From Clostridia bacterium (GTDB lineage: Bacteria > Bacillota > Clostridia > Oscillospirales > Acutalibacteraceae): a DNA stretch of 64,000 nucleotides. Positions within the stretch are counted from its first letter, which is position 1; each line of letters opens with the position of its first letter. The stretch covers positions 55,993 through 119,992 of the forward strand of contig JAGASD010000006.1 of assembly GCA_017621885.1 (NCBI GenBank). The letters run 5' to 3'. The notes beneath the pieces are model-generated. The model saw only the letters and a list, made by a program, of their open reading frames with translations, was not told the origin of the DNA and made no database searches. This document shows positions 1-64,000 of this stretch, piece by piece. The translations under genes were made by a program, and so were the position numbers.

Positions 1-497
1 GTTTTTTTCATATCACCGTTTATTTTACCCGCCTTGAATTTCAACTCGTAACAAAATCCGCCGGTATGAATTTCCGCCTCCATATACTCGGATGCGTACT
101 GAGTTGCACAAAGGCCGAGACCGTTAAGACCCAGAGAATATTCGTAGCTGCCGCCATCGTTTGTATCATACTTACCGCCTGCGTAAAGGTCGCAGAAAAC
201 AAGCTCCCAGTTATAGCATTTTTCGCGGTTATTGTAGTCAACGGGAATACCTCGACCAAAATCCTGAACTTCTACAGATTGGTCAAGAAAGCGAGTAACG
301 ATAATTTTTTTACCGTGGCCCTCACGGGCTTCGTCAATGGAGTTTGAAATAATTTCAAAAACCGAATGCTCACAACCCTCAAGACCGTCCGACCCGAAAA
401 TAACTGCAGGACGCTTACGGACTCTGTCGGCACCTTTTAACTTTTTAATACTTTCGTTACCGTATTCTTTCGGTGTATCTGTTTTTGCTTTCGCCAT
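1..497 (-). CDS. Type IIA DNA topoisomerase subunit B (GyrB/ParE family), N-terminal part
   Basis: The first 165 codons of a GHKL-ATPase topoisomerase subunit are visible; the rest runs off the left edge. The N-box sits at about residues 48-56 (E48, N52, D55 in the segment EIISNSIDEA). The DFGRGIP motif follows at 79-85 and a glycine-rich lid at 122-129. The ATG at 495-497 is preceded by AAAGGATAGG on the minus strand. In the family this subunit hydrolyses ATP to drive strand passage with a GyrA/ParC partner. The lid reads GLNGLG rather than the usual GLHGVG, and other parts of the domain are also divergent. It is therefore more likely a second, ParE-like paralog than the housekeeping GyrB. 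It is transcribed divergently from spmA. Confidence 0.85.
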   Translation of the reverse strand, partial: MAKAKTDTPKEYGNESIKKLKGADRVRKRPAVIFGSDGLEGCEHSVFEIISNSIDEAREGHGKKIIVTRFLDQSVEVQDFGRGIPVDYNNREKCYNWELVFCDLYAGGKYDTNDGGSYEYSLGLNGLGLCATQYASEYMEAEIHTGGFCYELKFKAGKINGDMKK

Positions 498-547
498 TTA
501 TTTACCTATCCTTTCGGAATACAAAGTTTGGGTATTTTATCCTATTT

Positions 548-575
548 ATTATACAATATATTGTGATTTAGTCAA
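548..575 (-). promoter_or_regulatory. Sigma-A-type promoter for the topoisomerase subunit
   Basis: Read on the minus strand, TTGACT is separated by 16 bases from TATAAT, about 50 bases upstream of the start codon at 497. The match is good though the spacer is one base short. There is no experimental support. Confidence 0.5.
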
Positions 576-619
576 GTAATTTCTTACCGACACTTATTCA
601 AAGGGTGATTTTTGGGACT

Positions 620-1195
620 ATGATGAACTATATCTGGGTAATAATGATTGTTTTTTCTTTTCTGTCTGCAATTGCCACAAAAAACATGAACAATCTTTCT
701 TCTGCAGTTTTATCAAGCGGTTCATCTGCCGTGACCCTTGCACTGAAGCTATTGGGTATTATCTGTTTCTGGAACGGGCTTATACAGATTGCAGAAAAAA
801 GCGGTTTGACAAAAAAGCTTTGCAAATTGCTCTACCCTGTTTTAAAGCTTCTTTTTCCGACGTTAAAGGATGAAGAGGCGCTGGAAGCAATTGCAATGAA
901 TATGACCGCCAATCTTCTCGGTCTTGACAATGCCGCAACCCCTCTCGGTTTAAAGGCTATGAAAAGATTGAAGGATTTGTCGCCCCAAAATAATATTGCG
1001 GATGATAATATGGTGCGTTTTGTTGTAATCAACACTGCGGCATTGCATATTGTTTCAACCACGGTTGCTCTTTTGAGACAGGAATACGGCAGTAATGCCC
1101 CGACAGAAATCATATTTCCTGCAATATTAACTTCAATCATTGCTTTAAGCAGCGGAGTTTTTATGACTTTCATTTTGAAAAAGGTGTTCCGATGA
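620..1195 (+). CDS. spmA: Spore maturation protein A
   Basis: This is an integral membrane protein of the SpmA family, about 191 residues. It has several hydrophobic helices and the family-typical segment NMTANLLGLDNAATPLG around residues 91-107. In Bacillus and Clostridium SpmA acts with SpmB in spore core dehydration and heat resistance. An in-frame GTG at 605 would add five residues. The ATG at 620 or the adjacent one at 623 fits a conserved start better, but no strong Shine-Dalgarno decides it. The stop overlaps spmB by four bases (ATGA), so the two are translationally coupled. Confidence 0.9.
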   Translation: MMNYIWVIMIVFSFLSAIATKNMNNLSSAVLSSGSSAVTLALKLLGIICFWNGLIQIAEKSGLTKKLCKLLYPVLKLLFPTLKDEEALEAIAMNMTANLLGLDNAATPLGLKAMKRLKDLSPQNNIADDNMVRFVVINTAALHIVSTTVALLRQEYGSNAPTEIIFPAILTSIIALSSGVFMTFILKKVFR

Positions 1196-1713
1196 TAAAA
1201 CTGAGCGATTATATTATTCCAACCGTAATTATTTTAATTATAATTTACGGAATTTTTAAAGGCACCAATGTTTTTGATGAATTTATAAAAGGTGCAAAAA
1301 ACGGATTTAAAATAGTTTATACAATTACACCTTCACTTATTGCTTTAATTTTTGCAATTGAACTTATGAAGGCATCGGGCGGACTCGATATTTTATGCTC
1401 GTTTTTATCACCAATCACAAAGCTCTTAGGTATACCTCAGGAATTGACACCACTGACAATTCTGTCCCCCATATCGGGAAGCGGCTCCGTAGGAATGTTT
1501 GAACGAATTTTAAAGGACAACGGGCCTGACGGATTTATAGGCAGATGCGCTTCAGTTATGATGGGTTCAACAGAAACAACCTTTTACACAATGACCTTGT
1601 ATTACAGCTCGGTAAACATAAAAAAAACACGGCACACATTGCCGAGTGCTTTGTGTGCCGATTTTATAAGCTTTATACTTTCGCCAAAAATTGTAAAGTT
1701 ATTTTTCAAATAG
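1192..1713 (+). CDS. spmB: Spore maturation protein B
   Basis: This 173-residue polytopic membrane protein is of the SpmB family. The diagnostic segment is PISGSGSVGMFERIL near residues 98-112, followed by a Gly/Ser/Thr-rich stretch (GSTETTFYT). It starts inside the last codons of spmA. The pair forms the nucleoside-transporter-gate-like SpmAB module linked to spore maturation. It converges on radC with a three-base gap and no visible terminator in between, so read-through or antisense overlap is possible. Confidence 0.9.
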   Translation: MIKLSDYIIPTVIILIIIYGIFKGTNVFDEFIKGAKNGFKIVYTITPSLIALIFAIELMKASGGLDILCSFLSPITKLLGIPQELTPLTILSPISGSGSVGMFERILKDNGPDGFIGRCASVMMGSTETTFYTMTLYYSSVNIKKTRHTLPSALCADFISFILSPKIVKLFFK

Positions 1714-1716
1714 GAA

Positions 1717-2427
1717 TCAATAAAACATCTGTGTAAACATAGGGTCACTGCGCATAGAATATGCTCCGCCGTCAGAATCAACAATAATATGGTCAATAAG
1801 GTGAACACCCAGTTTTCTGAACATAACACACAAGGAGCGTGTGGAATCAATATCCCCCGCTGATGGTTGACACGTGCTTTCAGGATGGTTATGAGCAACA
1901 AATGCCGATGTAGCTTCACAGTCTATTACAGCTTGAACGGCCTTGCGGATATCTAAAACCGCTTCCGTTTTATCACCCTCGGAAATGAGAACAATTCTTT
2001 TAACACGCTTTGCCGCATCAAGACATACGAGAACAACTCTCTCATTACTTAAACCCAGAAGCTGACTTTTGGCAAGTTTCTTAAAATCATCAACACTTTT
2101 AAGGCTAACCCTCCTGTCAACCCTTTGTGACGATGCACGCTTGATAATTTCACCAACGGTTGCAATTAAAACAGCAGTGTTTTCACCCACACCGTCAACC
2201 TTTAAAAGTCTTGGTATTTCAGTGCAAAAAACCTCTTGAAGTGAACCTGTTTCGCTCAAAAGTTCGTGAGCAATACCGTTCGTATCAGACCTCGGGACGG
2301 AATAGAACAACAGCAGTTCAAGCAATCTGTGTTCAGAAAGATATCCGAAGCCATTATCCTCAACAGCCTTTTTCACCCTTTTACGGTGACCGGAATGTAC
2401 ATTGGATGATTTATTATTCTTATCCAT
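1717..2427 (-). CDS. radC: RadC family JAB/MPN domain protein
   Basis: A 236-residue RadC (UPF0758) protein. An N-terminal helix-hairpin-helix-like region (about 25-95) is followed by a JAB1/MPN metalloprotease-like fold. The JAMM motif is intact: H179-x-H181, then P188-S189-A-G-D192, with an upstream glutamate in VLISEG near residue 150. The biochemical role is unsettled; it was historically linked to DNA repair but is not required for it in tested bacteria. It lies just downstream of metK with a three-base gap, so it is probably co-transcribed from the metK promoter. Confidence 0.9.
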   Translation of the reverse strand: MDKNNKSSNVHSGHRKRVKKAVEDNGFGYLSEHRLLELLLFYSVPRSDTNGIAHELLSETGSLQEVFCTEIPRLLKVDGVGENTAVLIATVGEIIKRASSQRVDRRVSLKSVDDFKKLAKSQLLGLSNERVVLVCLDAAKRVKRIVLISEGDKTEAVLDIRKAVQAVIDCEATSAFVAHNHPESTCQPSAGDIDSTRSLCVMFRKLGVHLIDHIIVDSDGGAYSMRSDPMFTQMFY

Positions 2428-2430
2428 AAA

Positions 2431-3615
2431 TTACAGCTTTGCCGCCTTTTTAAGTGTTTCTGCCATATCAAGCTTTTCCCACGCAACGTCCAAATCGGTT
2501 CTGCCCATATGGCCGTACGCAGCAAGCTGTCTGTACTGGGGTTTTCTCAACTGAAGCTTATCAATGATTGCCGCGGGACGAAGGTCAAAGCATTCATCAA
2601 CAAGAGCATCGAGACGAGCATCAGAAATCTTACCCGTACCGAAGGTATCAACACGAACAGAAAGCGGACGCGCAACACCGATTGCATAGGCAAGCTGCAC
2701 CTCACATTTTTCGGCAAGACCCGCAGCAACGATATTTTTAGCAACGTATCTTGCGGCATAGGCAGCGCTTCTGTCAACCTTTGTAGGGTCTTTACCTGAG
2801 AATGCACCACCGCCGTGACGGGAGTATCCGCCGTATGTATCAACAATAATCTTTCTGCCTGTAAGACCGCTGTCACCTACAGGGCCGCCAATTACGAAAT
2901 TACCCGTGGGGTTAACATAGAATTTTGTATCAGCGTCAAGATACTTTTCGGGAATGATGGGTTTAATAACGTTCTCAATAATATCTTTTCGAAGAGTTTC
3001 CATTTCAATGGGATCGTGCTGTGATGAAACAACAACAGCCTCAACTCTTACGGGATTATCATTTTCATCGTATTCAATAGTAACCTGGCTTTTTCCGTCA
3101 GGACGAAGGTAAGGCAAAGCACCGTTCTTTCTCACTTCCGTAAGTCGAAGAGCGAGCTTATGAGCAAGCGAAATCGGCAAGGGCATCAATTCCTCTGTGT
3201 CATTGCAAGCAAAACCGAACATCATACCCTGATCGCCGGCACCGTGAAGATTGTATGCATCCTCTTCACCGCCTTTAAGCTCAAGGGATTTGTCAACACC
3301 CATAGCAATATCGGGTGACTGCTTGTCAAGAGTTGTGAACACAGCACAGGTATTACCGTCAAAACCGTATTCGGGATTGTTAAACCCAATATCGCAAACG
3401 ACCTCACGGATTATTGCAGGAATATCAACCTGAGCTTTAGTTGTAATTTCACCCATAACCATAACCATACCGGTTGTACAGGTAGTTTCGCAAGCTACTC
3501 TGGACATACTGTCCTGCTCAAGCATAGCATCAAGTATGGCATCAGAAACCTGGTCACAAACCTTATCGGGATGACCTTCTGTAACAGATTCAGATGTAAA
3601 AAATCTTTTAGACAT
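2431..3615 (-). CDS. metK: S-adenosylmethionine synthetase
   Basis: Full-length 394-residue methionine adenosyltransferase, making SAM from methionine and ATP in the cytosol. Visible signatures are the N-terminal GHPDKV (residues 14-19), the central GAGDQG near residue 125 and a late glycine-rich [18 protein letters not shown] segment. The start has a strong GGAGG seven bases upstream and a very good sigma-A promoter. I see no SAM riboswitch fold in the short leader, which is unlike many Firmicute metK genes. radC follows directly. Confidence 0.97.
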
Positions 3616-3659
3616 TTTTAATCCTCCAAAAAAACAATGTACACCAAATTAACAGAAAT

Positions 3660-3688
3660 ATTTTACACTAAAGATAAATTATTGTCAA
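3660..3688 (-). promoter_or_regulatory. Sigma-A promoter of metK-radC
   Basis: On the minus strand a perfect TTGACA is 17 bases from TAAAAT. The predicted start of transcription lies about 35 bases before the metK ATG, which leaves little space for a leader regulator. Confidence 0.75.
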
Positions 3689-3753
3689 GTTGTGCCGTAT
3701 TATATATTACGCTCTAAATGTTAAATTTTCTTTAAAAAGTCGGTCATAAATGC

Positions 3754-3784
3754 AACAAAAAATGAGGGTGCTTCCACCCTCATT
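3754..3784 (-). terminator. Intrinsic terminator of mazF
   Basis: A 10-bp stem (AATGAGGGTG with CACCCTCATT, loop of four) is followed on the minus strand by a T-rich run. It overlaps the mazF stop codon. Confidence 0.8.
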
Positions 3785-4124
3785 TTAAGCCTATACTGAC
3801 CGAAAGAGCATCGTCAATCCTGCTCATATCAGTTTCAGGCAAATTACCCATTTTTTCTCTTAATCTTTTTTTATCAAGTGTTCTTATTTGCTCGAGCAAA
3901 ACAACAGAATCCTTTGAGAGCCCGCAAACCGATGCGTTAACGCATATATGAGTAGGCATTCTTGTCTTGAATTGCTGGCTTGTAATAGCTGCCGCAATAA
4001 CCGTAGGACTGTATTTATTGCCCACATCATTCTGCACAATAAGTACCGGACGAACTCCACCCTGCTCCGAACCTACAACGGGACTCAAATCGGCATAAAA
4101 AATATCGCCTCTTTTAATATTCAA
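3780..4124 (-). CDS. mazF: MazF/PemK family mRNA interferase toxin (orphan)
   Basis: A 114-residue MazF/EndoA-type ribonuclease. The family core [19 protein letters not shown] lies at residues 5-23 and the [12 protein letters not shown] segment follows. In the family it cleaves single-stranded mRNA at short motifs. I place the start at a TTG at 4122-4124. It follows GGAGA at a good distance and gives the usual family length; the longer reading frame (to 4187) adds 21 residues that do not look like the family. No MazE-like antitoxin lies upstream: the next gene starts only 160 bases away and is a surface protein. The promoter is unclear; TTAACC-N17-TATACT is a weak candidate. Confidence 0.9.
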
Positions 4125-4240
4125 GTTATCACTCTCCGATATGAATTTTACAACCTTATTTTTGTCAAATAAGTTAAAAATAATCACATCGACGGAAAAA
4201 TAACCGTCAATACAGTATATACAGAATTTGTCCGACGGTT

Positions 4241-4275
4241 AAAAAATAAAAAGCAGTCGGGTAAAAACCGACTGC
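4241..4275 (-). terminator. Terminator of the leucine-rich-repeat gene
   Basis: An 8-bp stem GCAGTCGG/CCGACTGC with a seven-base loop is followed on the minus strand by a TTTTTATTTTTT run. Confidence 0.8.
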
Positions 4276-4284
4276 ATTTCAAAT

Positions 4285-5298
4285 TTATTCAGTAATGGGT
4301 GCGGTACTGAGACCGAGGTTTTTAAGCGAGGTTTCAACATCTGAGCCTTGATAGCATTGTATTCTCAGATTGGGGTTGCAACCGCTGAAAACAGAAACAC
4401 CGGGGATTACGGTATCAGTATCTCTTATTATAACCTTTGTAAGTGATGTGCAGAGAGCAAAGCATGCCTGACCGAGACTTTTTGTGCCGTTATTAATATC
4501 AACAGTTGTAAGGGCTGAACAGCCTTCAAAAGCAGAAGTACCGATTGAATCAGCTATGGGAAGTGTTATTTTAGACAGCTTAACACAACCTTTGAAGGCT
4601 TTGTTGCCGATAGGAACATTGACCTCGCGATTAAGGAACGACACACTTGTAAGCTTTGTACAGCCTTCAAAAGCGGATTCACCGATAGATTTGATATGGC
4701 CGGGAATGGTAATTCTTTCAATGGCAGAATTTTTAAAGCAGTTTGCACCGATAGCCGTAACCTCTTTACCGCCGACCTTTGCAGGGATAATTACACTTGT
4801 TGACGTGCCGAAATAGCTGGTGAGAACACCTGCTGAGGTGATTGCAAACTCGCTGAACTGATTAACGCTGTTATCCTTAGTTTCCTCAGGCGTATCAATA
4901 ACATTGGTTTCAATAACGGTTGAAGAAACCGGCTGGCCGCCGTTTTGAAGAAGCTGATTAATATCAACGATGTTACCGTTCTGGTCAACATAAACAACAG
5001 ACGTGTTCGGCATAGGGTTGAGAAAATTGGAATTGGTTATAACGGGATTTGAAATGCTCACACCGGTACCGCTTACGCCTGTAGTAGATGCAAGGTTACT
5101 TGCGATCTGGTTAAGGTCTACCCACGATTCTGTAGGAGTAGGTGTACCGGGCAGGGTTGTAGGCTGAAGAGTGTAAACCGGCAACGTGGTCTGACTCTGC
5201 GTATCATCGGGCTTCTTTAAAAGTGCCATAACAAGCACCGATGCAGTAATTGCAATCGCAACCGCCAAGGCTATAATAACTTTTGTATTCTTCTTCAT
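4285..5298 (-). CDS. Membrane-anchored BspA-type leucine-rich-repeat protein
   Basis: A 337-residue surface protein. It has an N-terminal signal anchor (residues 6-27), then a Thr/Pro/Gln/Asn-rich low-complexity stretch of about 100 residues. The C-terminal half consists of BspA-like (LRR_5) repeats with the pattern IGxxAFxGCxxLxxVxIP. Repeats with FKNS, FEGC, FKGC, FEGC, FALC and FSGC are visible. I chose the ATG at 5298 because GAGG lies nine bases upstream; a further in-frame start at 5319 lacks one. Such repeats mediate protein or host-surface binding in other bacteria, but the partner here is unknown. The gene is monocistronic, with its own terminator. Confidence 0.85.
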   Translation of the reverse strand: MKKNTKVIIALAVAIAITASVLVMALLKKPDDTQSQTTLPVYTLQPTTLPGTPTPTESWVDLNQIASNLASTTGVSGTGVSISNPVITNSNFLNPMPNTSVVYVDQNGNIVDINQLLQNGGQPVSSTVIETNVIDTPEETKDNSVNQFSEFAITSAGVLTSYFGTSTSVIIPAKVGGKEVTAIGANCFKNSAIERITIPGHIKSIGESAFEGCTKLTSVSFLNREVNVPIGNKAFKGCVKLSKITLPIADSIGTSAFEGCSALTTVDINNGTKSLGQACFALCTSLTKVIIRDTDTVIPGVSVFSGCNPNLRIQCYQGSDVETSLKNLGLSTAPITE

Positions 5299-5505
5299 TA
5301 ATATGTACCTCAAAAACATAAATAATCAACTTTCCGTTACATTATACAACAGAATTATTAAAAAGTACATACCAAATTTTGACTAATTCGTTAATTTTTG
5401 TCTTTTTACGGCATCTGTTTAATAAAACAGTTGTATAATTATCAGTTGTAATTTTAAATATAATATGTTAAACTAATTTTAAATTTAAAGAAGTGAGGTT
5501 TTGTT

Positions 5506-7173
5506 ATGCAGAAATCATGGTATAAAGAAATGGCTGTGTATCAGGTGTGGCCCCGTTCATTCTGTGACGGTGACGGCGACGGTATAGGCGATCTTAAAGG
5601 TGTTTTATCAAAGCTTGATTACATCAAAAGCCTCGGTGTTGACGCAATATGGTTTTCTCCCCTTTACAAATCCCCTCAGAAGGACTACGGCTACGACATT
5701 GCTGATTACCGCAGCATTCAGCCCGAATACGGCACAATGGAGGATTTCAAGCTTGTTCTTGATGAAGCTCACAAACGCGGTTTAAGAGTTATTATGGACC
5801 TTGTTGTTAACCACACGTCCGACCAGCACGAATGGTTCAAAAAAAGTATTGAAGACCCCACAAGCAAATATCACAACTATTACCATTGGTACAAGGGTAA
5901 AGGCAAACGCCGTCCCAATAACTGGATGTCAACCTTTGCAGGTCCTGCATGGGAATACAATGAAAAGCTTGATGAATACTACCTTCACCTTTTTGCTGTT
6001 GAACAGCCCGACCTTAATATGGATAACCCCGAGGTTCGTGAAGAGGTTAAGGATATTATGAGATTCTGGCTTGATATGGGTGTTGACGGCTTCCGTGAGG
6101 ACGTTATTACATTCATTTCAAAAAAAGAAGGTCTCCCCTCCAGTCCTTACTGGTTCCCCGTTGCAACAGGTATTGAAAAATATATGCACGGACCTCACCT
6201 TGACGAATATCTTCTTGAATTCAAAAACGACGTTCTTTCAAAATATGACTGTATGACAGTCGGCGAAGCACCCATGATGACAACCAAGAATGCACTTAAA
6301 CACATCAAGGAAGGTCCCAACCAGCATCTTAATATGATGTTCCATTTTGAGCACATGGCTGCTGACTGCCTTTTCTACAGCTGGTTCAAAACAAAATTCA
6401 GCCTCAAAAGACTTAAAAAGGTTTTCTCAAGATGGCAGAAGGACCTTTACGGTCACGCATGGAACGCTCTTTACCTTGAAAACCATGACCAGCCTCGTGT
6501 TATCAACCGTTACGGCAACCCCAAATACCGTGTAGAAAGTGCAAAAATGCTTGCTGTTACATATATGTGTCAGTGCGGCACACCCTTTATTTATCAGGGT
6601 CAGGAAATTGGTATGGTAAACTACCCCTTCACTGACATTAACCAGTACACAGACGTTTCAACAATCAACAACTACAATGTTGCAAAGAAAATTATGGGCG
6701 AAGAAAAAGCTCTTTCTCTTGCAAACTATGCATCACGCGATAACGCAAGAAGCGTTGTTCAATGGAGTGCAGAGAAAAACGCAGGCTTCACAACTGCAGA
6801 TAAGCCCTGGTTTGTTGTTAACCCCAATTATAAGGAAATTAACGTTGAAGCTGCAGAAAAAGACCCTGACAGTATTCTTAATTTCTACCGCGCACTTATT
6901 AAGTTCAGAAAAGAAAATGAGCTTGTAATTTACGGTGACTATAAGGAGCATTACAAAAACAGCAAGGACCTTTATGTTTACGAAAGAAACTATGAAGGCA
7001 AACGCTTGCTTGTTGTAAACTCATTCAGCGAAAAACCCGTTAGCTTCACAGCACCCGCAGGCTTTGACCTTTCAAAAGGCAGATGCGCCCTTTCAAACTA
7101 CAAAGACCCTGCAGTTTCAAACAACGGCTTCACAACAAAGCCCTACGAAACAAGAGTTTATATTTTTGAATAA
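5506..7173 (+). CDS. GH13 alpha-glucosidase (oligo-1,6-glucosidase type)
   Basis: A 555-residue cytoplasmic glycoside hydrolase of family 13, hydrolysing alpha-glucosidic bonds of short oligosaccharides. The four GH13 regions are readable: DLVVNH (98-103), GVDGFREDVI with predicted nucleophile D199, the acid/base E254 in MTVGEAP, and ENHDQPR with D328. The QPDLNMDNPEV loop (167-177) is typical of the oligo-1,6-glucosidase/trehalose-6-phosphate hydrolase branch. There is no signal peptide. The start follows GTGAGG at about eight bases. Codon choice is strongly biased (GTT, CTT, AAC, TTC), suggesting high expression. It is monocistronic. A CTGTTT-N4-AAACAG palindrome at 5412-5427 could be an operator, but this is weak. 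Confidence 0.9.
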   Translation: MQKSWYKEMAVYQVWPRSFCDGDGDGIGDLKGVLSKLDYIKSLGVDAIWFSPLYKSPQKDYGYDIADYRSIQPEYGTMEDFKLVLDEAHKRGLRVIMDLVVNHTSDQHEWFKKSIEDPTSKYHNYYHWYKGKGKRRPNNWMSTFAGPAWEYNEKLDEYYLHLFAVEQPDLNMDNPEVREEVKDIMRFWLDMGVDGFREDVITFISKKEGLPSSPYWFPVATGIEKYMHGPHLDEYLLEFKNDVLSKYDCMTVGEAPMMTTKNALKHIKEGPNQHLNMMFHFEHMAADCLFYSWFKTKFSLKRLKKVFSRWQKDLYGHAWNALYLENHDQPRVINRYGNPKYRVESAKMLAVTYMCQCGTPFIYQGQEIGMVNYPFTDINQYTDVSTINNYNVAKKIMGEEKALSLANYASRDNARSVVQWSAEKNAGFTTADKPWFVVNPNYKEINVEAAEKDPDSILNFYRALIKFRKENELVIYGDYKEHYKNSKDLYVYERNYEGKRLLVVNSFSEKPVSFTAPAGFDLSKGRCALSNYKDPAVSNNGFTTKPYETRVYIFE

Positions 7174-7184
7174 TAACACACATA

Positions 7185-7222
7185 AAAAGCGTAGTTACCG
7201 AATTAACGGTAGCTACGCTTTT
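7185..7222. terminator. Intrinsic terminator after the alpha-glucosidase
   Basis: A long stem (AAAAGCGTAGTTACCG with CGGTAGCTACGCTTTT, one mismatch, six-base loop) lies 11 bases after the stop. The flanking A and T runs make it usable in both directions. Confidence 0.8.
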
Positions 7223-7348
7223 GCTATTGTTCATAAATCATCTATGCACTCGCTTCTTAATTTTCCTTACAAGACCTTTAATTACTTTAGACTCTAACCA
7301 AACAGTTATAATAATAGATGCTATTAAAATTAATTCCAATACCGAAAC

Positions 7349-7388
7349 AAAAAAGCCTTCGGATATCGCTCTATCCAAAGACTTTTTT
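7349..7388 (-). terminator. Terminator of the sigma-plsC-acyl-CoA synthetase operon
   Basis: A 15-bp stem with two mismatches (AAAAAAG-CTT-GGATA arms) lies immediately downstream of the synthetase stop and ends in a T6 run on the minus strand. Confidence 0.75.
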
Positions 7389-7391
7389 CAT

Positions 7392-9122
7392 TTATTGATT
7401 TACTGCCATTACAGTTTCTTTCTGAAGCTTTAAGAAATCCACCTTGCCGTAAGGTGTTTTGGGCAGCTCTGTTACAAATTCATAAGCGTAAGGCACACTG
7501 TGATGAGCAAGATGCTTTTTGCAATGCTCTTTTATTTTATCAGCCATACCATCCTCAGAGCAATTTTCATCAAGAATAATGTAAGCCTTTGCAACTTCTT
7601 TTTTATATGGATGAGGCATTGAAACAACTGCACATTTTAAAACTTGCGGTAAATCTTCAATAACCTTTTCAATCTGAGTGGGATAAACGTTATAGCCTGA
7701 TGAAATAATAAGTCTTTTAATGCGAAGCTCATATTTAACAAAGCCGTCACTGTCAATTGTTGCCATATCGCCCGTATGGAGCCAAAGCTTGCCGTCGCTG
7801 TGTCTGCGAAGTGTTTTTTGTGTTTCAAGCTCATTATTCCTGTAACCAATCATAACGGTAGGTCCGCTGACACAAAGCTCACCTTCCGTATTAGGCGGAA
7901 GCACCTCAGTTGTGTCGGGTTTAACAACACACATATCGTTACCGATAAGAGGCTTACCTATTGTGCCGGATTTGTAACCGTCATAAACAGAAAGACTCAA
8001 AGCGGCAAGGCCCTCGGTCATACCGTAGCCCTCGCAAATGCGCACGTCTGAATTATGCTCTTCAAGGAATTTATTGACTCTATCCTCCAATGGCTTAGGT
8101 AAGCTGTCGCCACCGCTGACCGCATATTTAAGGAACGAAAAATCAAAGCCGTCAAGCCCCTTGGATTTCACCATAGCCTCATAAAGAGTGGGAACACCGA
8201 ACAGCATTGTGGGCTTATATTTTTTGATTATACTGCCGAATTTTCTTGAATCAAAGCTGGGAATCAAAACAGAACAAGCGCCGTAGCAGAATGATACGTG
8301 AACACAAACACCAAGACCGAAGCCGTGAAAAATGGGAAGGATTGCTAAAATTTTGTCACCTACACTAACGTCGTAAAGAGTGATGATGGCCTGCATTCCG
8401 AAAGCGTTGAAATTCTTGTTGGAAAGCATAATATCCTTAGGTGTGCCGGTTGTACCGCCGCTGTGAAGAAGAATTGCTACTTCCTCATTCTGAGCACCTA
8501 CAGGCTTGTATGAAGGAACATCGGCTTTTGAAGCCTTCATAAATGCTGACCAGGTTAAATATCGGCTATCTGTTTTAGGATAGCTGTTTTTATTTTTGTT
8601 TGTAAGCTTATATGCAAGCTTCATAACAGGAGGCATCGTTTCACCTGCAGATGCAACAATAACCTTCTGAAGCTCTGTTTCATCAATTATTGCATTAACC
8701 TTTTTGCAGCACAAATCAATTGCGAGCAAAAATTTCGACTCTGAGGAAAGAATATAATTCTTTATTTCTTCCTGAGCGGAAAGCGGGTGAACAATGTTAC
8801 AAACCGCACCGAGTCTGTTTAATGCATAAATACTCATTACAGATTCAGGTGTGTTAGGCATAAGTATGGTTACAATATCGCCTTTTCTTACACCCAGATA
8901 GTAATAAGCGGCAGAAATCTTTTTGATACGGTCAATAAGCTCACCGTAATTGCACTTTGCACCAAAATACTCGTAAGCCAACGCATCAGGATGGCTTTCG
9001 GCGGAAATTTTTATCATTCCGTACATAGATACATCAGGTATATCAAAGCCCAATGCACTATTTTTATTTATATAAGCGTAAAGCGGATTTTTTTCAATCG
9101 GATATTTATTTAAAACTTGCAT
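7392..9122 (-). CDS. Acyl-CoA synthetase / AMP-dependent ligase
   Basis: A 576-residue adenylate-forming enzyme, predicted to activate a carboxylic or fatty acid as acyl-AMP and then acyl-CoA. Visible motifs are the phosphate loop SGGTTGTPKDIMLS (about 220-233), the GYGMTEG adenine-binding motif (about 360), the LHTGD motif and the C-terminal catalytic lysine in TPYGKVD. The hinge region reads YELRIKRLI, so the common G-R pair is not conserved. That may affect the conformational switch or reflect substrate class. It overlaps plsC by 13 bases, so the two are translationally coupled. Supplying acyl groups for phosphatidic acid synthesis is a reasonable inference. The true substrate cannot be read. 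Confidence 0.85.
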   Translation of the reverse strand: MQVLNKYPIEKNPLYAYINKNSALGFDIPDVSMYGMIKISAESHPDALAYEYFGAKCNYGELIDRIKKISAAYYYLGVRKGDIVTILMPNTPESVMSIYALNRLGAVCNIVHPLSAQEEIKNYILSSESKFLLAIDLCCKKVNAIIDETELQKVIVASAGETMPPVMKLAYKLTNKNKNSYPKTDSRYLTWSAFMKASKADVPSYKPVGAQNEEVAILLHSGGTTGTPKDIMLSNKNFNAFGMQAIITLYDVSVGDKILAILPIFHGFGLGVCVHVSFCYGACSVLIPSFDSRKFGSIIKKYKPTMLFGVPTLYEAMVKSKGLDGFDFSFLKYAVSGGDSLPKPLEDRVNKFLEEHNSDVRICEGYGMTEGLAALSLSVYDGYKSGTIGKPLIGNDMCVVKPDTTEVLPPNTEGELCVSGPTVMIGYRNNELETQKTLRRHSDGKLWLHTGDMATIDSDGFVKYELRIKRLIISSGYNVYPTQIEKVIEDLPQVLKCAVVSMPHPYKKEVAKAYIILDENCSEDGMADKIKEHCKKHLAHHSVPYAYEFVTELPKTPYGKVDFLKLQKETVMAVNQ

Positions 9123-9736
9123 TTTGTTTTGCGCGGCTTCAAGTTGCCGGCTACCCTTTCTCTAAGATTTTCGTTCTCCTCCTCGAGATTATCCCCCGTT
9201 ATATAAATCGGCTCCTGAAAAACGATTTCAAGTCTGCCCTGAAACGGTATATAGCTGCCGTTAATTGTAAACGGAACAATAGGACAGCCTGTGTCCTTTG
9301 CCATTTTTACCGCACCGAATTTAAACGGCAGCAATCTGACACCCTCAGGCTTTATAATTGTAGCTTCAGGGAAAATACCTATAACCTCACCATCGTTAAG
9401 ATACTGCTTTGCGGCTGCAAGAGCATCGTGATCCTTCCTTTGACGGTGAACAGGAATGATACCGCAATTTCTCATAAACCAATTTGTAAATCTGTATTTA
9501 AATATCTCATATTTAGCAAGAAAATGCACACATCTTTTTGTTGCAATACCTATAAGAAGCGGGTCAAGAACAAATTGATGATTACCTGCAATAACCACGC
9601 CGCCGGTCTTGGGAATATTTTCCTTACCGATAACACGGGGTCTGAAAATCCCCCTGCACAAAAGCACACCCAACGGGCGGACAAATCTGTATAAGAACGG
9701 TGAATTTATCTGCTTGTTTTTAATCTCATGGCTCAT
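9110..9736 (-). CDS. plsC: 1-acyl-sn-glycerol-3-phosphate acyltransferase
   Basis: A 208-residue acyltransferase of the PlsC family. The catalytic NHX4D motif is present as NHQFVLD (about residues 52-58) and the glycerolphosphate-binding FPEAT motif lies near residue 120. In the family it transfers an acyl chain to lysophosphatidic acid at the inner membrane face. The start follows AGGGG. It lies 14 bases downstream of a small membrane protein and overlaps the acyl-CoA synthetase. The order sigma factor, membrane peptide, PlsC, acyl ligase suggests a small envelope-lipid regulon, by inference. Confidence 0.9.
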   Translation of the reverse strand: MSHEIKNKQINSPFLYRFVRPLGVLLCRGIFRPRVIGKENIPKTGGVVIAGNHQFVLDPLLIGIATKRCVHFLAKYEIFKYRFTNWFMRNCGIIPVHRQRKDHDALAAAKQYLNDGEVIGIFPEATIIKPEGVRLLPFKFGAVKMAKDTGCPIVPFTINGSYIPFQGRLEIVFQEPIYITGDNLEEENENLRERVAGNLKPRKTKCKF

Positions 9737-9750
9737 ATAATAATATACCC

Positions 9751-9963
9751 CTATTTCATTTTAATATTACCCTTAACAAATTTAAATCCGACTGTTACTG
9801 CAACTGCAACTGCCGCAACAATAACAATCTGTTTTAAATTATCGCTGTTATTTTTTGATGCCTTATCAGAAACCTGTTCAACAAGTCTGTTCAATCTTTC
9901 CTCGTCAAGGGTTATACGATTTACAAGGCGCGAATATTCATCAACATAGTAATTATTTGTCAT
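9751..9963 (-). CDS. Small single-pass membrane protein, candidate sigma-factor partner
   Basis: A 70-residue protein with a charged, probably helical N-terminal half (residues 1-48, possible short coiled coil around DEERLNRLVEQ) and one hydrophobic helix at about 49-64, ending in a basic tail. The ATG at 9961-9963 lies inside the 3' end of the sigma-factor gene and uses the GGGGTGA there as ribosome binding site, so translation is coupled. I recognise no family. The overlap and topology (cytosolic N-terminus plus one membrane helix) are what a membrane-tethered regulator of the sigma factor would show. No zinc-binding anti-sigma motif is present. Confidence 0.7.
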   Translation of the reverse strand: MTNNYYVDEYSRLVNRITLDEERLNRLVEQVSDKASKNNSDNLKQIVIVAAVAVAVTVGFKFVKGNIKMK

Positions 9964-10456
9964 AACCGTCACCCCACTTTTCAATTTCATTTTTCAAAAG
10001 CTCTCTGCCCTTTTGCATCCTTTTTCTGACTGCTTCGGGAGAAATACCGATAATTTTTGCAACCTCGTTGGAATCATATCCAACAATGTAAAAAAGAGTC
10101 ATAACAATTTTGTATTTCACAGGCAAAGACATAATTGCTTCAAAAACTTCAGAATCTTCATCTTCAATGCCGATGCTGTTAAGCTCATCTAAATCTACGG
10201 TCTTACGGCGTTTTCTGAGCAAGACCATATTTTTGCTTATATTTGTTGCAACCTTTATAAGCCAGGCTTTTTCGTGCTCTGAGCTTTCAAACTCCGGCGC
10301 TTTTGTAAGATATTTAAGAAAAGTATCCTGCAAAGCATCCTCTGCATCATCAGGATTGCAAAGGATACAATAACAAATTCTGAACAACATATTGCTGTAA
10401 CTTTCAATGAGGAGTTTTATATTTTCATTGTTGTTTTTCTCATTTAACTCAGGCAC
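9953..10456 (-). CDS. ECF-type RNA polymerase sigma-70 factor
   Basis: A 167-residue extracytoplasmic-function sigma factor. Region 2 is at about 22-55 (LFRICYCILCNPDDAEDALQ is typical) and region 4 at about 110-155 with a helix-turn-helix (SNEVAKIIGISPEAVRKRMQKG). The start is a GTG at 10454-10456 with GGGGGTGA six bases upstream; no ATG fits. Regions 1 and 3 are absent, as is normal for the group. The downstream genes (membrane peptide, plsC, acyl-CoA synthetase) are probably co-transcribed. It might respond to envelope stress, but the signal is unknown and no autoregulatory ECF promoter was evident upstream. Confidence 0.9.
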   Translation of the reverse strand: MPELNEKNNNENIKLLIESYSNMLFRICYCILCNPDDAEDALQDTFLKYLTKAPEFESSEHEKAWLIKVATNISKNMVLLRKRRKTVDLDELNSIGIEDEDSEVFEAIMSLPVKYKIVMTLFYIVGYDSNEVAKIIGISPEAVRKRMQKGRELLKNEIEKWGDGYDK

Positions 10457-10815
10457 AAAATCACCCCCACTACAAATAAAACAAACCGAATACCCATTTT
10501 GTGAAATAATTTTTAAAATATTATAATTTTTATTTTTTCATAACAGTATTGGTCATTTTAATTTTATTATACGACATTTCTGCCGTTTCCACAAGAAGAT
10601 GCCTAAAACGGCACGGGAGTGTTTTCCGATACTGCCCCGAAGTGTTTTACAGCGCATACGAATCAAGAAAACATAACGCAAAACAACACCCCATTCCTTT
10701 TGGAATGAGGTGTTGACTTATAGATTGGTATTCTGAGTTTTACGAAACGGCTTTGTTTACAATAGGCTGATTCATCGGTAAACTTTTTAACTGAGTACCT
10801 TCTTTATAATCAATC
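10457..10815. other. Intergenic stretch upstream of the sigma factor
   Basis: This 359-base gap is AT-rich. It holds the intrinsic terminator at 10681-10716, the possible 28-codon reading frame at 10740-10826, and the upstream region of the sigma gene. A TATAAT-like box lies near 10520 on the minus strand but no convincing -35. A GC-richer segment around 10580-10650 has no coding signal that I can see. Confidence 0.6.
10681..10716 (-). terminator. Terminator downstream of the 228-residue unknown gene
   Basis: A 14-bp stem with one mismatch (CAACACC-CATTCC with GGAATG-GGTGTTG, TTTT loop), followed on the minus strand by TTTTGCG. It lies 23 bases after the small reading frame 10740-10826. Confidence 0.7.
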
Positions 10816-10826
10816 TTACGTTTCAC
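10740..10826 (-). CDS. Possible 28-residue peptide
   Basis: A GTG-initiated frame of 28 codons begins 11 bases before the end of the preceding gene, with GCGGGG close upstream. It is basic at the N-terminus (MKRKIDYKEG) and has no membrane segment. It ends just before a terminator, so it would be the last cistron. I recognise no family; it may not be translated. Confidence 0.3.
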   Translation of the reverse strand: MKRKIDYKEGTQLKSLPMNQPIVNKAVS

Positions 10827-11502
10827 TAAACCCCGCGCACAATGTTTTGATAGGGATTTTGTATTTTAGCAGTTCTTTTAGCTGATTATCGCAAACAAAG
10901 TACTTTGGGTCGGGGTAAATTATCGCTTCTTTCCCATCAATCAAGACCGTTGATTTCCCGTCAAAATCTATATCTGCAGTATTAAAAAACACACCTTTTT
11001 CCCTGTCCGTATGAAAACGTGTTATTCTTACAAATGCCCCGAAATTATAATAACATTCGTCGCAAAAGCGTTGTGTTTCAATACTTGGTTCAGTTTCAAT
11101 TATTGTATTTTTGCTAATTTTTACAATATCGGAAAGTGCCACCGAAGACCTGAAATCATCATCCTTTATACATACGGTTTTTATATTGCTTTCATCTTTA
11201 ATTACATTACACAAAGAGGAATAAACAGCCTCTTTAAAATACTGCAACGGATTAAAGCGGTACGGTTCAACAATTGTGTTAATTTTTTCATCATCACACG
11301 CAAGAACCTGCCCTTTAAACATTTTCATAAGCTTCAGCAGTTCATCGCTTTCAAGCTCGTTTTCGGGAACGGAAACAATTGTGTGTATTTTTTTGTTATA
11401 CTTGAAATTTCTTCTTTCTATCCCCTGTTGAATAATTATTTTTCTTCTGAAAAAGCTTTTTTTCTCTTTTTTAATCGGATTTTTTATATCTAAAATCAAC
11501 AA
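10816..11502 (-). CDS. Hypothetical protein, 228 residues
   Basis: No family is recognised. The protein is cytosolic by appearance, with a very basic N-terminus (residues 8-38, rich in Lys/Arg) and scattered cysteines (a CDEC pair near residue 148). The predicted fold mixes strands and helices. The frame opens with tandem TTG codons at 11502 and 11499, and AGGGG lies seven bases upstream. That AGGGG is the 3' arm of the terminator hairpin at 11500-11541, so the gene is probably expressed only by read-through from the ftsEX-pcsB operon, with the ribosome site partly hidden. The start is uncertain. The frame itself is long and supported by codon use. Confidence 0.65.
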   Translation of the reverse strand: MLILDIKNPIKKEKKSFFRRKIIIQQGIERRNFKYNKKIHTIVSVPENELESDELLKLMKMFKGQVLACDDEKINTIVEPYRFNPLQYFKEAVYSSLCNVIKDESNIKTVCIKDDDFRSSVALSDIVKISKNTIIETEPSIETQRFCDECYYNFGAFVRITRFHTDREKGVFFNTADIDFDGKSTVLIDGKEAIIYPDPKYFVCDNQLKELLKYKIPIKTLCAGFSET

Positions 11503-11541
11503 AAAAACGCCCCTCTTTCAGTTTATGAAAGAAGGACGCTT
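11500..11541 (-). terminator. Terminator after the PcsB-like gene
   Basis: A 16-bp imperfect stem (AAGCGTCCTTCTTTCA with TGAAAGAGGGGCGTT, five-base loop) is followed on the minus strand by T7. Its distal arm contains the AGGGG that would serve the next gene. Confidence 0.8.
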
Positions 11542-11556
11542 TATAGCACTGTTTAA

Positions 11557-12882
11557 TTAAAGTGAGTCTGTACACTGAATTGTTGAGCCACCGTCAAGAT
11601 AGTTCAAGGGGTTAACCCAGCTACCGTTAATCATAAGTCCGAAATGGAGGTGAGCACCGAAGGAATAACCGGTGTTACCGGCCTGACCGATAACCTGACC
11701 CTGTTTTACCGACTGACCAACGCTTACTGTAATATTTGAAAGGTGAGCGTAATAGGTAAGAACACCGTCGCCGTGGTTAACAACAACATAGTTACCGTAA
11801 CCGCCGCCCCAGCCCCAGCAAGCGACTTCAATTGTACCGTCTTTTACAGAAACAACGTCTGCACCGTGAGTACCGGACCAACGGCAGGTATCAATACCGT
11901 TATGCTGTCTGCCCCAACGGATTTTGAAACGGGATGAAACGTATACATCATCATAAGGCAAGGGCCAGCACATATCGCCCGCATTACCCGAGCCATAATA
12001 AACGTTTCTGTCAGAAAGCTTATTCTCGAGTTCAAGAATGGCTTCTTCACGCTTGTCGATTGCTGCCTGATATTCCGCACTCCGGGTATCAAGACCGTTA
12101 ACAATTGCCTGAACCTTATCAAGCTCGCCCTGAATAGTCGCCTCTGAAGCTTCAACAACAGAACGGGCATCCACCTGTTCCTGCTTTTTCACTTCATATT
12201 CTTTTTTTGCAGAATCAAGCTCGCTGACTTTTGTTCCGAGTCTTGTTTTAACATCCTCAATTTCTGCAAGCTTTATTGAGATATTCTCAATATTCTTTTC
12301 AAGCTTTGCTACAATTGCGTCGTCGTGCTCAGCTATACGCTGAAGAAGCTCAACTCTTTCGAGATATGACTGAAATTCAAATTCGTCAGAGGTGATAAGA
12401 TACTCGAGGGTTGAACCTGCGCCTGCCATATATGAAGCACGGATTCTTTCACCGAGAAGCTTGTAAGTCGCCTCTTTTTCCTTTTCAAGCGTGCCAACCT
12501 GAGCATCAAGCTGCTTAACCTGAGCATTAAGAGTATCAATTTCCTTCTGAATGCCGTTAATCTGAGCATCTATTTTTTCAATATCCTCATCAATAATGGC
12601 AATTTCCTGATTATGAAGGTCAATTTGCTGCTGAAGGACGTCAATCTTCTCCTGCAGGCTTGCAACCTTACCATCATATTTAGCAGCTTCAGCGTCCAGT
12701 GCATCAATTTTTTTCTGATTTTCTTCAATCTGAGCTTTAATTTCATCTATTTTGTTCTGATATTCCTGCTTCTCAGCATCTGTAAGCGCATAGGTTGTAA
12801 GACTCATTGCACTCGCAACAAAAATTATTGCAAGAATAACAGAAAGAATTTTTTTAGTTTTATCAACTGTTTTCAACAACAT
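11557..12882 (-). CDS. PcsB/CwlO-like coiled-coil peptidoglycan hydrolase with M23 domain
   Basis: A 441-residue secreted murein hydrolase or hydrolase activator. The signal peptide is at about 10-32, followed by a long coiled coil (35-290, rich in IDxLxxQI heptads). A C-terminal M23/LytM domain has zinc ligands H327 and D331 (HNGID) and the H411-L-H413 motif, with H380 in YYAHLS. All metal ligands are present, so it is probably catalytically active, unlike EnvC. It follows ftsX with a 20-base overlap. In Firmicutes FtsEX activates PcsB or CwlO at the cell envelope to cut peptide crosslinks during elongation or division. Confidence 0.9.
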   Translation of the reverse strand: MLLKTVDKTKKILSVILAIIFVASAMSLTTYALTDAEKQEYQNKIDEIKAQIEENQKKIDALDAEAAKYDGKVASLQEKIDVLQQQIDLHNQEIAIIDEDIEKIDAQINGIQKEIDTLNAQVKQLDAQVGTLEKEKEATYKLLGERIRASYMAGAGSTLEYLITSDEFEFQSYLERVELLQRIAEHDDAIVAKLEKNIENISIKLAEIEDVKTRLGTKVSELDSAKKEYEVKKQEQVDARSVVEASEATIQGELDKVQAIVNGLDTRSAEYQAAIDKREEAILELENKLSDRNVYYGSGNAGDMCWPLPYDDVYVSSRFKIRWGRQHNGIDTCRWSGTHGADVVSVKDGTIEVACWGWGGGYGNYVVVNHGDGVLTYYAHLSNITVSVGQSVKQGQVIGQAGNTGYSFGAHLHFGLMINGSWVNPLNYLDGGSTIQCTDSL

Positions 12883-13777
12883 TACTGTGCTCCTTCAAAT
12901 ATTTATTAAGAGAAACTATACTACCGAATGAACCGATAAATACACCAATGAATACGAACATTCCGAAAATAATCCAGATGTAATCAACGAAAGGTACAAC
13001 CGTTCCGCCGAGCATACTCATAATATCGGAAAGCCAGATGGATGCAACCTCATACACACCGTATTGAATACCCAGCGCGATAACCGCCGAGAACACACCC
13101 AAAAGAACACCTTCAACAATAAAGGGCCAACGGATAAACATATTTGTTGCACCAACAGCCTTCATAATGCTGATTTCAAGGCGTCTGTTGAATATTGTGA
13201 TACGTATTGTGTTTGCAACAATGAACATTGAAACAAAGAACAATACTGCAACAACGCCAATACAAACGTAAGAAACAGCATTTCTGATGCTCGCAAGCTT
13301 ACCTGCAAGCTCGCTGTTTTCGTGTATATGCAATACGTTATCTAACGTTTTTATACCTGCAACGGTTGCATCAAACTGAGATAAATCCTTAACCGTTACT
13401 TTGTATGCATTGGGAAGAATATTGGCATCAAGGCCTTCAAGAAGATTCGCCTTATCACCGTAAGCGGCTTTCTGACGTTCAAATGCCTCTTCACGTGAAA
13501 CGAACTCAACCTTTTCGACATTCTCCATTCCCGAAAGCTGGCCATTGAGAATATCCATCTGTGCTTTATCAGCCTCATCCTTTATGTAAACCATAACAAC
13601 GTTCTGATCTTCAATAAGGTCAAGGACGGATGTAATATTAAGGAAAATAAGCGAACCGCTTCCCACAATTACAAGACATGATACGAGAACAACGATTGTA
13701 GCCAATGAAAGCAATCTGTTGACCCATATATTTCTGAAACCCTCACGTGTGAGGTAACTCAAACTTGCACCCTTCAT
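12863..13777 (-). CDS. ftsX: Cell division protein FtsX
   Basis: A 304-residue FtsX-type permease. It has a short cytosolic N-terminus (TREGFRNIWVNRLLS is typical), a first membrane helix at about 22-46, an extracellular domain (about 50-170) and three C-terminal helices. It does not transport. It passes ATP-driven conformational change from FtsE to an extracellular hydrolase. It overlaps ftsE by four bases and the PcsB-like gene by 20, so all three are translationally coupled. Confidence 0.95.
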   Translation of the reverse strand: MKGASLSYLTREGFRNIWVNRLLSLATIVVLVSCLVIVGSGSLIFLNITSVLDLIEDQNVVMVYIKDEADKAQMDILNGQLSGMENVEKVEFVSREEAFERQKAAYGDKANLLEGLDANILPNAYKVTVKDLSQFDATVAGIKTLDNVLHIHENSELAGKLASIRNAVSYVCIGVVAVLFFVSMFIVANTIRITIFNRRLEISIMKAVGATNMFIRWPFIVEGVLLGVFSAVIALGIQYGVYEVASIWLSDIMSMLGGTVVPFVDYIWIIFGMFVFIGVFIGSFGSIVSLNKYLKEHSNVVENS

Positions 13778-14640
13778 TCTTCATCAGCCCCCTCTACATC
13801 AACAACATCTGCAATTGCATCCGCTTCCGCCGCAGCAGCCTCAACATCACCTGCATAATTCTGCACAAGATAATCAAGGTCCTCGCCGCCTTCTTCAAGG
13901 AAGTAAGAGCCTACAGCCTCCTCGGGATTTTCAAATTTATAAGGCTCAACATCAATATGCGATGCATCGGGACAGTCAGACTCAATTACACCGTTTTTAA
14001 TTGTAATAACTCTGTGATTAAAGGTTTTTACAAGATGAAGGTCATGAGTAACCATAATAACCGTTGTGCCGTCTGCATTGATATGGTTGAGAAGATCAAC
14101 AATTTCAAATGACATCTGAGGGTCAACGTTACCCGTGGGCTCATCTGCGATAATTGTATTTGCATTGTTTGCAAGAGCTCTCGCAAGTGCTACACGCTGC
14201 TGCTCACCGCCCGAAAGCTGATTGGGCTTTGAACGGGCTTTTGAGTTAAGACCTACAAGACCGAGCAAATAAGGAACTCTTTTCCTGATTGCGTTCTCTC
14301 TTGCGCCGATAACACGCATCGCATAAGCAACGTTATCGTATACATTCATATTAGGTATAAGACGGAAATCCTGGAAAACGATTCCGAGAGTTCTTCTGAA
14401 ATGGGGTATTTTTTTCTTTTTAATGTTATTGAGGTCAAAGCCGTTAATTGAAATTGTACCCGAAGACGGAACCTCTTCACGCATCATAAGCTTAAGCAAG
14501 GTGCTCTTACCTGCACCTGATGAACCAACGATAAAAACAAACTCCCCTGTTTCAATCTCTATATTGAAATCACTGAGGGCTTTTGTATTGGTGTCTTCGT
14601 ATACTTTAGACACACCTTCAAATTTAATCAAAAGTAACAC
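13774..14640 (-). CDS. ftsE: Cell division ATP-binding protein FtsE with acidic C-terminal extension
   Basis: A 288-residue ABC ATPase. Walker A is GSSGAGKST (about 38-46), the signature LSGGEQQR lies near residue 143, and Walker B is IIADEPTG near 163, followed by a histidine switch in VTHD. The first 228 residues match the usual length. The last 60 form an acidic Glu/Asp/Ala-rich tail not present in typical FtsE. The frame opens at a GTG (14640) with GAGGATAG just upstream; a TTG nine bases further in is an alternative. It is the first gene of the ftsE-ftsX-pcsB operon. Confidence 0.93.
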   Translation of the reverse strand: MLLLIKFEGVSKVYEDTNTKALSDFNIEIETGEFVFIVGSSGAGKSTLLKLMMREEVPSSGTISINGFDLNNIKKKKIPHFRRTLGIVFQDFRLIPNMNVYDNVAYAMRVIGARENAIRKRVPYLLGLVGLNSKARSKPNQLSGGEQQRVALARALANNANTIIADEPTGNVDPQMSFEIVDLLNHINADGTTVIMVTHDLHLVKTFNHRVITIKNGVIESDCPDASHIDVEPYKFENPEEAVGSYFLEEGGEDLDYLVQNYAGDVEAAAAEADAIADVVDVEGADEE

Positions 14641-14669
14641 CTATCCTCATTTTTATATTTTACCGCAAA

Positions 14670-14698
14670 ATTATAGCACATTTAATTACAAAATGTAA
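14670..14698 (-). promoter_or_regulatory. Predicted promoter of the ftsEX operon
   Basis: On the minus strand TTACAT is 17 bases from TATAAT, 30 bases upstream of ftsE. The region is bracketed by 10-base inverted repeats at 14674-14683 and 14712-14721, a possible operator. Confidence 0.5.
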
Positions 14699-14765
14699 CC
14701 CTTTTGTAACAAAATGTGCTATTTTTGAAATTATTTACAATTTGTTAATAATTTTGTTTCATTTT

Positions 14766-15851
14766 TTAATATTTAACGGGATTAGCGTCAAGATATTTTT
14801 TAACCATAAGAGCAACCTTAAATACAATAGCATCGTCAAATTCTCTTAAATCAAGACCTGTTAACTTCTTAATTTTTTCAAGACGGTAAACAAGAGTGTT
14901 TCTGTGAACAAAGAGCTTTCTTGATGTTTCGGAAACGTTGAGATTGTTTTCAAAGAAGCGCTGAATTGTAAAAAGCGTTTCCTGATCAAGCGTTTCAATT
15001 GAACCAACCTTGAAAATCTCTTTAAGGAACATTTCACAAAGAGTTGTAGGAAGCTGATAAATAAGTCTTGCAATACCGAGATGGTCGTAGCTGACAATAT
15101 TTCTTTCCGTATCAAACACCTTGCCGACCTCGAGGGCTACCTGAGCCTCTTTGAAGGAGCGTGCAATATCCTTAACACCAACAACAGGTGTACCGATACC
15201 AACAAGTGAATGTGTATAAAACTCTGAAGAAAGAGCATCGCAAATCGAACGAGCAAGCTTTTCAAGGTCTTTGCTTTCGATGTCTGATTTAACCTCTTTA
15301 ACGAGTGCGATATCGCTTTCGCTGATATTTATAACAAAATCCTTTGTTTTGTCAGGGAAAAGATTCTGCACGACATCAAAAACAGAAACGTCGTTTTTAT
15401 CAAGGAGTCTGATAAGCAGAACAACTCTTGATGCTTCGCTGCTGAAATGCAACTCACGTGCTTTAAGATAAATATCACCGGGAAGGATATTGTCAAGAAT
15501 AATATTTTTAATGAAATTGCTTCTGTCATATTTTTCATCATAATACTGTTTGATGTTAAGAAGCGAAACGCCGAGAACACCTATGTAATTATGCGCAGCC
15601 GCGTCATCGCCCTCAACAAAAACGGCATATTCAGGATGCATATGAGTTCCGAAAGACTGATAAAGGCAACCATCAACACCAACAGCAGTATTTGAAGAAA
15701 AGACCGACACAAGATTATTCGTTCTGACCTCTCCTATTCTGCCAAGGTCGCTGCATGCGATAACAGAGCCTGTTTCATCAATAACACCAATGGTTCTGTC
15801 AACAACATCACGCATCTGATGAATAATTCCTTGAAATAATCTATTGGACAT
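14766..15851 (-). CDS. CdaR/PucR-family transcriptional regulator
   Basis: A 361-residue regulator. The N-terminal sensing part (about 1-130) begins MSNRLFQGIIHQMRDVVDRTIGVID, like CdaR-type domains. A GGDEF-like middle region follows, and the C-terminal PucR helix-turn-helix (about 300-345) has NVSETSRKLFVHRNTLVYRLEKI. The ATG at 15849-15851 is chosen because GGAGG is eight bases upstream; a longer frame to 15887 lacks such a site. It is monocistronic with its own promoter. The ligand is unknown; sugar diacids are the ligand of the founding member only. Confidence 0.87.
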   Translation of the reverse strand: MSNRLFQGIIHQMRDVVDRTIGVIDETGSVIACSDLGRIGEVRTNNLVSVFSSNTAVGVDGCLYQSFGTHMHPEYAVFVEGDDAAAHNYIGVLGVSLLNIKQYYDEKYDRSNFIKNIILDNILPGDIYLKARELHFSSEASRVVLLIRLLDKNDVSVFDVVQNLFPDKTKDFVINISESDIALVKEVKSDIESKDLEKLARSICDALSSEFYTHSLVGIGTPVVGVKDIARSFKEAQVALEVGKVFDTERNIVSYDHLGIARLIYQLPTTLCEMFLKEIFKVGSIETLDQETLFTIQRFFENNLNVSETSRKLFVHRNTLVYRLEKIKKLTGLDLREFDDAIVFKVALMVKKYLDANPVKY

Positions 15852-15900
15852 AAGAATGACCTCCGAAAATTTTAACAAATTTACCATTCAACAGTTATAC

Positions 15901-15929
15901 ATAATACACAACTTTAACCCGTTTTGCAA
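15901..15929 (-). promoter_or_regulatory. Sigma-A promoter of the CdaR-family regulator
   Basis: On the minus strand TTGCAA is 17 bases from TATTAT, about 50 bases upstream of the start codon. Confidence 0.65.
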
Positions 15930-16025
15930 GTGTTTTTTTTATAATTTTCAAATTTTTTTATGCAATATGCAAGTTTTACGACAAAAAATATTGTTTCAAA
16001 TGCAAAAAATCACAATAAAAACCAT

Positions 16026-16769
16026 CTAAAATCTTTCGTCATTTTCAACAATAGACTTTAGCTCATCTGCCGTAATCAAACGTGATTCACCCGGGTTTAA
16101 TGCTTCATCAAGGGCAAGTCCGCCCATTGCAACACGCTCAAGCGCAACAACCTTAGCCCCCAGTGATGCAAACATTCTTTTTATCTGGTGATATTTACCC
16201 TCTTTGATTATAACTTTGTATACGGGCTTGTCCGAAGTGTCAAGAAGACTGAGCTTTGCCGAAAGCAACACTGTGCCGTCTTTAAGCACAACACCCTCTT
16301 CGAAGCACCTCCTGCCCTCCTCGTAATCAATAAGAGAATCGAGTGTAGCAATATAAGTTTTCGTTATATGCTTTGAAGGTGAAAGAATATTGTGCGCAAA
16401 ATCGCCGTCATCTGTTATAAGACAAAAGCCGGTAGTATCTTTATCAAGCCTTCCTGCAGGGAAAAGATTGCGTCTTTTAAATTCATCGGGAATTATATCC
16501 ACAACTGTTTTATAGCGCTTATCATCAGTTGCACTCACAACACCTACGGGCTTGTTTAACATTATATAAACATATCTTTCCTGCGAAACTGCTTTTCCGT
16601 CAATTGTTATTAAATCATTCTCATCTGCCTTAACCGAGCTGTCGGTAACAATAGCACCGTTTAAAGCAACCTGTCCTTTTTTAACAAGAAGCTTTGCTTC
16701 GCTGCGGGAAGCAATACCTCTGGATGAGATTATTTTATCAATTCTTTCTTTTTTATTAGCTTTTGACAA
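16026..16769 (-). CDS. Pseudouridine synthase, RsuA/RluB family
   Basis: A 247-residue rRNA pseudouridine synthase. An N-terminal S4 RNA-binding domain (about 8-65) precedes a catalytic domain with GRLDKDTTG (about 101-109) carrying the catalytic aspartate. The start is a TTG at 16767-16769 with AAGGAAGA upstream; the nearby ATG is out of frame. In the family it isomerises a uridine in 16S or 23S rRNA. The exact position cannot be told here, though the RsuA branch (16S position 516) is plausible. It follows the DUF4830 gene by 17 bases. Confidence 0.9.
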   Translation of the reverse strand: MSKANKKERIDKIISSRGIASRSEAKLLVKKGQVALNGAIVTDSSVKADENDLITIDGKAVSQERYVYIMLNKPVGVVSATDDKRYKTVVDIIPDEFKRRNLFPAGRLDKDTTGFCLITDDGDFAHNILSPSKHITKTYIATLDSLIDYEEGRRCFEEGVVLKDGTVLLSAKLSLLDTSDKPVYKVIIKEGKYHQIKRMFASLGAKVVALERVAMGGLALDEALNPGESRLITADELKSIVENDERF

Positions 16770-16786
16770 AATCCATCTTCCTTCAA

Positions 16787-17278
16787 CTATGAGTTTTCGT
16801 ATGTAAAGCCGTGCATAAACCCGTCAAGCTTAACAGAGCATACGTCTCCGCCTATGACCTCCCCGTCATAAACAAGAACGTTAATCTTGATGAAATCCTC
16901 CCCCTCGCAACCGGGGTAATTTTTTACCGTATAAGTCCATTTTTTTACGCGTTCACCTGCATATTCACGCAGATCATAGCCTTGCTTCTGCTGAATTTTA
17001 TTGTAATTTGTATAAACGTCATCAAACTCAACGGGAATTATAACCTCGCGGATTTCATCGGGATTACCGCCTGTCTCCCACCCTAATTCCGAAACAAATA
17101 ATGCCACGGATTCAGAATCAACAATTGCGGAATTAACCTGTTGAGATGATGCAGAGTTGTTATCGAAAAAGCATCGGAACAATATAACCGAAACAACGGC
17201 AAAAGATAAAACCGCACAGCATACAGCTATTCTTTTAAACAAAGCGGACTTCAGTGATATAACAAACAAATTAAACAC
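16787..17278 (-). CDS. Membrane-anchored DUF4830-like protein
   Basis: A 163-residue protein with one N-terminal membrane helix (about 16-36) and an extracytoplasmic domain. The domain matches my recollection of DUF4830: LFVSELGWE near residue 62, a central PVEFDDVY, a KKWTYTVKNYPG segment and a C-terminal VYDGEVIGGDVCSVKLDGFMHG. Function is unknown. It has its own sigma-A promoter and probably leads a two-gene operon with the pseudouridine synthase. Confidence 0.75.
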   Translation of the reverse strand: MFNLFVISLKSALFKRIAVCCAVLSFAVVSVILFRCFFDNNSASSQQVNSAIVDSESVALFVSELGWETGGNPDEIREVIIPVEFDDVYTNYNKIQQKQGYDLREYAGERVKKWTYTVKNYPGCEGEDFIKINVLVYDGEVIGGDVCSVKLDGFMHGFTYENS

Positions 17279-17347
17279 TCCCTAAAATACTTTTCATAAA
17301 AAATATATGAACGGGAAATGCATTTAATGATGGTTGTAATTTTTTTA

Positions 17348-17377
17348 ATTATACAATAAATTTAATGTTAAAGTCAA
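17348..17377 (-). promoter_or_regulatory. Sigma-A promoter of the DUF4830 gene
   Basis: On the minus strand TTGACT is 18 bases from TATAAT, about 70 bases upstream of the start codon. Confidence 0.65.
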
Positions 17378-17497
17378 CAAAATATCAAGGTTGTTTTTGT
17401 TCAAAAATTACACATCAAATATATATAATAGTATTGTTTTTTTCATAAAAATATGGTATATTTTTATATGTATAAAAACCAAGGAGGAACTTTTTCT

Positions 17498-19615
17498 ATG
17501 AAAAAGACAGGAAAACGTGTAATTGCTGTGGCTCTTGTTGTTGTAATGACTTTGTCAGTTTTCAGCGTTGGCGCTATTGCTCTTACAAGCTTATTTACAA
17601 AATCAAACACTGTAACTCAGGTTGCCGGCGGTTCAAACGTAATCAACGCTAACAGCGTTGAAGAGGCTATTGAGCTTATGCAGTCAACTCCCGACTTCTT
17701 TGCTGACGCTTCTTCGGAAAACGTTGCAGGCGCAGGTGAAGACACAAACGGTGCCGATGCTGTTGTTTACCCCACAGTTATCATCCCCGGTATCAGCCAG
17801 TCTATCTCTTACCTTGCTGACGAAAACGGCAATCCCGCTGTTAACTCAAACGGTGAAGAGCTTTCCGGCGGTCTTCTTATTCTTGACTCATCAACAATTC
17901 TTCCTACAGTTACAAACAACCTTATCGCTCCCCTCGGCAGAGCTCTTATCAGACAGAATGATAATGACGGCAAGCTGCAGGATGCTGTTTACAATACGGT
18001 TTCCGAGCTTTTCTCAATTCAGGCTTCTGATAAAACAGGTAACCCTGTTAACAATCTTAAAACTGTTCGCTACGACACATCAGTTGGCGGTATGAATCAG
18101 GACGATCAGGATTACTTCTACAGAATGATTCCTATGAAAGCCCTTACTCACGACACAATTGACGTTACAACAGGTGAAGTTGTTCAGGAAGCTATTCTTG
18201 ATGAAAACGATCTTTATCTTTACGCATTCCCTCTTATCGGCGACCCCTTCGAATCAGCTAAGGGTCTTGATGAATACATTCAATTCATAAAAGAGGAAAA
18301 AGGCGTTGACAAGGTTAACGTTGTTACAATCTCTCTTGGCGGCACAATCCTTACAGCTTACTTAGAGATGATGAAAGACATTGACCCCGAATATTCAGAC
18401 ATCAACAGAATTATCAACGTTGTTTCTTGCCTTCAGGGTACTGACGTTATGGGCGATTTCTATATGCGTGAGTTCAAGATCAACGATCCCGAGCATCCCG
18501 AATACGAGCAGTTCTTCTTCAACGAATTCCTTCCTATGATTATGAAGGAATCAAACGGCTACGGCACACTCGGCTACTTAATCAACATCGCACTTAAAAT
18601 TATGCCTAAATCAGTTATTTACGCTATCCTTTCAGGTGCTGTTGAAGGTATTATCGATACACTTATGATTAACTGTCCTCAGTTCTGGGCTATGATTCCC
18701 ACTGACCGTTATGAAGACGTAAAAGCAAAGTACAACCAGATTTGGACTGAAGATGATTACTCAGAGCTTGCCCCCAAGATTGACAAATTCCAGGAAGCAA
18801 GATTGAACCTTGTTGACAACCTTAATGCTTTTGCTGAAAAAGATAACAGACTTGTTCACAACGTTTGCGGTTTTGGTCTTGACTATGCAACTAAGGATTA
18901 CAATTTCTTTGGTGCTATGAGATCTTCAGACGTTACAAACAGCGACGCTATCATTGACATCGACTCCACATCTCTTGGTGCAACTTATGCTCCTGCAGGC
19001 CAATACCTCCCCGATGATGTTCTTTTTGCAGAGGATGCAATCGTATCTCCCGACGGCAGCATTGACGTATCAACTTGCGCATTCGTTGACACAACATGGT
19101 TCTTCCAGAATCAGCATCACGAGGTTGGCAGAAACGACGTTGTTCTTGCTCTTGTAGGCCGTCTTGTAACAGGTGAAATCAAGAGTGTTGATGATGACTA
19201 TGCATTCCCCAGATTCAACGGTAACCGTAACACAAGAAACATTACCCGTTGGAGACTTGATGATGCATCAGCTTTAATTACAAACTATAACGATGGCATT
19301 ACATATGACATTGAAGGTAATGAGCTTACCTGCTCACAGGCTGATATGGATGAGCTTATTGCAGCTTACAAAGAGTGTCTTGCTCTCCTTCAGGATACAA
19401 TTTGTGAACCCACAGCAGCGGATGCAGCAACAGAAAGAATTGAAGACGCAATTTACAGAGTTGGTCACAACGGTGAATTACCCGTAGAAGACAACTCAAT
19501 GGATGCTCTTCTTGAAGCATTGTGCGAATTCCTCGACACTGTTGTTACAGCAGTTTCAGGCCCCGGCAACGGCTTCTCAGACATTTTCCAGAACGGTGTT
19601 TTCCCCGTAAAATAA
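17498..19615 (+). CDS. Large secreted alpha/beta-hydrolase-like protein
   Basis: A 705-residue exported protein. The ATG at 17498 is chosen for the GGAGG ten bases upstream and because it starts a classic signal peptide (KKTGKR, then a hydrophobic core to about residue 32). The mature protein opens with a Val/Ala/Asn-rich stretch. Then PTVIIPGISQS resembles the oxyanion strand of lipases. A nucleophile elbow reads VVTISLGG, predicted Ser about residue 279, with Thr in place of the usual first Gly of GxSxG. Later segments do not match any family I recognise. Codon use is strongly biased, like the alpha-glucosidase, suggesting abundant expression. Lipase or esterase activity is inference. It is monocistronic and ends at a strong terminator. 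Confidence 0.8.
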   Translation: MKKTGKRVIAVALVVVMTLSVFSVGAIALTSLFTKSNTVTQVAGGSNVINANSVEEAIELMQSTPDFFADASSENVAGAGEDTNGADAVVYPTVIIPGISQSISYLADENGNPAVNSNGEELSGGLLILDSSTILPTVTNNLIAPLGRALIRQNDNDGKLQDAVYNTVSELFSIQASDKTGNPVNNLKTVRYDTSVGGMNQDDQDYFYRMIPMKALTHDTIDVTTGEVVQEAILDENDLYLYAFPLIGDPFESAKGLDEYIQFIKEEKGVDKVNVVTISLGGTILTAYLEMMKDIDPEYSDINRIINVVSCLQGTDVMGDFYMREFKINDPEHPEYEQFFFNEFLPMIMKESNGYGTLGYLINIALKIMPKSVIYAILSGAVEGIIDTLMINCPQFWAMIPTDRYEDVKAKYNQIWTEDDYSELAPKIDKFQEARLNLVDNLNAFAEKDNRLVHNVCGFGLDYATKDYNFFGAMRSSDVTNSDAIIDIDSTSLGATYAPAGQYLPDDVLFAEDAIVSPDGSIDVSTCAFVDTTWFFQNQHHEVGRNDVVLALVGRLVTGEIKSVDDDYAFPRFNGNRNTRNITRWRLDDASALITNYNDGITYDIEGNELTCSQADMDELIAAYKECLALLQDTICEPTAADAATERIEDAIYRVGHNGELPVEDNSMDALLEALCEFLDTVVTAVSGPGNGFSDIFQNGVFPVK

Positions 19616-19630
19616 TCCGTTTCAATTCAC

Positions 19631-19659
19631 TTGAACTTATTGAGTTTATATGATATAAT
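19631..19659 (+). promoter_or_regulatory. Sigma-A promoter of mtaB
   Basis: TTGAAC is 17 bases from TATAAT, only two bases before the terminator hairpin of the upstream gene. Transcription would start inside that hairpin's 5' arm. Confidence 0.65.
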
Positions 19660-19660
19660 T

Positions 19661-19693
19661 TCACTCCCGAAGAAATTCGGGAGTGATTTTTTA
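19661..19693 (+). terminator. Terminator of the secreted hydrolase-like gene
   Basis: A perfect 11-bp stem TCACTCCCGAA/TTCGGGAGTGA with a GAAA loop is followed by TTTTTTATT. Confidence 0.9.
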
Positions 19694-19707
19694 TTCAGAG
19701 GTTATGT

Positions 19708-20991
19708 ATGAAGGTTTATTTTTACACACTGGGTTGTAAGGTTAATCAGTATGAATCCCAGGAAATGAGCGAGCTTTTTGAAAAGAGCGGTCATACTATT
19801 ATATATAATATAGAGTCGGCCGATATTGCTGTTGTTAATTCTTGCACAGTTACCGCCGAAAGCGTGAGAAAAACAAGGCAGACCATAAGACGTTTTAAAA
19901 AGAAAAATCCCCGTTGCATAATTGTTTTAACCGGCTGTGCTTCTCAGGCTGAAAAGCAGATTATTGAGAGCTTGCCTGAGGTTGATGTTTTTCTCGGAAA
20001 CAGAAGCAATATTCAAATTGTTGCCGCCGTTGAAAAGCACATTAATGAGCAAACACAAATCAATATGCACCTCGAACACGAAACGGGTGATCCGTTTATA
20101 GGAACAGGCATAACACGCTTTGACGGTCACACAAGAGCCTTTTTGAAAATCCAGGACGGATGTGACAGATTCTGTTCATATTGTCTTATACCCATGGCAA
20201 GGGGTCGCTCCCGTTCAAAGTCACTCGAATTGATTGATATAGAGCTTTGTGCATTGGCAAAAAACGGCTACAAGGAGATTGTTTTTGTAGGTATCAATTT
20301 ATCTGATTACGGCAAAAATACTCCCTACTCACTCCCGGATGCGCTAAAGCTTGCAGAAAAATATGACACAATAGAAAGAGTGCGCTTAGGCTCACTCGAA
20401 CCCGACCACATAACCGATAAAATGATTAAAGAGCTAAAAGCTGTAACTAAGCTCTGCCCACAATTTCATATTTCCGTTCAAAGCGGATGTAATAACGTTC
20501 TGAAAAAAATGAACAGACATTATACTGCAGAAGAATACAAAGCCCTCACTGTTAAATTGAGAGAAACCTTTCCCGATGCCACAATTACAACAGATGTGCT
20601 TGTGGGCTTTCCGTGCGAAACAGAAGAAGATTTTGAAACAACTGTTAATTTTGTAAAAGATATTAAATTTGAAAAGGTGCACGTATTCCCCTATTCTGTG
20701 CGCAAAGGCACCGTTGCCGCTAAAATGGAGCAGCACACCAATTCTTTAAAAGAAAAGAGAGCTGCTGACCTTATTGAAATCACAAATAAAATCCGTGCAG
20801 AATACCTGAAAGCGCAGACAGGAAAAACTGTTGAAGCTTTATTTGAAACCGAAAGAGACGGTTTCTATGAAGGCTACACCAAAAATTATACTCCTGTTAG
20901 GGTTTATACAGATGAAAACTTGCACGGAAAAGTGCTGAATGTTACAATTACACAGTCAAAAGATGATTACTGCATTGGTAAATTGAATTAA
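19708..20991 (+). CDS. mtaB: tRNA t6A37 methylthiotransferase MtaB
   Basis: A 427-residue radical SAM methylthiotransferase adding a 2-methylthio group to N6-threonylcarbamoyladenosine at tRNA position 37. The N-terminal MTTase domain begins KVYFYTLGCKVNQYES, with cluster ligands including C10. The radical SAM CxxxCxxC lies in DGCDRFCSYCLIPMARG near residue 150. A C-terminal TRAM-like segment follows from about 370. Length is normal for the family. It starts 15 bases after the upstream terminator, with AGAGG as ribosome site, and sits next to a tRNA cluster. Confidence 0.93.
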   Translation: MKVYFYTLGCKVNQYESQEMSELFEKSGHTIIYNIESADIAVVNSCTVTAESVRKTRQTIRRFKKKNPRCIIVLTGCASQAEKQIIESLPEVDVFLGNRSNIQIVAAVEKHINEQTQINMHLEHETGDPFIGTGITRFDGHTRAFLKIQDGCDRFCSYCLIPMARGRSRSKSLELIDIELCALAKNGYKEIVFVGINLSDYGKNTPYSLPDALKLAEKYDTIERVRLGSLEPDHITDKMIKELKAVTKLCPQFHISVQSGCNNVLKKMNRHYTAEEYKALTVKLRETFPDATITTDVLVGFPCETEEDFETTVNFVKDIKFEKVHVFPYSVRKGTVAAKMEQHTNSLKEKRAADLIEITNKIRAEYLKAQTGKTVEALFETERDGFYEGYTKNYTPVRVYTDENLHGKVLNVTITQSKDDYCIGKLN

Positions 20992-21024
20992 TGAAATATT
21001 TTTTCTTTAAATTAAAAATTAACC

Positions 21025-21053
21025 TTGACAACGTTATATTGTTGTGATAAAAT
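21025..21053 (+). promoter_or_regulatory. Sigma-A promoter of the tRNA cluster
   Basis: A perfect TTGACA is 17 bases from TAAAAT, 20 bases before the first tRNA. Confidence 0.8.
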
Positions 21054-21072
21054 GTCTGTTGTTGTGACACAC

Positions 21073-21146
21073 GCGGGTGTAGTTCAATGGTAGAATCCCA
21101 GCCTTCCAAGCTGGTCGTGTGGGTTCGATTCCCATCACCCGCTCCA
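21073..21146 (+). tRNA. tRNA-Gly (TCC)
   Basis: The cloverleaf closes with acceptor GCGGGTG/CACCCGC, the anticodon loop is CTTCCAA (TCC), the T-loop is TTCGATT, and CCA is encoded. Confidence 0.95.
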
Positions 21147-21152
21147 CAACGC

Positions 21153-21229
<77 letters not shown>

Positions 21230-21234
21230 TATAT

Positions 21235-21312
21235 GGTGGATGTAGCTCAGTTGGTCAGAGTGCCAGGTTGTGGCCCTGGAGGTCGTCGGTTCGACCCCGA
21301 TCATCCACCCCA
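21235..21312 (+). tRNA. tRNA-His (GTG)
   Basis: The acceptor is GTGGATG/CATCCAC, with the extra 5' G (21235) opposite C73 that marks tRNA-His. The anticodon is GTG and CCA is encoded. Confidence 0.95.
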
Positions 21313-21319
21313 TTTTTTA

Positions 21320-21355
21320 AGTCAAACTCCAGACTGTTCAGTTTGCAGTTTGACT
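21320..21355 (+). other. Long hairpin between tRNA-His and tRNA-Gln
   Basis: AGTCAAACT pairs with AGTTTGACT, and within the loop CAGACTG pairs with CAGTTTG, giving a nearly continuous 16-bp stem followed by ATTTTAAT. It may be a processing signal or an attenuating terminator inside the tRNA operon. Confidence 0.6.
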
Positions 21356-21365
21356 ATTTTAATAT

Positions 21366-21440
21366 AGGGATGTAGCCAAGCGGTAAGGCAACGGACTTTG
21401 ACTCCGTCATTCGTGAGTTCGAACCTCGCCATCCCTGCCA
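21366..21440 (+). tRNA. tRNA-Gln (TTG)
   Basis: The acceptor is AGGGATG/CATCCCT, the anticodon loop is CTTTGAC (TTG), the T-loop is TTCGAAC, and CCA is encoded. A terminator follows directly. Confidence 0.94.
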
Positions 21441-21479
21441 AAATATCAATCAATCCTTTAGGGTTGGTTGATATTTTTT
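21441..21479 (+). terminator. Terminator of the tRNA operon (first copy)
   Basis: A 15-bp stem (AATATCAA-TCAATCC with GGGTTGG-TTGATATT, loop TTTA) is followed by T6. Confidence 0.9.
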
Positions 21480-21485
21480 ACTGTT

Positions 21486-21591
21486 GCGAGGTTCGAAAAG
21501 GGCAAACGCTTGCGTTAAAAACAGTCCGGGGGACTGTTTTGATGCCCGTGTGCGTGCCGAAATGCGCAGAAGCATTTCGGGCGAACCTCGC
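21486..21591 (+). other. Structured spacer element between the tRNA-Gln end copies
   Basis: GCGAGGTTCG (21486-21495) is the reverse complement of CGAACCTCGC in the second tRNA-end copy (21582-21591) and could close a large fold. Inside are GGGCA/TGCCC (21500-21504 with 21543-21547), a 10-bp hairpin AAAACAGTCC/GGACTGTTTT (21518-21540) and a 9-bp hairpin CCGAAATGC/GCATTTCGG (21557-21580). No convincing coding signal is present. It may be a small non-autonomous element or a structured RNA. Confidence 0.6.
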
Positions 21592-21601
21592 CATCCCTGC
21601 C

Positions 21602-21642
21602 AAAATATCAATCGACCCTTTAGGGTGGGTTGATATTTTTTT
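21602..21642 (+). terminator. Second copy of the tRNA-Gln terminator
   Basis: AATATCAA-TCGACCC pairs with GGGTGGG-TTGATATT (one mismatch, loop TTTA), followed by T7. Confidence 0.85.
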
Positions 21643-21645
21643 GTA

Positions 21646-21674
21646 TTGATATATATTTTCTTTTATGTTAGAAT
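21646..21674 (+). promoter_or_regulatory. Predicted promoter of the dCMP deaminase gene
   Basis: TTGATA is 17 bases from TAGAAT, about 30 bases before the ATG at 21706. It overlaps the tail of the preceding terminator. Confidence 0.55.
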
Positions 21675-21705
21675 TTTATTAATATAAATTTTTAAGGAGT
21701 ATATT

Positions 21706-22191
21706 ATGGTCTATCCCGAACCCAACAAGCTTGTTTCAAAAACAGATACCTATCTTAACTGTGCTGAGGTATTCGCTTACAGAAGCACTTGTTTAAAAAG
21801 AAAATACGGAGCAGTTATTGTAAAGGATGACGTTGTTGTTTCAACCGGTTACAACGGTTCACCCAGAGGCTTTGAAAACTGTTGTGAAATAGGTTACTGT
21901 CCGCGAATGGAGCAAAATATGCATCAAGGTGAAGGTTACGGAATATGCAGAGCCGTTCACGCAGAAATGAACGCTTTGCTCAACTGTTCACGCCAACAAA
22001 CTTTAGGTGCTGATTTGTATCTTACGGGAATAAACCCTTCAGATAACTCTGTTTATAAATCAAAGCCCTGCCCCGTTTGCGCCAGAAACATCATACAAGC
22101 AGGCATCAGAAACGTTTATTTAAGAGTCGGGGAAGGTCCCGATAATTATATTGTAATCCCCGCCACCGAGCTTAATTGGTTACAAAGATAA
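21706..22191 (+). CDS. dCMP deaminase family protein (ComEB-like)
   Basis: A 161-residue zinc-dependent cytidine/deoxycytidylate deaminase. The metal site is complete: HAEMNALL (about 85-92) supplies His and the catalytic Glu, and PCPVC (about 120-124) supplies two Cys. The segment YGAVIVKDDVVVSTGYNGSPRG near residues 35-56 is typical of dCMP deaminase. It converts dCMP to dUMP for thymidylate supply. Ribosome site AAGGAG precedes the ATG. It is monocistronic, between the tRNA cluster and a shared terminator. Confidence 0.9.
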   Translation: MVYPEPNKLVSKTDTYLNCAEVFAYRSTCLKRKYGAVIVKDDVVVSTGYNGSPRGFENCCEIGYCPRMEQNMHQGEGYGICRAVHAEMNALLNCSRQQTLGADLYLTGINPSDNSVYKSKPCPVCARNIIQAGIRNVYLRVGEGPDNYIVIPATELNWLQR

Positions 22192-22192
22192 A

Positions 22193-22229
22193 AAATCCGC
22201 TCACAAGCTTCAAACTTGTGAGCGGATTT
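22193..22229. terminator. Bidirectional terminator
   Basis: A perfect 15-bp stem AAATCCGCTCACAAG/CTTGTGAGCGGATTT with a seven-base loop sits between two convergent genes, two bases from each stop. Confidence 0.9.
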
Positions 22230-22231
22230 AT

Positions 22232-23185
22232 TTATTTCAATTTAATTTCGTACTTACCGTATTCAACGTCGACACTTTTACCTTCAACGAATTTTCTTGG
22301 TATAAAGAGAACCTTGTCTTCATAAACCTCGCAATAATAACCGACACCACAATCAGTAAAGCCGAAGTTATTCTCCTTTCGGTAACAAGGAATGCTTATT
22401 GAATAAACACCGTTGCTTTCATTTAAAACCTCGAATGTTTTTTCAAAAAGGCCGCCGTGCAAATGACCGTTTATGAAAATTACGTTTTTATATTTTTCCA
22501 TAACAGCTCTTACAAGATGTGACTGCTCACCCATATCCCCTGTTTTCCAAACCTCGGGAAGACCGTGAGTATTGGCAAAAGCCTGATGACACATAACAAA
22601 AGCAGGTTTATTGTCTTTAGTCGCTCTTTTAAGCTCGTTGTCGAGGAAATCTATCTGCTCCTGAGTAATATGTGCTTTTTCGAGCACGCGCTTTTCTGTG
22701 CCTATAACAATAAAGGTGTAGCCGTTAATATCATAAGAATAATAGCTTTTGCCGTTATTGTTAAGGTTAAGGTATTCATTTGCCTTATCCATTATTATCT
22801 TCTGATTTCTGCCATACTGAAAACGGACATCGTGATTACCCATTGTAACAAAAAGCTTGTAATCATTTTTATATTTATCAAAAACATTAAAGAAGCGGTT
22901 GTACTCTTTCCTTTTGCCGTATTCAGCCAAATCACCTGCAATAAGCACAGCTTCAAACTTCTTCTCGGCTGAGGCAATATCCTTAAAAAAGTTATCAAGG
23001 TTGACAGTTGCGCTATCTTTATCAATCAGGTGTGTGTCTGCAATACAAGCGAAAGCAAGCTTGAGATTGTCTTTGTCTGCAAACCTGATAGGCTCATCTT
23101 TAGAAAGCGCAAACACCTGGTCATAATCGGGTGACATTGCTTTAAACTGTTTCTTATATTTATCAATAAAAGTTTCAATAGACAT
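22232..23185 (-). CDS. Calcineurin-like metallophosphoesterase
   Basis: A 317-residue phosphoesterase. Motifs in order are ADTH (near residue 53), AGDLAE (near 86), GNHD (near 116), CHQAF and GHLHGG (near 240), giving a complete dinuclear metal site. The ATG at 23183-23185 is chosen because GAGGGG is seven bases upstream; the frame opens 15 bases earlier. There is no signal peptide. The substrate is unknown. It lies 15 bases after the M28 peptidase gene and shares its promoter. Confidence 0.85.
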   Translation of the reverse strand: MSIETFIDKYKKQFKAMSPDYDQVFALSKDEPIRFADKDNLKLAFACIADTHLIDKDSATVNLDNFFKDIASAEKKFEAVLIAGDLAEYGKRKEYNRFFNVFDKYKNDYKLFVTMGNHDVRFQYGRNQKIIMDKANEYLNLNNNGKSYYSYDINGYTFIVIGTEKRVLEKAHITQEQIDFLDNELKRATKDNKPAFVMCHQAFANTHGLPEVWKTGDMGEQSHLVRAVMEKYKNVIFINGHLHGGLFEKTFEVLNESNGVYSISIPCYRKENNFGFTDCGVGYYCEVYEDKVLFIPRKFVEGKSVDVEYGKYEIKLK

Positions 23186-23200
23186 TTTTATACCCCTCAA

Positions 23201-24115
23201 TTAAACTTTTGATACAAATTCAACAAAGCCTGACGAAATAATATCAATATTATTTTCGTCGCAATTCATATCTTTTTTTGTATGTATTTTATCAAGATAA
23301 TAACCTATAACAGGCTTCTTTTTAAGAGTCGCTACAGCTATATTTGTAGGAAATCCCATCTGGTCAGACGGATAAAAAGTGTTTGAAGATTTTTCAAAAC
23401 GAATACTTTTCCCCTCTGCACATTTAAAAGATGAATTAAATGCATCGCCGAAATTTTTTCTTGCTTTTTTATTGGATACAAATAATATATGATCTCCGTC
23501 ACCAACACAATCAATATTCACAATAAGCTTGTTTTCCAAAACAGATTTATGCTTCTTTCTGAAAAAAGCCGAACCCAACATACCATTTTCTTCATTGTCA
23601 AATAAAACAAAAGCGCATTTTGACCTTTGTTCGGGTGGCAGCTTTGAAATTGTTTCTAAAACGGTAACAACACCCGAGGTGTTATCGTTAGCTGTGTGTT
23701 CGTTAGGTTTTCCTGCATAGAAAACCGAAATCATAAGAACAAGAACAAATAGAATATATGTATAATAAGATATAATAAAGCTTTGAGAAAAATAATCGAC
23801 AATAAAATACACAGGAATAAGCAAAATAAAAAAAGGTGCCGCTATCAAAAGGCTGTAAAGCAAAGTGAATAAAATATTTTTGGGAAAAATAAGATTAGGA
23901 AAGGGTAACTGCGCACAAGTGTCATAATGAGCTGTAAAAATAATCTTCGCAGTATCAACATTGCCGATAACAATGTTTCTGTTTTTTCCGAAACCACCTT
24001 CTTCAATCACAGTATCGCTGTAATATGATTTAATTAAATCTATAAAATCAGTTTTTTGATTCCGCTTCTTACGAACCTGAAATTGTTGTAAAACTCTTCT
24101 GGATAAATCAGTCAT
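23201..24115 (-). CDS. Membrane-embedded M28-family peptidase
   Basis: A 304-residue protein with an M28 aminopeptidase fold interrupted by two or three membrane helices (about 95-165). Zinc ligands are visible in AHYDT, NDNTSG, DNEENGMLGS, NIDCVGD and DKIHTKKD, so the dinuclear site appears complete. The start at 24113-24115 follows GGAGG nine bases upstream. Helices inserted between the first and second metal ligands are unusual for secreted M28 enzymes and place the active site at the membrane. Substrate and sidedness are unknown. It is the first gene of an operon with the phosphoesterase. Confidence 0.85.
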   Translation of the reverse strand: MTDLSRRVLQQFQVRKKRNQKTDFIDLIKSYYSDTVIEEGGFGKNRNIVIGNVDTAKIIFTAHYDTCAQLPFPNLIFPKNILFTLLYSLLIAAPFFILLIPVYFIVDYFSQSFIISYYTYILFVLVLMISVFYAGKPNEHTANDNTSGVVTVLETISKLPPEQRSKCAFVLFDNEENGMLGSAFFRKKHKSVLENKLIVNIDCVGDGDHILFVSNKKARKNFGDAFNSSFKCAEGKSIRFEKSSNTFYPSDQMGFPTNIAVATLKKKPVIGYYLDKIHTKKDMNCDENNIDIISSGFVEFVSKV

Positions 24116-24141
24116 ATAACACACCTCCGAAGCACATTTAA

Positions 24142-24170
24142 ATTATATTAAAAGCAAAGAATAATGTCAA
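24142..24170 (-). promoter_or_regulatory. Sigma-A promoter of the M28 peptidase operon
   Basis: On the minus strand a perfect TTGACA is 17 bases from a perfect TATAAT, about 30 bases upstream of the start. Confidence 0.85.
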
Positions 24171-24181
24171 TGAACATTTTC

Positions 24182-26758
24182 TTATTTCAACAGCTCTATC
24201 AGCTCCCCTACCTTTTGAGGTCGGGGTTTGTTAATTTTTTCAAGCATTTCATCAATCAGTTGGTCAACCTTTGTTACTTCTCTTTCAAATTCCTTTGCAG
24301 AAACGCGCAAAACACCGTAGCGCACGGCTGAAAGCTGAATGAGATTATCTGATGTGACAACTCTTACATTTTCATTTTTACCTATATCACTTATAAGCTT
24401 TTCAATATAATTGTCGCCGAGCTCACGCTCTTTTGTATACACAACGCGTATATTATTATAATTGTATTTTTTACCCGTATTACCGGGCACCTTGTAAGCA
24501 TCAAAAACAAGGACAGTTTCGCACTTTGTAAAAGCGCTGTAATTACAGAGTATGTCCATTAACTTATCACGAGCATCACTGAGATTATAATCAGCAATTT
24601 TTTTCAGATTTTCCCACGCAAATATGACGTTATAGCCGTCAACAATTATATATTTCTTTCGTTGAACAGGATTATATTCGGTTGTAACGGGCTTTTGGGG
24701 TGTTTTGTTATGACTGTATCTGTAATACGGGTGTTTATCAGGACCGAATTCTCTCTCCATAATTGCTTCAAGCTCTTTATCATCAATATGAAAATTGCGT
24801 TGATTCAGAGTTACCTCATAAGGAGTTCTTTCTTTTTGAAGACAGGATTCAATATGCATATATTCCGACACCTTATCCCATTTAACGTTAAAGCCTGCAC
24901 CATGAGCGCAGAACACTGAATCAGGTGTGTTTTCAAGGTCGCTTTCCGGAGAGTATTTAGACTCTGCAACAATTTCTTCAGCGTTATGACAAACATCGTA
25001 GCCGCAAACAACGCACGAAAAACGTCCCTTTCCGCCCGTGTAAGCGGCAACCTCACTTGCGTAGGAATTAAGGGTTGTAACAGGCGCCTTGCCCGTTATA
25101 ACGGAAAAGCCGTTATGCTCTTCCGGGTTGTTGAATTCACCGTATTTAAGCCTTATATCGCTTATAGCTCTGCCTATTTGCTCAGTGGGAACCTCAAGCC
25201 TGAAATTATAATACGGCTCTAAAAGAACTGATTCAGCCTGCATAAGACCTTGTCTTACGGCACGGTAGGTAGACTGCCTGAAATCGCCGCCCTCAGTATG
25301 CTTCAAATGAGCCCTGCCGGCAGCAAGAGTTATTTTCATATCAGTTATGGGCGAACCCGTGAGTACACCCAAATGCTCTTTTTCTGCAAGATGCATAAGA
25401 ACAAGATTCTGCCAGTTTTTATCGAGTGAATCTTCACTGCAGGCAGATTTAAACACAAGTCCGCTGCCGCGCGGCAACGGCTCAAGAATCAAATGAACCT
25501 CCGCATAGTGGCGCAAGGGTTCATAATGACCAACACCCTCAACTGTGCTTGCAATTGTTTCTTTATATAAAACTCTGCCCGAATCAATTTGGACGTCAAC
25601 ATCAAAGCGTTCTCTTATGATACCCTTTAAAATCTCCGTCTGAACCTCTCCCATCAAAGAAACATTAATCTCTTGCAGAAACGAGTTCCACGAAACGTGT
25701 AACTGAGGGTCTTCGGCCTCAAGCAAACGCATTTTTGGCAGGAACGTCTGTGGGTCACAGTCTTTGGGAAGAACGAGTCTGTAATTCATTACAGGTTCAA
25801 GGTATGATTCCGCAAAGTTTTCCTCGTCACCTATTCCTTCACCGCAATTAAGGTCTGTAAGCCCCGCAACTGCACATATACCGCCTGCTGAAACCTCATC
25901 GACATTAGTGAATTTTTTACCCGAGTAAATTCTTATGCCGTTAATTTTTTCATTTTTACCTTTATAAGAAACTATATCCTTAACCCTTAATTTGCCGCCG
26001 GTTACTTTTACATGAGTAAGCCTTTCTCCTTTTAAATCATGGGTTATTTTGAATACTTTTGCAGAAAAATCTTCTGAATAGTTGTTTTCATCTATGTAAA
26101 GTGAAAGTCCCGTCAGAAACTCTTCAACGCCCGTATTTTTAAGACCCGAACCGAAATAACAAGGAATCGCAAGGCGGTTTTTTATCAGTCTTTTTATTTC
26201 ATCATCTGTAACAGTGCCGTTTTCAAGATATTTTTCAAGCAAGCATTCATCACAAAAGGCAAGGTTTTCGTCTCGGTTTTCAATATCATCCGAAAAGTCA
26301 ACAATACCCGCACCGCACAACTCTTTTAAATCGTTTAAAACAGCGCTTTTTTCAAGACGGGCAAAATCCATTTTTGTAACGAATATAAAGGTTGGAATTT
26401 TATATATATCAAGTAATTTCCAGAGAGTTCTTGTGTGAGCCTGGACACCCTCTGTACCGCTTATAACGAGAATTGCATAATCAAGTATTTTTAAAATCCG
26501 TTCTGTTTCAGCGGAGAAATCAACGTGCCCGGGAGTATCAAGAAGCGCGATTTCAACATCCCCCGCCGAAAAAACAGATTGTCCTGCAAAAATGGTAATT
26601 CCGCGTTCTTTTTCAAGGGTATGAGTATCTAAGGTCGTGTTTCCTTTATCAACACGTCCTAATTCTCTTATAACACCTGCTTTATAAAGCAACGCTTCGG
26701 CTAATGTTGTTTTACCTGCGTCAACGTGTGCAATTATACCAACAACACTTTTCTTCAT
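24182..26758 (-). CDS. TetM/EF-G-like ribosomal GTPase fused to a YacP/Rae1-like NYN nuclease domain
   Basis: An 858-residue protein. The N-terminal half is a translational GTPase: HVDAGKTT (11-18), RGIT switch I, DTPGH (near 74-78) and TKMD (near 127-130). Domains II to V of the TetM/EF-G type run to about residue 680. From about 702 a separate NYN domain begins with IIVDGYNVIFAW and has acidic residues at about 707, 753, 782 and 804 (VDGYN, VFDAY, ELGDNY, TSDN). This matches the YacP family, whose B. subtilis member Rae1 cuts mRNA in the ribosomal A site. Both halves therefore target the same ribosomal site. It is distant from true tetracycline-resistance TetM, so drug resistance should not be assumed. 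It is monocistronic behind a terminator. Confidence 0.85.
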   Translation of the reverse strand: MKKSVVGIIAHVDAGKTTLAEALLYKAGVIRELGRVDKGNTTLDTHTLEKERGITIFAGQSVFSAGDVEIALLDTPGHVDFSAETERILKILDYAILVISGTEGVQAHTRTLWKLLDIYKIPTFIFVTKMDFARLEKSAVLNDLKELCGAGIVDFSDDIENRDENLAFCDECLLEKYLENGTVTDDEIKRLIKNRLAIPCYFGSGLKNTGVEEFLTGLSLYIDENNYSEDFSAKVFKITHDLKGERLTHVKVTGGKLRVKDIVSYKGKNEKINGIRIYSGKKFTNVDEVSAGGICAVAGLTDLNCGEGIGDEENFAESYLEPVMNYRLVLPKDCDPQTFLPKMRLLEAEDPQLHVSWNSFLQEINVSLMGEVQTEILKGIIRERFDVDVQIDSGRVLYKETIASTVEGVGHYEPLRHYAEVHLILEPLPRGSGLVFKSACSEDSLDKNWQNLVLMHLAEKEHLGVLTGSPITDMKITLAAGRAHLKHTEGGDFRQSTYRAVRQGLMQAESVLLEPYYNFRLEVPTEQIGRAISDIRLKYGEFNNPEEHNGFSVITGKAPVTTLNSYASEVAAYTGGKGRFSCVVCGYDVCHNAEEIVAESKYSPESDLENTPDSVFCAHGAGFNVKWDKVSEYMHIESCLQKERTPYEVTLNQRNFHIDDKELEAIMEREFGPDKHPYYRYSHNKTPQKPVTTEYNPVQRKKYIIVDGYNVIFAWENLKKIADYNLSDARDKLMDILCNYSAFTKCETVLVFDAYKVPGNTGKKYNYNNIRVVYTKERELGDNYIEKLISDIGKNENVRVVTSDNLIQLSAVRYGVLRVSAKEFEREVTKVDQLIDEMLEKINKPRPQKVGELIELLK

Positions 26759-26770
26759 ACCAATTCATCC

Positions 26771-26801
26771 TAAAAACCGACAGAACTCAAGTTCTGTCGG
26801 C
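26771..26801 (-). terminator. Terminator of the ruvC-to-clp gene cluster
   Basis: A perfect 10-bp stem CCGACAGAAC/GTTCTGTCGG with a four-base loop is followed by T5 on the minus strand, right after the Clp gene. Confidence 0.9.
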
Positions 26802-26806
26802 TAAAA

Positions 26807-29122
26807 TCATTTGAACGAAACCTCTATTTCGCCATTTACTGCAATAATTTCAATTTCATTAATTGAAACACCTGCATTTTCAACAAGAATATCTGCAACC
26901 TTATCTTCAATATTCTTTCTGATTGTGCGGCGAATGTCACGAGCACCTCTGCCGCCATCTTCAGATTTATCTGCAACAACCTCACAAACGCCGTCACCAA
27001 CAATAAGCTTGATTCCTTTATCATTAAGAGGCTGACGGAATTCTTCGATAAGAATAGCAGAAATCTTCACAAGCTCTTCCTTACCGAGAGTATTGAAAAC
27101 AACAATCTCGTCAACTCTGCCGAGGAACTCAGGACGAAGAAATTCCTTTAGTGCTTTAAGAGCTTTGTCCTTTGAAGCCTGATTTTTATCTCGATTAAAT
27201 CCGAGAGCATTTTCAGAAATATGACTGCCTGCATTGGAGGTCATAATAATAACGGTATTTTCAAAGCTGACCGTTCTGCCCTGAGCATCGTTTGTTTTAC
27301 CTTCATCAAGAACCTGAAGAAGGATATTAAGAACATCGGGATGTGCTTTTTCAATTTCATCAAAAAGAACAACGGAATATGGCTTTCTTCTCACCTTTTC
27401 TGTAAGCTGTCCCGCTTCATCATAGCCAACATAACCGGGAGGAGAACCAATAAGCCTTGAAACGCTGTGTTTCTCCATAAACTCTGACATATCAAGTCTT
27501 ATAAGGGTTTCCGGGGTTTCAAACAACTCGTTTGCAAGCTGTTTTACAAGCTCGGTTTTACCAACACCGGTAGGACCTACGAAAATAAACGATGCGGGCT
27601 TTCTTACAGCAGAAATCTGCACTCTGCTTCTTCTTATAGCAGCAGCTAAAACCTCAACAGCTTCGTCCTGACCGATAATTCTGCTTTTCAATTTACTTTC
27701 AAGATTTGAAAGCTTACGCATATCGTTTTCAATAATTTTTGAGGTGGGAATACCAGTCCAGAGGTTAATTACTTTCGCAATATCCTCCTCGGTAACATCG
27801 TTATCATCGGCTTTAATCTTTAGGTCTGCCGCTTCTTTTTCAAGAGCCATTTTTTCTGCCTTGAGTCTTGAAATTGCCTCGTAATCAGGGCCTTCACCCT
27901 CTAACTCATTAAATAACTCTTCTTCCCTTTCAGAAAGCTCTTCTATTTTTGCGGTAAGCTTCTGATAATCACTTATGGCAACATTTCTTAAATTAGCGCA
28001 AGTACACGCCTCATCAAGAAGGTCTATTGCTTTATCGGGCAAAAATCTGTCGTTTATATATCTTTCAGAAAGAGTTACTGCTTTATAAACCAATGAATCA
28101 GCAATTTTCACCTTATGGAAATCCTCGTAATATTCCTTAATACCCAAAAGCATATTATAACATTCGGAAACTGAGGGCTCCTCAACCTTAACAGGCTGAA
28201 AACGTCTTTCTAAGGCTGCATCCTTTTCAATATGCTTTCTGTACTCATTAAACGTTGTTGCACCGATAACCTGAATCTGACCTCTTGAAAGAGCAGGTTT
28301 AAGAATATTTGCAGCATTCATTGAGCCTTCAGCATCACCCGTTCCAACAAGGTTATGAACCTCATCAATAAAAAGAATGATGTTGCCCTCTTCCTTAACC
28401 TCATCAACGAGACCTTTGATTCTGCTTTCAAACTGACCGCGGAACTGAGTGCCTGCAACAAGAGACGTCAAATCAAGAAGATGTATTTCTTTATTTGCTA
28501 TTCTTGCAGGAACCTCGCCGGCGGCAATTTTTAATGCAAGCCCTTCTGCAATTGCGGTTTTACCGACACCGGGCTCACCGATAAGACAAGGATTGTTTTT
28601 TGTTCTTCTGCAAAGAATCTGTGTTACTCTGTAAATCTCCGTATCTCTGCCGATAATTCTGTCAATTTTACCCTCACGGGCTTTGGCAGTTAAATCAGTA
28701 CAATAAGAGCCAAGGAATTTACGCTTGGTTTTATGCTTGTTTTTCTTCTTTTTTGAAGATTTTTTATTATCCTTTTCGTCTTCGGGTGACTCATCCTTTT
28801 CATCGGATAACTCTTCACCCTCTGCTGTTTCCTCAGGTTTTGCAGCGCCGAACAAATTTTGCATAAAGGGCATTGTTCCCGCTCCGCCTAACTGAAAATC
28901 ATCCATATTATCCATAATATCGCCGAATTGTTCGCTCACAGCATCAATATCTTCCTCTGTGATACCCATATTCTGCATCATTTGTTTAATCGGACCTATA
29001 TTCATCTCAGAAGCGCATTTGAGACAAAATCCCTCCTGAGTTGTTTTTTCACCGTCAACACGTGAAACAAATATCACTGCAGGTCTTTTCTTACACCTGC
29101 TGCATATCATTTTGTTATTCAT
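26807..29122 (-). CDS. ClpE/ClpC-like Clp ATPase with N-terminal zinc finger
   Basis: A 771-residue AAA+ unfoldase. An N-terminal zinc finger has C7, C10, C33 and C36, followed by an acidic and Lys-rich linker (about 80-135). Two AAA+ modules carry Walker A motifs GEPGVGKT (near 196) and GPTGVGKT (near 507), with a coiled middle domain between. The double Clp_N repeat of ClpC is missing and the zinc finger resembles ClpE. An LGF tripeptide in the second module (near 645) is a candidate ClpP-docking loop. It probably feeds substrates to ClpP, which is not in the window. It is the last gene of a long cluster, 28 bases after pgsA. Confidence 0.9.
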   Translation of the reverse strand: MNNKMICSRCKKRPAVIFVSRVDGEKTTQEGFCLKCASEMNIGPIKQMMQNMGITEEDIDAVSEQFGDIMDNMDDFQLGGAGTMPFMQNLFGAAKPEETAEGEELSDEKDESPEDEKDNKKSSKKKKNKHKTKRKFLGSYCTDLTAKAREGKIDRIIGRDTEIYRVTQILCRRTKNNPCLIGEPGVGKTAIAEGLALKIAAGEVPARIANKEIHLLDLTSLVAGTQFRGQFESRIKGLVDEVKEEGNIILFIDEVHNLVGTGDAEGSMNAANILKPALSRGQIQVIGATTFNEYRKHIEKDAALERRFQPVKVEEPSVSECYNMLLGIKEYYEDFHKVKIADSLVYKAVTLSERYINDRFLPDKAIDLLDEACTCANLRNVAISDYQKLTAKIEELSEREEELFNELEGEGPDYEAISRLKAEKMALEKEAADLKIKADDNDVTEEDIAKVINLWTGIPTSKIIENDMRKLSNLESKLKSRIIGQDEAVEVLAAAIRRSRVQISAVRKPASFIFVGPTGVGKTELVKQLANELFETPETLIRLDMSEFMEKHSVSRLIGSPPGYVGYDEAGQLTEKVRRKPYSVVLFDEIEKAHPDVLNILLQVLDEGKTNDAQGRTVSFENTVIIMTSNAGSHISENALGFNRDKNQASKDKALKALKEFLRPEFLGRVDEIVVFNTLGKEELVKISAILIEEFRQPLNDKGIKLIVGDGVCEVVADKSEDGGRGARDIRRTIRKNIEDKVADILVENAGVSINEIEIIAVNGEIEVSFK

Positions 29123-29150
29123 TTAGTACTCCTGTAAATAACTATAAGCT

Positions 29151-29765
29151 TTATTTTTTTGAAAATTTAGTTTTGAACTGTTTGAACGTACCGGGCAAAT
29201 AGCTTATAAAAGCAACTATGGTAAGTATTGCCGAAACCACTACAAGTATTATCATCAAGGTCTGCGGAAGAGTAAACAAGGCTTCTCTTAACATACCAAC
29301 CTCAGGTCCGAATGCAACAATAAGAATCATTATGAAATAGAACGCAAACGTTGCAACCTTTCCGTATATTTCTGCGGCACCGGGACGAAGATTCAATAAA
29401 AGCATTATACCGCCGAAAACCACCATTATAAGCTCTTTGATAATAAACACAAGGAAAACCCAACTGAATGCTTTAAGGGTTTCATCCTGTGCATTATTGA
29501 ACGACGTAAACAATAAAACCGCAAGGGTAATCTGAGTAAGCTTATCTGCAACGGGGTCAAGAACCTTACCCAAAGCACTTACCTGATTAAACTTACGGGC
29601 AATTTTACCGTCAAGAAAATCAGAAATTCCCGAAAGCGCAAGCATAAGAATAGCTAACACAGCATTCCCTTCAATAAAGAAATATGCAAACACGGGAATC
29701 ACCAGTATTCTTAACAAACTAAGAAGATTGGGTACAGTCCAACAGCCTTTAAATAAATCTTTCAT
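29151..29765 (-). CDS. pgsA: CDP-diacylglycerol-glycerol-3-phosphate 3-phosphatidyltransferase
   Basis: A 204-residue CDP-alcohol phosphatidyltransferase with several membrane helices. The signature D-G-x2-A-R-x8-G-x3-D-x3-D is complete in SDFLDGKIARKFNQVSALG and the following VLDPVADK. It makes phosphatidylglycerol phosphate, the first committed step to anionic phospholipids. The ATG at 29763-29765 is preferred over an in-frame GTG four codons earlier because AAAGG precedes it closely. It is in the ruvC cluster, between cvpA and clp. Confidence 0.93.
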   Translation of the reverse strand: MKDLFKGCWTVPNLLSLLRILVIPVFAYFFIEGNAVLAILMLALSGISDFLDGKIARKFNQVSALGKVLDPVADKLTQITLAVLLFTSFNNAQDETLKAFSWVFLVFIIKELIMVVFGGIMLLLNLRPGAAEIYGKVATFAFYFIMILIVAFGPEVGMLREALFTLPQTLMIILVVVSAILTIVAFISYLPGTFKQFKTKFSKK

Positions 29766-29783
29766 AATACCTTTCACCTTTTC

Positions 29784-30470
29784 TTATGTAATTATATATT
29801 GAATAATAATTGAATCCGCTAACAATAGCTTGAGCTCCTCAACATCAAGCAAAAATGCAATTACGTTCAGCAACGTACAAGCTATAAACACAACTGCACA
29901 GGCCTTTAAAATGCCGAGAACAAAGCCAAAAAAAGTATTTGCCTTACCGATAACGGGAAGCTTACCGATTACTTTTGATAATAACTTTGATATATTAAAA
30001 AACAACACGATAAGTAATACAAAAGCTATAACAAACAGAGCAATGTTTAAAACCTCTGTAACAGCAGGAGAAACTACGCTATCCGTAAAGCTCTCTATGA
30101 GCTTTTCACCCGAAGTATTCTCGTTTTTAATAAGCTCATCAAATACCGCTTTTGAATCAATCCCCGCTGCTTCAGCTATTCTTAACATCCAAACCGGAAA
30201 CGAAGCAGTAATTACATCAAGCTTTGCAGAAAGCGTTAGAGAATCGGGAATGCTTTTAAATACTTCAGTAATCTGCTCCTTTACTATATCACGCAAAAAT
30301 GAACAGTATATGAATTCAGATGCAACAATTGATAAATTCCGCGATAAAACAGTTGCACCAACAACAGAAGCGGTACCTAAAACAGATGAAACAAAGCCTT
30401 TTTTAGCTGAATAAATTATTATTATCAACGAAATAAATAACAGAAATCCGTCAAAAACATATTTTTCCAT
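29784..30470 (-). CDS. CvpA family membrane protein
   Basis: A 228-residue protein with the CvpA pattern: an N-terminal helix (about 6-24) followed by KKGFVSSVLG, then two or three C-terminal helices (about 140-215) with GFVLGILKACAVVF. The central loop of about 90 residues is longer than in the Escherichia protein. CvpA proteins affect envelope homeostasis, but the mechanism is not known. Gaps to its neighbours are two and six or more bases, so it is in an operon. Confidence 0.8.
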   Translation of the reverse strand: MEKYVFDGFLLFISLIIIIYSAKKGFVSSVLGTASVVGATVLSRNLSIVASEFIYCSFLRDIVKEQITEVFKSIPDSLTLSAKLDVITASFPVWMLRIAEAAGIDSKAVFDELIKNENTSGEKLIESFTDSVVSPAVTEVLNIALFVIAFVLLIVLFFNISKLLSKVIGKLPVIGKANTFFGFVLGILKACAVVFIACTLLNVIAFLLDVEELKLLLADSIIIQYIIT

Positions 30471-30472
30471 AA

Positions 30473-31681
30473 TCAGCTTAATTCAATAGTGGAATCACCA
30501 TACGAGAAAGCTCTTGATATTTTATCAAGAGACTCCACAAACACAAAATCATCCGTAGGAAGTATACCTGATGCTTCGCCTTTAAAGCTTATTTGAGAAA
30601 CCTCTTTGCCGTTGAGATTATAAACCGTAACCTTATCTTCAGTCAGAGTGAAAACATATTTTTCGCTCATAACAACATTTCTTATCTGGTAATCTGCGGA
30701 AATAGTGGTTTTCAGTGTACCGTCAGGCTTATAAATAAGTATTTCAAAAACATTCTGACTTCCGTATTTTGCAACCGCAACCAAAAAGTTTTTCTTCACG
30801 GAAACATCTGAAGAATTAAATTCAGACGAATAGTAGCTTGCAATCTCTTTATATTCCTTTTCCTTTTTATCAATCAAATAAACACCGCGGTCTGTAACAA
30901 GAGTGAGCAAATTGTATTTTGTAAACTCAAGCTCAAATGGCGCACAGCCTACAATCTTCTGAGTGTTTAGGGGTTCTTTATAATCGAAGCCAAAATACTG
31001 TACGGTTGTAAACAGCTCACCGTTTTCAGCACCCAACACGGCAACACCTGCAAATTTTCCGTTATCTGAAAGCGTTATGGAAACAATGCTTTCGTATGCA
31101 CAATTCCATTGAAAAATCTGCTTATGATTTTTATTATACACAGCAAGTGAGCTTGTTGCAGATTTGGAGCGGGTTCCCAAAGCATAACTGCCGTTCTTAC
31201 CGTATTCTGCAGAAATAATCGTGTTATCAGCCTGCCCCTCATAAACAACCTTTTTTTGATTCAGAAGCATAAAGCCTTTACCTGCTCTGTCAAAAACAAT
31301 GGCTTTATCACCGTTTACGGAAATACCGGGTTTTGCAAAAACGTGAGGCTGCGAAAATGCCTCCTTGCCGTTTGGTGAATAAACAACAACATTTTCGGTT
31401 GTAAGCAGAACAATATTTTCGCCCATTATATCCGAATTAAGCACAGACTCCGTACTTACTGCAATGGGAAACCTCTCATCATCACCCGAAACGGCAACCC
31501 TTGCTTTCAGAAGCAATGCTCCCAAGGGTATCACACCCACAGAAGAAAGAATATATACAAAAACAAATACTGCTGCAAGTACACCGACAATTATTGCTTT
31601 ACTGCGGGTTTGGGGCGAAAATCTCGAAACCTTTCTTTCACCCTCGTAACCGCTGTTAATCTCGGTAAATTTAATCTTCAT
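30473..31681 (-). CDS. DUF5711-like membrane-anchored beta-propeller protein
   Basis: A 402-residue protein with one N-terminal membrane helix (about 28-52) and a large extracytoplasmic region of repeated four-stranded units (for example SVNGDKAIVFDRAGKGFMLL and SDNGKFAGVAVL), as in a beta-propeller. It resembles DUF5711. Function is unknown. It overlaps truA by 11 bases and is followed by cvpA after two bases, so it is firmly embedded in the housekeeping operon. Confidence 0.75.
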   Translation of the reverse strand: MKIKFTEINSGYEGERKVSRFSPQTRSKAIIVGVLAAVFVFVYILSSVGVIPLGALLLKARVAVSGDDERFPIAVSTESVLNSDIMGENIVLLTTENVVVYSPNGKEAFSQPHVFAKPGISVNGDKAIVFDRAGKGFMLLNQKKVVYEGQADNTIISAEYGKNGSYALGTRSKSATSSLAVYNKNHKQIFQWNCAYESIVSITLSDNGKFAGVAVLGAENGELFTTVQYFGFDYKEPLNTQKIVGCAPFELEFTKYNLLTLVTDRGVYLIDKKEKEYKEIASYYSSEFNSSDVSVKKNFLVAVAKYGSQNVFEILIYKPDGTLKTTISADYQIRNVVMSEKYVFTLTEDKVTVYNLNGKEVSQISFKGEASGILPTDDFVFVESLDKISRAFSYGDSTIELS

Positions 31682-32429
31682 TATCTTCTCCTGAAAAATA
31701 TACTCTGTTAAGGTACAGTCCGTCAGGCGGAGCCGTAATCCCTGCCCAACTTCTGTTCTTACTTAATATTATATCGGGAATATCATCAACATTTATTTTC
31801 CCGTTATTTACGTACAATAATGTCCCTGCCATAATACGCACCATATTATACAGAAACCCGTTGCCGCACACACGAAAAATGATGCTATCACCCTTGCGCT
31901 CAACAGCTGCATCATAAATTGTGCGAACCTTTGACAACACCTCAGCCCCCGAAGCACAGAACGCAGAAAAATCGTGCTCACCGATAAAATGCTTTGCCCC
32001 TTCATTCATAAGGGCAACGTCCATTTTATATTTATAATTCAAAGCACGCTTATAATTGAAGGGTGAAGGAATTTCAGTGTTTTCGAATATGTAAACATAT
32101 TCTTTTTTTAAGCAATCAAATCTTGCGTTGAAGTCAATATCAACCTCTTCACAAGATATTACGCTTATTTCACCGGGTAATTTTGCCGAAGAAAGGGCTG
32201 CAGGAAAATTTTTAACCGGAATTGTACTTTCGGTTCTCACACTGAAAAAATATTCATTTGCGTGAACACCTGCATCCGTTCTGCTGCACCCGATTATATT
32301 CGGATTTTCACCCGTTAAAATAGTCCACGCTTTTCTCAATTCGCCCTGAACGGTTACGGCATTATCCTGCTGTTGCCAACCGTGAAATGAAGAACCGACA
32401 AAAGCAATTTTAAAAAGTAAATTTCTCAT
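31671..32429 (-). CDS. truA: tRNA pseudouridine(38-40) synthase
   Basis: A 252-residue TruA. It starts MRNLLFKIAFVGSSFHGWQQQ, and the catalytic aspartate is in GCSRTDAGVHA near residue 50-60. The ATG at 32427-32429 is two bases after the ecfT stop. A longer open frame upstream (to 32570) is only the ecfT gene read in another frame. TruA modifies the anticodon stem-loop. Its position directly after the ecf genes matches the conserved Firmicute order ecfA1-ecfA2-ecfT-truA. Confidence 0.95.
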   Translation of the reverse strand: MRNLLFKIAFVGSSFHGWQQQDNAVTVQGELRKAWTILTGENPNIIGCSRTDAGVHANEYFFSVRTESTIPVKNFPAALSSAKLPGEISVISCEEVDIDFNARFDCLKKEYVYIFENTEIPSPFNYKRALNYKYKMDVALMNEGAKHFIGEHDFSAFCASGAEVLSKVRTIYDAAVERKGDSIIFRVCGNGFLYNMVRIMAGTLLYVNNGKINVDDIPDIILSKNRSWAGITAPPDGLYLNRVYFSGEDNED

Positions 32430-32431
32430 AA

Positions 32432-33247
32432 TTAAATTAAATGCACAAAAAAGTAATTTAATACTATAACACCTACACAAACTGCAACAGTAACAACACT
32501 GCCCACAATATCGCGCCAGCTGAACTTCATCTGACGAAGCCGTGTTCTGCCATCTCCGCCCGTGTAGCAACGGCAGGACATTGCATCTGCAAGCTCAATG
32601 GCTCTTTTGAATGCAGAAATAAACAAAGGTATAAAAATCGGGAACAATGCTTTTATTCTTTTGATTATATTTCCGTTTTCAAAATCGGCACCTCTCGCCT
32701 TCTGCGCTGACATTATACGGTCAATTTCATCAACAAGCGTGGGGATGAAACGCAAGGCAATAGTCATCATCATAGCAAAGGTATGAACCTCAATTTTCAA
32801 CAGTTTAAGAGGCGACAAAAGCTTCTCTATCGCATCGGTCAAATCTGTGGGTGACGTTGTATAAGTCAACAACGAGCTTACAAGAAGAAGTGTTAATATA
32901 CGTGCGGCAATGAATACAGCCGTAAACACGCCTTTATCTGTAATTGAAATAAATTTCCACTCAAAAATCAGATTACCGTCTTTAATATAATACAACTGTA
33001 AAACGGTTGTCAGAATTACAATGGGAAGAAGCGGCTTAAAGCTTTTGAGAATGACCTTCGGAGATATGCGTGACAAAAGATACACAACAACACCGAAACC
33101 GCACACAAGAAGCAAGGAATAAAAATTCTTACAAATAAATATAAAAACAAGAAAAACAAGTGTCAATAATATCTTCGTTCTTGCATCAAGCTTATGAATA
33201 AAGGATTTTCCCGGGAAATACTGACCTATTGTAATATCTTTAATCAT
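32432..33247 (-). CDS. ecfT: Energy-coupling factor transporter transmembrane protein EcfT
   Basis: A 271-residue membrane protein with four to five helices and two cytosolic coupling helices marked by Ala-Arg-Gly (SAQKARGADF near residue 182 is the first). It forms the scaffold between the two ATPases and exchangeable vitamin-binding S subunits. It overlaps ecfA2 by four bases. No S subunit gene is in the window, so this is a group II shared module. Confidence 0.95.
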   Translation of the reverse strand: MIKDITIGQYFPGKSFIHKLDARTKILLTLVFLVFIFICKNFYSLLLVCGFGVVVYLLSRISPKVILKSFKPLLPIVILTTVLQLYYIKDGNLIFEWKFISITDKGVFTAVFIAARILTLLLVSSLLTYTTSPTDLTDAIEKLLSPLKLLKIEVHTFAMMMTIALRFIPTLVDEIDRIMSAQKARGADFENGNIIKRIKALFPIFIPLFISAFKRAIELADAMSCRCYTGGDGRTRLRQMKFSWRDIVGSVVTVAVCVGVIVLNYFFVHLI

Positions 33248-34107
33248 AACAATCCCCCTTCCGAAAGGAATTTTATGATTGATTCTTTAGCTCCGTCAAC
33301 CGTATATTCGGTTTTACCCAAATCGAAGCCTGCATTTTTCAGTTCAATAAACACAGATGTAATTTCAGGCACGTCAAGACCTAACCCTGCCAGCTTTTCA
33401 CCCTGAGAATACACCTCTTCAACTGTGCCCTCCATTGCAATTTCGCCATCATTCATAACAATAACCTTATCTGCAACAAGTGCAACATCGTCCATATTAT
33501 GAGAAACGAAAATAACTGTATTACCCGTTTTATTATTATAATCTTTTATGAGCTTGAGAAGATTGTTTTTACCCACCGGGTCAAGACCTGCCGTAGGTTC
33601 ATCAAGTATAAGCACCTTAGGCTCCATTGACAAAACGCCTGCAATAGCCACACGGCGTTTTTCGCCGCCCGAAAGGTCAAAGGGTGATTTTTCAAGATAA
33701 TCTTCACTTAACCCTACGTAAGCAACGGAATCTTTTACGCGTTTGTCAATCTCTTCAGCAGGAAGCCCCATATTAGCAGGACCGAAAGCAACATCCTTAT
33801 AAACCGTTGAGTCAAAGAGCTGCTGCTCGGGATACTGGAAGCAAAGCCCCACGTTGAAACGGCAGTTCCTCAAGGTCTGTTTTGATTTGTGAATACTTTC
33901 ACCTTCAAAAAGAACATCTCCCGAATCCGGCTTCAAAAGACCGTTAAGATGCTGAAGAAGAGTACTTTTACCTGAGCCTGTATGACCGATAAGTGCAACA
34001 ATTTCACCCTTTTCAAAATCAACAGAAACGCCTTTGAGAGCACCCTTTTCAAAAGGAGTGCCCTTGGAATATCCGTATATTAAGTTTTTTACTGACAAAA
34101 CGGACAT
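33244..34107 (-). CDS. ecfA2: Energy-coupling factor ATPase EcfA2
   Basis: A 287-residue ABC ATPase with Walker A GHTGSGKST (near 41-49), a Q-loop FQYPEQQ, the signature LSGGEKRR and Walker B ILDEPTAGLDP. The FQYPEQQLF Q-loop is characteristic of the A2 type. It pairs with EcfA1 to power EcfT. The gap to ecfA1 is three bases and it overlaps ecfT by four. Confidence 0.95.
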   Translation of the reverse strand: MSVLSVKNLIYGYSKGTPFEKGALKGVSVDFEKGEIVALIGHTGSGKSTLLQHLNGLLKPDSGDVLFEGESIHKSKQTLRNCRFNVGLCFQYPEQQLFDSTVYKDVAFGPANMGLPAEEIDKRVKDSVAYVGLSEDYLEKSPFDLSGGEKRRVAIAGVLSMEPKVLILDEPTAGLDPVGKNNLLKLIKDYNNKTGNTVIFVSHNMDDVALVADKVIVMNDGEIAMEGTVEEVYSQGEKLAGLGLDVPEITSVFIELKNAGFDLGKTEYTVDGAKESIIKFLSEGGLL

Positions 34108-34110
34108 TTT

Positions 34111-34953
34111 TTAACCTCTGTTCTCAACATAATTTTTGAAACCGTCAACAAACTCAGCGGCTGTTAACGGCTCACCGTTTATTCGGACACCGTTTTTCTG
34201 TAATTGATAAGCAAGCTCCAACGGCTTTGGTACTGTTAACCCCATAGACTCAAGGTGTGATGCATTTGAAAACACCTGTGCAGGTGTTCCGTCAAGACAA
34301 ACCTTACCGTCATTCATAACAACAACGCGGTCCGCTTTAACAGCCTCATCCATAAAATGAGTTACAAGGATAACCGATATGCCGTATTCATTTTTTAATT
34401 TTAACAAGGTTTCAATAACCTCTCTGCGACCTTTAGGGTCAAGCATTGCAGTAGGCTCATCAAGAACAATACAGTTTGTTTTCATTGCAATAACGCCTGC
34501 AATGGCAATCCTCTGCTTCTGACCGCCCGAAAGCCTGTGCGGCTCATGATAACGGTATTCATACATATTAACCGCTTTAAGAGCTTCATCCACCCTTTTG
34601 CGGATTTCATCTCTCGGAAGACCGAGATTTTCAGGACCGAAAGCCACGTCGTCTTCAACAATTGTTGCAACAATCTGATTATCGGGATTCTGAAAAACCA
34701 TACCTATATTGCGTCTTATAGGAATCTCGTTTTTCTCATCGGCAGTATCCAGCCCGTAAGAAATCACAGTACCGCTTGTAGGAATATACAAAGCATTAAT
34801 AAGCTTTGCCATAGTTGATTTACCTGAGCCGTTATGCCCTAAAACGCAAGTAAATTGACCCTCATAAAAATCAAGATCAAGATTTTGAAGCACAGCCTCC
34901 TCTTCTTCAGAGTAGCTGAAGCTTACGTTTTTAAACTCTATAATTTTATTCAT
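34111..34953 (-). CDS. ecfA1: Energy-coupling factor ATPase EcfA1
   Basis: A 280-residue ABC ATPase with Walker A GHNGSGKST, the Q-loop FQNPDNQIV typical of the A1 type, signature LSGGQKQR and Walker B LDEPTAMLDP. It is the first of the three ecf genes. It lies three bases after the methyltransferase gene. Confidence 0.95.
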   Translation of the reverse strand: MNKIIEFKNVSFSYSEEEEAVLQNLDLDFYEGQFTCVLGHNGSGKSTMAKLINALYIPTSGTVISYGLDTADEKNEIPIRRNIGMVFQNPDNQIVATIVEDDVAFGPENLGLPRDEIRKRVDEALKAVNMYEYRYHEPHRLSGGQKQRIAIAGVIAMKTNCIVLDEPTAMLDPKGRREVIETLLKLKNEYGISVILVTHFMDEAVKADRVVVMNDGKVCLDGTPAQVFSNASHLESMGLTVPKPLELAYQLQKNGVRINGEPLTAAEFVDGFKNYVENRG

Positions 34954-34956
34954 ATT

Positions 34957-35823
34957 TTACTTTGTCCAAACTGCTGTTGAACCGCAAGGAAGTACAAGAC
35001 CGCTTTGAGTAACGGGAAGACCGATTTCATCAGCAAAAGCTTTTCCTCCGAAGCGTTTTGCAACGGTAGAATTAAGAATATAGCTCATAACCGCAGGAGA
35101 AACACCCGCTGTGTATGAATTAATCAAAACCGCTAACGAATTGTCTGTTAAAAGCTCCTTACAGGAATCAACAAATCCGTAAATTTCATTTTCAAGCTTC
35201 CAGACCTCGCCCCCGGGACCTCTTCCGTAAGAGGGCGGATCCATAATGATAATATCGTATTTATTACCGCGACGGATTTCACGGGCAACAAATTTCATAC
35301 AGTCATCAACAATCCATCTGACGCTTCTGTCAGCAACACCTGTTGAAGAAGCGTTTTCCTTTGCCCACTGAACCATACCCTTTGAAGCGTCAACGTGAAC
35401 AACACTTGCGCCTTTTTTCAAGGCACTTATTGTTGCGGCACCCGTATAGGCAAAAAGGTTAAGGACTTTAATGTCATATCTGCCGCTTTTTTCAATAATA
35501 TCCCCTACTAAATCCCAGTTACAAGCCTGCTCTGTAAAAACACCCGTGTGCTTGAAGCCCATAGGTTTAAGGTTAAATTGCAAATCTTTATAGCCTATTT
35601 GCCATACCTCGGGAATTTTTTTATAAAACTGCCATGCACCGCCGCCCTGATTTGAGCGAACGTATCTTGCGTGAGCATTTCTCCACAAATGATTTTCGCG
35701 CTTTGTATTCCAGAGAGCCTGAGGGTCGGGTCTTATAAGGAAAATATCTCCCCAACGTTCTAACCTTTCCCCGTCAGAGCAATCTATAAGTTCATAATCT
35801 TTCCAACCGTCGGAAACACGCAT
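34957..35823 (-). CDS. Class I SAM-dependent methyltransferase (RlmI-like)
   Basis: A 288-residue methyltransferase of the RlmI/YccW group. The SAM-binding loop is VLNLFAYTGAAT (near 120-131), an acidic residue follows in VVHVDAS, and the catalytic motif is MDPPSYG (near 195-201), typical of 23S rRNA cytosine C5 enzymes. The N-terminal PUA domain of RlmI is absent, so the RNA target may differ. It overlaps glmM by one base. Confidence 0.85.
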   Translation of the reverse strand: MRVSDGWKDYELIDCSDGERLERWGDIFLIRPDPQALWNTKRENHLWRNAHARYVRSNQGGGAWQFYKKIPEVWQIGYKDLQFNLKPMGFKHTGVFTEQACNWDLVGDIIEKSGRYDIKVLNLFAYTGAATISALKKGASVVHVDASKGMVQWAKENASSTGVADRSVRWIVDDCMKFVAREIRRGNKYDIIIMDPPSYGRGPGGEVWKLENEIYGFVDSCKELLTDNSLAVLINSYTAGVSPAVMSYILNSTVAKRFGGKAFADEIGLPVTQSGLVLPCGSTAVWTK

Positions 35824-37199
35824 TAGAGTAACCTCTCCCTGACAACCTGTGCAATTTCCTGAGCAAGCACGTTGATTTTATCTTCATCTTTACCTTCAAG
35901 CATAACACGAACAAGGGGCTCTGTTCCCGAAACACGAACAAGAACTCTGCCCTCGCTGCCAAGCTCTTTCTCTGCAGCAGCAATCGCATTTTTGATTTCT
36001 TTATCTCGGGGGAATCTTGCCTTACCGAAATCAGAAACACGAACGTTAAGAAGAACCTGAGGATAAACCTCCATATCAGAAGCAAGCTCTGAAAGTGATT
36101 TACCCGTTTCTTTCATTACGCAAAGAAGCTTGAGTGCAGAAAGCTCACCGTCACCCGTTGTTGCAAAATCGCGGAAAATAATATGACCGGACTGTTCACC
36201 ACCGATAACATAATCGTTCTCAAGCATATTTTCAAGAACGTATCTGTCACCGACTTTTGTTTTCTCGCAATGAATATCATATTTATCGCAGAAACGGAAG
36301 AAGCCCATATTACTCATAACTGTTACAACAGCTGCGTTGTTTTTGAGCTTGCCCTTGCTCTTCATATGCTTTGCAAAAATAGCAATAAGCTTATCACCGT
36401 CAACAACGTTACCTTTTTCGTCAACTGCAAGGAATCTGTCGGCATCACCGTCAAAGGCAAGACCTGCATCACAACCGTTTCTTACAACGAAATCCTGAAG
36501 AACCTCAAGGTGTGTTGAGCCGCAGTTTGCGTTAATATTTGTGCCGTTGGGATGACATGCCATAAAGAAACAATCATCACAAAGTCTCATAAATATTCTG
36601 GGGGCAGTTACTGAAGCCGCGCCGTTTGAACAGTCAACAGCTATTTTAAGTCCGTTGAAATTTTCAAAACCGTATTCCTTCAATTCATCCTCAGCCACGT
36701 GTCTGAGGTAGCTTGTGTAATCAATAATAGAAGTTCTTGAACGGATAACTCTGCCAACCTCACCGCCTACTTTCACGGGAGGAACCTGAGTTTTATCAAG
36801 AATAATGCTTTCTATCTCTTCTTCAAGAGCATCGGGAAGCTTGTAGCCGTTGCCCTGGAAAATTTTAATACCGTTGTATTCGCAAGGGTTATGTGATGCA
36901 GAAATCATAACAGCCGCATCGTACTCGTATTTTTTTACAAGATATGCAACTGCCGGTGTGGGAATTTCACCTAAAAGCATAACGTCTGCACCAACAGAGC
37001 AAAGACCTGCTGAAATTGCAGATTCAAGCATCTGCGAGGATGCACGTGTATCCATACCGATAAGCACTTTAGGTCTTTTTCTCTTTGTATGCTGTGTAAG
37101 AACCATTGCGGCGGCTCTGCCTATCTGCATAGCAAGCTCACAAGTAAGCTCAGAGTTTGCAACGCCTCTTGCGCCGTCAGTACCAAAAAGTCTACCCAT
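35823..37199 (-). CDS. glmM: Phosphoglucosamine mutase
   Basis: A full-length 458-residue enzyme converting glucosamine-6-phosphate to glucosamine-1-phosphate for UDP-GlcNAc and wall synthesis. It starts GRLFGTDGARG. The phosphoserine loop is MISASHNP (near 99-106), the metal-binding loop is DGDADR (near 245-250) and the C-terminal phosphate-binding motif is RVSGTEPLVR (near 420). It sits 31 bases after ruvB. Confidence 0.96.
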   Translation of the reverse strand: MGRLFGTDGARGVANSELTCELAMQIGRAAAMVLTQHTKRKRPKVLIGMDTRASSQMLESAISAGLCSVGADVMLLGEIPTPAVAYLVKKYEYDAAVMISASHNPCEYNGIKIFQGNGYKLPDALEEEIESIILDKTQVPPVKVGGEVGRVIRSRTSIIDYTSYLRHVAEDELKEYGFENFNGLKIAVDCSNGAASVTAPRIFMRLCDDCFFMACHPNGTNINANCGSTHLEVLQDFVVRNGCDAGLAFDGDADRFLAVDEKGNVVDGDKLIAIFAKHMKSKGKLKNNAAVVTVMSNMGFFRFCDKYDIHCEKTKVGDRYVLENMLENDYVIGGEQSGHIIFRDFATTGDGELSALKLLCVMKETGKSLSELASDMEVYPQVLLNVRVSDFGKARFPRDKEIKNAIAAAEKELGSEGRVLVRVSGTEPLVRVMLEGKDEDKINVLAQEIAQVVRERLL

Positions 37200-37230
37200 A
37201 AATAATCACTCCAAATTCTTATTTAAAAAA

Positions 37231-38283
37231 TCAATAGGATTCAAAACTACCTTGTGCATTTTCGTCAAACGGCGGATTAATACCTAAGTGACGATACCCT
37301 GCAGTGGTAACTTTTCTGCCCCTCGGGGTTCTTGCAATAAAGCCAAGCTGCATCAGATACGGCTCATAAACATCCTCAATAGTAACAGACTCTTCACCTA
37401 TCAGTGCGGCAATTGTTTCGAGACCAACGGGACCGCCGTTATAGTTTTCAATCATTGCGCGTAAAAGATTTCTGTCAACAAGGTCAAGCCCCAGCTCATC
37501 AATCTCCATACGGCCTAATGCCTGCTGAGCACTTTCTACGTCAATAATACCGCTACCCATAACCTCTGCATAGTCGCGTGTTCTTTTGAGGAGTCTGTTA
37601 GCAATACGAGGTGTGCCTCTTGAACGTGACGCAATCTCCAGAGCACCGTCTTTATCAGACTCAATATTCAGAATGTTCGCACTTCTCTGTACTATTCTTG
37701 CCAATTCTTCGGGCGAATAAAGCTCAAGCCTTAAAATAACGCCGAATCTGTCACGCAAGGGTGCAGAAAGCTGACCTGCTCTCGTAGTTGCACCGATAAG
37801 CGTAAATTTCTTTAAATCAAGACGGATCGAACGGGCCGAAGGACCTTTACCGATAATAATGTCAAGGGCAAAATCCTCCATTGCCGGGTACAAAACCTCT
37901 TCAATGCTTCTTGATAGGCGGTGTATTTCATCTATAAAAAGAACGTCACCGTCATTAAGGCTTGTAAGAAGTGCCGCAAGGTCACCGGGCTTCTCAATGG
38001 CAGGACCCGACGTCACTCTGAACTGAACCCCCATCTCATTAGCAACAATTCCTGCAAGGGTTGTTTTACCAAGACCGGGAGGTCCGTAAAGCAACACGTG
38101 GTCAAGGGGCTCGTGCCTCTTTTTAGCCGCTTCAATATATATTTTTAAATTTTCTTTTGCCTTCTCCTGACCGATATATTCATCAAGAGAATGGGGACGA
38201 AGTGACGTTTCAATATCCGTGTCGTCTGAAATATATTCAGGTGCTATAACTCGTTCTTCATCCGCAATGAAAAAATCATCCAT
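37231..38283 (-). CDS. ruvB: Holliday junction branch migration helicase RuvB
   Basis: A 350-residue AAA+ motor, driving branch migration with RuvA. It has an N-terminal [13 protein letters not shown] segment, Walker A GPPGLGKT (near 65-72), Walker [10 protein letters not shown] (near 115-123) and a C-terminal winged helix with TPRGR. It follows ruvA by 16 bases. Confidence 0.97.
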
Positions 38284-38299
38284 ATTTACACACTCCCAT

Positions 38300-38914
38300 T
38301 CAGAAACGCAAGGTCATATTTTTAAGCGCACCCTTAATAAGCTCTTCAACAGAAAGGTCCGGTGAAAGCTTACTGACAGCTACAGAAGCCTCGCTTTGAG
38401 AATATCCGAGCGCTGTAAGCGCCGCAACAGCTTCGGAAGTATTGGACATGCCGTTAACTGTATTCATAGCGTTCGAGACGTTGCTGCTTTCTTCAGAAAT
38501 AAACGAAGCACTCGATATTTTATCTTTTAGCTCCATAACAACACGCTGAGCAAGCTTAGGTCCTACACCGTTTGCTCTTGTGATAGCTTTTGCGTCACCC
38601 GATGCAATTGCAACAGCGAGACTGTCGGGAGAAAGCTCCGAAAGAATTGCGAGCGCCGCCTTAGGTCCCACACCCGAAACGGTAATCAGCATTTTAAACG
38701 CATCAAGCTCGTTTTCGGTTAAAAATCCGAATAAATCGAGGGCATCCTCGCGGACGTTAAGATGAGTAAAAACAGTTATATCTTCACCTTTTTTTAAAGC
38801 AAGTGCAGAAAGCGTATTACGTGTTGTCTGACACTTAAAAGCAACACCTCCGCAAGAAATCGCTATACTCTGTTCATCTTTAAAAACAAGTTTACCTGTA
38901 AGGCTGTAAAACAT
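38300..38914 (-). CDS. ruvA: Holliday junction DNA-binding protein RuvA
   Basis: A 204-residue protein. An N-terminal OB fold ([16 protein letters not shown] near 50-65) is followed by tandem helix-hairpin-helix motifs ([13 protein letters not shown] and [19 protein letters not shown]) and a C-terminal RuvB-binding three-helix domain ([12 protein letters not shown]). It targets RuvB to four-way junctions. It begins one base after ruvC. Confidence 0.96.
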
Positions 38915-38915
38915 T

Positions 38916-39413
38916 TCATTTACCTCCTAAATTGAGCATTACTGAGCCGCTTGAATGGCCGTGGCAAATAGCAAGAGCCAAAGCATCAGCCGCATCATCG
39001 GGCTTAGGGATTGTATCCAGATGCAAAAACATCCTTGTCATTTCCTGCACCTGAGTCTTTTCAGCTCTGCCGTAACCCACAATACTTTGTTTAACCTGTA
39101 AAGGCGTGTATTCATAAACAGGAATACCGAGTTTTTGCACTGCAAGAACTATAACACCTCTCGCCTGTGCAACGTCAATAGCAGTTTTCTGGTTAGTGTT
39201 AAAATACAATCTTTCGATACTCACCGCGTCAGGCTTGAATTTAACAAGGAGCTCGGTTAAATCATTGTAAATTTTTATAAGGCGTTCATTAAAGGGCATA
39301 TCTTTATCGGTGGTTACGGCACCGTAGCCCAAAAGAGTAAAGTCGTTACGCTCATAACGTACCACTCCGCAGCCTACAATTGCATATCCCGGATCTATGC
39401 CGAAAATTACCAC
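38916..39413 (-). CDS. ruvC: Holliday junction resolvase RuvC
   Basis: A 165-residue endonuclease. It begins VIFGIDPG, with the first catalytic Asp at residue 6. It contains E in SIERLY (near 69) and D-D near the C-terminus in KPDDAADALALA. The start is a GTG at 39411-39413 after GGCGGTGA. It is the first gene of a long minus-strand cluster and lies 40 bases downstream of a strong promoter. Confidence 0.96.
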   Translation of the reverse strand: MVIFGIDPGYAIVGCGVVRYERNDFTLLGYGAVTTDKDMPFNERLIKIYNDLTELLVKFKPDAVSIERLYFNTNQKTAIDVAQARGVIVLAVQKLGIPVYEYTPLQVKQSIVGYGRAEKTQVQEMTRMFLHLDTIPKPDDAADALALAICHGHSSGSVMLNLGGK

Positions 39414-39452
39414 TTAATCACCGCCTGAAACACCACTTAAAATTTTCAAATT

Positions 39453-39482
39453 ATTATACCATATAATAGTATAAAATATCAA
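39453..39482 (-). promoter_or_regulatory. Sigma-A promoter of the ruvC cluster
   Basis: On the minus strand TTGATA is 18 bases from TATAAT. It is the only strong promoter I found for the run of genes from ruvC down to the Clp ATPase. Confidence 0.7.
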
Positions 39483-39526
39483 CTGTTTATGCGTATTTTT
39501 TACCTATCAATGTATTAAAAAATATA

Positions 39527-39555
39527 TTGATTTTACCGATGCAAATTGGTATAAT
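39527..39555 (+). promoter_or_regulatory. Sigma-A promoter of the SH3/radical SAM operon
   Basis: TTGATT is 17 bases from a perfect TATAAT, about 50 bases before the ATG at 39605. It is divergent from the ruvC promoter. Confidence 0.7.
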
Positions 39556-39604
39556 TGTGTTAATTGATATGCTTTTACTAAAAACTTGAAAGGCAGGGTT
39601 AATT

Positions 39605-40288
39605 ATGGCAAAAGCAACTAACAAAAACAACCTACTTCTCACAATTTCTGCGATACTCATTGTTATTGCAGTTATTATAACAATTGTTGCAACAGTTTAT
39701 GAAAAAAATGCTTCCAAATCACCTTCAAGCTCAGAAACAGCAGACGTTGTTTCATCAATCGAATCAACAACAGATGAAACAAAAAAAGCCGACGACGGAA
39801 AGAAGCCTGAAACGACCAAACCCGAAACAACCAAGCCCGAAACAACTGCTTCCGCCTCTTCAACGGGTAAAACCGGCAAATACACCGTCAACACTCAGAA
39901 TGACCCTTTGAGCATAAGACTTAACGCAACCGATGACACAAGCACTATCGGCTCTATCCCCAAGGGTACAGAAATCGAAATACTTGCGGTTTACGGCGAC
40001 TGGGGTTACGTTAACCACAACGGCACAGGCGGATGGGTTTCTATGAAATTCGTTAAATTCGTATCCGCATCGACCGAAGCCCAGAAGAACACAACGGGTA
40101 AATACACGGTTTCAGACAGCGGTTCCGTAAGCATCAGAATCAAAGCCGAAAACGGAGCTCCCACAGACGGCAGTGTCCCCTCCGGAGCAGAGGTTGAAAT
40201 TCTTGCTGTATGCGGTGACTGGGGCTATATGAAATACCAAGACGATATGGGATGGCTCCCATTCGACAGTCTTAAAAAGGCAGCTTAA
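39605..40288 (+). CDS. Membrane-anchored protein with two bacterial SH3 domains
   Basis: A 227-residue protein with an N-terminal membrane helix (about 10-31), a Ser/Thr/Lys/Pro linker with three PETTK-type repeats (about 65-85) and two SH3 domains (about 92-150 and 165-224). Both end in the same GDWGYV/GDWGYMKY motif. Bacterial SH3 domains commonly bind peptidoglycan peptides or metals, so an extracytoplasmic wall-binding role is likely. The radical SAM gene starts four bases after its stop. Confidence 0.8.
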   Translation: MAKATNKNNLLLTISAILIVIAVIITIVATVYEKNASKSPSSSETADVVSSIESTTDETKKADDGKKPETTKPETTKPETTASASSTGKTGKYTVNTQNDPLSIRLNATDDTSTIGSIPKGTEIEILAVYGDWGYVNHNGTGGWVSMKFVKFVSASTEAQKNTTGKYTVSDSGSVSIRIKAENGAPTDGSVPSGAEVEILAVCGDWGYMKYQDDMGWLPFDSLKKAA

Positions 40289-40291
40289 ACT

Positions 40292-41182
40292 ATGTATATA
40301 TGTAACGATTGCCCAAGAAAATGCAACAAAGAAAGAAAAGCTCTTACCGACAGCGGTAAGGGCTTTTGCCGTATGGGTGAAAACCCCGTTATTGCAAGAG
40401 CAGACCTTCACTTCTGGGAAGAACCGCCTATAAGCGGAACAAACGGAAGCGGAACCGTTTTTTTCAGCGGATGCAACCTTCAATGTATTTATTGTCAGAA
40501 CAGAAAAATAAGCCGCGGTAAATTCGGAAAAGAAATCACCGTAGAAGAATTAAAAGAAATTTACAAGGAGCTCATAAAAAAAGGTGCTCACAATATTAAT
40601 CTTGTTACGGGAACACATTTTATTAAAGCAATTGCAGAATCGTTTGAAGAACCCCTCCCTGTCCCCGTTGTTTACAACTGCGGCGGTTACGAAACAATTG
40701 AGGCCTTACGAAAGCTCGAAGGTAAAATTGATATATATTTACCCGATTTAAAATATTTTGATAACACACTCGCAATTAAATATTCTAACGCACCCGATTA
40801 TTTCTCCGTTGCAACGTCTGCAATCAAGGAAATGTACCGTCAGGTGGGTAAATACCAAATTGACGAAAACGGCATTATGAAAAAAGGTGTTATAATCCGT
40901 CACCTTATTCTTCCGGGTCAGCTTGAAAACACCAAAAGAGTTATTGATTGGGTAAAAGACTCTTTCAACGAAGGTGAAATTCTTTTCAGTCTTATGAGTC
41001 AGTTTACCCCTACACCTGACTGTAATTGCGACAGTCTTTCACGCAGACTTACACAAGAAGAATACGATGAAGTTGAAGATTACTTGTTAAAATCGGGAAT
41101 TGAAGACGGTTTTATGCAGGAGCTGTCTTCTGCTTCGGAAGAATACGTACCCCCCTTTGAAATCGGCACATATATCGAATAA
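40292..41182 (+). CDS. PflA-like radical SAM protein
   Basis: A 296-residue radical SAM enzyme with the CxxxCxxC motif at C61, C65 and C68 (CNLQCIYC). A second Cys cluster is at the N-terminus (C4, C7, C11, C26). It resembles the uncharacterised PflA-related branch rather than classical pyruvate-formate-lyase activase. A glycine-rich SAM loop is seen in NCGGYET near residue 129. No glycyl radical enzyme partner is nearby, so the substrate is unknown. It is coupled to the upstream SH3 gene. Confidence 0.82.
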   Translation: MYICNDCPRKCNKERKALTDSGKGFCRMGENPVIARADLHFWEEPPISGTNGSGTVFFSGCNLQCIYCQNRKISRGKFGKEITVEELKEIYKELIKKGAHNINLVTGTHFIKAIAESFEEPLPVPVVYNCGGYETIEALRKLEGKIDIYLPDLKYFDNTLAIKYSNAPDYFSVATSAIKEMYRQVGKYQIDENGIMKKGVIIRHLILPGQLENTKRVIDWVKDSFNEGEILFSLMSQFTPTPDCNCDSLSRRLTQEEYDEVEDYLLKSGIEDGFMQELSSASEEYVPPFEIGTYIE

Positions 41183-41190
41183 TTTTTATC

Positions 41191-41217
41191 ACCAACCCAA
41201 AGCAGCCTCATATTATG
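41191..41217 (+). promoter_or_regulatory. SigK-like sporulation promoter candidate
   Basis: AC at 41191-41192 is 16 bases from CATATTATG at 41209-41217. The B. subtilis SigK consensus, from memory, is AC-N16-CATANNNTA, so all but the final base agree. It lies about 48 bases upstream of a Cys-rich coat-like gene. A short AT-rich pattern like this can occur by chance. Confidence 0.4.
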
Positions 41218-41264
41218 TATTGAAGTTATACATTGCTTCAAATTCATAATCAGGAGGAAAAAAT

Positions 41265-42101
41265 ATGTCCGACAAAAAAGCTTTTTCCGGACCCGACCTG
41301 CACCACATTAAAGAAGCTATATGTGTTGATACCAACAGAGTCTATGACTCTTGCGCCGACAAAGACTGCATAACCGATCTGCGCGTGTATCTTACCGATT
41401 GCAATCAACATACCCTTGAAAACGCTTCTGTTGTGCGCCCCAAATGTGCAGAAATACTTAACTGTGTTATTGAGGTAGAAAAAGTACCCTTTAACAAAGG
41501 CTGTTACTCGGTAGACATTACTTTTTTCGTAAAGGTTACATTGGAAGCGCTCTCTTGCCCATCTGCACCGTCAACAACAATTGACGGACTTGTAACCTTC
41601 GGTAAAAAATGCATACTTTACGGAAGTGACGGCAACGTTAAAATCTTTACATCTAATTATGTTTGCGACGGAAACGACGAGCAAAACCCCGTTACCAACA
41701 CCAACCCCAAAGCCAAGGTACAGTGTGTTGACCCCATTATTCTTGATGCGCAGATTTGCAGAATTTGTGATTGCTGCAACACCTTAGGCGATTGCTGTGA
41801 TAATATTCCGAGAAAAATCTGCCGCTGCTTTGAGGGAAATTTCGGCAACTACGGAGAAAAAGCAATAAAGGTTACTCTTGGTATATTTACAATTGTACAG
41901 CTTGAAAGAGATGTCCAGATGCTCATTCCGGCTTATGATTTCTGCGTACCCACCAAAGAATGCTGTTGTGACACAGAAGATCCCTGCGACACCTTCAAAC
42001 GCATAGGCTTCCCTATTGATGAATTTTTCCCGCCCAGCTGTAAAGACAACGACAATACCGCATATTTTAACCCCACGGGCAGTTGCGGATGTTCTAAATA
42101 A
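41265..42101 (+). CDS. Cys-rich protein, possible spore coat component
   Basis: A 278-residue protein with 27 cysteines (about one in ten), including CDCC, DCCD and ECCCDTEDPCD clusters in the second half. The N-terminal half has ICVDTNRVYDSCADKDCITDL and a beta-rich stretch with VPFNKGCYSVDITFFVKV. I believe it is a conserved Clostridial family of unknown function. The Cys content is typical of spore coat or exosporium proteins that crosslink. There is no signal peptide, as expected for a mother-cell product. The ribosome site AGGAGG is strong. A terminator follows. Confidence 0.75.
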   Translation: MSDKKAFSGPDLHHIKEAICVDTNRVYDSCADKDCITDLRVYLTDCNQHTLENASVVRPKCAEILNCVIEVEKVPFNKGCYSVDITFFVKVTLEALSCPSAPSTTIDGLVTFGKKCILYGSDGNVKIFTSNYVCDGNDEQNPVTNTNPKAKVQCVDPIILDAQICRICDCCNTLGDCCDNIPRKICRCFEGNFGNYGEKAIKVTLGIFTIVQLERDVQMLIPAYDFCVPTKECCCDTEDPCDTFKRIGFPIDEFFPPSCKDNDNTAYFNPTGSCGCSK

Positions 42102-42118
42102 TCAGCTTATAACCGACA

Positions 42119-42155
42119 AACGAGGATGATTGCAAAATCATCCTCGTTAATTTTT
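42119..42155 (+). terminator. Terminator of the Cys-rich gene
   Basis: A perfect 13-bp stem AACGAGGATGATT/AATCATCCTCGTT with a four-base loop is followed by AATTTTTAT. Confidence 0.9.
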
Positions 42156-43248
42156 ATCCTTCGTAAACTATATTTTCCTGAATCATTTTATCGATATTTG
42201 AGCCGTCATACCACTGACCTTCAATATCAACGGTTGTTTTAACATCTTTACCCTCAATTGCAAAAACACATTGCTCAACCGCATTATAACCGATACTGTA
42301 AGAGTCCTGTGCCACAGAACCGATTAATTTTGATTTTGCGTCAGCATTTTTCATCCATTGAATCTGTTTTGTGCCTGCATCGAACCCGCAAAACAGAACT
42401 CCGTCATACTTACCTGCATTTGAAGCAATTGCATCACTCACCTGCTTTACAACACCTTCGTTTGACATAAATACTGCCTTTGCTTTTTTCTCAACCAAAG
42501 CATTTAATGCATCAATATAAGCGTTGTTTGCATCACCGGGTTTTACCTCTTTTTCAATTTTATATTTACCCTTTGTTGCTTCATCGGCATCCGCAAGCTC
42601 CGTGAATTTTTCAATAAATCCCGTGGCGCGGTCAATGCCCGTCTGTGTTTCATCATGCTGAATAACACCGATTACATAAGAATCTTTTGATTTAGAAATA
42701 TCCTCTTTAATTGCCTTAAAGAAATTTTCTGCATTAAGTGCTGCCGCTTTTTTATTTGAGGTTGAAACAGATGAAACAATGGGATTTTTATTCTGACTGT
42801 CAAGCGTTTTCAAATCAGCTTCCCATATACCGCTGTCAAACTGCACTACGGGAATTTTTTTGTCATAAGCCTGAGTGAGCATATCAGCAAAGCCTTCACC
42901 GATTGTTGCTATAACAAGACCCGATACATCGTTCGAAAGCGCGGTCTGTACCATTTCCTTCTGTGACGGCAAATCAGACGAGCTTTCCGATGCAGGTCCA
43001 CGGAACGTAATATTATATCCGTATTTTTTGCCTGCATCTTCAGCACCCTTTTTAACAGCCTGCCAGAAAGCGTGGGACTCACCTTTTGCTACAACAGCGA
43101 TGGTTTTATTTGCAGTAACGTTATTTGTTTCACCTGTGTTACCGCCCGTTGTGTTTGTTGCATCACCGTTATCCTCACCGCATCCGCTGAACACTGACAA
43201 AAGCATTACCAAAACACATACCAAAGAAATTAACTTTTTAATCTTCAT
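42154..43248 (-). CDS. Sugar ABC transporter substrate-binding lipoprotein (RbsB type)
   Basis: A 364-residue lipoprotein. The signal peptide ends in a lipobox VFSGC with C23 as the lipidated residue, followed by an Asn/Thr/Gly linker. A periplasmic-binding-protein fold of the LacI/ribose type begins at KTIAVVAKGESHAFW (about 49). It captures a sugar outside the cell for the permease next door. The specific sugar cannot be told. It is the third gene of the operon, 38 bases after the permease. Confidence 0.88.
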   Translation of the reverse strand: MKIKKLISLVCVLVMLLSVFSGCGEDNGDATNTTGGNTGETNNVTANKTIAVVAKGESHAFWQAVKKGAEDAGKKYGYNITFRGPASESSSDLPSQKEMVQTALSNDVSGLVIATIGEGFADMLTQAYDKKIPVVQFDSGIWEADLKTLDSQNKNPIVSSVSTSNKKAAALNAENFFKAIKEDISKSKDSYVIGVIQHDETQTGIDRATGFIEKFTELADADEATKGKYKIEKEVKPGDANNAYIDALNALVEKKAKAVFMSNEGVVKQVSDAIASNAGKYDGVLFCGFDAGTKQIQWMKNADAKSKLIGSVAQDSYSIGYNAVEQCVFAIEGKDVKTTVDIEGQWYDGSNIDKMIQENIVYEG

Positions 43249-43286
43249 TTTTTCCTCCTGATTAAGAGATGAGCACTGTCACCAAA

Positions 43287-44285
43287 TTACTTTTTCTTTT
43301 TATTTTTCAGAATATCTATCAACACGGAAAATACAACAATAACACCCGTTAAAACATAAGTAACATAAGTCGAGTTAACGCTTACGTTATATTTTGCAAG
43401 AACGAAATTAAGCCCCGAACGGATTACCACAAGCATTGCAGCACCTATAACCGAACCGCCGACAGATGCCACACCGCCTGCAGCAGAAGTACCGCCGATA
43501 TAAACGCCCGCAATTGCATCAAGCTCCATTCCGTTGCCCGTTGCAGAAGCAACGGTAACAAATGATGATGACCAGAAAACTGCCGCTATGCCTGCTGCTA
43601 CACCTGTTATAACGTATGCCGCTATTTTGTATTTTTCCGTATTTATACCCGAAAGACGAGTTGCCTCCTCATTTGAGCCGATTGAAAGAATATACCTTCC
43701 CGTTTTGTTTTTATACATAAGGTACATACATAAAAGAGTGAAACCAAGCACCCATAAAAGCCCCGAGGGGAAGCCGTTGTTATTTGAAAACAATCGATTA
43801 AACCACGTTCCCGTGGGATAAAACACGTTAGGTGCATTGACAATTATTGCTGAAAGACCCCTGGACACCATCATTGTACCTAAGGTTGCAATAAACGCAG
43901 GCAGCTTCAGCTTTGCAATGAGCAAGCCGTTAATAAGACCGAAAACACCGCCGATTGCTATCATAACGGGAATCGCCGCCCACAAAGGAATCAGTCCGTC
44001 GGTGTAAAGCTTACCTGCTACAACTGATGAAGCAATACACACCGTACCGATTGATAAATCAATACCGCCCGTAGCAATTGCAAAGGTTACGCCAAGTCCC
44101 AGAATTGCGTACGGTGCCAAGGACTGCGCCATACTTATGATGTTATATTCGTTCAAAAAGTTAGGATTAAGAAAATAAAAAATCAACACAAGTGCAGCCA
44201 ACGCACCGACAATAATAAGATTCTGTTTGCTTTTTTCAAGAATATTTTTAAGTCTTGAATTATCATATAAAGCTTTGGTTTTCAA
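43287..44285 (-). CDS. Sugar ABC transporter permease (RbsC type)
   Basis: A 332-residue membrane protein with about eight to ten helices. The conserved GGIDLSIGTV (near 68-77) and a GLINGLLIAKLKLPAFIATLGTM segment (near 115-137) are hallmarks of the RbsC/XylH permeases. It overlaps the ATPase gene by four bases. It is presumably a homodimeric channel. Confidence 0.9.
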   Translation of the reverse strand: MKTKALYDNSRLKNILEKSKQNLIIVGALAALVLIFYFLNPNFLNEYNIISMAQSLAPYAILGLGVTFAIATGGIDLSIGTVCIASSVVAGKLYTDGLIPLWAAIPVMIAIGGVFGLINGLLIAKLKLPAFIATLGTMMVSRGLSAIIVNAPNVFYPTGTWFNRLFSNNNGFPSGLLWVLGFTLLCMYLMYKNKTGRYILSIGSNEEATRLSGINTEKYKIAAYVITGVAAGIAAVFWSSSFVTVASATGNGMELDAIAGVYIGGTSAAGGVASVGGSVIGAAMLVVIRSGLNFVLAKYNVSVNSTYVTYVLTGVIVVFSVLIDILKNKKKK

Positions 44286-45793
44286 GCGACACCCTCCCCT
44301 CCGCGCATCATTGCATATTTCATTATATTTTCCTGAGTTGCTTTTTCAACGGGAAGCTGAGCAGTAATGCGTCCCTCACACATAACAACCACCCTGTCTG
44401 AGCATCGCTGAATTTCTGCAAGCTCTGATGAAATCATTATTATGGATTTGCCTTTTTTTACAAGCTCATCCATTAATTCATACATCTCACTTTTTGCACC
44501 TATATCAATACCTCTTGTGGGCTCATCGAAAATAAAAATATCCGAATTCTCAATTAACCAACGGGCAACAACAACCTTCTGCTGATTACCGCCCGACAGA
44601 TTCCTTAAAATCTGTGACATTGACGGGGTTTTTGTCCTGAGCTTGCTGTTCACCTCACAAGCCTTTTTTTCTGCAAGTCTATCGTTAATAAATCCGGATT
44701 TCACAAATTCGGGAATACTCGCCAACACAGAGTTATCGGTAACGGTCTTATCAAGAAGAAGACCATACCTTTTTCTGTCCTCTGAAATATATGATATACC
44801 ATACGAAACCGCTTTTTCGGGAGTATCAATCGAAACCTCTTTGCCGTTGATTTTAATAACACCGCTTTCTTTTTTGTCTGCACCGAAAATGAGCCTTGCA
44901 ACCTCTGTACGCCCTGCTCCCATAAGGCCCGAAAAACCGAGAATCTCACCTTTTTTCAAAGAAAAGCTGACGTTTTTAACCGAATCACCGGCATTTAAAT
45001 TCTGCACTTCAAGCACCACAGGTGCGTTTTCGGGACAGTTGCTTTTTTCTTTTTTTTCACCGTAAATGACACGTCCGACCATCATTTTCACAATTTCGGC
45101 ATCATCTGTTTCAGATGTGTTTACAGTGCCTATATATTCACCGTCACGCATAACGGTTACTCTGTCTGAGATTCTTTTTATTTCATCCATTCTGTGTGAA
45201 ATATAAATCATCCCGATTCCTTTTGCTTTCAGTTCATTCATAATGCGAAAAAGCTCGTCAACCTCAACTGAGGTCAGTGCCGCAGTTGGTTCGTCGAGAA
45301 TAAGAAGACGCGAGTTAAACGAAATTGCTTTTGCTATTTCAACCATCTGCTGTTTACCGACGGTAAGATTCCCGAGTCGCGCGGAAGGCGGAATTTTTAC
45401 TCCTACATAATCAAGCAGCTTCTGTGCCTCTTTTTCCATCCTTCTGTCATCAATAAATATACCGTATTTTATATACTCTCTGCCGATAAAAATATTTTGA
45501 GCAACGGTCAAATCCTTCATCATATTCAATTCTTGATGAATAATTGCTATACCTGCGTTCTGTGATTCTTTAACGTCTGCAAACTCAACCTGTTCACCGA
45601 AGACTTCAACTTGTCCGCTATCCTTTTCATAAATTCCCGTAAGAATTTTCATAAGTGTTGACTTTCCTGCACCGTTTTCGCCCATCAGGGCATGAACTTC
45701 ACCTGCACGCAATTCAAGAGCCGCACCTTTCAGGGCTTTTACCCCCGAAAAGGACTTGTTTATATCAGTCATTTTAAGAATAACCTTTTTCAT
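44282..45793 (-). CDS. Sugar ABC transporter ATP-binding protein (RbsA type)
   Basis: A 503-residue tandem ABC ATPase. The first domain has GENGAGKST (near 38-46) and LDEPTAALT. The second has GAGRTE in place of a normal Walker A (near 290), signature LSGGNQQK and DEPTRGIDIGAK, as in RbsA, MglA and XylG. It is the first gene of the operon. I see no kinase, isomerase or regulator linked to it, so the imported sugar remains unidentified. The ribosome site AAGGAAG precedes the ATG. Confidence 0.92.
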   Translation of the reverse strand: MKKVILKMTDINKSFSGVKALKGAALELRAGEVHALMGENGAGKSTLMKILTGIYEKDSGQVEVFGEQVEFADVKESQNAGIAIIHQELNMMKDLTVAQNIFIGREYIKYGIFIDDRRMEKEAQKLLDYVGVKIPPSARLGNLTVGKQQMVEIAKAISFNSRLLILDEPTAALTSVEVDELFRIMNELKAKGIGMIYISHRMDEIKRISDRVTVMRDGEYIGTVNTSETDDAEIVKMMVGRVIYGEKKEKSNCPENAPVVLEVQNLNAGDSVKNVSFSLKKGEILGFSGLMGAGRTEVARLIFGADKKESGVIKINGKEVSIDTPEKAVSYGISYISEDRKRYGLLLDKTVTDNSVLASIPEFVKSGFINDRLAEKKACEVNSKLRTKTPSMSQILRNLSGGNQQKVVVARWLIENSDIFIFDEPTRGIDIGAKSEMYELMDELVKKGKSIIMISSELAEIQRCSDRVVVMCEGRITAQLPVEKATQENIMKYAMMRGGEGVA

Positions 45794-45909
45794 TTTGTCA
45801 CTTCCTTAAATTGGTGACCGGTGAACACTGCACGGCTTCATCTGTCGCCAACTTATCATCTTGAAATATTATTATCAAAATTTTTCCGATTAAACATAAT
45901 TTCACAAAA

Positions 45910-45956
45910 AATAAAAAACCGCAACGCAGTTTTTACTGCGTTACGGATTTTTTTCA
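45910..45956 (-). terminator. Terminator of the valS-folC-DUF4364 operon
   Basis: A 16-bp stem with one mismatch (CCG-AACGCAGT with ACTGCGTT-CGG, loop TTTT) is followed on the minus strand by a T-rich run. Confidence 0.85.
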
Positions 45957-45965
45957 AACAACAAT

Positions 45966-46526
45966 TCACTTCGAACCGATAAGGCGGTCAATGATGTCAG
46001 AATAAAGAGCACCGGGATCATCAAGAAAACCGTCTTTAAGCTGTTCCGCCTGGTATTCATCTGCAACATTAAGAGTGAGAGAAAGCATTGTCTGGCCAAG
46101 GCTCTGTATTTCAAAGGTTACGTTGCAACCGTCCTCAACTTTTTCGATTTTAACGTTATTTTCTCTTTCGGAACGGGCTCTTGCAACAATATTAAGAGCC
46201 GCTTTTACAGCGTTGTCACGAACACCCGGAAGAAGAATGTTGGCTAATTCAAGAGCACTTCTGCCGCCCTTGGGGGAAACAACGAGATGCGGTTCGTTCA
46301 CGTACTCCTGCTCAAGAACAGAACCGTTTTCAAGAAGCTCATCAATTGCAGAGTTTGCATCAAAGTAATTCACAAGACCCGTTTTCTGAAGGGCGTCACA
46401 AATCTGGTTGCGCTTCATAGGAGTTTTTACGGAATTGAGAACATAACAAATAAGTATTTTTATTTCTAACATATTACGCAGACCGCCGATTTCAATACCG
46501 CCTGCAAATGCATCAAATTTAACCAT
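45966..46526 (-). CDS. DUF4364 family winged-helix-like protein
   Basis: A 186-residue protein resembling DUF4364. The N-terminal half looks like a winged helix (LEIKILICYVLNSVKTPMKRNQICDAL near 20-46, then FDANSAIDELLENG). The C-terminal half is beta-rich. It may bind DNA, but no target is known. It is the last gene after valS and folC, 41 bases from folC, and ends at a strong terminator. Confidence 0.78.
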   Translation of the reverse strand: MVKFDAFAGGIEIGGLRNMLEIKILICYVLNSVKTPMKRNQICDALQKTGLVNYFDANSAIDELLENGSVLEQEYVNEPHLVVSPKGGRSALELANILLPGVRDNAVKAALNIVARARSERENNVKIEKVEDGCNVTFEIQSLGQTMLSLTLNVADEYQAEQLKDGFLDDPGALYSDIIDRLIGSK

Positions 46527-46567
46527 TTATATCACCTGTATATATTATATCATTTTTTATCACTAAA

Positions 46568-47860
46568 TCAATGATAAAAGGTTAATTTTTCTTTCAATTT
46601 TGTTCTGATTTCACCTGCAAGGTACAAGGAGCCTACTGCGCAAACAACATCATCATCTTTAACATTGCTGAAAATATAATCTACCGCTTCAAGGGGTGAA
46701 TCAATACTAATGGTGTTTTCACAGTATCTTTTACCGATTACAGCAAGCTCCTCGGCCTTCATCGCACGGGGATTGTCGGGGGTAACGCAGACAAAGCAAT
46801 CTGCCGAGCACATAATATTTTTCAACGATGTTTCAACAGCCTTGTCCGCCATCATCCCTGCAAGAACATAGACCTTTCCCGCGGGGGTAAGATAATCTTT
46901 AACGGCATTGTAAAAAACACGGGCACCGTCTTCATTATGTCCGCCATCAAGAATAACAAGCGGTTTTTTTGACATAACTTCCACCCTTGCAGGAAGGAAT
47001 GTTGCAAAAATCCCGTTTTTTATATTTTGGGTTGATATATTAAAATCCCTTTTCAATAACTCACAGCACTCAATAACACAAGTCATATTTTTAACCTGAT
47101 GTAAACCGGGAAGCTTAACCGAAAAACGTTCGTTTTTATAGATAAAATCTGTTCCGAACAAGTCACTTTTAATTATTCCGACTGCATTTTCATCAGGAAT
47201 TACAAGAGAACAGCTTTGTTTATTTACAGTTTCTTCTATGACCTTTAAGGCTTCGTCGGGTTGACCGAAGGAACATACAACACGTCCGTTTTGTTTTATT
47301 GTTCCGCATTTTTCAAAGGCAATTTCTTCAATTGTTTCACCCAGAACACCCGTATGGTCAAGAGAAAGTGAAGTAATGACATTACAGAGAGGTGTATCAA
47401 TAACATTAGTTGCATCAAGTCTGCCGCCAAGACCCACTTCAAGAATTACAATATCACATTTAAGGTCTTTAAAGCACAAAAACGCGGTAGCGGTCAACGC
47501 CTCAAACTCTGTAATAACAATATTATTCTCATTCAGCATTTCAACGGCAGCCTTAACCTTTTCAACATTTTGAGAAAAAACATTTTCATCGGAAAGCTCA
47601 CCGCAAAACTGTATTCTTTCAAGAAAATCGCTCACATAGGGTGAAGTGTAAAGCCCCGTTTTATAACCTGCATCTGTCAAAACATTTGAAAGAGCCGTTG
47701 AAACAGAGCCTTTTCCGTTTGTTCCGGCAACGTGTATAAAACGCATTTTTTTCTGCGGATTTCCTAACAAATGCAATAAGGCATCCATCCCGGAAAGACC
47801 GGGACGGATACCGAATTTTAACAATGAATGAATATAATTTACTGCTTCTGTATAAATCAT
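46568..47860 (-). CDS. folC: Folylpolyglutamate synthase / dihydrofolate synthase
   Basis: A 430-residue Mur-ligase-family enzyme adding glutamate to folates. The ATP loop is HVAGTNGKGSVS (near 43-54), a TSPYVSDFLERI segment follows (near 73-84), then DHTGVLG and a C-terminal DGGHNEDG. It overlaps valS by four bases. Pairing of folC after valS is common in Firmicutes. Confidence 0.95.
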   Translation of the reverse strand: MIYTEAVNYIHSLLKFGIRPGLSGMDALLHLLGNPQKKMRFIHVAGTNGKGSVSTALSNVLTDAGYKTGLYTSPYVSDFLERIQFCGELSDENVFSQNVEKVKAAVEMLNENNIVITEFEALTATAFLCFKDLKCDIVILEVGLGGRLDATNVIDTPLCNVITSLSLDHTGVLGETIEEIAFEKCGTIKQNGRVVCSFGQPDEALKVIEETVNKQSCSLVIPDENAVGIIKSDLFGTDFIYKNERFSVKLPGLHQVKNMTCVIECCELLKRDFNISTQNIKNGIFATFLPARVEVMSKKPLVILDGGHNEDGARVFYNAVKDYLTPAGKVYVLAGMMADKAVETSLKNIMCSADCFVCVTPDNPRAMKAEELAVIGKRYCENTISIDSPLEAVDYIFSNVKDDDVVCAVGSLYLAGEIRTKLKEKLTFYH

Positions 47861-50553
47861 TTGAGTTTTTCAAGACTTTCTTCAAGCATTGTAATTTTAG
47901 CAAGATATTTTGCCTGTTTTTCACGTTCCTGAGCAATAACCTTTTCGGGAGCTTTTGCAACGAAACCGGGGTTGTTCAGTTTATTTTCAACAAACTGAAG
48001 GTCTTTCTTTGCAGCATCAAGCTCCTTCTGAAGTCTTGCGCGTTCTGCTTCAAAGTCAACAAGCTCATTAAGAGGAATGAAAATCTTTGCAGACTCCGTA
48101 ATTACCGAAACACTGCCTTCAATTTCAAACTCTGCGCCAACCTCAACATCTGAAGCGGAAGCAAGTCTGTTCATAAACACACTGCCGTTTGTAAATTCAT
48201 CAATGTATTTTGTTGCAATGTAAAGCTTTGCCTTCTTTGAAGGAGGAACGTTCATTTCTGCACGGCGGTTACGAACAGCCTTGATTGCAGACATAATTCT
48301 TTCCATAGCAGCTTCTTCTGCAGGGAAATTAAGTGCTTCATCGTATTTGCACCACTCGGAAATCATAATTGATTCGCCGTCGTGAGGAAGTGCAAGCCAG
48401 ATTTCTTCTGTGATGAAGGGCATAAAGGGATGAAGAAGCTTGAGTGTATTTGACATTACGTAAACAAGTACTGCTCTTGCGGTCTTCTTGCCCTCTTCAT
48501 CATCACCGTTAAGACGGATTTTTGCAATTTCAATGTACCAATCGCAGAATACGTCCCAGATGAAATCATAAAGATTCTGAACAGCGATACCTAATTCATA
48601 GTTTTCAAGTGAGTTCTGAACAGCCTTTACAAGAGAATTGAATCGGCTGAGAATCCACTTATCCTCTGTTGCAAGGTTTTCGGGAATATGGGGAGCAGGC
48701 TCGTCCTCATCAAGATTCATAAGAATAAATCTGTTTGCATTCCAGAGCTTGTTTGCAAAGTTACGGCTTGCCTCAATCTTTTCGGGAAGGAAGCGCATAT
48801 CGTTACCGGGGCTGTTACCTGTTGCAAGAGAGAATCTTAATGCATCAGCACCGTACTGATCAATAATTTCGAGAGGATCAATACCGTTACCGAGAGATTT
48901 TGACATTTTTCTACCCTGAGCATCACGAACAAGACCGTGAATAAGAACTGAATCAAAGGGTACCTGACCCGTGTATTCAAGTGCAGAGAAAATCATACGT
49001 GATACCCAGAAGCCGATAATATCGTAACCGGTAACAAGTGTATTTGTGGGGTAGTAATGCTCCAAGTCCTTTGTTTTTTCGGGCCAACCGAGTGTTGAGA
49101 AGGGCCAGAGAGCTGAGCTGAACCATGTATCAAGAGTATCTTCATCCTGAGTAAGGTTTGCAGAGCCGCACTTACAGCATTTTTCGGGTGCATTAACGTC
49201 AACGGTAACACCGCCGCAATCCTCGCAATACCATGCAGGGATTCTGTGACCCCACCAGAGCTGACGAGATACACACCAGTCACGGGTATTGTTCATCCAG
49301 TTAAGATAATTCTTTGTAAATCTTTCGGGGATAAACTTTGTTTCACCCTTTTCAACTGCCTCAATAGCGGGCTTTGCAAGGGGCACCATACGAACGAACC
49401 ATTGTTTTGAAACCATGGGTTCAATTGTGTTATGACAACGGTAGCAAGTACCGACCTCATGCTTGAGAGGTTCAATTTCTTTAATATAACCGCCTGCTTC
49501 AAGATCGGCAAGAATTGCTTTTCTTACTTCCATGGTTGTCATACCTGCGTACTTGCCGCAATCAAGAACTTCGGGCTCGTTTTCAGAAGCTCTGCCGCTT
49601 GCAATAAGCTCATCGGCAATTCTCTTATCCTCTGCACCTGTAAGGTGACCGTCATAAGTAAAGGTACGTACAATAGGAAGATTATTTCTCTGACCAACCT
49701 CAAAGTCATTGGGGTCGTGAGCAGGTGTGATTTTAACAACACCCGTTCCCTTTGTCATATCAGCGTGCTCATCGCAGACAATGGGAATTTCTTTATTAAG
49801 AAGAGGTAAAATTACGTGGCAGCCGTGAAGATGCTTGTAGCGTTCATCTTCAGCGTTAATTGCAACAGCAGTATCACCGAGCATTGTTTCGGGACGTGTT
49901 GTAGCAAGCTCAAGCTTTTCACCTGTTTCCTTAACAGTATAAAGCAAGTGCCAGAAATTACCGTCTTTTTCTTCGTATTCAACCTCAGCATCAGAAATTG
50001 ACGTATTACAGCAAGGACACCAGTTAACCATACGGTTTCCTCTGTAAATCAAATCCTTATCATAAAGTCTTTTGAAAACTGTGTTAACAGCTTTATTACA
50101 GCCCTCATCAAGAGTGAAACGTTCTCTGTCCCAGTCGCAGGAAGAACCGAGCTTTTTAAGCTGTTCAACGATTCTGCCGCCGTACTGTCTCTTCCACTCC
50201 CATGCACGTTCAAGGAAACCGTCACGACCTAAATCCTCTTTAGTAATACCCTCTTCACGCATTTTTTCAACAATTTTTGCCTCGGTAGCAATTGAAGCGT
50301 GATCAGTACCGGGAAGCCAGAGAGTATCATAGCCTGACATTCTTTTCCAGCGGATGAGAATATCCTGCAACGTATTATCAAGCGCGTGTCCCATATGGAG
50401 CTGACCCGTAATATTGGGTGGCGGAATAACTATTGTGTAGGTAGGCTTGCCCTCTTCACACTTTGCGTGGAAGTATTTGCCGTCAAGCCAGGTTTTATAT
50501 ATACGGTCCTCAACGTTTTTGGGATCGTACTGCTTTGCGAGCTCTTTCTTCAA
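47857..50553 (-). CDS. valS: Valyl-tRNA synthetase
   Basis: A full-length 898-residue class I synthetase. The HIGH motif is PPNITGQLHMGHALD (near 44-58, HMGH), the KMSKS motif is GRKMSKSLGN (near 530-539), and a C-terminal coiled arm is seen from about 830 (ERARLQKELDAAKKDL). It starts at a TTG (50551-50553) with GGGGGA six bases upstream. The leader is about 50 bases. I found no T-box specifier or antiterminator, so tRNA-sensing control is not evident. Confidence 0.97.
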   Translation of the reverse strand: MKKELAKQYDPKNVEDRIYKTWLDGKYFHAKCEEGKPTYTIVIPPPNITGQLHMGHALDNTLQDILIRWKRMSGYDTLWLPGTDHASIATEAKIVEKMREEGITKEDLGRDGFLERAWEWKRQYGGRIVEQLKKLGSSCDWDRERFTLDEGCNKAVNTVFKRLYDKDLIYRGNRMVNWCPCCNTSISDAEVEYEEKDGNFWHLLYTVKETGEKLELATTRPETMLGDTAVAINAEDERYKHLHGCHVILPLLNKEIPIVCDEHADMTKGTGVVKITPAHDPNDFEVGQRNNLPIVRTFTYDGHLTGAEDKRIADELIASGRASENEPEVLDCGKYAGMTTMEVRKAILADLEAGGYIKEIEPLKHEVGTCYRCHNTIEPMVSKQWFVRMVPLAKPAIEAVEKGETKFIPERFTKNYLNWMNNTRDWCVSRQLWWGHRIPAWYCEDCGGVTVDVNAPEKCCKCGSANLTQDEDTLDTWFSSALWPFSTLGWPEKTKDLEHYYPTNTLVTGYDIIGFWVSRMIFSALEYTGQVPFDSVLIHGLVRDAQGRKMSKSLGNGIDPLEIIDQYGADALRFSLATGNSPGNDMRFLPEKIEASRNFANKLWNANRFILMNLDEDEPAPHIPENLATEDKWILSRFNSLVKAVQNSLENYELGIAVQNLYDFIWDVFCDWYIEIAKIRLNGDDEEGKKTARAVLVYVMSNTLKLLHPFMPFITEEIWLALPHDGESIMISEWCKYDEALNFPAEEAAMERIMSAIKAVRNRRAEMNVPPSKKAKLYIATKYIDEFTNGSVFMNRLASASDVEVGAEFEIEGSVSVITESAKIFIPLNELVDFEAERARLQKELDAAKKDLQFVENKLNNPGFVAKAPEKVIAQEREKQAKYLAKITMLEESLEKLK

Positions 50554-50606
50554 AAGAAGTCCCCCTTAAAATGAATTTAGTATTTAATAGAAAATAATTA
50601 CAGATT

Positions 50607-50635
50607 ATTATCACACAAAATCTCTTGAATGTCAA
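50607..50635 (-). promoter_or_regulatory. Sigma-A promoter of valS
   Basis: On the minus strand a perfect TTGACA is 17 bases from GATAAT, about 55 bases upstream of the TTG start. Confidence 0.75.
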
Positions 50636-50716
50636 TGATACAGCGCTTTATTTTATCAATTTAAAGTATAATATTTAACCATTTAATAAAAGATGCTTGA
50701 TAAAATCCGAAAACAC

Positions 50717-50745
50717 TTGATTTTTAAGAAAAAGTATACTATACT
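50717..50745 (+). promoter_or_regulatory. Sigma-A promoter of the DUF4234 gene
   Basis: TTGATT is 17 bases from TATACT, about 37 bases before the ATG. Confidence 0.65.
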
Positions 50746-50781
50746 TAATTGGTAAATAACTGCAAAAAGGAGTTTTTTGTA

Positions 50782-51246
50782 ATGACATCAAATATTAAAA
50801 AGAGAAATTATGTAACTTACCTTCTTCTCAGCATTATAACTTTTGGTATTTACCATATTGTTTTCTGGAACAAAATTTCTAAAGAAGTTAATCTTCTTTG
50901 CGAAGGCGACGGCAAAAAAACAATGAAATACGTATTCGCTTGGCTTTTAAGTATCCCCACACTCGGTATTTTCGGTGTTATTTGGAAAGCCCGGCTTGCT
51001 GAAAGACTTAAAACAAATGCTTCTCGTTACGATCTCAAATTCAGCGAAGGCAAAGGCATTCTTGCCGTGTTATCTACAGCAGGTCTCCTCTTCCTTGCAG
51101 GTCCCTCAATCGGTCATTATGTATTAATAAAAAACTACAATGCAATGGGCGAGGCTTTCAACGAATATAACGGCCTTGCAGATCCTGATGAAGACAAAAA
51201 GGTTCACTTCTTCACTGATTCTGAAGAAGATGCTGTTGAAGAATAA
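50782..51246 (+). CDS. DUF4234 family membrane protein
   Basis: A 154-residue protein with about four membrane helices. The N-terminal KKRNYVTYLLLSIITFGIYHIVFW is typical of DUF4234. It has an acidic C-terminal tail. The ATG at 50782 follows AAAGGAG. Function is unknown. It is monocistronic, with a weak terminator downstream. Confidence 0.8.
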   Translation: MTSNIKKRNYVTYLLLSIITFGIYHIVFWNKISKEVNLLCEGDGKKTMKYVFAWLLSIPTLGIFGVIWKARLAERLKTNASRYDLKFSEGKGILAVLSTAGLLFLAGPSIGHYVLIKNYNAMGEAFNEYNGLADPDEDKKVHFFTDSEEDAVEE

Positions 51247-51263
51247 TTTATAAACATATTTTC

Positions 51264-51296
51264 AAGGCTCGGAAGTTATTTTCGAGCTTTATTTAT
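51264..51296 (+). terminator. Weak terminator after the DUF4234 gene
   Basis: An 8-bp stem AAGGCTCG/CGAGCTTT (one G-U) with an 11-base loop is followed by ATTTAT. Confidence 0.45.
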
Positions 51297-51313
51297 AAAA
51301 CGAGGTAATTGTT

Positions 51314-51741
51314 ATGGAAAAAGATATAAATATTTTTGATGTTTATGAACATATATGCGATAAATGTGAATACGGAGATACAATTGAAAATTTAAACGAA
51401 TGCGAAAGAGTCTTCTTTGTGACTCAAATATTGGAAACAGAAGTTAATAATGGCGGTTTTTTACAATTCTTTGACAATTCAGGTGGTAATTTTGCAAACG
51501 AAATTGTTAACAGCTTCACAAAATCGGTGCTTTAAAAACTGCAAAAATATGTGAAAAAGCAGTGGCTGTTTTTGATGGCTATGTTCCGACTGACAGAGAT
51601 GAGCGCGGAGATTTACTTGAAAGCTTGGACTGCGACGAAATTTTAGATGAATGCGATGATGAGTTTTATGAATACCAAGACAGTTTAGAGGAGCTCAATA
51701 TAGCGTACATTAAAAATCACAGCGAGTTTTTCGAATTATAA
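51314..51741 (+). pseudogene. DUF4375 (DMP19-like) gene with a single-base frameshift
   Basis: Frame one encodes 73 residues ending ...NEIVNSFTKSVL and then stops. One base more in the A-run at 51520-51523 would continue as KIGALKTAKICEKAV and on to FFEL at 51741. The restored product of about 142 residues has the length and NGGFLQFFDNSGG motif (near residue 45-58) of DUF4375/DMP19 proteins. The downstream part keeps protein-like codon use. It may be a real recent mutation, a sequencing or assembly error in a short homopolymer, or, less likely, recoding. Confidence 0.75.
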
Positions 51742-51777
51742 ACCAATATTGTATAGTAACTACTATGAGGTAACGAA

Positions 51778-52059
51778 ATGAAAATACAGGGTATCAAGCG
51801 CGAATGGTCCCACCCGATTTTTTGTATGAAAAATCATTATTGCCCCTATTGTAATGAGAGGTTAGAAAAAACGAAAACGGAAACGGTTGTTAATTCAAAA
51901 TCGGAAGAAGCAAAAAACTATGATTTTTCAAATGGTGATGGCTTTTTAGTCGGAAATACAAAATTTATCAGAACTGTTTTTCGTTGCAACAAATGTGATA
52001 AGACCTTCACCATAAAAGAAGTTAAAGAAAACGACATCGCCATCAACCGATGGAAGTGA
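51778..52059 (+). CDS. Small zinc-ribbon protein
   Basis: A 93-residue protein with two CxxC pairs, CPYC near residues 22-25 and CNKC near 70-73, forming a probable zinc ribbon. The spacer is charged. No family name is certain. It follows the DUF4375 remnant by 36 bases and precedes a 43-residue frame, so the group may be one transcript. Confidence 0.65.
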   Translation: MKIQGIKREWSHPIFCMKNHYCPYCNERLEKTKTETVVNSKSEEAKNYDFSNGDGFLVGNTKFIRTVFRCNKCDKTFTIKEVKENDIAINRWK

Positions 52060-52071
52060 TAGGAGGGGCAT

Positions 52072-52203
52072 ATGGAAGATATTTTAGAGCTCATTCTTTC
52101 AATACTGTTTATGCCGTTTAAATCCAAATACGACAACTTTAAAATAAGACATAAAGAAAACCCCGAAAACCATTGTAGTTTCGGGGTTTTTGAATGTTTT
52201 TGA
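52072..52203 (+). CDS. Small protein, 43 residues
   Basis: An ATG at 52072 follows an excellent AGGAGGGGC at six bases. The first 20 residues are amphipathic or hydrophobic (MEDILELILSILFMPF), then basic. The 3' third runs through the terminator hairpin at 52157-52191, which is odd for a true gene. I recognise no family with confidence. The ribosome site is the main support. Confidence 0.45.
   Translation: MEDILELILSILFMPFKSKYDNFKIRHKENPENHCSFGVFECF
52157..52191. terminator. Bidirectional terminator next to rpsI
   Basis: A 12-bp stem AAAACCCCGAAA/TTTCGGGGTTTT with a 10-base loop has T runs on both strands. It serves rplM-rpsI on the minus strand and the small genes on the plus strand. Confidence 0.8.
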
Positions 52204-52214
52204 AATAATACTGA

Positions 52215-52613
52215 TTATCTCTTTGAGAACTGAGGTGCACGACGAGCGCCTTTGAGACCGTATTTCTTTCTTTCTTTCATTCTGGGGTCACGAGTAAGGA
52301 GACCTGCTTTTTTAAGAACGGGACGAACATCATCTTCTGACTGAAGAAGAGCTCTTGCAATACCGTGACGGATTGCACCTGCCTGACCTGTAACACCACC
52401 GCCGTTTACGCGGCAAACGATATCGTATTTGTCAAGAGTCTCTGTAAGAGCGAGAGGCTGACGAACGATAAGTTTGAGTGTTTCAAGACCGAAATAATCG
52501 TCAATATCTCTGTCGTTGATTGTAACCTTGCCTGTGCCGGGATATACACGAACACGAGCAACTGATTTTTTTCTTCTACCTGTGCCGTAGAAATATGCTT
52601 TGCTTTCGTACAT
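52215..52613 (-). CDS. rpsI: 30S ribosomal protein S9
   Basis: A 132-residue S9. The N-terminal [13 protein letters not shown] segment, central [20 protein letters not shown] and the basic C-terminus ending in SKR are diagnostic. It contacts the P-site tRNA through its tail. It is 18 bases after rplM in the usual order. Confidence 0.98.
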
Positions 52614-52631
52614 AATTAATTGCCTCCTCCC

Positions 52632-53057
52632 TTAAAACTCTCTAACGATGGGCTGCTGAGCGGTCTGCTCGTGCTCTGCACCTGCATAAACGCGAAGACG
52701 TGCAATAGCAGCTCTGCCGATAGTGTTATCGGGAAGCATACCCTTAACGGCTTTTTTAACTGCAAATTCGGGTTTTTCTTTCATAAGAATACCGTATTTA
52801 ACAGATTTCATATTGCCGATGTAGCCTGTGTGATGATGATAATACTTGTCCTCAAGCTTTTTACCTGTGAGAACTACCTTTGCAGCGTTGATGATGATAA
52901 CGCTGTCACCGCAATCTGCGTGGGGAGCGAATGTGGGTTTGTGCTTACCGCGAAGAAGAACAGCAGCCTCAACAGCAACTTCGCCGAGAGTTCTGCCTGC
53001 AGCGTCAAGAACATACCACTGGCGCTCAGTTTTGCCTTTAGGCATATAAGTAGACAT
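52632..53057 (-). CDS. rplM: 50S ribosomal protein L13
   Basis: A 141-residue L13. It starts MSTYMPKGKTERQWYVLDAAG, with YYHHHTGYIG near residue 74-83. The ATG at 53055-53057 follows GGAGG at eight bases; the longer open frame upstream is leader sequence. The operon is rplM-rpsI. It is separated from truA and the ecf genes, which usually adjoin it in Firmicutes. Confidence 0.98.
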   Translation of the reverse strand: MSTYMPKGKTERQWYVLDAAGRTLGEVAVEAAVLLRGKHKPTFAPHADCGDSVIIINAAKVVLTGKKLEDKYYHHHTGYIGNMKSVKYGILMKEKPEFAVKKAVKGMLPDNTIGRAAIARLRVYAGAEHEQTAQQPIVREF

Positions 53058-53080
53058 AACAGTTACCTCCGATATAGTTT

Positions 53081-53097
53081 CGGGACATAAAATCCCG
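53081..53097 (-). promoter_or_regulatory. Leader hairpin upstream of rplM
   Basis: A 5-bp stem CGGGA/TCCCG lies between the promoter and the ribosome site, in a leader of about 45 bases. It could be the remnant of an L13-type autoregulatory leader, but the structure is too small to claim. Confidence 0.3.
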
Positions 53098-53109
53098 CAT
53101 TGCCTTGAT

Positions 53110-53138
53110 ATATTATCACAGCAACACGGGAATGTCAA
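53110..53138 (-). promoter_or_regulatory. Sigma-A promoter of rplM-rpsI
   Basis: On the minus strand a perfect TTGACA is 17 bases from TAATAT. Confidence 0.75.
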
Positions 53139-53160
53139 CACTTTTTTTGAGGAATTTTTA

Positions 53161-53279
53161 TATAGCAAACACTATCTCACGTTTTCTCGTTTTTTCTTTA
53201 TTTTTCACTCGTTTTTCTCACGTGGCAAATTCAAAAAACTACACAAGAAACACCAAATTTATTTGGAGAGTTTGCTATA
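53161..53279. repeat. Inverted repeat flanking a pyrimidine-rich stretch
   Basis: TATAGCAAAC at 53161-53170 and its exact complement GTTTGCTATA at 53270-53279 bound 99 bases of Pyr/Pur-skewed sequence containing repeated CTCGTTTTT and CTCACG words. The right arm covers the last codons of the carboxypeptidase gene. This may be a small palindromic insertion or coincidence. Confidence 0.5.
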
Positions 53280-54665
53280 ATCCTTGACTATATCTATTCT
53301 GTTTTTCAATCTTTTTTTACGTTTTCTTTGCTTACTTGTTGAAAGCAATAAAACGATTATTGCTACAACAACAAGTATTACGATAACAATAAAAAGCTTT
53401 GAACTCATCAACGTTTCAAGCCAGCTGAACATTGCCCACAGATAATTCTTTTTAACATCCTGCTGCGCGACAAGAGTAACGTCAGCAATTTTCACACCCT
53501 TATATACTACCGTAGCTTTGCCTATCTCCTCCCCTTGCTTTACAGGAGCTTTTATTTTCTCGGGAAAGTCTGCGGCATATTCAATGGTAACTGATTCAAC
53601 ATCAAGGTCCTCGTGAACAATAGCAGTAATGTCATCCTTGGGTACAAGAGCAACGTAATCTGCCCCCCTGCCGTATTTTACGGCAATTTCACCTACGTTG
53701 TAGGATGTATCAGCAAGCACCTTCATTTTTATGTTGGAAAATGCCCATTTCAGCATATATCTGCACATAAGGTATGCGGTATTGCGTTTTTCACCGCCGT
53801 CAACATAATTATCGTTACCCTTCATTGCAATTGAAATATAGGTATAACCGTCCTTTGTGGCGGCAGAGACAAGGCAACAGCCTGCTTTTGAGGTATAACC
53901 GTTTTTAAGACCTATTGCGCCCTCATAGTAATAATAAGAATAATTATTCAAAAGCGGGTTGGAGTTATAAATGTTGCGTTCATCGTGCAAATTGGTTTTC
54001 GGAATAGTTTTGCCGTATTTTGAAGATATTTTCACAATATTGTCATCGGCTATTGCAGCCTTTGCAATAAGGTACATATCGTTAGCCGTTGTTTTATTCT
54101 GGGTTTTTGCTTCATAACCCTTAACTTTTTCATCATCAAGCCCGTGAGGATTTGCGAAATAAGTATCCTTGCAGCCTAAATCGGCAACATACTTATTCAT
54201 ATCGGCAACAAAAGCAGCTGAATTACCCTTGCCAAAATAATCAGCAATCACAGCAGCGGCATCGTTTGCACTTGACAAGAACATACAATAAAGCAGCATT
54301 TCAAGTGTAATCTTCTCCCCTGCTTTAAGACCCACGGTCGAACTGCCCGTACCGTTAAGACTTGTTATTGCTTTTTGTGAACAGGTGATAACAGTCTGAA
54401 GATTATCACATTTCTGAAGGGCAACCATAGCAGTAACTATTTTTGCAAGAGAGGCAGGTGCAGTAACCTTATCTGCATTTTTACTGTAAACAACAGTATC
54501 GGTATCTGCATTTACAAGTAAAGCAATTTCGGTAGTGTATCCGGGTGCTTCAATATCATAGTATCCGTTTGCTGTTTTTACAGCTTCCTCCTCTTCTGCG
54601 GAAGCTAAAACTGAAAAAGGAAACGCAAATATAAAACAAAATATAAAAATCAGTAATTTTTTCAT
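53259..54665 (-). CDS. D-alanyl-D-alanine carboxypeptidase (DacF/DacB-like, S11)
   Basis: A 468-residue penicillin-binding protein. It has a signal peptide (about 1-24), an S11 catalytic domain with SLAK (near 70-73) as nucleophile motif, SAND (near 131-134) and a third motif reading KNG in LKNGYT instead of the usual KTG. A C-terminal beta domain, a membrane helix (about 430-450) and a basic tail follow. It removes the terminal D-Ala of wall pentapeptides. The membrane-spanning C-terminus differs from the amphipathic anchor of DacA. Start ATG 54665 follows GGTGA. A role in vegetative or spore wall cannot be decided. Confidence 0.88.
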   Translation of the reverse strand: MKKLLIFIFCFIFAFPFSVLASAEEEEAVKTANGYYDIEAPGYTTEIALLVNADTDTVVYSKNADKVTAPASLAKIVTAMVALQKCDNLQTVITCSQKAITSLNGTGSSTVGLKAGEKITLEMLLYCMFLSSANDAAAVIADYFGKGNSAAFVADMNKYVADLGCKDTYFANPHGLDDEKVKGYEAKTQNKTTANDMYLIAKAAIADDNIVKISSKYGKTIPKTNLHDERNIYNSNPLLNNYSYYYYEGAIGLKNGYTSKAGCCLVSAATKDGYTYISIAMKGNDNYVDGGEKRNTAYLMCRYMLKWAFSNIKMKVLADTSYNVGEIAVKYGRGADYVALVPKDDITAIVHEDLDVESVTIEYAADFPEKIKAPVKQGEEIGKATVVYKGVKIADVTLVAQQDVKKNYLWAMFSWLETLMSSKLFIVIVILVVVAIIVLLLSTSKQRKRKKRLKNRIDIVKDYSKLSK

Positions 54666-54790
54666 AGACAATCACCGTTAAATGTTATAAAATAATAAGT
54701 ATAATTATGATGTATAACCATCTTTCAAACATTATAGCATTTATTTCGACATTTTAAAATACCATTTTACAAAAAAGGAGAATAAAAAAT

Positions 54791-55486
54791 ATGGTTTTTG
54801 TTACCGGTGATACCCACGGGGACCCCAACAGACTTTCAAAGAACAATTTAAAAAGTCTGAACGAGGGCGACACACTCATTGTCTGCGGTGATTTCGGTTT
54901 TATCTGGGACCGTTCAAAAGCAGAACAAAAAATCTTAAAAGAGTTAAGCAAACGAAAATACAATATTTGTTTCATTGACGGCACTCACGAAAACTTTGAC
55001 CTTTTAAACGCCTACCCTTCTACTAACTGGAACGGTGGCAAGGTACATCAGATTTCTGACAATATTTTCCACCTAATGCGCGGTCAGGTTTTTGAAATTG
55101 ACGGCTTGAAAATATTCACTATGGGCGGCGGTGAAAGTCCCGACCTTGACTCAAGACTTGAAGACAATCCTTGGTTGAAATATGAAATTCCTTCTAAAGA
55201 GGATCTACTTGAAGGTGCCTCCAACCTTGAAAAACACGATTGTAAAATTGACGTTATAATCACACACGAACCCTCAACAACAATCAAAGGCTTTTTAAAG
55301 CTGGGTGAAAGCGACTCCGTAAGAGTTACAACTCTTAATGCTTACTTTGATGAATTATCAAAATGCAGTGATTTTGAACGCTGGTTTTTCGGCAGCTTGC
55401 ATCTGGACAAATACATTTCAAACGCTTATATCGGTGTTTACAAGGCTGTTGTTAACGCACACACCGGTGAAAGAGTGCATTTTTAA
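54791..55486 (+). CDS. Calcineurin-like metallophosphoesterase
   Basis: A 231-residue phosphoesterase with GDTHGD (6-11), GDFGF (near 33-37), the GTHE motif in place of GNHE (near 64-67) and ITHEPS (near 157-162). The dinuclear metal site seems intact. There is no signal peptide. It resembles phage- and gut-Firmicute-type small phosphoesterases. The start follows AAGGAG. It lies 15 bases upstream of the beta-helix gene and may be co-transcribed. Confidence 0.82.
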   Translation: MVFVTGDTHGDPNRLSKNNLKSLNEGDTLIVCGDFGFIWDRSKAEQKILKELSKRKYNICFIDGTHENFDLLNAYPSTNWNGGKVHQISDNIFHLMRGQVFEIDGLKIFTMGGGESPDLDSRLEDNPWLKYEIPSKEDLLEGASNLEKHDCKIDVIITHEPSTTIKGFLKLGESDSVRVTTLNAYFDELSKCSDFERWFFGSLHLDKYISNAYIGVYKAVVNAHTGERVHF

Positions 55487-55501
55487 TCAGGAGTGTATAA
55501 T

Positions 55502-57703
55502 ATGAAAAAAGCCGTTAACAAAAAGAAAGCAAAAAAAATAGTTATAATTATTGTTTCAATCATTCTTACCCTTGCAATAATTGCCGGTGCTGTAGTTTTC
55601 ATTGCTAACTATCCCGATAACCGAACACCCGTATTTAATGATGTCAATAAAAAAACAACCAAACAAACCTTTGATGAGGGTGAATTTAAAATGGGTGAAT
55701 TTGATTTAATCGTTTCTGTTGATGGCGATGATAACGCCGCCGGAACTCTTGAAGCACCTTTAAAAACCTTGAATGGTGCTAAAGAAAAGTTAAAAGCTTT
55801 GAACATCCATGAAGATGCAAAGGTTACGGTATGGTTCAGAGAAGGTATTTACACATTCTTTGACACGGTTGCTTTTGATGATACGGATAAAGGTAACGTT
55901 CTCTACCGCTCCTATCCTGACGAAGAGGTTGTTTTTTCAGGTTCAAAAGAAATTAAAGGTAATTGGAGGGAAACAGAAATCAATGGTGTTAATGCCTTTG
56001 TAACCGATATGCCCGTAAAAAGCGATGACGATTATTTCCGTTCACTTTTCAAGGACGGCAAACGACTTTCACGTTCCAATTACCCTAAAGAAAACATCTT
56101 AAAGGTTAAAGACCCGAAGCTTGACGAAGCAATCGTTCCTGAAACAGAACCCGCCTTTTTCACTCACTCTGCTGTTTTTTACGCAAACACAGCAGATATC
56201 AAAAGCTTCAGCAATGTTAAGGATATAGATATAAGACTTATGCATTTCTGGTGCGATGAGCTTTTGCCTGTTTCATCAATTGATACAAAAACCGGCAGAA
56301 TTGAAACAAGAAAGCCTACCTCAATGACAATAAGGGTCGATGATAATTTCATTTTTGAAAACGTAAAGGAAGCACTTTCATTGCCGGGTGAATGGTATCT
56401 TGACCGCACAGAAGGAAAGCTTTACTACATACCTGAAGAAAACGATACTGTAAAAAACACCGTCCTTTATGCAGGTAAAACAGAACAGCTTATAACAATT
56501 ACTAATGCACAAAATATTTCTTTCCAAGGTATAAACTTTGAAAAAACAGACTGGGACCACGCTGGTAAGGATAGCGGTTTTTACGGCAAAGCATTCCCCG
56601 AAAACCATACGCTATATAAGAAGATAGAATATAGCGCAGTTCACCCCCAAGCCGCTTTCGAGACCCCTGCAGCAATCTATATTGATACCTGCTCAGGCAT
56701 CAATTTCACAGATTGCAACTTTGAAAACATTTCATATACCGCGGTTAAATTTGAAAAAGCATCAAAGGATTGCAGCATCACAAGCTGTTTGTTTAACGAA
56801 ATCGGTGGCAATGCTGTTTTCATCAACGATGATTTTGTTGTTCCTGCCACCACAAAGAACATCAATGTTACAGACTGTCACATCAGTAACTACGGCAGAA
56901 TTTTCAACAATGCCATTGGTATTCTTCTTACACATGCAATTGACTGTAACCTTACCCACAACGAAATCCACGATGGCTGGTACACGGGTATTTCAGTTGG
57001 TTGGAACTGGGGATATACAGACAACCCCACAAACAACATCAATATCAGCAACAACCTTATTTACAACATCGGTAACGGTTGGCTTTCCGATATGGGTGCT
57101 ATTTACACACTCGGCATTCAACCTGACACCGTAATTTCCGAAAACGTGATTTATAATGTAGGTTGTGATGAAGGTCGCTACGGCTACGGCGGTTGGGGTA
57201 TCTACCTTGATGAAGGTTCATCGGGAATCCTTGTTGAGAAAAACCTTGTTTACGACTGTTCTTCTCAAAATTTCCACCAGCACTACGGTAAAGATAATAT
57301 GATTAAAAACAACATCTTCGCTTTTGGCGGAGAAGGTCAGTTCAGAATAACAAGAAACGAAGACCACAACTCACTTTTCCTATACAACAACATTCTTGTT
57401 GGTGACGATACACCAATGTATTGGGAAACAATAAGTCTTGATTGGTTCAAGGATGACAGCAATCTTTACTGGGATTACAGCACATTCGGTAAAACAGTTC
57501 ATTCAGGACCTTCAACAAATATTTTTGAAAGCGAAAACATATTGGGTATGTATGGAAGAGGATATTACAACAATGCCGTTCTTGCCGACCCTCTTTTCAA
57601 GGATGTGGAAAAGCGCGATTTCACCCTTGCAGAAAACTCCCCGGCTATTGAGGCAGGCTTTAAACCTTGGGAATACAACGCAGGAACAATTACCGAAAGA
57701 TAA
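55502..57703 (+). CDS. Membrane-anchored right-handed beta-helix protein
   Basis: A 733-residue protein with a basic N-terminus and one membrane helix (about 14-36), then a secreted region. The start of the fold (LIVSVDGDDNAAGTLEAPLKTL, about 71-92) is the typical entry of pectate-lyase-like or GH141-like beta-helices. Asn-rich coils run from about 330 to 640 (NISFQGINFE, INFTDCNFENIS, ITSCLFNEIGGNAVF, ISNNLIYNIG). Polysaccharide binding or cleavage is likely, but catalytic residues cannot be assigned. ATG 55502 follows AGGAG. A strong terminator follows. Confidence 0.82.
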   Translation: MKKAVNKKKAKKIVIIIVSIILTLAIIAGAVVFIANYPDNRTPVFNDVNKKTTKQTFDEGEFKMGEFDLIVSVDGDDNAAGTLEAPLKTLNGAKEKLKALNIHEDAKVTVWFREGIYTFFDTVAFDDTDKGNVLYRSYPDEEVVFSGSKEIKGNWRETEINGVNAFVTDMPVKSDDDYFRSLFKDGKRLSRSNYPKENILKVKDPKLDEAIVPETEPAFFTHSAVFYANTADIKSFSNVKDIDIRLMHFWCDELLPVSSIDTKTGRIETRKPTSMTIRVDDNFIFENVKEALSLPGEWYLDRTEGKLYYIPEENDTVKNTVLYAGKTEQLITITNAQNISFQGINFEKTDWDHAGKDSGFYGKAFPENHTLYKKIEYSAVHPQAAFETPAAIYIDTCSGINFTDCNFENISYTAVKFEKASKDCSITSCLFNEIGGNAVFINDDFVVPATTKNINVTDCHISNYGRIFNNAIGILLTHAIDCNLTHNEIHDGWYTGISVGWNWGYTDNPTNNINISNNLIYNIGNGWLSDMGAIYTLGIQPDTVISENVIYNVGCDEGRYGYGGWGIYLDEGSSGILVEKNLVYDCSSQNFHQHYGKDNMIKNNIFAFGGEGQFRITRNEDHNSLFLYNNILVGDDTPMYWETISLDWFKDDSNLYWDYSTFGKTVHSGPSTNIFESENILGMYGRGYYNNAVLADPLFKDVEKRDFTLAENSPAIEAGFKPWEYNAGTITER

Positions 57704-57715
57704 TTACAGCTATAA

Positions 57716-57755
57716 AAACAACTCGGCTTCAAATTGAAACCGAGTTGTTTACATT
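57716..57755. terminator. Bidirectional terminator between the beta-helix gene and spoVM
   Basis: An 11-bp stem AAACAACTCGG/CCGAGTTGTTT extended by TTC/GAA after a mismatch lies between two convergent genes, with T-rich tails on both strands. Confidence 0.85.
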
Positions 57756-57832
57756 TATTCATCTTTTATTCCGAACATCAGTTTAAGAATACCTCTTAAA
57801 AATTTAGGACTGCGACATACAACTACTTTCAC
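57755..57832 (-). CDS. spoVM: Stage V sporulation protein M (SpoVM)
   Basis: A 25-residue peptide, MKVVVCRSPKFLRGILKLMF followed by GIKDE. It aligns with B. subtilis SpoVM, as I remember it, around the invariant PKFL-x-GI core and the amphipathic helix. SpoVM recognises the positively curved outer forespore membrane and tethers the coat protein SpoIVA. The start is a GTG at 57830-57832 with AAGGGGTGG five bases upstream; the ATG two bases before is out of frame and stops at once. It lies 54 bases downstream of rsgA; in B. subtilis spoVM is also a near neighbour of the rsgA homologue. It is easily missed because of its size. Confidence 0.85.
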   Translation of the reverse strand: MKVVVCRSPKFLRGILKLMFGIKDE

Positions 57833-57886
57833 ATTGACCACCCCTTATGTAGATTTACTACATAATATGAGTGTTTTTTAAAAGTG

Positions 57887-58774
57887 TTACAATTGCCACT
57901 CTTTAATATCCTTCACGTCATTATACATACTCACGTAGCTTTCGTGACGCCTGGGGTCAATATCACCGTTTTTAAGTGCATCAAGAATAAGACAGCCTTT
58001 TTCAACGGTATGCGAACAAGAAGTAAACTTGCAGTTGCCGAGATACTCTGTAAATTCGGGGAAACAAAAAGGGAGCTCATCTTTCATAATAATTTCGCTT
58101 GTCTGCTCAATATCCAAAGAAGAAAAACCGGGAGTATCCGCAACCCAGCCGTCACCAACGCGGTAAAGGGTTGCTTCTCTTGTGGTGTGTCTTCCCCTGC
58201 CCAGCTTATCGCTTATTTCGCCCGTAGCAAGAGAAAAGCGTTCATCAATACAATTAAGAAGGGAGGATTTACCAACGCCCGTATTACCCGTAAAAACGGT
58301 AATTCCACCGCCTATCATCGCCTTAACGGCATCAACACCCTCGCCCGTTTTACAACAAACAGACGTAACGTCAATACCTGCTTTTTTATAAACTGCCTCG
58401 TATTCAGAAGTATCACCTAAATCCGATTTAGAAAAAACAACGCAAGGCTTTATTCCTTTATTCACGGCAATGGCGGTCATTTTATCAATCACAAGAAGGC
58501 TCGGCACAGGCTCTTTTATTGATGAAACAATAATAAGGGTATCAATATTCGCAACGGGAGGTCTTAACAGAAAGTTCTTTCTGTCACCGATTTCGTCAAT
58601 GGTATTTTCTTTACCCTCTCTTACGGTAAAAGTAACGTTATCACCTGCAAGGGGAGTAATTTTCTTTTTTCTGAAGGCACCGCGGGCTTTACATTCATAA
58701 ATCTCACCATCAGCCTCAACGTAATAGAAGCCGCCGATACCTTTTATTATAATTCCGTTTAAAACTTGTTCCAT
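57887..58774 (-). CDS. rsgA: Ribosome small subunit-dependent GTPase A
   Basis: A 295-residue circularly permuted GTPase assisting late 30S assembly. An N-terminal OB fold (about 1-70) is followed by the permuted G motifs: SKSD-type G4 (FSKSDLGD near 113), G1 GNTGVGKSS (near 164-172), G3 DTPGF (near 215) and a C-terminal zinc-binding region (CKFTSCSH, then C in EKGC). Length and order are normal. It leads a two-gene unit with spoVM. Confidence 0.95.
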   Translation of the reverse strand: MEQVLNGIIIKGIGGFYYVEADGEIYECKARGAFRKKKITPLAGDNVTFTVREGKENTIDEIGDRKNFLLRPPVANIDTLIIVSSIKEPVPSLLVIDKMTAIAVNKGIKPCVVFSKSDLGDTSEYEAVYKKAGIDVTSVCCKTGEGVDAVKAMIGGGITVFTGNTGVGKSSLLNCIDERFSLATGEISDKLGRGRHTTREATLYRVGDGWVADTPGFSSLDIEQTSEIIMKDELPFCFPEFTEYLGNCKFTSCSHTVEKGCLILDALKNGDIDPRRHESYVSMYNDVKDIKEWQL

Positions 58775-58808
58775 TTTTTCACCTGCGAAGTATTTACATT
58801 TTCATAAT

Positions 58809-58837
58809 ATTATAACACGACTTTTAATTACTGTCCA
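58809..58837 (-). promoter_or_regulatory. Sigma-A promoter of rsgA
   Basis: On the minus strand TGGACA is 17 bases from a perfect TATAAT, about 35 bases upstream of the rsgA ATG. Confidence 0.7.
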
Positions 58838-58845
58838 TATTTTTA

Positions 58846-58878
58846 ACGGGGATTTGCGGAAAAACCGCAAATCCCCGT
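58846..58878 (-). terminator. Terminator of the SPFH/YdjGHI-like cluster
   Basis: A perfect 14-bp stem ACGGGGATTTGCGG/CCGCAAATCCCCGT with an A5 loop lies 23 bases after the last gene. The T tail is weak, but the stem is strong. Confidence 0.7.
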
Positions 58879-58901
58879 AATTTATATAAATGTAAAACTA
58901 A

Positions 58902-60332
58902 TTAAAAGCCTTTAACAGTAAAAACTACAAGCTCCGTTGCAGATTTGTCTGCACGTTCTTCTGTCATAATTGTAAGAATAGTGCCGTCATCCATTAATGC
59001 TGAATTGCAGAACCAAGGATAATTTGTACTGAACAAATCGCCGTCGGAAACTGTAGCAACAAACTTACCTGTATTATCCCAGAAAACAAGCTCTCTCATA
59101 TTACCGTCAAAGCCGATGTAACCGTTTGCACTTTGTGCCATAAAGGTTACGCTTCCTAAGCCTTCACCTTCAGCATCACACAATACCTTCTGCAATGTTC
59201 CGTCTAAGCTGTAAACAAAAACTTTATGGCTATCATCTTTCACATCAGAACCGCATACATAAATACTGTTTTCATCGATATTCACATGCATAATAGTATC
59301 AACTTCTTTAAAACTCATAGGAACAGAAGTATATGCGGTACCGTTAAATGTAACCTTTTTGCAATCTTCACTTGAGGTAAAATAATCTATACCCCAAGTG
59401 CCTGAAGGATGCATTGCAAGCTTGCTTATATCCTCATAAGTTGCCCCAACTGTTTCATTTTTCAAGCAAATAACATCATTCATCGAACCGCTGAGCCAGA
59501 GATTTCCGTCTGCAGTTGCTTCAATGCTTTCATAATCATCTTCGTCAAGTGCAATATCCTTAACAAACGTTAATGTGTTGTTTGCTAAAGTATATTTTTT
59601 CAAAACGCCTTCAGCAAGAATATAAACATTGTTACCAACAGTTGCAATTGAGTGATTAAACGTTTCAAAAGTAGAAATATATTTGTCTAATTTAATCCAG
59701 TTTGACTGAATGTTCAATGAACCTGCTGCTGCACTCTTGGCTTCAGCAGAGAAAGGAGTACCTTCCCATTCCCAAGGACCGTCTTCATTACTCTTATCGG
59801 CAACGGTAACCACAAGACCTTTAAGAAGCTCTGCAATACGTGCATCCGCAACATCCTCCGAATCAATATCAACGTAAACTGTTGCGCCCGCGTTTTCAAT
59901 ACGGTTGAAATACATTAAAGTATCATCATCTTCATATTTGAGTAAATCAACGCCACCGATTTTGACTGTTTCGTATTTTTTATTAACCTCGTATTCATAC
60001 TGGTCAAAGCCATAATAAACCAAATCCTCACGAAAATCATAGGGCTCATCAATTGAAACTTTAATTTCTGCGTTAATGTAATAATATTCAGGGTCTTCGG
60101 GGTCGGGAATCTGAAGAAGAACGCAACAATAATCTTCATCTGTTTTTGTTTCTTCATCAAAGTATGACCAGACATTTTCATCATAATCAAGTGTAAACAA
60201 AGGTGTAACAATATCAGCCTTGGTATTACCCGTGGGTTTCTTTGTAATATTATCAGTGTTTTCAGTTTTACCGCAAGCGGCCAAAGATAACAGCATAACA
60301 AAAGCCAATAATATAGCTATACCCTTTTTCAT
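58902..60332 (-). CDS. Lipoprotein with a predicted beta-propeller domain
   Basis: A 476-residue lipoprotein. The signal peptide ends in lipobox LAAC (C near residue 20). An N-terminal alpha/beta region (about 35-165) is rich in Asp, Glu and Tyr. From about 190 onward there are repeated beta units (HSIATVGNNVYILAEGVLKKY, SIEATADGNLWLSGS, NIDENSIYVCGSDV) like a propeller. ATG 60332 follows AAAGGAGG at six bases. No family is recognised. It is the last gene of the SPFH cluster, 35 bases after the TPM gene, so it may be an external sensor of that system. Confidence 0.75.
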   Translation of the reverse strand: MKKGIAILLAFVMLLSLAACGKTENTDNITKKPTGNTKADIVTPLFTLDYDENVWSYFDEETKTDEDYCCVLLQIPDPEDPEYYYINAEIKVSIDEPYDFREDLVYYGFDQYEYEVNKKYETVKIGGVDLLKYEDDDTLMYFNRIENAGATVYVDIDSEDVADARIAELLKGLVVTVADKSNEDGPWEWEGTPFSAEAKSAAAGSLNIQSNWIKLDKYISTFETFNHSIATVGNNVYILAEGVLKKYTLANNTLTFVKDIALDEDDYESIEATADGNLWLSGSMNDVICLKNETVGATYEDISKLAMHPSGTWGIDYFTSSEDCKKVTFNGTAYTSVPMSFKEVDTIMHVNIDENSIYVCGSDVKDDSHKVFVYSLDGTLQKVLCDAEGEGLGSVTFMAQSANGYIGFDGNMRELVFWDNTGKFVATVSDGDLFSTNYPWFCNSALMDDGTILTIMTEERADKSATELVVFTVKGF

Positions 60333-60367
60333 AAACATCCTCCTTTTAACATAAATAGGTTTAACAA

Positions 60368-61099
60368 TCATTTATTATTGTTGTTCTGTTTGGGTTTGGG
60401 TGTTTTATCAACATTTTTATAAAGGAAATTATCATAATTACCTGTAACTATAAAGCTTCCTTGACGTGTATAAACAGATGCATTTTTCTGCATTCTTACA
60501 GATTTGTTCTTTGAAGCAATTGCAAACATTACCAAAAAGCCTACCGCCATACCAACGGCAATACATATCACTATGACTTTAACCGTATCGGCTTTTCTGT
60601 CTGCAAGTCCGTCACCGGTAGCATTGTAATTCGTTTCGGGCACAACGGCTACGTCGCCATCGCTTTCTAATACATCTACACAAGTACTGTAATAATCCTC
60701 AGCACCGTCGAAATATGTATCGTTCGAATCATATGCGTTCTTCAGCGTTTCATATACATCTGCGTTGAACGTTGATTTTGCAGAATCTGTTACAAAGTAA
60801 TAATAAGAATTATCGTCAAGACTATGAACTAAAACAAAACCGTTTTCATTATCTGTATAATCATTATATATTTCCTCTGCATAACCATCAGAAACAGCTT
60901 CATCGGTAACGCAAAGCATTACACAACAGCCGTATTCATTTTCAACCGATTCTGCATAAGTTTCTAATTCTTGTATTTCTTCATAGGAAAAACAATTATT
61001 ATAATCAACCACATATTGCTCTGTGTAGGCAGATGCGGTTAAGGACAAGCAAAGCAAAACAACAAGCGCCAGGGAAACGGCTGATATTTTTTTAAACAT
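60368..61099 (-). CDS. TPM-domain membrane protein (YdjH-like)
   Basis: A 243-residue protein. A signal peptide (about 1-24) is followed by a TPM domain (about 25-145: VVDYNNCFSYEEIQELETYAESVENEYGC and a SYYYFVTDSA segment), a membrane helix at about 175-195 and a basic, Asn-rich cytosolic tail. TPM domains occur in photosystem II repair and in B. subtilis YdjH, which works with YdjG and the SPFH protein YdjI. ATG 61099 follows AAGGGGGTG. It begins 13 bases after the zinc-ribbon gene. Confidence 0.8.
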   Translation of the reverse strand: MFKKISAVSLALVVLLCLSLTASAYTEQYVVDYNNCFSYEEIQELETYAESVENEYGCCVMLCVTDEAVSDGYAEEIYNDYTDNENGFVLVHSLDDNSYYYFVTDSAKSTFNADVYETLKNAYDSNDTYFDGAEDYYSTCVDVLESDGDVAVVPETNYNATGDGLADRKADTVKVIVICIAVGMAVGFLVMFAIASKNKSVRMQKNASVYTRQGSFIVTGNYDNFLYKNVDKTPKPKQNNNNK

Positions 61100-61112
61100 A
61101 TACCGCACCCCC

Positions 61113-62183
61113 TTAAATCCAACCGAGCAAGAACGATAAGCCGCAGAGAACTGCACTTATGCCTGCACCAAGCAACAACGACGCTTTAACAACTGCTTTT
61201 TTATCGGTAGGAATGTTACCCACAAATTTTCCTGTCTGGCCATTCATTGCGAAAGTATATTTATTCCCATCCCAGGAAGTATTAAGAATCCAGACCGGAT
61301 AAAGAGCGTATTTATACAAGCCGTTGGCTATATTAAGGTTTACATTGCGTGAATCCACAGAGTTATAACCTTTAACGGTGCTTTCGAGGGCATCGCCAAC
61401 GCTTGCTCTTATTCTTTCGTTAGCTCTGTTCATACTTTCTTCCGCTGTTACGTCATATTTATCTGCAAGATAACCTGCAAGATAAGCCGTATTAAAATCA
61501 ACGGATTGAGATAAATCAAATGGCTCTACAGATTCCATAAGGTCATCGGGCATCTTGGTTGAGCCGTCTACGGGAACATTATCAAAACTTATATTTCCGC
61601 TTCTGTAAACATCGTAATAAGATGTTTCTCTGTAATTAAAATTATTATCTGACCACGTTCTGACTTTTGTCGCTTTGAAGGTTGCTTCACCGACTGCATC
61701 GCAGGTAAAAAGCCAATGAGGCACGTACACGCCCTTTATTTCTTCTATGCGGTTATTGTCAAGGAACGCTTTAGGTACAAATTTTTTAGTGGAAATATGT
61801 TTTTTCAATGCCTCTTTAGCAGCCTTTTTGTCCAGTTTGAAGGGTATTACCAAATCAGGGCGAAGAGCACCTGAAAACTGCCCCTTCATAACAACGGGAT
61901 TATCGCAGTACGGACATTTTGATGCCCCCGTTGTACTATCCGCGATAATTTCGCCGCCACAGGATTGACAAGAATAAACATTCATCCCGTCCGTTTCTCC
62001 CGATGACCACCGGTTATCCGAAGAAGACCAATCAACAGACTCTCCGACGCTTTCAACGTTTTGCTGCAATTCGTTTATTTCAAACTCCGTTTCACAATAA
62101 GGACATTTCAGCTTTTGCGCACCGGAATCGAACTGCACCCCACCGCCACAGCACGGGCACTTTTGTTCAGAAATTGTTGGCAT
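61113..62183 (-). CDS. Zinc-ribbon membrane protein (YdjG-like)
   Basis: A 356-residue protein. Two zinc ribbons are at the N-terminus (CPCC/CPYC near 9-30 and CQSC/CPYC near 72-93), then a conserved domain starting PDLVIPFKLDKKAAKEAL (about 109-126), and one or two C-terminal membrane helices (about 333-355). It resembles B. subtilis YdjG and other TFIIB-type zinc-ribbon proteins. The fold suggests a cytosolic platform tied to the membrane. It overlaps the 56-residue gene by one base (TAATG). Confidence 0.8.
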   Translation of the reverse strand: MPTISEQKCPCCGGGVQFDSGAQKLKCPYCETEFEINELQQNVESVGESVDWSSSDNRWSSGETDGMNVYSCQSCGGEIIADSTTGASKCPYCDNPVVMKGQFSGALRPDLVIPFKLDKKAAKEALKKHISTKKFVPKAFLDNNRIEEIKGVYVPHWLFTCDAVGEATFKATKVRTWSDNNFNYRETSYYDVYRSGNISFDNVPVDGSTKMPDDLMESVEPFDLSQSVDFNTAYLAGYLADKYDVTAEESMNRANERIRASVGDALESTVKGYNSVDSRNVNLNIANGLYKYALYPVWILNTSWDGNKYTFAMNGQTGKFVGNIPTDKKAVVKASLLLGAGISAVLCGLSFLLGWI

Positions 62184-62353
62184 TATAACTCATCTCCTTC
62201 TAATAAAGTGTCTTCAACATTTGTTGAGTTTTGAGCTTCATAAACCATTCCGTCTTTATCCGCAACAAGAATTACGTTTTTCACATAATAGGCAAAGCCT
62301 AAAACAATCAACAGCAAAATGACAATTGCGACAATAATGATTTTATTTCTCAT
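62183..62353 (-). CDS. Small membrane protein, 56 residues
   Basis: A 56-residue single-pass protein: MRNK, then a hydrophobic helix (about 5-24), then a short polar tail ending in EGDEL. The ATG at 62351-62353 follows GAGG at seven bases. The stop overlaps the next ATG by one base and the gap to the previous gene is three bases, so it is a true operon member. No family is recognised. Its setting suggests an accessory membrane peptide of the SPFH cluster. Confidence 0.75.
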   Translation of the reverse strand: MRNKIIIVAIVILLLIVLGFAYYVKNVILVADKDGMVYEAQNSTNVEDTLLEGDEL

Positions 62354-62356
62354 TAC

Positions 62357-63334
62357 TCAGCCTCGCGGTGTACCACAAGACATACAGAATTTACCGCCTT
62401 CATTTGAAGCATTACAAGCAGGACAAATCCAGCCTTGGGTTACGGGAGCTTGTGGTTGAACGTAGTCACCCTGCTGATTAAAGTTATTTGCAGGTACATA
62501 ACCGTTATTCATCTGCTGATTATAACCGTTGCCGGGTGCATAGCCGTTATTCATTGGCTGATTGTAACCGTTAGCGGGTGCATAACCGTTATTCATTGGC
62601 TGACTGTAACCGTTAGAAGGCGCATAGCCGTTATTCATAGGCTGACTGTAACCGTTAGAAGGTGCATAGCCGTTATTAACAGGCTGATTGTAACCATTAT
62701 TCATTGGCTGGTTGAAGTTGTTGTTAAATCCACTTCCGCCACTCTGAGTAAGGTTGTTGGTAATCTGCATTGCCATTTGCTGATAACGGTTGTATTCAAG
62801 TGTTCCCATACCATCAACCTGAGAGCCATTGAGTCTGAATTCAATTTCATCAAAATAAGGGTTATTGACTTTAATCTCATAAATAAAATTATAATAGAAT
62901 TTATATCTGGGAGGATTATAGCTTACACGCTCTCCATCCTTACCCTGAGTATAAATCTCGTCTCTGTCCTCGTCTATGCGTAAGTTACAGCTCATCACAC
63001 TTGAAAGAGGGATAACGTCAGGGTTTTCTTCTGACCAATTACCCGGTGTGCGACGGGATACCACAAAGCTACCCTTCATTACGTCAATATATACCTTTTC
63101 GTTATCACCAAAATTCATTGTTGGTGAAAAGTTTGCGAGAACCTGCTTATTCTGTTCTCTGTAAGAAAGCTGTTGCTTGATTTGCTCAACAGTCGAATGT
63201 CTTCTTTCATCAAAAAATGGTGAAAGCTTTTTAGCACAATCCTTACAAAGATTTCCGTCTTCAAGCTTTCTGTTACCTAAAAGACCGATTTTTTCACCAC
63301 AAACATCACAAAATTTCTTATCAAAAAGTCCCAT
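62357..63334 (-). CDS. DUF4428 zinc-ribbon protein with Asn/Gly/Tyr-rich tandem repeats
   Basis: A 325-residue cytosolic protein. A DUF4428 zinc ribbon (C9, C12, then CKDC near 30-36) opens it, followed by a PH-like or beta-rich region (about 75-180). Then a low-complexity region has about five copies of a 14-residue unit (GYxQPMNNGYAPxN, about 205-285), and a C-terminal zinc ribbon (CPACN...CMSC, 302-322) ends it. The start follows AAAGGAGG. The repeat composition resembles phase-separating or adhesive linkers. Its neighbours suggest a partner of the SPFH protein. Confidence 0.8.
   Translation of the reverse strand: MGLFDKKFCDVCGEKIGLLGNRKLEDGNLCKDCAKKLSPFFDERRHSTVEQIKQQLSYREQNKQVLANFSPTMNFGDNEKVYIDVMKGSFVVSRRTPGNWSEENPDVIPLSSVMSCNLRIDEDRDEIYTQGKDGERVSYNPPRYKFYYNFIYEIKVNNPYFDEIEFRLNGSQVDGMGTLEYNRYQQMAMQITNNLTQSGGSGFNNNFNQPMNNGYNQPVNNGYAPSNGYSQPMNNGYAPSNGYSQPMNNGYAPANGYNQPMNNGYAPGNGYNQQMNNGYVPANNFNQQGDYVQPQAPVTQGWICPACNASNEGGKFCMSCGTPRG
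62482..62725 (-). repeat. 42-base tandem repeats encoding the 14-residue units
   Basis: Five or so in-frame 42-base units, 80-95 percent alike by eye, with partial units at both ends. Such arrays change copy number by slippage or recombination. Confidence 0.85.
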
Positions 63335-63351
63335 AACAATTTCCTCCTTTT

Positions 63352-64000
63352 TTATTTAACGTCGCTAGCATCAAAAACATCACCGCATTCAGGACAGAAT
63401 TTGGGCGGGTTATGTGGGTCCTCGGGCTTCCATCCGCATTTATCACATTGATAAAGGGGTGCGCCTGCGGGTTTTTGTGTACCACAATTCTGACAGAATT
63501 TCCCTTTGTTTACTGCACCGCAAGAGCAGGTCCAGCCTTCATCTGCCGGTTTCTTTGCACCACAGTTAGTACAGAAATTACCACTTACAGTTGCACCGCA
63601 GGAGCATTGCCAGCTACCGGCTGCAGGTTGAGGTGCGGGCTTCTTACCACCGCAATTAGTACAGAAATTACCGCTTACGGTTGCACCACAGGAGCACTGC
63701 CAGCTATCAGCAGCGGGTGCAGGTTGTGCTGCTTGTTGTGCCTGTTGCTGTTGGTTTCCCATCTGATAGAATTGCTGAGCAGCGTTGAAACCACCGCCCA
63801 TACCATTTGCCATGCCCATTCCCATAAAACCTGCCATAGCTCCATTGGGATTATTAGCGGCAGCAAGCGTTGATTCTGCCATCATACCTGCCATAATAAA
63901 TGGGTCGGAACCCGACTCAGCACGATCCTCCATAGCTTTGATTTTCTGAAGATCTTCTTCAGTAAGGGTAATCGGATTAAGAGCGATGGACTCAACAGAA
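63352..64000 (-). CDS. SPFH-domain protein C-terminal part with four zinc ribbons (YdjI-like), partial
   Basis: The frame is open to the right edge, so the N-terminal SPFH domain lies outside the window. The visible 215 residues begin SVESIALNPITLTEEDLQKIKAME, typical of the end of an SPFH domain of the YdjI/virion-core type. A Gly/Met/Ala/Gln-rich stretch follows. Then come four zinc ribbons: two nearly identical copies of SWQCSCGATVSGNFCTNCG, one GWTCSCGAVNKGKFCQNCG, and a rubredoxin-like last one (CDKCGW...CPECG). An ATG at 63931-63933 is internal, not the start. In B. subtilis YdjI recruits PspA with YdjG and YdjH. Family assignment rests on the C-terminus only. Confidence 0.72.
   Translation of the reverse strand, partial: SVESIALNPITLTEEDLQKIKAMEDRAESGSDPFIMAGMMAESTLAAANNPNGAMAGFMGMGMANGMGGGFNAAQQFYQMGNQQQQAQQAAQPAPAADSWQCSCGATVSGNFCTNCGGKKPAPQPAAGSWQCSCGATVSGNFCTNCGAKKPADEGWTCSCGAVNKGKFCQNCGTQKPAGAPLYQCDKCGWKPEDPHNPPKFCPECGDVFDASDVK

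Follow-up and report, generated by a model that had tools for sequence, protein, structure and literature searches.

What could an EF-G-like GTPase and a Rae1-like nuclease be doing in one protein? The question is raised by a gene in the window, that is, the whole 64,000-nucleotide stretch of a Clostridia bacterium contig that was analyzed here. The original prediction, which joined the two parts in a single polypeptide and left the strand unnamed, is borne out by Pfam matches to both parts in one intact open reading frame that runs from ATG to stop on the minus strand (Table 1); on the plus strand, the corresponding frame is interrupted by many stops. It was also surmised that such fusions may already be present in databases; the architecture has been in print since 2015, when Tet proteins of ten Clostridiales species were described as having acquired a YacP-like NYN RNase domain (Atkinson 2015; PMC4342817). 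We assume that these ten sequences belong to the clade of fusions delineated below. A functional study of the fusion was not found in the open-access literature, which leaves out the main Rae1 papers, including the paper on Rae1 distribution.

Domain organization and the nuclease part

Five Pfam domains of the 858-aa protein score over their cut-offs, namely GTP_EFTU (159.4 bits), EF-G_D2, EFG_IV, EFG_C and NYN_YacP (156.6 bits, E 7.3e-46, against a cut-off of 24.6 bits), and EFG_III is detected at 24.3 bits, below its 27-bit cut-off. With a G domain followed by domains II–V, III below cut-off, and with intact G motifs (Pfam and an alignment of 87 fusions, in which His78 of the DTPGH motif is present in 86), the protein belongs to the EF-G/EF2 family; its above-threshold Pfam match and its four conserved acidic residues also place it in the NYN_YacP (Rae1) family. 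Of the predicted GTPase portion, which was to carry the G motifs and EF-G-type domains up to about residue 680, the motifs are confirmed and the end is not, the EF-G-type part stopping near residue 592; the NYN domain predicted from about residue 702 agrees with the result of the HMM search. The segment that follows domain V (the tail) is common to the fusions and to their relatives that lack the NYN domain, and is absent from the Tet rows, the TetM-like rows and the EF-G row shown in the alignment.

Table 1. Features of the fusion gene and of the gap upstream of it (positions in the window)
Feature	Positions	Strand	Basis or remark
Whole fusion gene, 858 aa, ATG start	24182..26758	-	ORF and Pfam
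G domain, residues 6-222; P-loop, switch and DTPGH motifs present	26093..26743	-	Pfam and alignment
EF-G domain II, residues 231-306	25841..26068	-	Pfam
EF-G domain III, residues 322-391; weak, below cut-off	25586..25795	-	Pfam
EF-G domain IV, residues 394-508; best conserved domain of the fusions	25235..25579	-	Pfam and identity comparison
Domain IV tip loop, residues 484-494, HLKHTEGGDFR	25277..25309	-	alignment
EF-G domain V, residues 511-592	24983..25228	-	Pfam
Family-specific tail, residues 593-640, with SVFCAHGAGFNVKW...MH	24839..24982	-	alignment with NYN-less relatives
Linker, residues 641-703; one conserved segment near 659-676	24650..24838	-	alignment
NYN_YacP (Rae1-type) nuclease domain, residues 704-848	24215..24649	-	Pfam and alignment
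Terminator-like 10-bp hairpin, CCGACAGAAC-TTGA-GTTCTGTCGG, then TTTTTA	26777..26800	-	18 nt before the start codon, within the 48-nt gap

Relatives outside the genome samples were collected by querying named genomes with the last 269 residues of the protein, which yielded at least 591 relatives, possibly including separate NYN proteins; 80 loci were kept, with carriers in Oscillospiraceae, Lachnospiraceae, Faecalibacterium, Intestinimonas and Blautia, many of them from animal guts according to the record titles. These 80 loci, all read by tblastn, comprise 69 intact full-length fusions and 11 loci that were left out of the alignments (contig-cut, broken or with an unrecognized N-terminus). In two loci on named contigs (L092 and L123), the GTPase and the NYN domain lie in separate open frames, through either assembly error or decay.

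The NYN part matches the solved chains of Bacillus subtilis YacP (5mq8 and 5mq9, E 2.9e-23), and Rae1 is the sole solved protein that it matches at E <= 1. Residues D707, D753, D782 and D804 align with D7, D53, D81 and D104 of Rae1 and are aspartate in 87/87 aligned fusions; together with N710, they are kept in 80/80 named loci (tblastn, no motif filter), with the proviso that only D782 and D804 among the four acids are free of selection, because these loci were found via peptide patterns covering D707/N710 or D753 and the row filters also required the DGYN motif and a P-loop. All four are kept, too, in 15 fusions found by whole-protein match, in line with the claim that the acidic residues of the nuclease are conserved among homologues. 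Rae1 of B. subtilis thus shares with the fusion the NYN_YacP family and all four acidic residues and differs from it in being a free protein (the solved chain has 181 residues). Furthermore, at the position of Rae1 His55, 86/86 fused NYN domains have Tyr, whereas separate NYNs have His in 76% and Tyr in 18% of cases.

Rae1 has been described as a translation-dependent nuclease that cuts mRNA, with the A site as its known or proposed place of action; background was also drawn from passages of PMC6613710, PMC10100781, PMC11780869, PMC12320835 and PMC1780047. An alternative is that the GTPase checks ribosomal particles and the NYN domain trims or destroys rRNA or tRNA, i.e., that the fusion serves ribosome assembly or quality control. 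NYN/YacP was once proposed to function in rRNA and tRNA maturation, and Ria1, a member of the EF2 family, acts in ribosome biogenesis (both in passages of PMC4342817); in addition, the separate NYN gene, the Listeria counterpart of Rae1, adjoins rlmB in a Listeria record, where the gene order is cysS, Mini-RNase 3, rlmB, NYN, sigH. However, Rae1 as characterized in the sources available cuts mRNA during translation, and no result of the present analysis points to rRNA or tRNA, so that we consider this alternative unlikely.

In a tree of 37 fused and 36 separate domains, the fused NYNs form a cluster of their own (SH-aLRT 99) that includes two separate NYNs, L071 and L208. The respective genomes (G299 and G318) also carry a GTPase without NYN domain from the sister clade described below; fission, transfer and an older free form are all candidate origins for these two proteins.

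The GTPase part in relation to Tet proteins and EF-G

Among solved chains, the GTPase part is best matched by TetO and TetM, and the best NCBIfam model for the fusion is the Tet ribosomal-protection equivalog NF012153 (residues 6-587). This match favors a ribosome-protection type of tetracycline resistance to which the RNase contributes, as do the label of one member in a public record and the text of Atkinson 2015, which suggested an RNase-based resistance mechanism, or rRNA cutting, for Tet-NYN proteins (passages of PMC4342817). The score, however, is 443.2 bits against a cut-off of 775, five further family members score 383-456 bits, all under the cut-off, and the Tet(M) control reaches 874 bits.

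In a GTPase tree of 75 rows, the fusions group with their NYN-less relatives in a single clade (SH-aLRT 100), with Tet(M/O/W/S) and the other TetM-like rows outside. Within this clade, 38 fusions form a clade (SH-aLRT 99) that includes none of the NYN-less rows, and the 23 NYN-less rows form another, with a support of 88 that is under the 95 line. This tree, like the NYN tree, comes from a quick LG+G4 search, with SH-aLRT values as the sole measure of support. It covers 38 of the 87 available fusions, 23 of the 25 NYN-less proteins, four Tet classes (rows for Tet(Q), Tet(T), TetB(P) and Otr(A) being absent), other TetM-like proteins and three EF-G rows, one annotated as such and two assigned by similarity; 32 of the 75 rows were flagged by the tree program for unusual letter make-up.

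The tip of domain IV also sets the family apart. Its consensus is H-x-KHT-x-GGDFR, in which K486, H487, T488, G491, D492, F493 and R494 are invariant across 87 fusions and 25 NYN-less proteins; K486, H487 and T488 are kept in 79/79 named loci covering them, and C617, W627 and H635 of the tail in 80/80 (both by tblastn), the tip, the tail, D782 and D804 lying outside the peptide patterns by which these loci were found. His484, present in 86/87 fusions, lies in the column in which the EF-G rows have their tip histidine (3/3) and the Tet rows have Tyr. This histidine of EF-G is important for translocation. The column of Tet(M) Pro509 holds Lys486 in 87/87 fusions and Lys in 25/25 NYN-less proteins, whereas Pro is found in 4/4 Tet rows and in one of seven other TetM-like rows. 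Pro509 sits in the tetracycline site of Tet(M) (passages of PMC8161019); this test is indicative rather than decisive, because the Tet(M) variants S508A and S508A-P509A-V510A can remain active (passages of PMC4750697).

Overall, compared with Tet(M), Tet(O), Tet(W) and Tet(S), the fusion shares a GTPase with the EF-G domain layout and ~30-33% identity over residues 1-590, and differs in Lys for Pro509, His for Tyr507, the tail, the NYN domain and a separate clade. EF-G shares the domain layout and the histidine at the column of residue 484, but matches the fusion in two pieces (~40% and 27% identity), has a different tip and lacks both the tail and the NYN domain; an EF-G-type gene with a 693-aa frame is present elsewhere in the genome of the window (C61). 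With its score below cut-off, its own clade and Lys at the Pro509 column, the Tet label of the fusion family looks wrong as judged from sequence, and the phylogeny and the tip residues do not support a strictly TetM-type GTPase, but point to a separate family with a tip of its own. Given also that no cluster of neighboring genes is common to more than eight of 69 named fusion loci, in a comparison of how widely neighbors are shared between loci, we regard tetracycline resistance as improbable, the least probable of the functions considered here. Relative to the Tet class as it appears in passages of Atkinson 2015, which has the same architecture of an EF-G/TetM-like GTPase with a YacP-like NYN domain, the present fusions form a clade apart from Tet, have other tip residues, are far more widely distributed and have NYN-less relatives.

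A 933-aa fusion of Agathobacter rectalis (NZ_CP143948.1; L165, 5691-8492) is annotated as a TetM/TetW/TetO/TetS tetracycline resistance protein and scores 389 bits against the 775-bit cut-off. At least one member of the family is thus publicly filed as a tetracycline-resistance protein, while 6/6 members scanned, including that of the window, score below the curated Tet cut-off, and labels of this kind might lead to overcounting of resistance.

Distribution and origin of the fusion

In a sample of 60 genomes that includes that of the window, NYN_YacP was found in 18, in each case within a frame of 686-1229 aa and therefore fused, the shortest (in G005) being cut by a contig end. The genus of the window's organism carries the fusion in 13/22 genomes, including that of the window; six of the nine genomes without it are less than 90% complete. 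Given that the other three (G010, G018 and G019) are at least 95% complete, the fusion is dispensable.

At the class level, 391 genomes were sampled, with NYN_YacP in 249 and a whole-protein match with an E value of at most 1e-60 in 187, Tet-like proteins included. Fused genomes, defined by a match to residue 770 or beyond or by an open frame of at least 840 aa, cut genes being uncounted, number 129/391 (a hand count among the matches listed, including the genome of the window). This spread, together with the preserved acidic residues of the NYN domain, makes it clear that the fusion is no chance join. In a phylum sample of 398 genomes, 29 match at 1e-120, of which 23 read as fused and six as NYN-less, judging by how long the frame is and how much of the query is covered.

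A separate NYN of Rae1 length is encoded in at least 64/391 class genomes, after a short frame in G280 was dropped as probably contig-cut. Both forms, with the separate NYN over the Pfam cut-off, occur together in a single genome of the 391 (G386), against ~21 expected if independent (hypergeometric P 1.7e-11, a value that ignores shared ancestry and is only a guide, because related genomes are not independent). Two NYN matches were detected in just five class genomes: G386 with both forms, G189 with two fused copies, and G192, G257 and G298 with a second match below threshold; the finding of a single genome with both forms is thereby independent of the two listings behind the counts of fused and separate NYNs. 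In view of this near-exclusion, the fusion seems to take the place of Rae1.

The original prediction had singled out a split of the two domains in close relatives as evidence against it. Such a split exists in the sister clade, and 22/28 class genomes picked among the matches listed carry the NYN-less orthologue, 15 of these 22 with a separate NYN gene and seven with none; inside the fusion clade, it is not seen. The 15/22 genomes in which a separate NYN accompanies the NYN-less GTPase were discounted as evidence, 11 of the 15 belonging to one family (f64). In the relatives sample, too, G028 and G056 encode the NYN-less orthologue and no NYN. Because NYN-less orthologues occur in genomes without any NYN, this GTPase has a role that requires no nuclease, and because, conversely, many class genomes encode a separate NYN but nothing that closely matches the GTPase, neither part needs the other.

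These observations bear on a second alternative, in which the NYN domain is an ordinary Rae1, the GTPase does a separate job (e.g., back-translocation or recycling) and the fusion merely brings both to ribosomes. Apart from the existence of each part on its own in other genomes, this would agree with a linker that is long and variable (65-115 residues from H635 to D707 in 87 fusions) and with the two separate NYNs inside the fused cluster. The single fusion clade free of NYN-less rows and the near-absence of a second, separate NYN suggest, on the contrary, that the linkage matters, and we consider such a tether without teamwork rather unlikely, if a shade less so than a function in rRNA or tRNA quality control.

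The NYN-less proteins stop within ~20 residues past the tail motif SVFC..G.GF.V.W...MH, so that the tail is a trait of the family, behind which the nuclease was apparently added. A single fusion event fits the trees. The architecture itself is already known; in the open-access literature, no mention was seen of its distinctness from Tet, of a sister clade without NYN, of a single fusion event or of the exclusion of a separate NYN.

A mobile origin of the fusion was considered and rejected: a search for close relatives in viral_contigs gave none, and only two plasmid records (one of them a 518-kb Monoglobus record) and two phage records cover at least 80% of the query. The latter, both filed as 'Bacteriophage sp.' from human faeces, contain nearly full-length relatives (MT835563.1, 5421-7964, 51% identity, and MT835514.1, 15276-17810, 48% identity), for which prophage cargo and bacterial contigs are the candidate explanations.

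Genomic context and a possible function

In the window, the fusion gene is preceded by a Clp-type ATPase gene (26807-29122) across a gap of 48 nt. The order cvpA-pgsA-clp-fusion recurs in six of eight genus loci checked besides the window, the divergent G004 and G016 lacking it, and in 0/5 loci outside the genus. The gap contains a terminator-like hairpin, the exact stem of which stands at the same place in 8/22 genus genomes; a ninth (L027) has one G-U pair, and a run of five T follows the stem in six of the nine. The stem is absent from the nine genus genomes that lack the fusion and from G004 and G016. As there is little room past the hairpin, transcription of the fusion gene must start upstream and pass it, and expression may therefore depend on read-through, with the hairpin placed like an attenuator. 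Two further copies, in G006 and G012, lie between convergent genes, as plain terminators would; the copy in G012 (L255, 3318-3338), the sole exact one of that genome, is located directly behind an EF-G-like gene and looks like a terminator. Family-wide, terminator-like hairpins precede the gene in 10/85 fusions and 19/405 control ORFs, by a rule that allowed no G-U pairs and missed most genus hairpins, and no conservation of the hairpin was seen outside the genus among the 85 fusions scanned.

Domain IV is the best conserved domain of the fusions, with a mean pairwise identity of 0.75, compared with 0.50-0.55 for domains G, II, III and V and 0.58 for the tail. It is also the best conserved domain of the NYN-less relatives (0.66), of four Tet rows (0.87) and of seven TetM-like rows (0.51), though not of the three EF-G rows; because Tet and TetM-like proteins share this feature, it does not by itself single out a new role. 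The tip of TetM domain IV reaches the decoding centre (passages of PMC8161019), and the counterpart tip of the fusion is highly conserved; like the intact GTPase motifs, this is in keeping with the original prediction.

We hypothesize that the fusion acts in the A site as a GTPase by which a nuclease that cuts mRNA is tethered to stalled ribosomes, a reading that we hold tentatively and consider the likeliest of those discussed. Under this scheme, the fusion would be a chromosomal ribosome factor of Clostridia, the EF-G-like GTPase part of which binds the ribosomal factor site, while the distinctive tip of domain IV enters the decoding centre of ribosomes with an empty or stalled A site. The tethered NYN domain would then cut mRNA at or beside the A site, the job of free Rae1 in Bacillus, after which tmRNA-SmpB could free the ribosome, in this presumed order of events. 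Because the decoding centre would hardly have room for domain IV and a Rae1-like domain together, either a hand-over is to be expected, in which the GTPase clears or holds the site and the NYN arm subsequently swings in on the linker, or a cut just outside.

The A-site scheme is supported by the intact GTPase motifs and NYN acidic residues, the single fusion clade, the near-exclusion of a separate Rae1-type gene and the presence of both SmpB and tmRNA in the genome of the window. The main doubts come from the NYN-less orthologues in NYN-free genomes, the dispensability within the genus and the problem of room in the A site. The role in ribosome rescue or stall-specific mRNA decay that had been suggested for the fusion is, likewise, what we infer. 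The broader proposition, that the fusion is a translational GTPase which cuts mRNA and replaces free Rae1 in roughly one third of the class genomes sampled, appears doubtful at this point, albeit less so than either the tether without teamwork or rRNA/tRNA quality control.

Clostridia are a major group among gut bacteria, and the fusion family is a clean testable candidate for a factor that clears their stalled ribosomes; the genomes with fused, NYN-less and separate forms provide a natural comparison set.
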